This document shows, in pieces, positions 1 through 7,912 of a stretch of 7,912 nucleotides of DNA; the first letter of the stretch is position 1, and every line of letters starts with the position of its first letter. Position numbers and translations under genes: made by a program. The stretch is taken from assembly GCA_002780065.1 (NCBI GenBank), contig PEWQ01000036.1, positions 1 through 7,912 on the forward strand, given 5' to 3'. This stretch comes from Candidatus Hydrogenedentes bacterium CG07_land_8_20_14_0_80_42_17 (GTDB lineage: Bacteria > UBA8481). The notes under the pieces were generated by a model, which was not told the origin of the DNA, ran no database searches, and worked only from the letters and a program-made list of their open reading frames with translations.

Positions 1-78
1 GGAAATTGCAAATTGGAAAGTGCAAATTGAAATTGCAAATTGGAAAGTGCAAATTGAAAAGTGCAAATTGAAAATTTT
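1..78. repeat. Tandem AT-rich repeat (27-bp unit)
   Basis: A 27-bp unit occupies 3-29 and is repeated exactly at 30-56. The last 13 bases of the unit (AAAGTGCAAATTG) appear a third time at 58-70. All copies are variations on the words AAATTGCAAATTGG and AAAGTGCAAATTG. From about 79 to 102 the DNA turns into the complementary words (TTTTCCAATTTTC, TTTTTCAATT), so the block can partly fold back. The array may continue to the left of the window. A related block in opposite orientation lies at 4886-4924. No spacers are present, so it is not a CRISPR array. Confidence 0.85.
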
Positions 79-145
79 ATTTTTCCAATTTTCATTTTTC
101 AATTATTTCACACGTTTTTTGCGAGAGGGAAAATTGCATCTCATC

Positions 146-231
146 TGGAGGCACGTGCGAGGGCGTCCATTGACGCCCTCACACGTGCACGATAGGCAAG
201 CATTGCCAACGCAGGATAAAGCCTGCGGCTA
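146..231. repeat. Hairpin-rich intergenic repeat, copy 1 (TGGAGGCACGTGC family)
   Basis: The element starts with TGGAGGCACGTGC (146-158). A strong hairpin spans 151-188: nine pairs (159-167 with 172-180, loop CATT) are extended by seven more outer pairs (151-157 with 182-188) after one mismatch. Two small hairpins follow: GGCAA/TTGCC at 195-207, and CGCAGG/CCTGCG at 210-227 with a six-base loop. The same 13-base opening recurs exactly at 3699-3711 and with one change at 3746-3758. I see no coding signal here. From general knowledge, intergenic hairpins ending in words such as GCCTGCGGCTACC are common in uncultured bacterial genomes; their function is unknown. Confidence 0.75.
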
Positions 232-251
232 CCGTTAGAATGAATTGCAAG

Positions 252-270
252 CACAGGCGTGGTGCCTGTG
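252..270. repeat. Hairpin downstream of the sugar operon
   Basis: CACAGGC (252-258) and GCCTGTG (264-270) form a perfect seven-pair stem with a five-base loop. It lies about 50 bases beyond the stop codon of the last operon gene, which is read leftwards toward it. Read on the minus strand the stem is not followed by a clear T-run (CTTGCAATTC follows). It could weakly terminate the operon, but it fits better as another member of the intergenic hairpin repeats in this region. Confidence 0.5.
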
Positions 271-321
271 ACTCCAGAGCATATATTGATATGGTGTAAA
301 TTCTGCGAAAGTGTCAAAGCC

Positions 322-1065
322 TCAATATGATATCTTTTTTAATCTTTCTCTAAGAGCGGCAATTCTCCGCTTTGATAAATCAGTTCCGACAGTTTCGCAA
401 AATAATATTTCTGTCTCAAGCGCTGATTGCACAGAAGATTTTAAGTCTTTTATTTTCGAAGAGAAGGCAAAGTTCCGAGTATTTACAAAATCCGGTGCAA
501 TCTTCTCTACGACTTTATCGACGTTTGACGGCTCGATACTCCCGCCAATCGAAGTATGATAACCTAAAGCCTTCGCCGATTTCACAACTCTCGAAGAAGC
601 ATTTATGACCGTCATATTATCAGGAGAGCGCCCCATGGATTTAGAGAGATCGCCTCTTCCTACCGTAATCTGAGATAATCTTCGATTCTCATCAGCAGAG
701 AGTATTTCTGAAAGATGCTTCACTGCGCTCTTAGTCTCGATGTTAATTCCAAGAAAAACTTTTTTTGCTCCAAATACCTCTTCAACACCTTTGAGATAAT
801 CATGAAGCGCATAACTCGATTCTATCATCGGCGCAATGAAATGCGAAATTCCGATCTCGCGCGAAAAAAGCAGATCACCGCGCGCACAAGGTCCTCCGAC
901 CTTCAACTCGATATCAATAATTTTATTTAGCTCGCGATAAATCTTTGCAACGTCCGATTGAATAAGCCCTTCATCTTCAGTTGAGATCTTCATCATTACA
1001 CAACCGCGCTCTCGCACTAAACTCTCAAGAGCTTTTTTGAAAACAGAAATATTTTTCTTCTTCAT
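322..1065 (-). CDS. HpcH/HpaI-family aldolase (citrate lyase-like TIM barrel)
   Basis: Predicted 247-aa cytoplasmic aldolase of the HpcH/HpaI and citrate-lyase-beta superfamily. These metal-dependent TIM-barrel enzymes make or break C-C bonds between pyruvate or acetyl-CoA-type donors and aldehydes. Visible family motifs are LKVGG (54-58), APMIESSYAL (78-87), NIET with E110 and VGRGDLS with D139. E110 and D139 match the Glu and Asp that hold the divalent metal in this fold. TSIGGSIEPSN (171-181) is the late barrel motif. The start at 1065 is preferred over the longer frame from 1095 because GGAGGT lies nine bases upstream (minus strand, 1080-1075) and because it gives an ATGA overlap with the preceding gene. 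It is the last of four coupled sugar genes. An aldol condensation on a deacylated or acylated amino sugar would fit, but the substrate is unknown. Confidence 0.85.
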   Translation of the reverse strand: MKKKNISVFKKALESLVRERGCVMMKISTEDEGLIQSDVAKIYRELNKIIDIELKVGGPCARGDLLFSREIGISHFIAPMIESSYALHDYLKGVEEVFGAKKVFLGINIETKSAVKHLSEILSADENRRLSQITVGRGDLSKSMGRSPDNMTVINASSRVVKSAKALGYHTSIGGSIEPSNVDKVVEKIAPDFVNTRNFAFSSKIKDLKSSVQSALETEILFCETVGTDLSKRRIAALRERLKKISY

Positions 1066-2081
1066 CTGCCCATTACCTCCATGATAGCTCCGCATATCCG
1101 GTCAACTCCTTTTCCATCAATAAGCCTTTCCAATGCGCGTGACATAGCTTTTCTCTTCTCCTCAGATTCCAAGCTCCTAACAATCGGCGTAAGATTCAGA
1201 ATCGGATTATTCGAAGAAAGCCCAATGTTGATTATCCCTCCTATCGCTTCGAACTTGGGAAGGTTCTTCAATTGTGCAATATTTTGGCAGACAACAATAC
1301 TCGGAAGTCCGAGAAAAGCCGCCTCAAATAAAGTTATTCCTCCGGAAATTATTCCGAGCTGAGCCTTTCGCATTCTCTCAAAAAGATTCTTCGGAGATTC
1401 GACAATATCGAATGTTCTCGCAGAATTTAAAAGAGCTTCATTTAATTTTGCAGACGGTGCGAAATCAGGTCCTAAAATCAGTTCGACTTCAACATCCGTT
1501 GATAAGTTCGAAAGACCTGCTACAACTTTAGGAGTCACGCCTGACGGATCACTGCCTCCGCAAGAAACAATTATCCGCTGTATAAACTTTTCGTCCCGAC
1601 GAATTTTTTTCGCGGCGCGGCACTCCTTCGAGATCACAGCGTAGTCTTCACCAAGAAGATACCGTGTATTCGTCTCTAATTTTTTCGGGTTCTTCTCTTC
1701 GCTCAAATTCGCATCGACAACAATATCCGCAAGGTATCTTCCTTCGCCTAAATCGTCAAAAGAGACAACATAAATTCCATATTTTTTTAGAGCCGCGATA
1801 AGTTCATGACTAGTAGATCTAATATCAAAAACTACCAGAGTCGGGCAAACTGAAAGGATAGCTTCAATTTCAGTTTCAAGTTGATTTTCAGCTTCTCCAT
1901 TAAATTTTACAATTTCGAATTCAGAATCTTTCAAAAGTTCTATAACTTTCGAGTCATTCTTCGTCACGAAAACCGGTGTGAAGTCAAGATTCTTTATCTC
2001 ATCCGCAAGAGCGCGAGTTCTAGAAAAATGTCCGATTCCTATCTCTTTATTCGCATCAACCCTAAAAACAGCTTTCGTCAT
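1062..2081 (-). CDS. pseG: PseG/SpsG-type UDP-sugar hydrolase
   Basis: Predicted 339-aa GT-B-fold hydrolase of the PseG/SpsG family. The reference enzyme PseG removes UDP from UDP-2,4-diacetamido-2,4,6-trideoxy-L-altrose in pseudaminic acid synthesis. The N-terminus carries the family signature FRVDANKEIGIGH, with H18 at the position of the catalytic His of PseG. SFDDLGEGRYLADIVVDAN lies near the middle, SCGGSDPSG opens the C-terminal nucleotide-binding half, and ISGGITLFEAAFLGLPS matches the UDP-binding loop region. Its ATG overlaps the stop codon of the spsF-like gene by four bases, and its own stop overlaps the aldolase start in the same way. Only a weak GGAA stands as ribosome site, consistent with translational coupling. 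The family call is firm. The exact UDP-sugar is not, because the neighbours (WbpD-like transferase, aldolase) differ from a standard pse operon. Confidence 0.85.
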   Translation of the reverse strand: MTKAVFRVDANKEIGIGHFSRTRALADEIKNLDFTPVFVTKNDSKVIELLKDSEFEIVKFNGEAENQLETEIEAILSVCPTLVVFDIRSTSHELIAALKKYGIYVVSFDDLGEGRYLADIVVDANLSEEKNPKKLETNTRYLLGEDYAVISKECRAAKKIRRDEKFIQRIIVSCGGSDPSGVTPKVVAGLSNLSTDVEVELILGPDFAPSAKLNEALLNSARTFDIVESPKNLFERMRKAQLGIISGGITLFEAAFLGLPSIVVCQNIAQLKNLPKFEAIGGIINIGLSSNNPILNLTPIVRSLESEEKRKAMSRALERLIDGKGVDRICGAIMEVMGR

Positions 2082-2743
2082 TGCTTATTTCCAAGAAACG
2101 AAATTACTGATTCCAGCGAAGGAAAATCGCCCAACGCAGAAAAAATTTTTCTGAACTGATCGAGGTCTTCTTCGGTATCGGCAGTCAAGCGCGGCTGAGA
2201 TTCAAAGAATGGAGCATCGACATAGAGAAGATCAAAGCGCTTCGGATATCGATAGATGTAAGGCATCACATGCTCACGGTCGCTCTTATCAACCGCTTCG
2301 GCGGAGGCGGTAAGAAGTATATCACTGTGAGCTCCTTCCGCTCCTGTGCCGAGCGGAAAGCTTCTGGTGCAGCAACTTTTATGACTTCTCAATGTCTCAG
2401 CTACACCGCAAATTGCCCGAGAGTCAACTAACGGATCGTCGCCGCAGATGCGAATGAATTTTTTAACGTTAAATTTTTTCACAGTTCCTGCAAATCGTTC
2501 AAGCACATCCTCTTCGCTTCCTCTAAAAATCTTCCATCCGCGTTTTTTGCCCAGAGCCTCCAGCACATCGTCGCGATTAGAATCAGGCAGTGCCATAATT
2601 TTTATTCCGTCAAAAATTTTCTCGAGTCGAAACATAACTCGTTCCATGAAAGGCTTGCCATTAATATCCGCCATTGATTTTCCAGGCCTACGCGTCGAAC
2701 CCATTCTTGCCTGAAGAATAAGATGAATTGAGTCAGTATTCAT
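2078..2743 (-). CDS. spsF: SpsF-type cytidylyltransferase
   Basis: Predicted 221-aa nucleotidyltransferase of the SpsF / CMP-Kdo synthetase-like group, which activates acidic sugars with CTP. The N-terminal nucleotide-binding motif [15 protein letters not shown] (8-22) is the hallmark of SpsF proteins. ICGDDPLVD (99-107) holds the metal-binding aspartates, REHVMPYIY (156-164) and [10 protein letters not shown] (185-194) are the conserved C-terminal motifs. The open frame extends 74 codons further upstream, but that part lies antiparallel-frame inside the acetyltransferase gene and lacks family resemblance. The ATG at 2743 places the signature at the N-terminus and overlaps the upstream stop as ATGA. 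No Shine-Dalgarno sequence precedes it, so translation probably depends on coupling. The expected product is a CMP-activated sugar acid made by this operon. Confidence 0.87.
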
Positions 2744-3315
2744 TTCAAAGAAATCAGCTTGCCGTTCGTCAAGGTATATGAAGTTCCACATCGTTGACAG
2801 AATGCATTCGGAGCTGTGCGCAATTCCTTCAGCAGTTCTCCGCATGCGCACGCGTAACCGAATAACTTTGCAGGAACTCCCGCGACAATTGTATAAGGAG
2901 AAACGTCTTTTGTGACGACGGCACCTGCGGCTACGAAGCAGTATTCGCCAAGTGTGACTCCGCAAACGATGGTGGAATTTGCGCCGATAGTTGAGCCTTT
3001 TTTTACAAGTATATTTTTGAACTCGTCTTTTCGTTCTACCATTGCCCTCGGATTAATTACATTCGTAAAGACGCACGAAGGCCCGCAAAAAACCCCTTCC
3101 TCCAAAGTCACTCCCATATAAACGGAAACATTGTTCTGAATTTTGCATCTGTCTCCTATAACAACATTTCGGTCAACATATACGTTCTGACCTAAAATGC
3201 AGTTTTTGCCAATGTTCGCGCCCTGCATTATATGGCAGAAATGCCAGACACGAGTTCCTTCACCAATCGAAGCGCCCTCGTCCACAATAGATGTTGGATG
3301 CACATAAGCTGACAT
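2740..3315 (-). CDS. WbpD/WlbB-like sugar N-acetyltransferase with C-terminal Cys ribbon
   Basis: Predicted 191-aa trimeric left-handed beta-helix acyltransferase using acetyl-CoA. The hexapeptide pattern runs through most of the protein ([49 protein letters not shown]). [10 protein letters not shown] (82-91) matches the conserved FTN segment of WbpD/WlbB, which acetylate the 3-amino group of a UDP-2-acetamido-3-amino glucuronate. [17 protein letters not shown] is the usual end of the helix. A tail of about 40 residues then carries CxC (156, 158) and CxxCG (173, 176), a likely zinc ribbon. AAGGAG stands seven bases before the ATG (3328-3323), the best ribosome site in the operon, so this is probably its first strongly translated gene. 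The substrate is inferred; related QdtC/FdtC/PglD-type activities cannot be excluded. Confidence 0.87.
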
Positions 3316-3333
3316 AATTGTTCTCCTTATATC

Positions 3334-3356
3334 ATCGGCTTAAAGCTGATTTTTTT
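3334..3356 (+). terminator. Possible terminator-like hairpin, plus strand
   Basis: ATCGGC (3334-3339) pairs with GCTGAT (3345-3350) around loop TTAAA, including one G-T wobble, and seven T follow on the plus strand. This is the shape of a weak rho-independent terminator, but no plus-strand gene ends here. It would act against antisense transcription entering the sugar operon. It sits between the small ORF (stop at 3358) and the acetyltransferase start. On the operon strand the A-run precedes the stem, so it would not stop operon transcription. Confidence 0.3.
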
Positions 3357-3357
3357 C

Positions 3358-3636
3358 CTAAACAAAATTAGACATTTCCAATAATTTCTGCTCATGTTTT
3401 TCTAATACGGAGGAATCGCAGTCTGCCGCAATATCTGTGACGATACCGTCATAAGCAAGTAATTTTAAAGCCAGATACGGTTTTAATTCTCGAACCCTTC
3501 CGAACAAATCAAAATCATTGAAAAGATTTCGAAGGAGAGAATCAAACTCCTGCTCTGAGTCCAACAAATTCTCGACATCTTCCAATGCTCGTGAAAAATC
3601 ATCGGCGCCTGCATTTTTCGGCAACTTAATTTTCAT
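3358..3636 (-). CDS. Small hypothetical protein upstream of sugar operon
   Basis: I do not recognise this 92-residue product. It is acidic in its first half (clusters such as ALEDVENLLDSEQEFDSLL), looks largely helical, and has no signal peptide or membrane segment. Starts are ambiguous: ATG at 3636, ATG at 3648 or TTG at 3666; none has a Shine-Dalgarno sequence, and an in-frame stop lies directly before the TTG. 3636 is chosen because the extra residues at the longer starts are a hydrophobic stretch without ribosome site. It points the same way as the acetyltransferase, 42 bases upstream of it, so it may be the first gene of the operon or the surviving 3' end of a gene broken where the repeat zone begins. 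It may also not be expressed. Confidence 0.45.
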   Translation of the reverse strand: MKIKLPKNAGADDFSRALEDVENLLDSEQEFDSLLRNLFNDFDLFGRVRELKPYLALKLLAYDGIVTDIAADCDSSVLEKHEQKLLEMSNFV

Positions 3637-3698
3637 TAAAAGAATCATAAGTAATAGCCGGAACAATCACAATCAAAAAAAAAGGAGGCTAAATTTTG

Positions 3699-3797
3699 TG
3701 GAGGCACGTGCAACTTGCACGAGCAGAATAGGTATGATAAATTCGTGGAGACACGTGCAGAATAAGCATGCTTTGCAAAGGACTGGACAATAGTCCT
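3699..3797. repeat. Hairpin-rich intergenic repeats, copies 2 and 3 (TGGAGGCACGTGC family)
   Basis: TGGAGGCACGTGC at 3699-3711 is identical to the opening of the element at 146. A second copy with one change (TGGAGACACGTGC) is at 3746-3758. Copy 2 contains a seven-pair palindrome around one base (CGTGCAA, C, TTGCACG; 3707-3721). After copy 3, AGGACT (3779-3784) pairs with AGTCCT (3792-3797) across a seven-base loop, occupying a place like that of the CGCAGG/CCTGCG hairpin in copy 1. The outer word is conserved while the stem sequences differ and still pair. Confidence 0.7.
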
Positions 3798-3822
3798 GAC
3801 AAAACGACCGATCATATTGGCT

Positions 3823-3966
3823 ATGATGAGTAGGTGTTACTTCAATAAACTAATGTATCAACCCTTATCAGGGCTGACCGCATTGGGCCTTTGTACATTC
3901 ATTGGTGGTTTTCGTCTACCCCCAGCGGTGTTTGAAGAGTTAGCTGAATTAATGAGTGATTTGTAG
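3823..3966 (+). CDS. Doubtful 47-aa ORF, possibly a gene remnant
   Basis: The frame opens at tandem ATGs (3823, 3826) and ends in TAG at 3964-3966. The product is a hydrophobic middle (LTALGLCTFIGGF) followed by an acidic helix-like tail (PPAVFEELAELMSDL). No Shine-Dalgarno sequence is visible, and the frame is open back to a stop at about 3762. Its stop codon is formed by the first bases of a GTAGGGGC-type repeat. I do not recognise the protein. It may be the end of a decayed gene or chance. Confidence 0.15.
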   Translation: MMSRCYFNKLMYQPLSGLTALGLCTFIGGFRLPPAVFEELAELMSDL

Positions 3967-3990
3967 GGGCAGACCTACGTGTCTGCCCTT
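3963..3990. repeat. GTAGGGGC-type intergenic hairpin
   Basis: GGGCAGAC (3967-3974) and GTCTGCCC (3981-3988) form a perfect eight-pair stem with a six-base loop. Preceded by TGTAG, it follows the pattern GTAGGGGC-stem-loop-stem-GCCC, which I recall as a dispersed intergenic repeat in several bacterial groups with variable stem sequence. There is no T-run, so it is a poor terminator. Confidence 0.65.
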
Positions 3991-4153
3991 GAAAGAATCA
4001 GCGAACGGAATTTAGAGAGTCTGCCGATTCCGTAAACGCCGCAGTTTTTTGATGCCGCTCGGAATCTCAATAGCATTGGATATTTCTATTGGTTTTGTTT
4101 TCTCACTTATGAAATATGAACCAATAATAAATATAAAAAAATAATTTGTGTTT

Positions 4154-4182
4154 TTTAGTGTTCATTCGTGGTTAAATTTTTT
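4154..4182. repeat. TTCATTCGTGGTTA-type dispersed repeat
   Basis: The word GTGTTCATTCGTGGTTAAA, flanked by T-runs, resembles a dispersed intergenic repeat that I recall from many uncultured-bacterium genomes (TTAACCACGAATGAACAC on the other strand). Only one copy occurs in this window, so the repeat status rests on memory. Confidence 0.4.
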
Positions 4183-4343
4183 TGAGTTTTAATTTTCCTG
4201 TCTCGTATTCACATATCCAAAACCATTCGTTCATCATGATAGATGCTCATAATTAACTACCTTACGAAATAGATTTATGATAATGATATGATTAATGAGC
4301 ATGAATTTATTTCAGTCCGCCGCGAAGCGGTTTAGTTCAACAA

Positions 4344-4421
4344 GTTCTATCCGAACCCGTCATAACATCTTGCTCTCGATAAATTCCAATCTCTCTCAAT
4401 CATGCCGGCTTCGGATAGAAC
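4344..4421. repeat. Large imperfect inverted repeat (18 of 20 positions paired)
   Basis: GTTCTATCCGAA (4344-4355) is the exact reverse complement of TTCGGATAGAAC (4410-4421). After one mismatch the pairing continues inward with CCG (4357-4359 with 4406-4408), and after another with CAT (4361-4363 with 4402-4404). This gives 18 pairs over 20 positions around a 38-base loop. A short CCGC/GCGG hairpin (4320-4330) lies just before it. The structure ends 29 bases before the 32-aa ORF and could be a leader RNA structure for the two small genes, a protein-binding site or the relic of a small mobile element. Confidence 0.7.
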
Positions 4422-4450
4422 CTTATTCAAGAGGCATGCGAGATGACGAA

Positions 4451-4549
4451 ATGAATCCACTTGCACAAAATCTCGCTCAATTTCATCGGCAACTGTGGGA
4501 ATGCGAGATCGTATTGACGACCGGCAGATGCTTCATGTATCAATCGTGA
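4451..4549 (+). CDS. Possible 32-aa ORF before membrane protein
   Basis: A short frame encoding 32 residues, rich in polar and aromatic residues with two cysteines (segments such as LAQFHRQLWECEI). Family unrecognised; no membrane segment. Evidence for expression is modest: codon choice resembles coding DNA and the stop codon TGA (4547-4549) overlaps the first base of the strong AAGGAG ribosome site of the next gene, an arrangement typical of coupled small genes. The start is uncertain: ATG 4436 is in frame but its AAGAGG lies only one base away, and ATG 4451 has only a weak GAG upstream. The frame is open further back to 4295, through the inverted repeat, but that part is serine-rich and unconvincing. 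Confidence 0.35.
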   Translation: MNPLAQNLAQFHRQLWECEIVLTTGRCFMYQS

Positions 4550-4554
4550 AGGAG
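4549..4554 (+). promoter_or_regulatory. Shine-Dalgarno site of small membrane protein
   Basis: AAGGAG lies eight bases before the ATG at 4563. It overlaps the stop codon of the preceding small frame and is the main support for the membrane-protein gene being translated. Confidence 0.65.
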
Positions 4555-4562
4555 AAAACGAT

Positions 4563-4814
4563 ATGAAACCTCTTTCCATTTGCGCGATTGCCGCCTTATT
4601 CCTGTTCACCGCTACGCAATCATACGTCAGCTCGTTTGAGGGTTGGGGCGCATGGGCTATGGCGCCACTGATCGCAGTTCCACTGGCGTTCTCCGGCGGC
4701 GTTCTTCTTGGCGGCATCATTCACTTTATCCGGCATCGCAAACCGCTGGCGATTCTTTGGGCGGTCATCGGCGGTTTACCCGTGGGCTGGCTGATGATCA
4801 GGATAATGTATTGA
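4563..4814 (+). CDS. Small three-helix membrane protein, hypothetical
   Basis: An 83-aa very hydrophobic protein of unknown family. An N-terminal hydrophobic stretch (about 5-17) could be a first helix or an uncleaved signal. A second segment covers about 29-57 (rich in Ala, Leu, Gly, including the FSGGVLLGG turn). A short basic loop HFIRHRK follows, then a third helix (about 62-80) ending in IRIMY. The basic loop suggests that side faces the cytoplasm. A good AAGGAG stands eight bases upstream. The gene is visibly richer in G and C than the DNA around it, which may mean a different history. It converges on the pullulanase gene. No function can be proposed beyond a small inner-membrane protein. 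Confidence 0.65.
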   Translation: MKPLSICAIAALFLFTATQSYVSSFEGWGAWAMAPLIAVPLAFSGGVLLGGIIHFIRHRKPLAILWAVIGGLPVGWLMIRIMY

Positions 4815-4885
4815 CGACGCTTTCGATTCTTATTGCGGCCATTCTTCGCATTTGGCGGACTGACAGTGAACGGTTACGAAAAATA

Positions 4886-4924
4886 AAATTTTCAATTTGC
4901 AATTTCCAATTTGCACTTTCAAAT
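4886..4924. repeat. AT-rich repeat, inverted relative to the left-edge array
   Basis: Read on the minus strand this block contains GAAAGTGCAAATTGG, AAATTGCAAATTG and GAAAATTT in the same order as the array at 1-78, so it is a shorter copy in opposite orientation about 4.8 kb away. It lies in the space between the two convergent genes. No coding function is visible. Confidence 0.8.
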
Positions 4925-4956
4925 ATAATAACATACCAGCAATCTGTTAACATTAA

Positions 4957-4989
4957 GAGATTGCTTCGCACCTTCGGTGCTTACAATAA
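4957..4989. repeat. GATTGCTTCGCACC hairpin repeat
   Basis: GCACC (4968-4972) and GGTGC (4976-4980) pair around TTC, enclosed by outer ATTG/CAAT pairing. I recall AGATTGCTTCG...CAAT(A/G)AC elements as dispersed intergenic repeats in diverse bacterial genomes. The rest of 4815-5045 shows no gene, and no clear terminator was found for either of the two convergent genes; this hairpin lacks a T-run on both strands. Confidence 0.5.
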
Positions 4990-5045
4990 CAAAATACAAC
5001 TTTTTGGTCAGCCATGCGGCGCCTGCGCTTCAATGAATAGAAAAG

Positions 5046-7802
5046 TTACGGAATCTTTACTGTTAGATTTTGGGAGTTCAATGCGTCCCAATCTCCGTCG
5101 GCAATAAATTTGTATTCGTAAATACCAGGATCCAATTCAAGCTCAATCGAATAATTACCGTTTCCGTCAGACGCCAAAGCATACTGATTCATATTCCAGC
5201 TGTTGAACGAGCCGGCTACCGTCACTTTTCTTGCATTTGGAGCGGCAACCGTAAAGAGATGCCTTCGACTGGCTTTTGCGGCAAATTTAGGTTCTAATAC
5301 TCGCTTGTAAAATTCAGGATCGTTATTGTAAAAGATCAGAGCAGAATGTTCAGGAACAATGCATCTGTCTCCGGCTAATGTCTGACCAAGCGGTTTAGTT
5401 CCTGAATGCTCCGCATTCGCAACAGGAATCCAGTTCGATGAAGGAATGGAGAATTCAGAAGCCCCGCCATGCGCATTAAATAAAACCAACACGTTTTCCC
5501 ACTCGTCACCGCTCGTTCCTTTATTCAGAACGTATCCGACTCCGCTTGTTGGAACAGTCAATCCAAGATCGTCATCGAGAAAGAACAAAGAGCGCCGCAC
5601 CTCATCGCTTTTCTTCATACGAAACATCGGATGACTTTCTCTCAAAGCGATTAAACCTTTGTAATAATCAAATACATCTCGATGCTCAAGTTTCCATCTC
5701 CAATGAATTTCATTCACTTCGTCGGGCTTATTGTAAGTGTTATCCTCACCGTTCTTGGTGCGGAGCATCTCCTGCCCTGACTGAATAAACGGGACACCCT
5801 GTGAAGTCATAATAATTGCGGCTCCGAGCTTATCCATGCGTTCAAAATCTTCCTCTGTCAATTCATTACGATTTTGCATCGTAAGTTTTATTCGATCGTA
5901 AAGCGTGTGATTGTCATGAGCCTCAATATAATTTATTGACTCCCACGGTTCTTGAGCGAAATCGGAGATCGAACCTAATATTCCTTTCTTGACTCGAAAT
6001 ACATCGCGGCCGGTCTGAATAAATCCAGGATCTTTACTGAATGCGCTTCCGCGCAATGCATCTCTGAAATGGTCGTTGAAAACTCCAAAGTTCTGTCCTC
6101 TCTGATCGCCTTTGCTTGTGACTCTTGCGCCTGTGTTGCCTCCAGCCCAAGGCTCGCCGTAAATAAATGCGTCAGGTTTTACCGCTCGCACTGCTGTACT
6201 CAACTGCTTTACAGTTTCGAGATCTATAAGTCCCATGAGATCGAATCGAAAGCCGTCGATACCATACTCTGTCACCCAATAAAGCATCGAATCGATAATA
6301 TACTTTCTGCCCATCGGCGATTCTGTTCTGAACTCGTTTCCGCATCCTGATCCATTCCAATACGAAGCATCTTCTTTAACTCGATAGTAATAATTCGGAG
6401 CGAGTCCGTTGAAACTCATCCGCACCTCAGGATTTCCTTCCGCAGTGTGATTGTAAACAACATCCATAACAACCTTGAATCCCGCCTTGTGGAGAGCAGA
6501 AACCATCTCCTTGACTTCTCTAACACGTGACGCATCGTCTCGCTTTGTCGAGAACCATCCGTCAGGAGAATTAAAATGAAACGGCATGTAGCCCCAGTTG
6601 TAGTTGTCGCTCGACTCGTTGTTGTCGAAATCCTGAAACGGCATTATCTGAATCGTATTCACTCCGAGCTCTTTCAAGTGATCGAGCCCTGTTGCAACAT
6701 CAGGATGTTCTAAAAGAGTTTTTCCAGATTCGACAAGCCCAAGATATTTTCCTCTATATTGCAGAGAGCCTTCAGGGTCAATAGTAAAATCTCTAATATG
6801 CATCTCATAAATAATTGCATCGCTTTGAGGAAAATTCGGGCCGGACGCAATCGGAGTTTCATCATGAATTATTATTCCTCTGCCGTTATGCGCCGTATTA
6901 CATCGCGAGTATGGATCGATCACTTCGAAAACGCCTTCGGGCACGGTCGAACGATATTTGTAATACCGATTCAGCAGGTCTTCCTCGACGTTTGCCTGCC
7001 AGATTCCCTCGCCGGTTTTTTTCATAGGCATAACTTTAGGGCCGCCGCCCTCGGCAGTATCCCATAATAGAACTTCGACTGAAGACGCTGTAGGCGCAAA
7101 CGTCCGAAATACGGTTCTAGACCTGCTGTAGATCGCTCCAAGCGGTCTTCCGTCAAAATAATTGTCGACGATTTTTCCGGGGCTGAGCCGCGACGGTTTG
7201 AAATCAGAGTAAGAAACATTAAGTGAAGAAATATCTTCCGGAGAAATTTCTTCGGACAATGTGAGTTTTAAAATTTTTCCCCGAGCTCCACCGAGAAGTT
7301 CAGCTTTCGTCGCGAGATAATTTTTTCCGTCTGAACTCATAATTTTAACAGCAGAAGCATTTACAGCCGAAGCGTCTATACTCTTCGAAAGAATCAACCT
7401 GATATTATTTTTATCATCGAGAAAAGCCGAAACAACTCTAGGACTCAAATCCGGCCGAGTTGAATAAACAAATTTGTCGGATTGCAAGATATAAATCTCC
7501 TTCCCCTTGTCTGAAGTCCAGTATCTGTCAGGATCGTCTTTTGAATCCCAATTCCCAAATTTAGGTATCAATCCCATTTTGGCTACAGAATTATCGAACT
7601 GAATTTTAAATACAAGTCCATATTCATCGTGAGCAGTCGAAACATATTCTTTTCCGTCACTTCCTTCAGCCCAGCTCCACAATGACCATTTATCGTAATC
7701 TCCATCCGGCCGATTGTAATGAACTATGAGTTCATCAGCATAAGCAAACTGAAAAACAGCAATTAGAAGTGTAGGGATCGAAATTGTTCTAAATTTATTC
7801 AT
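5046..7802 (-). CDS. Secreted type I pullulanase-like GH13 enzyme with extra starch-binding modules
   Basis: A 918-aa exported alpha-glucan-debranching enzyme, probably hydrolysing alpha-1,6 bonds of pullulan, amylopectin or glycogen. The signal peptide has KFR, a hydrophobic core and AYA before cleavage at about 22/23. A CBM41-like starch-binding module follows (23-110; LIVHYNRPDGDYDKWSLWSW region), then an Ig-like domain (about 119-212), and an N-terminal CBM48 (about 216-305). The GH13 barrel spans about 325-720 with YNWGYMP (401-407), DVVYNH (447-452), nucleophile D521 in GFRFD, acid/base E550 in YGEPW and D630 in EAHDNH. A beta C-domain reaches about 830. A final AMPK-like glycogen-binding module occupies 845-918 (VAGSFNSW, YEYKFIADGDW). 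ATG 7802 is preferred over TTG 7820 because AAAGGA lies eight bases upstream. All catalytic residues are present. No anchor or type IX sorting tail is seen. Confidence 0.92.
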   Translation of the reverse strand: MNKFRTISIPTLLIAVFQFAYADELIVHYNRPDGDYDKWSLWSWAEGSDGKEYVSTAHDEYGLVFKIQFDNSVAKMGLIPKFGNWDSKDDPDRYWTSDKGKEIYILQSDKFVYSTRPDLSPRVVSAFLDDKNNIRLILSKSIDASAVNASAVKIMSSDGKNYLATKAELLGGARGKILKLTLSEEISPEDISSLNVSYSDFKPSRLSPGKIVDNYFDGRPLGAIYSRSRTVFRTFAPTASSVEVLLWDTAEGGGPKVMPMKKTGEGIWQANVEEDLLNRYYKYRSTVPEGVFEVIDPYSRCNTAHNGRGIIIHDETPIASGPNFPQSDAIIYEMHIRDFTIDPEGSLQYRGKYLGLVESGKTLLEHPDVATGLDHLKELGVNTIQIMPFQDFDNNESSDNYNWGYMPFHFNSPDGWFSTKRDDASRVREVKEMVSALHKAGFKVVMDVVYNHTAEGNPEVRMSFNGLAPNYYYRVKEDASYWNGSGCGNEFRTESPMGRKYIIDSMLYWVTEYGIDGFRFDLMGLIDLETVKQLSTAVRAVKPDAFIYGEPWAGGNTGARVTSKGDQRGQNFGVFNDHFRDALRGSAFSKDPGFIQTGRDVFRVKKGILGSISDFAQEPWESINYIEAHDNHTLYDRIKLTMQNRNELTEEDFERMDKLGAAIIMTSQGVPFIQSGQEMLRTKNGEDNTYNKPDEVNEIHWRWKLEHRDVFDYYKGLIALRESHPMFRMKKSDEVRRSLFFLDDDLGLTVPTSGVGYVLNKGTSGDEWENVLVLFNAHGGASEFSIPSSNWIPVANAEHSGTKPLGQTLAGDRCIVPEHSALIFYNNDPEFYKRVLEPKFAAKASRRHLFTVAAPNARKVTVAGSFNSWNMNQYALASDGNGNYSIELELDPGIYEYKFIADGDWDALNSQNLTVKIP

Positions 7803-7810
7803 AGTATAAT

Positions 7811-7816
7811 TCCTTT
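7811..7816 (-). promoter_or_regulatory. Shine-Dalgarno site of the pullulanase
   Basis: AAAGGA on the minus strand, eight bases before the ATG at 7802. It decides the start in favour of the ATG, because the upstream in-frame TTG at 7820 would place this site inside the coding region. The 90 bases further upstream are AT-rich and probably hold the promoter, but I cannot point to a convincing -35/-10 pair. Confidence 0.6.
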
Positions 7817-7912
7817 GCAATTTTATTGCCCAAATTCAGTTGAAGATAAAAAAATTACCAATCAAATCTTCTCATGCTAACCCGATTTAATCATAAAAAT
7901 ATGTTATAGGCA

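Follow-up and report, generated by a model that had tools for sequence, protein, structure and literature searches.

An HpcH/HpaI-fold protein (here called ALD) encoded in a nonulosonic acid (NulO) operon, together with a fusion protein encoded elsewhere in the same genome, very probably belongs to the NeuB/Maf system of flagellin glycosylation. This fusion protein combines an ATP-grasp domain resembling L-amino-acid ligases with an FMN-dependent 2-hydroxyacid dehydrogenase domain and is the tightest partner of ALD across the genomes sampled. The association of ALD, the fusion protein, Maf, and NeuB is well supported.

The window, that is, the whole stretch of DNA analyzed, spans 7912 bases of contig C77, which is 8009 bp long and comes from a fragmented, 87% complete genome. 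Its operon is laid out in Table 1. A sequence-only reading had described four coupled genes, and this was borne out: all four families were matched, and the three gene junctions within 322–3315 are three ATGA start/stop overlaps, which indicates that the true starts lie at 2743 and 1065 rather than at those of the longer mechanical ORFs. The nearest solved structure to the acetyltransferase is WlbB (3mqg, E = 4e-65), and the gene is also kept in G001 (Candidatus Hydrogenedentota J006), a relative considered below. Because an acetyltransferase of the WlbB kind acts on a 3-amino sugar, the sugar made here may differ from pseudaminic or legionaminic acid. The SpsF-like protein has 6oew as its nearest solved structure. 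The PseG-like protein matches TIGR03590 with E = 1e-44 and 153.3 bits, 0.25 bits below the curated NCBIfam cut-off of 153.55, and the catalytic histidine that had been read from the sequence was confirmed when its GxGH motif was aligned with that of Campylobacter jejuni PseG (3hbm). A PseG-type hydrolase, a CMP-transferase, and an N-acetyltransferase, the combination by which a CMP-NulO operon is recognized, are thus all encoded here, and the assignment of the window operon to CMP-NulO biosynthesis, with the ALD gene as part of it, is supported. The small upstream ORF has a weakly similar counterpart in the same place in G001 (L013 10852–11352).

Table 1. Coordinates of the operon and its flanks in the window.
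Feature	Coordinates	Strand	Basis or remark
Hexapeptide N-acetyltransferase, WlbB/WbpD-like, 191 aa	2740..3315	-	Family and structure match
SpsF-like cytidylyltransferase (predicted CMP-NulO synthetase), 221 aa	2078..2743	-	CTP_transf_3, ATGA overlap
PseG-like UDP-sugar hydrolase, 339 aa, GIGHF histidine motif	1062..2081	-	TIGR03590, 3hbm
HpcH/HpaI-fold protein (PF03328), ALD, 247 aa; pyruvate/PEP-type barrel, E110 and D139	322..1065	-	
Small ORF of no known family, directly upstream of the acetyltransferase gene	3358..3666	-	Gene status unsure
Intergenic, repeat-like, contig end	1..321	.	ALD apparently the last gene of the operon

Positions 1–250 of the window hold short repeats of the AATTTGCAATTTCC and GGCGTC..GACGCC types, which are possibly why the contig breaks there. 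At the other end of the window, positions 5046–7820 (- strand) encode a pullulanase-like protein (PUD, CBM48, GH13, and a C-terminal AMPK1_CBM) that bears no relation to the operon.

ALD scores 33 bits against PF03328 (gathering cut-off 25), and 47 of 53 homologues match this family with E ≤ 0.001. E110 and D139 line up with the metal-ligand motifs IET and GPADLS of HpaI/YfaU, in agreement with the sequence-only reading that both metal ligands are present, and are invariant in all 53 homologues, as are K26, T29, E30, K55, G57, G58, E82, N108, and R197. By sequence, the nearest solved structures are the pyruvate aldolases YfaU, a 2-keto-3-deoxy sugar acid aldolase, and HpaI. ALD has the barrel, the Glu/Asp metal-ligand motifs, and PF03328 in common with these class II enzymes (YfaU 2vws, HpaI 4b5s), but identity is about 15%, the N-terminal strands do not align with theirs by sequence, and strand 3 of ALD ends in the invariant Lys55. 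HpaI-type aldolases rely on a catalytic arginine and histidine, R70 and H45 in HpaI. The predicted structure of ALD (pLDDT 96) is a pyruvate/PEP-type barrel, for which pyruvate kinase barrels, HpaI, GarL, and SbnG tied in the fold search at Z of about 17; the fold is equally near to pyruvate kinase, the citrate-lyase-like CLYBL, and the citrate synthase SbnG, and the search gives no means of telling an aldolase from a pyruvate kinase barrel.

A search of the genome contigs with a single ALD sequence gave 0 matches, and a profile of 13 sequences gave 261. In the midpoint-rooted tree, the ALD of the window groups with that of G001 (100/100), and both belong to a well-supported clade of 55 rows, which leaves out relatives from Ilyobacter and Novosphingobium. 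The ALDs of G018 and G165 also fall outside this clade although both genomes have the fusion protein and Maf. No ALD relatives were found in a search of viral contigs and phages, and the plasmid search gave three (29–32%), of which the annotated one, from Ilyobacter, lies among catabolic genes and outside the main clade. NCBIfam has no family for ALD. Divergent relatives (L044 9745–10527 and L045 9663–10481) are found near genes that read as a TPP-type enzyme and a HAD-type phosphatase, names given by sequence reading, and another carbohydrate pathway may use the ALD family.

The strongest partner of ALD could not be seen from the window because the fusion gene lies on another contig, C180. 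In G001, the fusion protein has 745 aa. The N-terminus of the fusion protein matches the L-amino-acid ligase BL00235 (3vot) and includes an LAL_C2 domain, and its C-terminus matches lactate/glycolate oxidases, with NHGGR kept in 76 of 77. The G001 genome carries the small ORF, acetyltransferase, PseG, ALD, fusion, Maf, FliS, FlgN-like, and lytic transglycosylase genes contiguously (L013/L057), in a cluster without an SpsF gene. On C180 of the window's genome (L049 5333–1780), the fusion gene is followed by maf and then by the FliS, FlgN-like, and transglycosylase genes in the G001 order, the last two being named from sequence reading rather than by profile search. By the contiguity in G001 and the same order on C180, the window operon makes up half of a locus for flagellar glycosylation, a synteny drawn from this one relative, the one other genome of the window's phylum in the sample. 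The window's genome has six PF01973 (Maf) matches. Four tandem maf-family genes are found at L226 213–6504 (G000:C66) in this genome and three in G001 (L227 6862–11883).

Among the 386 sampled genomes, ALD is found in 17, the full-length fusion protein in 18, Maf in 68, and NeuB in 127. The fusion protein is present in 15/17 ALD genomes and 3/369 others (p = 3e-22, Fisher), Maf in 15/17 and 53/369 (p = 1e-10), and Maf in all 18 fusion genomes (p = 3e-15, Fisher), although these p-values and the one for NeuB below overstate independence, given that genomes share families (about nine families stand behind the 15 genomes), and the genomes were counted irrespective of flagella. NeuB likewise accompanies the fusion protein in 18/18. 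The two ALD genomes that have neither the fusion protein nor Maf (G065 and G221) carry a divergent ALD near genes for TPP-type enzymes. A second set of ALD genomes, drawn by sequence search, consists mostly of Spirochaetota and Nitrospinota and partly overlaps with the first (e.g., G133 = G386). Here Maf is found in 47 of 50 ALD genomes, and the fusion protein is encoded in 39 of the 44 genomes that have none adjacent to ALD. The three ALD genomes without Maf also lack the fusion protein (three of the five fusion-less genomes), and every genome with the fusion protein has Maf. Three genomes of one family, G035, G180, and G314 (L220, L221, and L224), harbor the fusion protein, Maf, and NeuB with no ALD at the threshold used, and another carbon-carbon ligase may serve in them.

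The gene neighborhoods in other lineages vary. At L035 (7322–9049) and L038 (284–2017), a fused SpsF-PseG protein of 575–577 aa is followed by ALD and then by the ATP-grasp/FMN fusion, and L040 carries SpsF, PseG, ALD, fusion, and Maf genes. In G133, the fusion gene adjoins a flagellin-like gene, and ALD is found elsewhere, after a PseG-like gene. The Nitrospinota have an adjacent fusion-ALD pair (L086, L091, L099, and other loci), followed in many cases by ATP-citrate lyase genes. In the Spirochaetota, ALD and the fusion gene lie apart from one another and, for the most part, away from flagellar genes, and no consistent flagellar link was found among the neighbors of ALD. The ATP-citrate lyase linkage and the scattered Spirochaetota genes would suit a metabolic module apart from flagellin sugars, producing, for example, a small acid-amide metabolite, in which case the co-occurrence with Maf and NeuB would stem from shared lineages or motile lifestyles. 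We consider this unlikely in light of the presence of both Maf and NeuB in all 18 fusion genomes, the joint absence of Maf and the fusion protein from three ALD genomes in the second set, and clusters in which lineages unrelated to one another carry these genes physically linked to Maf, FliS, and PseG. We infer instead that ALD and the fusion protein form an accessory flagellin-glycosylation module that is widespread in the Spirochaetota and Nitrospinota.

The sequence-only reading had placed ALD in an ulosonic-acid pathway, where it would stand in for NeuB, forming the ulosonic acid from pyruvate or PEP and the amino sugar that PseG releases, or would break that acid down. The pathway and the membership of ALD in it stand; neither the substitution for NeuB nor the degradation of its product is supported. 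In favor of a substitution are the common product class, the position of the ALD gene directly after pseG in an operon without neuB, and a fold in the PEP/pyruvate barrel group that is compatible with the use of PEP. However, the window is nearly the whole contig, so the absence of neuB from it says little, and the genome search that had been called for yielded three NeuB-family genes (E = 6e-88, 6e-78, and 4e-58), two on C67 and one on C107, all unlinked to the window operon. NeuB is therefore not missing from this pathway. Directly after one of these neuB genes comes another PseG-like gene; another SpsF-like gene and a NeuA-like gene lie on the opposite strand within a few kb, and a set of NeuB, PseG-like, and SpsF-like genes is also present in G001. 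A weak match on C166, in a frame that by sequence reading resembles DAHP synthase, was not counted as a fourth NeuB. Nor are ALD and neuB mutually exclusive: NeuB is found in 17/17 ALD genomes as against 110/369 others (p = 3e-9, Fisher) and in 41/50 ALD genomes of the second set. The L039 cluster (PseG, ALD, ATP-grasp/FMN fusion, Maf, NeuB, and FliS) holds both. The stricter refutation named in the sequence-only reading, homologous operons that always carry the two genes together, is not borne out, because neuB is usually unlinked. ALD is also tied more tightly to the fusion protein than to PseG or NeuB. Given this genome-wide co-occurrence, ALD as a substitute for NeuB was rejected and is in our judgment highly improbable.

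In our reading, ALD works beside NeuB, and the operon probably supplies CMP-activated NulO for Maf-dependent flagellin O-glycosylation as follows. The acetyltransferase and the PseG-like hydrolase would prepare a free amino sugar, NeuB, encoded elsewhere in the genome, would condense this sugar with PEP, and the NeuB product would then be activated by the SpsF-like enzyme. ALD would join pyruvate to a short sugar aldehyde (e.g., glyceraldehyde), yielding a 2-keto-3-deoxy acid. The FMN domain would interconvert the keto and hydroxy forms at C2 and so set the C2 hydroxyl, and the ATP-grasp domain would link the acid by an amide bond to an amine on the NulO or on a NulO precursor, resulting in an extended polyhydroxy N-acyl group. 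What this module acts on, which way its reactions run, where the acid is attached, what is formed, and even the aldolase activity of ALD are what we infer, and we regard the case for this acyl-building mechanism as evenly poised. FMN 2-hydroxyacid enzymes usually oxidise, which counts against the proposed FMN step, and the mechanism is also weakened by the difficulty of placing the HpaI-type Arg and His in ALD, by Lys55 at the end of strand 3, which may take the place of the catalytic arginine, and by a predicted fold that matches pyruvate kinase barrels as well as aldolases. This fold and the invariant lysine would also fit a NulO substituent, N-acyl or other, that is built by different chemistry, such as a CoA- or PEP-dependent carboligation in place of a pyruvate aldol reaction, or that is not 3-deoxyhexonoyl. 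We hold this explanation to be unlikely since the solved proteins nearest to ALD by sequence, YfaU and HpaI among them, are pyruvate aldolases.

With glyceraldehyde as the aldehyde, the acyl group added by ALD and the fusion protein would be 3-deoxyhexonoyl, a specific product that we put forward only tentatively. The flagellin glycan of Treponema denticola is said to carry a 2-methoxy-4,5,6-trihydroxyhexanoyl group at N7, which we take to be the methylated form of the 3-deoxyhexonoyl group proposed here. For a mono-acetyl NulO (274.12) such as mono-acetyl pseudaminic acid, the computed mass with C7H12O5 (methylated 3-deoxyhexonoyl) is 450.18 Da. This equals within rounding the 450.2 Da given for the T. 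denticola glycan in PMC9481697, which cites Kurniyati 2017, a likeness by mass alone, which fixes no structure.

A precedent for such a module exists in the sfm operon of Shewanella, which encodes NeuB, a TPP enzyme, a ketoreductase, a methyltransferase, and an ATP-grasp ligase and is needed for flagellin modification with a 274-Da mono-acetyl NulO carrying C9H16O7 (PMC3765264). If the TPP enzyme is its carbon-carbon ligase, S. oneidensis sfmABCDE resembles the module described here in combining NeuB with a carbon-carbon ligase, a reductase, and an ATP-grasp carboxylate-amine ligase, and its product, a mono-acetyl NulO whose substituent is large, rich in oxygen, and methylated, resembles the one proposed. 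The enzymes differ, however: sfm employs a TPP enzyme and an SDR reductase, roles that would fall here to the HpcH/HpaI-fold ALD and to the FMN domain, which is fused to ATP-grasp. The Pse/Leg pathways of C. jejuni and spsCDEFGM of Bacillus subtilis (PMC7439481) have the acetyltransferase, PseG/SpsG, NeuB/SpsE, and SpsF in common with the present pathway but contain neither the aldolase nor the fusion protein; here, in addition, the operon does not include neuB, and its acetyltransferase resembles WlbB. Our literature search found no paper linking an HpcH/HpaI aldolase or an ATP-grasp/FMN fusion to flagellin glycosylation, and genes for large NulO acyl extensions were found only for the Shewanella sfm operon.

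Glycan chemistry has shown that flagellar nonulosonic acids can bear large acyl extensions. For the Spirochaetota, the Nitrospinota, and several candidate phyla, it is possible, though still doubtful, that ALD and the fusion protein constitute a new route by which a 3-deoxy-sugar-acid is built and attached, as a polyhydroxy acyl group, to the amine of a flagellar NulO, and that the same route accounts for the acyl extension of T. denticola. Two candidate genes for NulO acyl extension, and an exact mass to expect of the product, are hereby named for lineages whose flagellin glycosylation is poorly studied. A testable function is thereby proposed for the ALD subfamily and the fusion protein, which Pfam and NCBIfam have so far described by their domains only.
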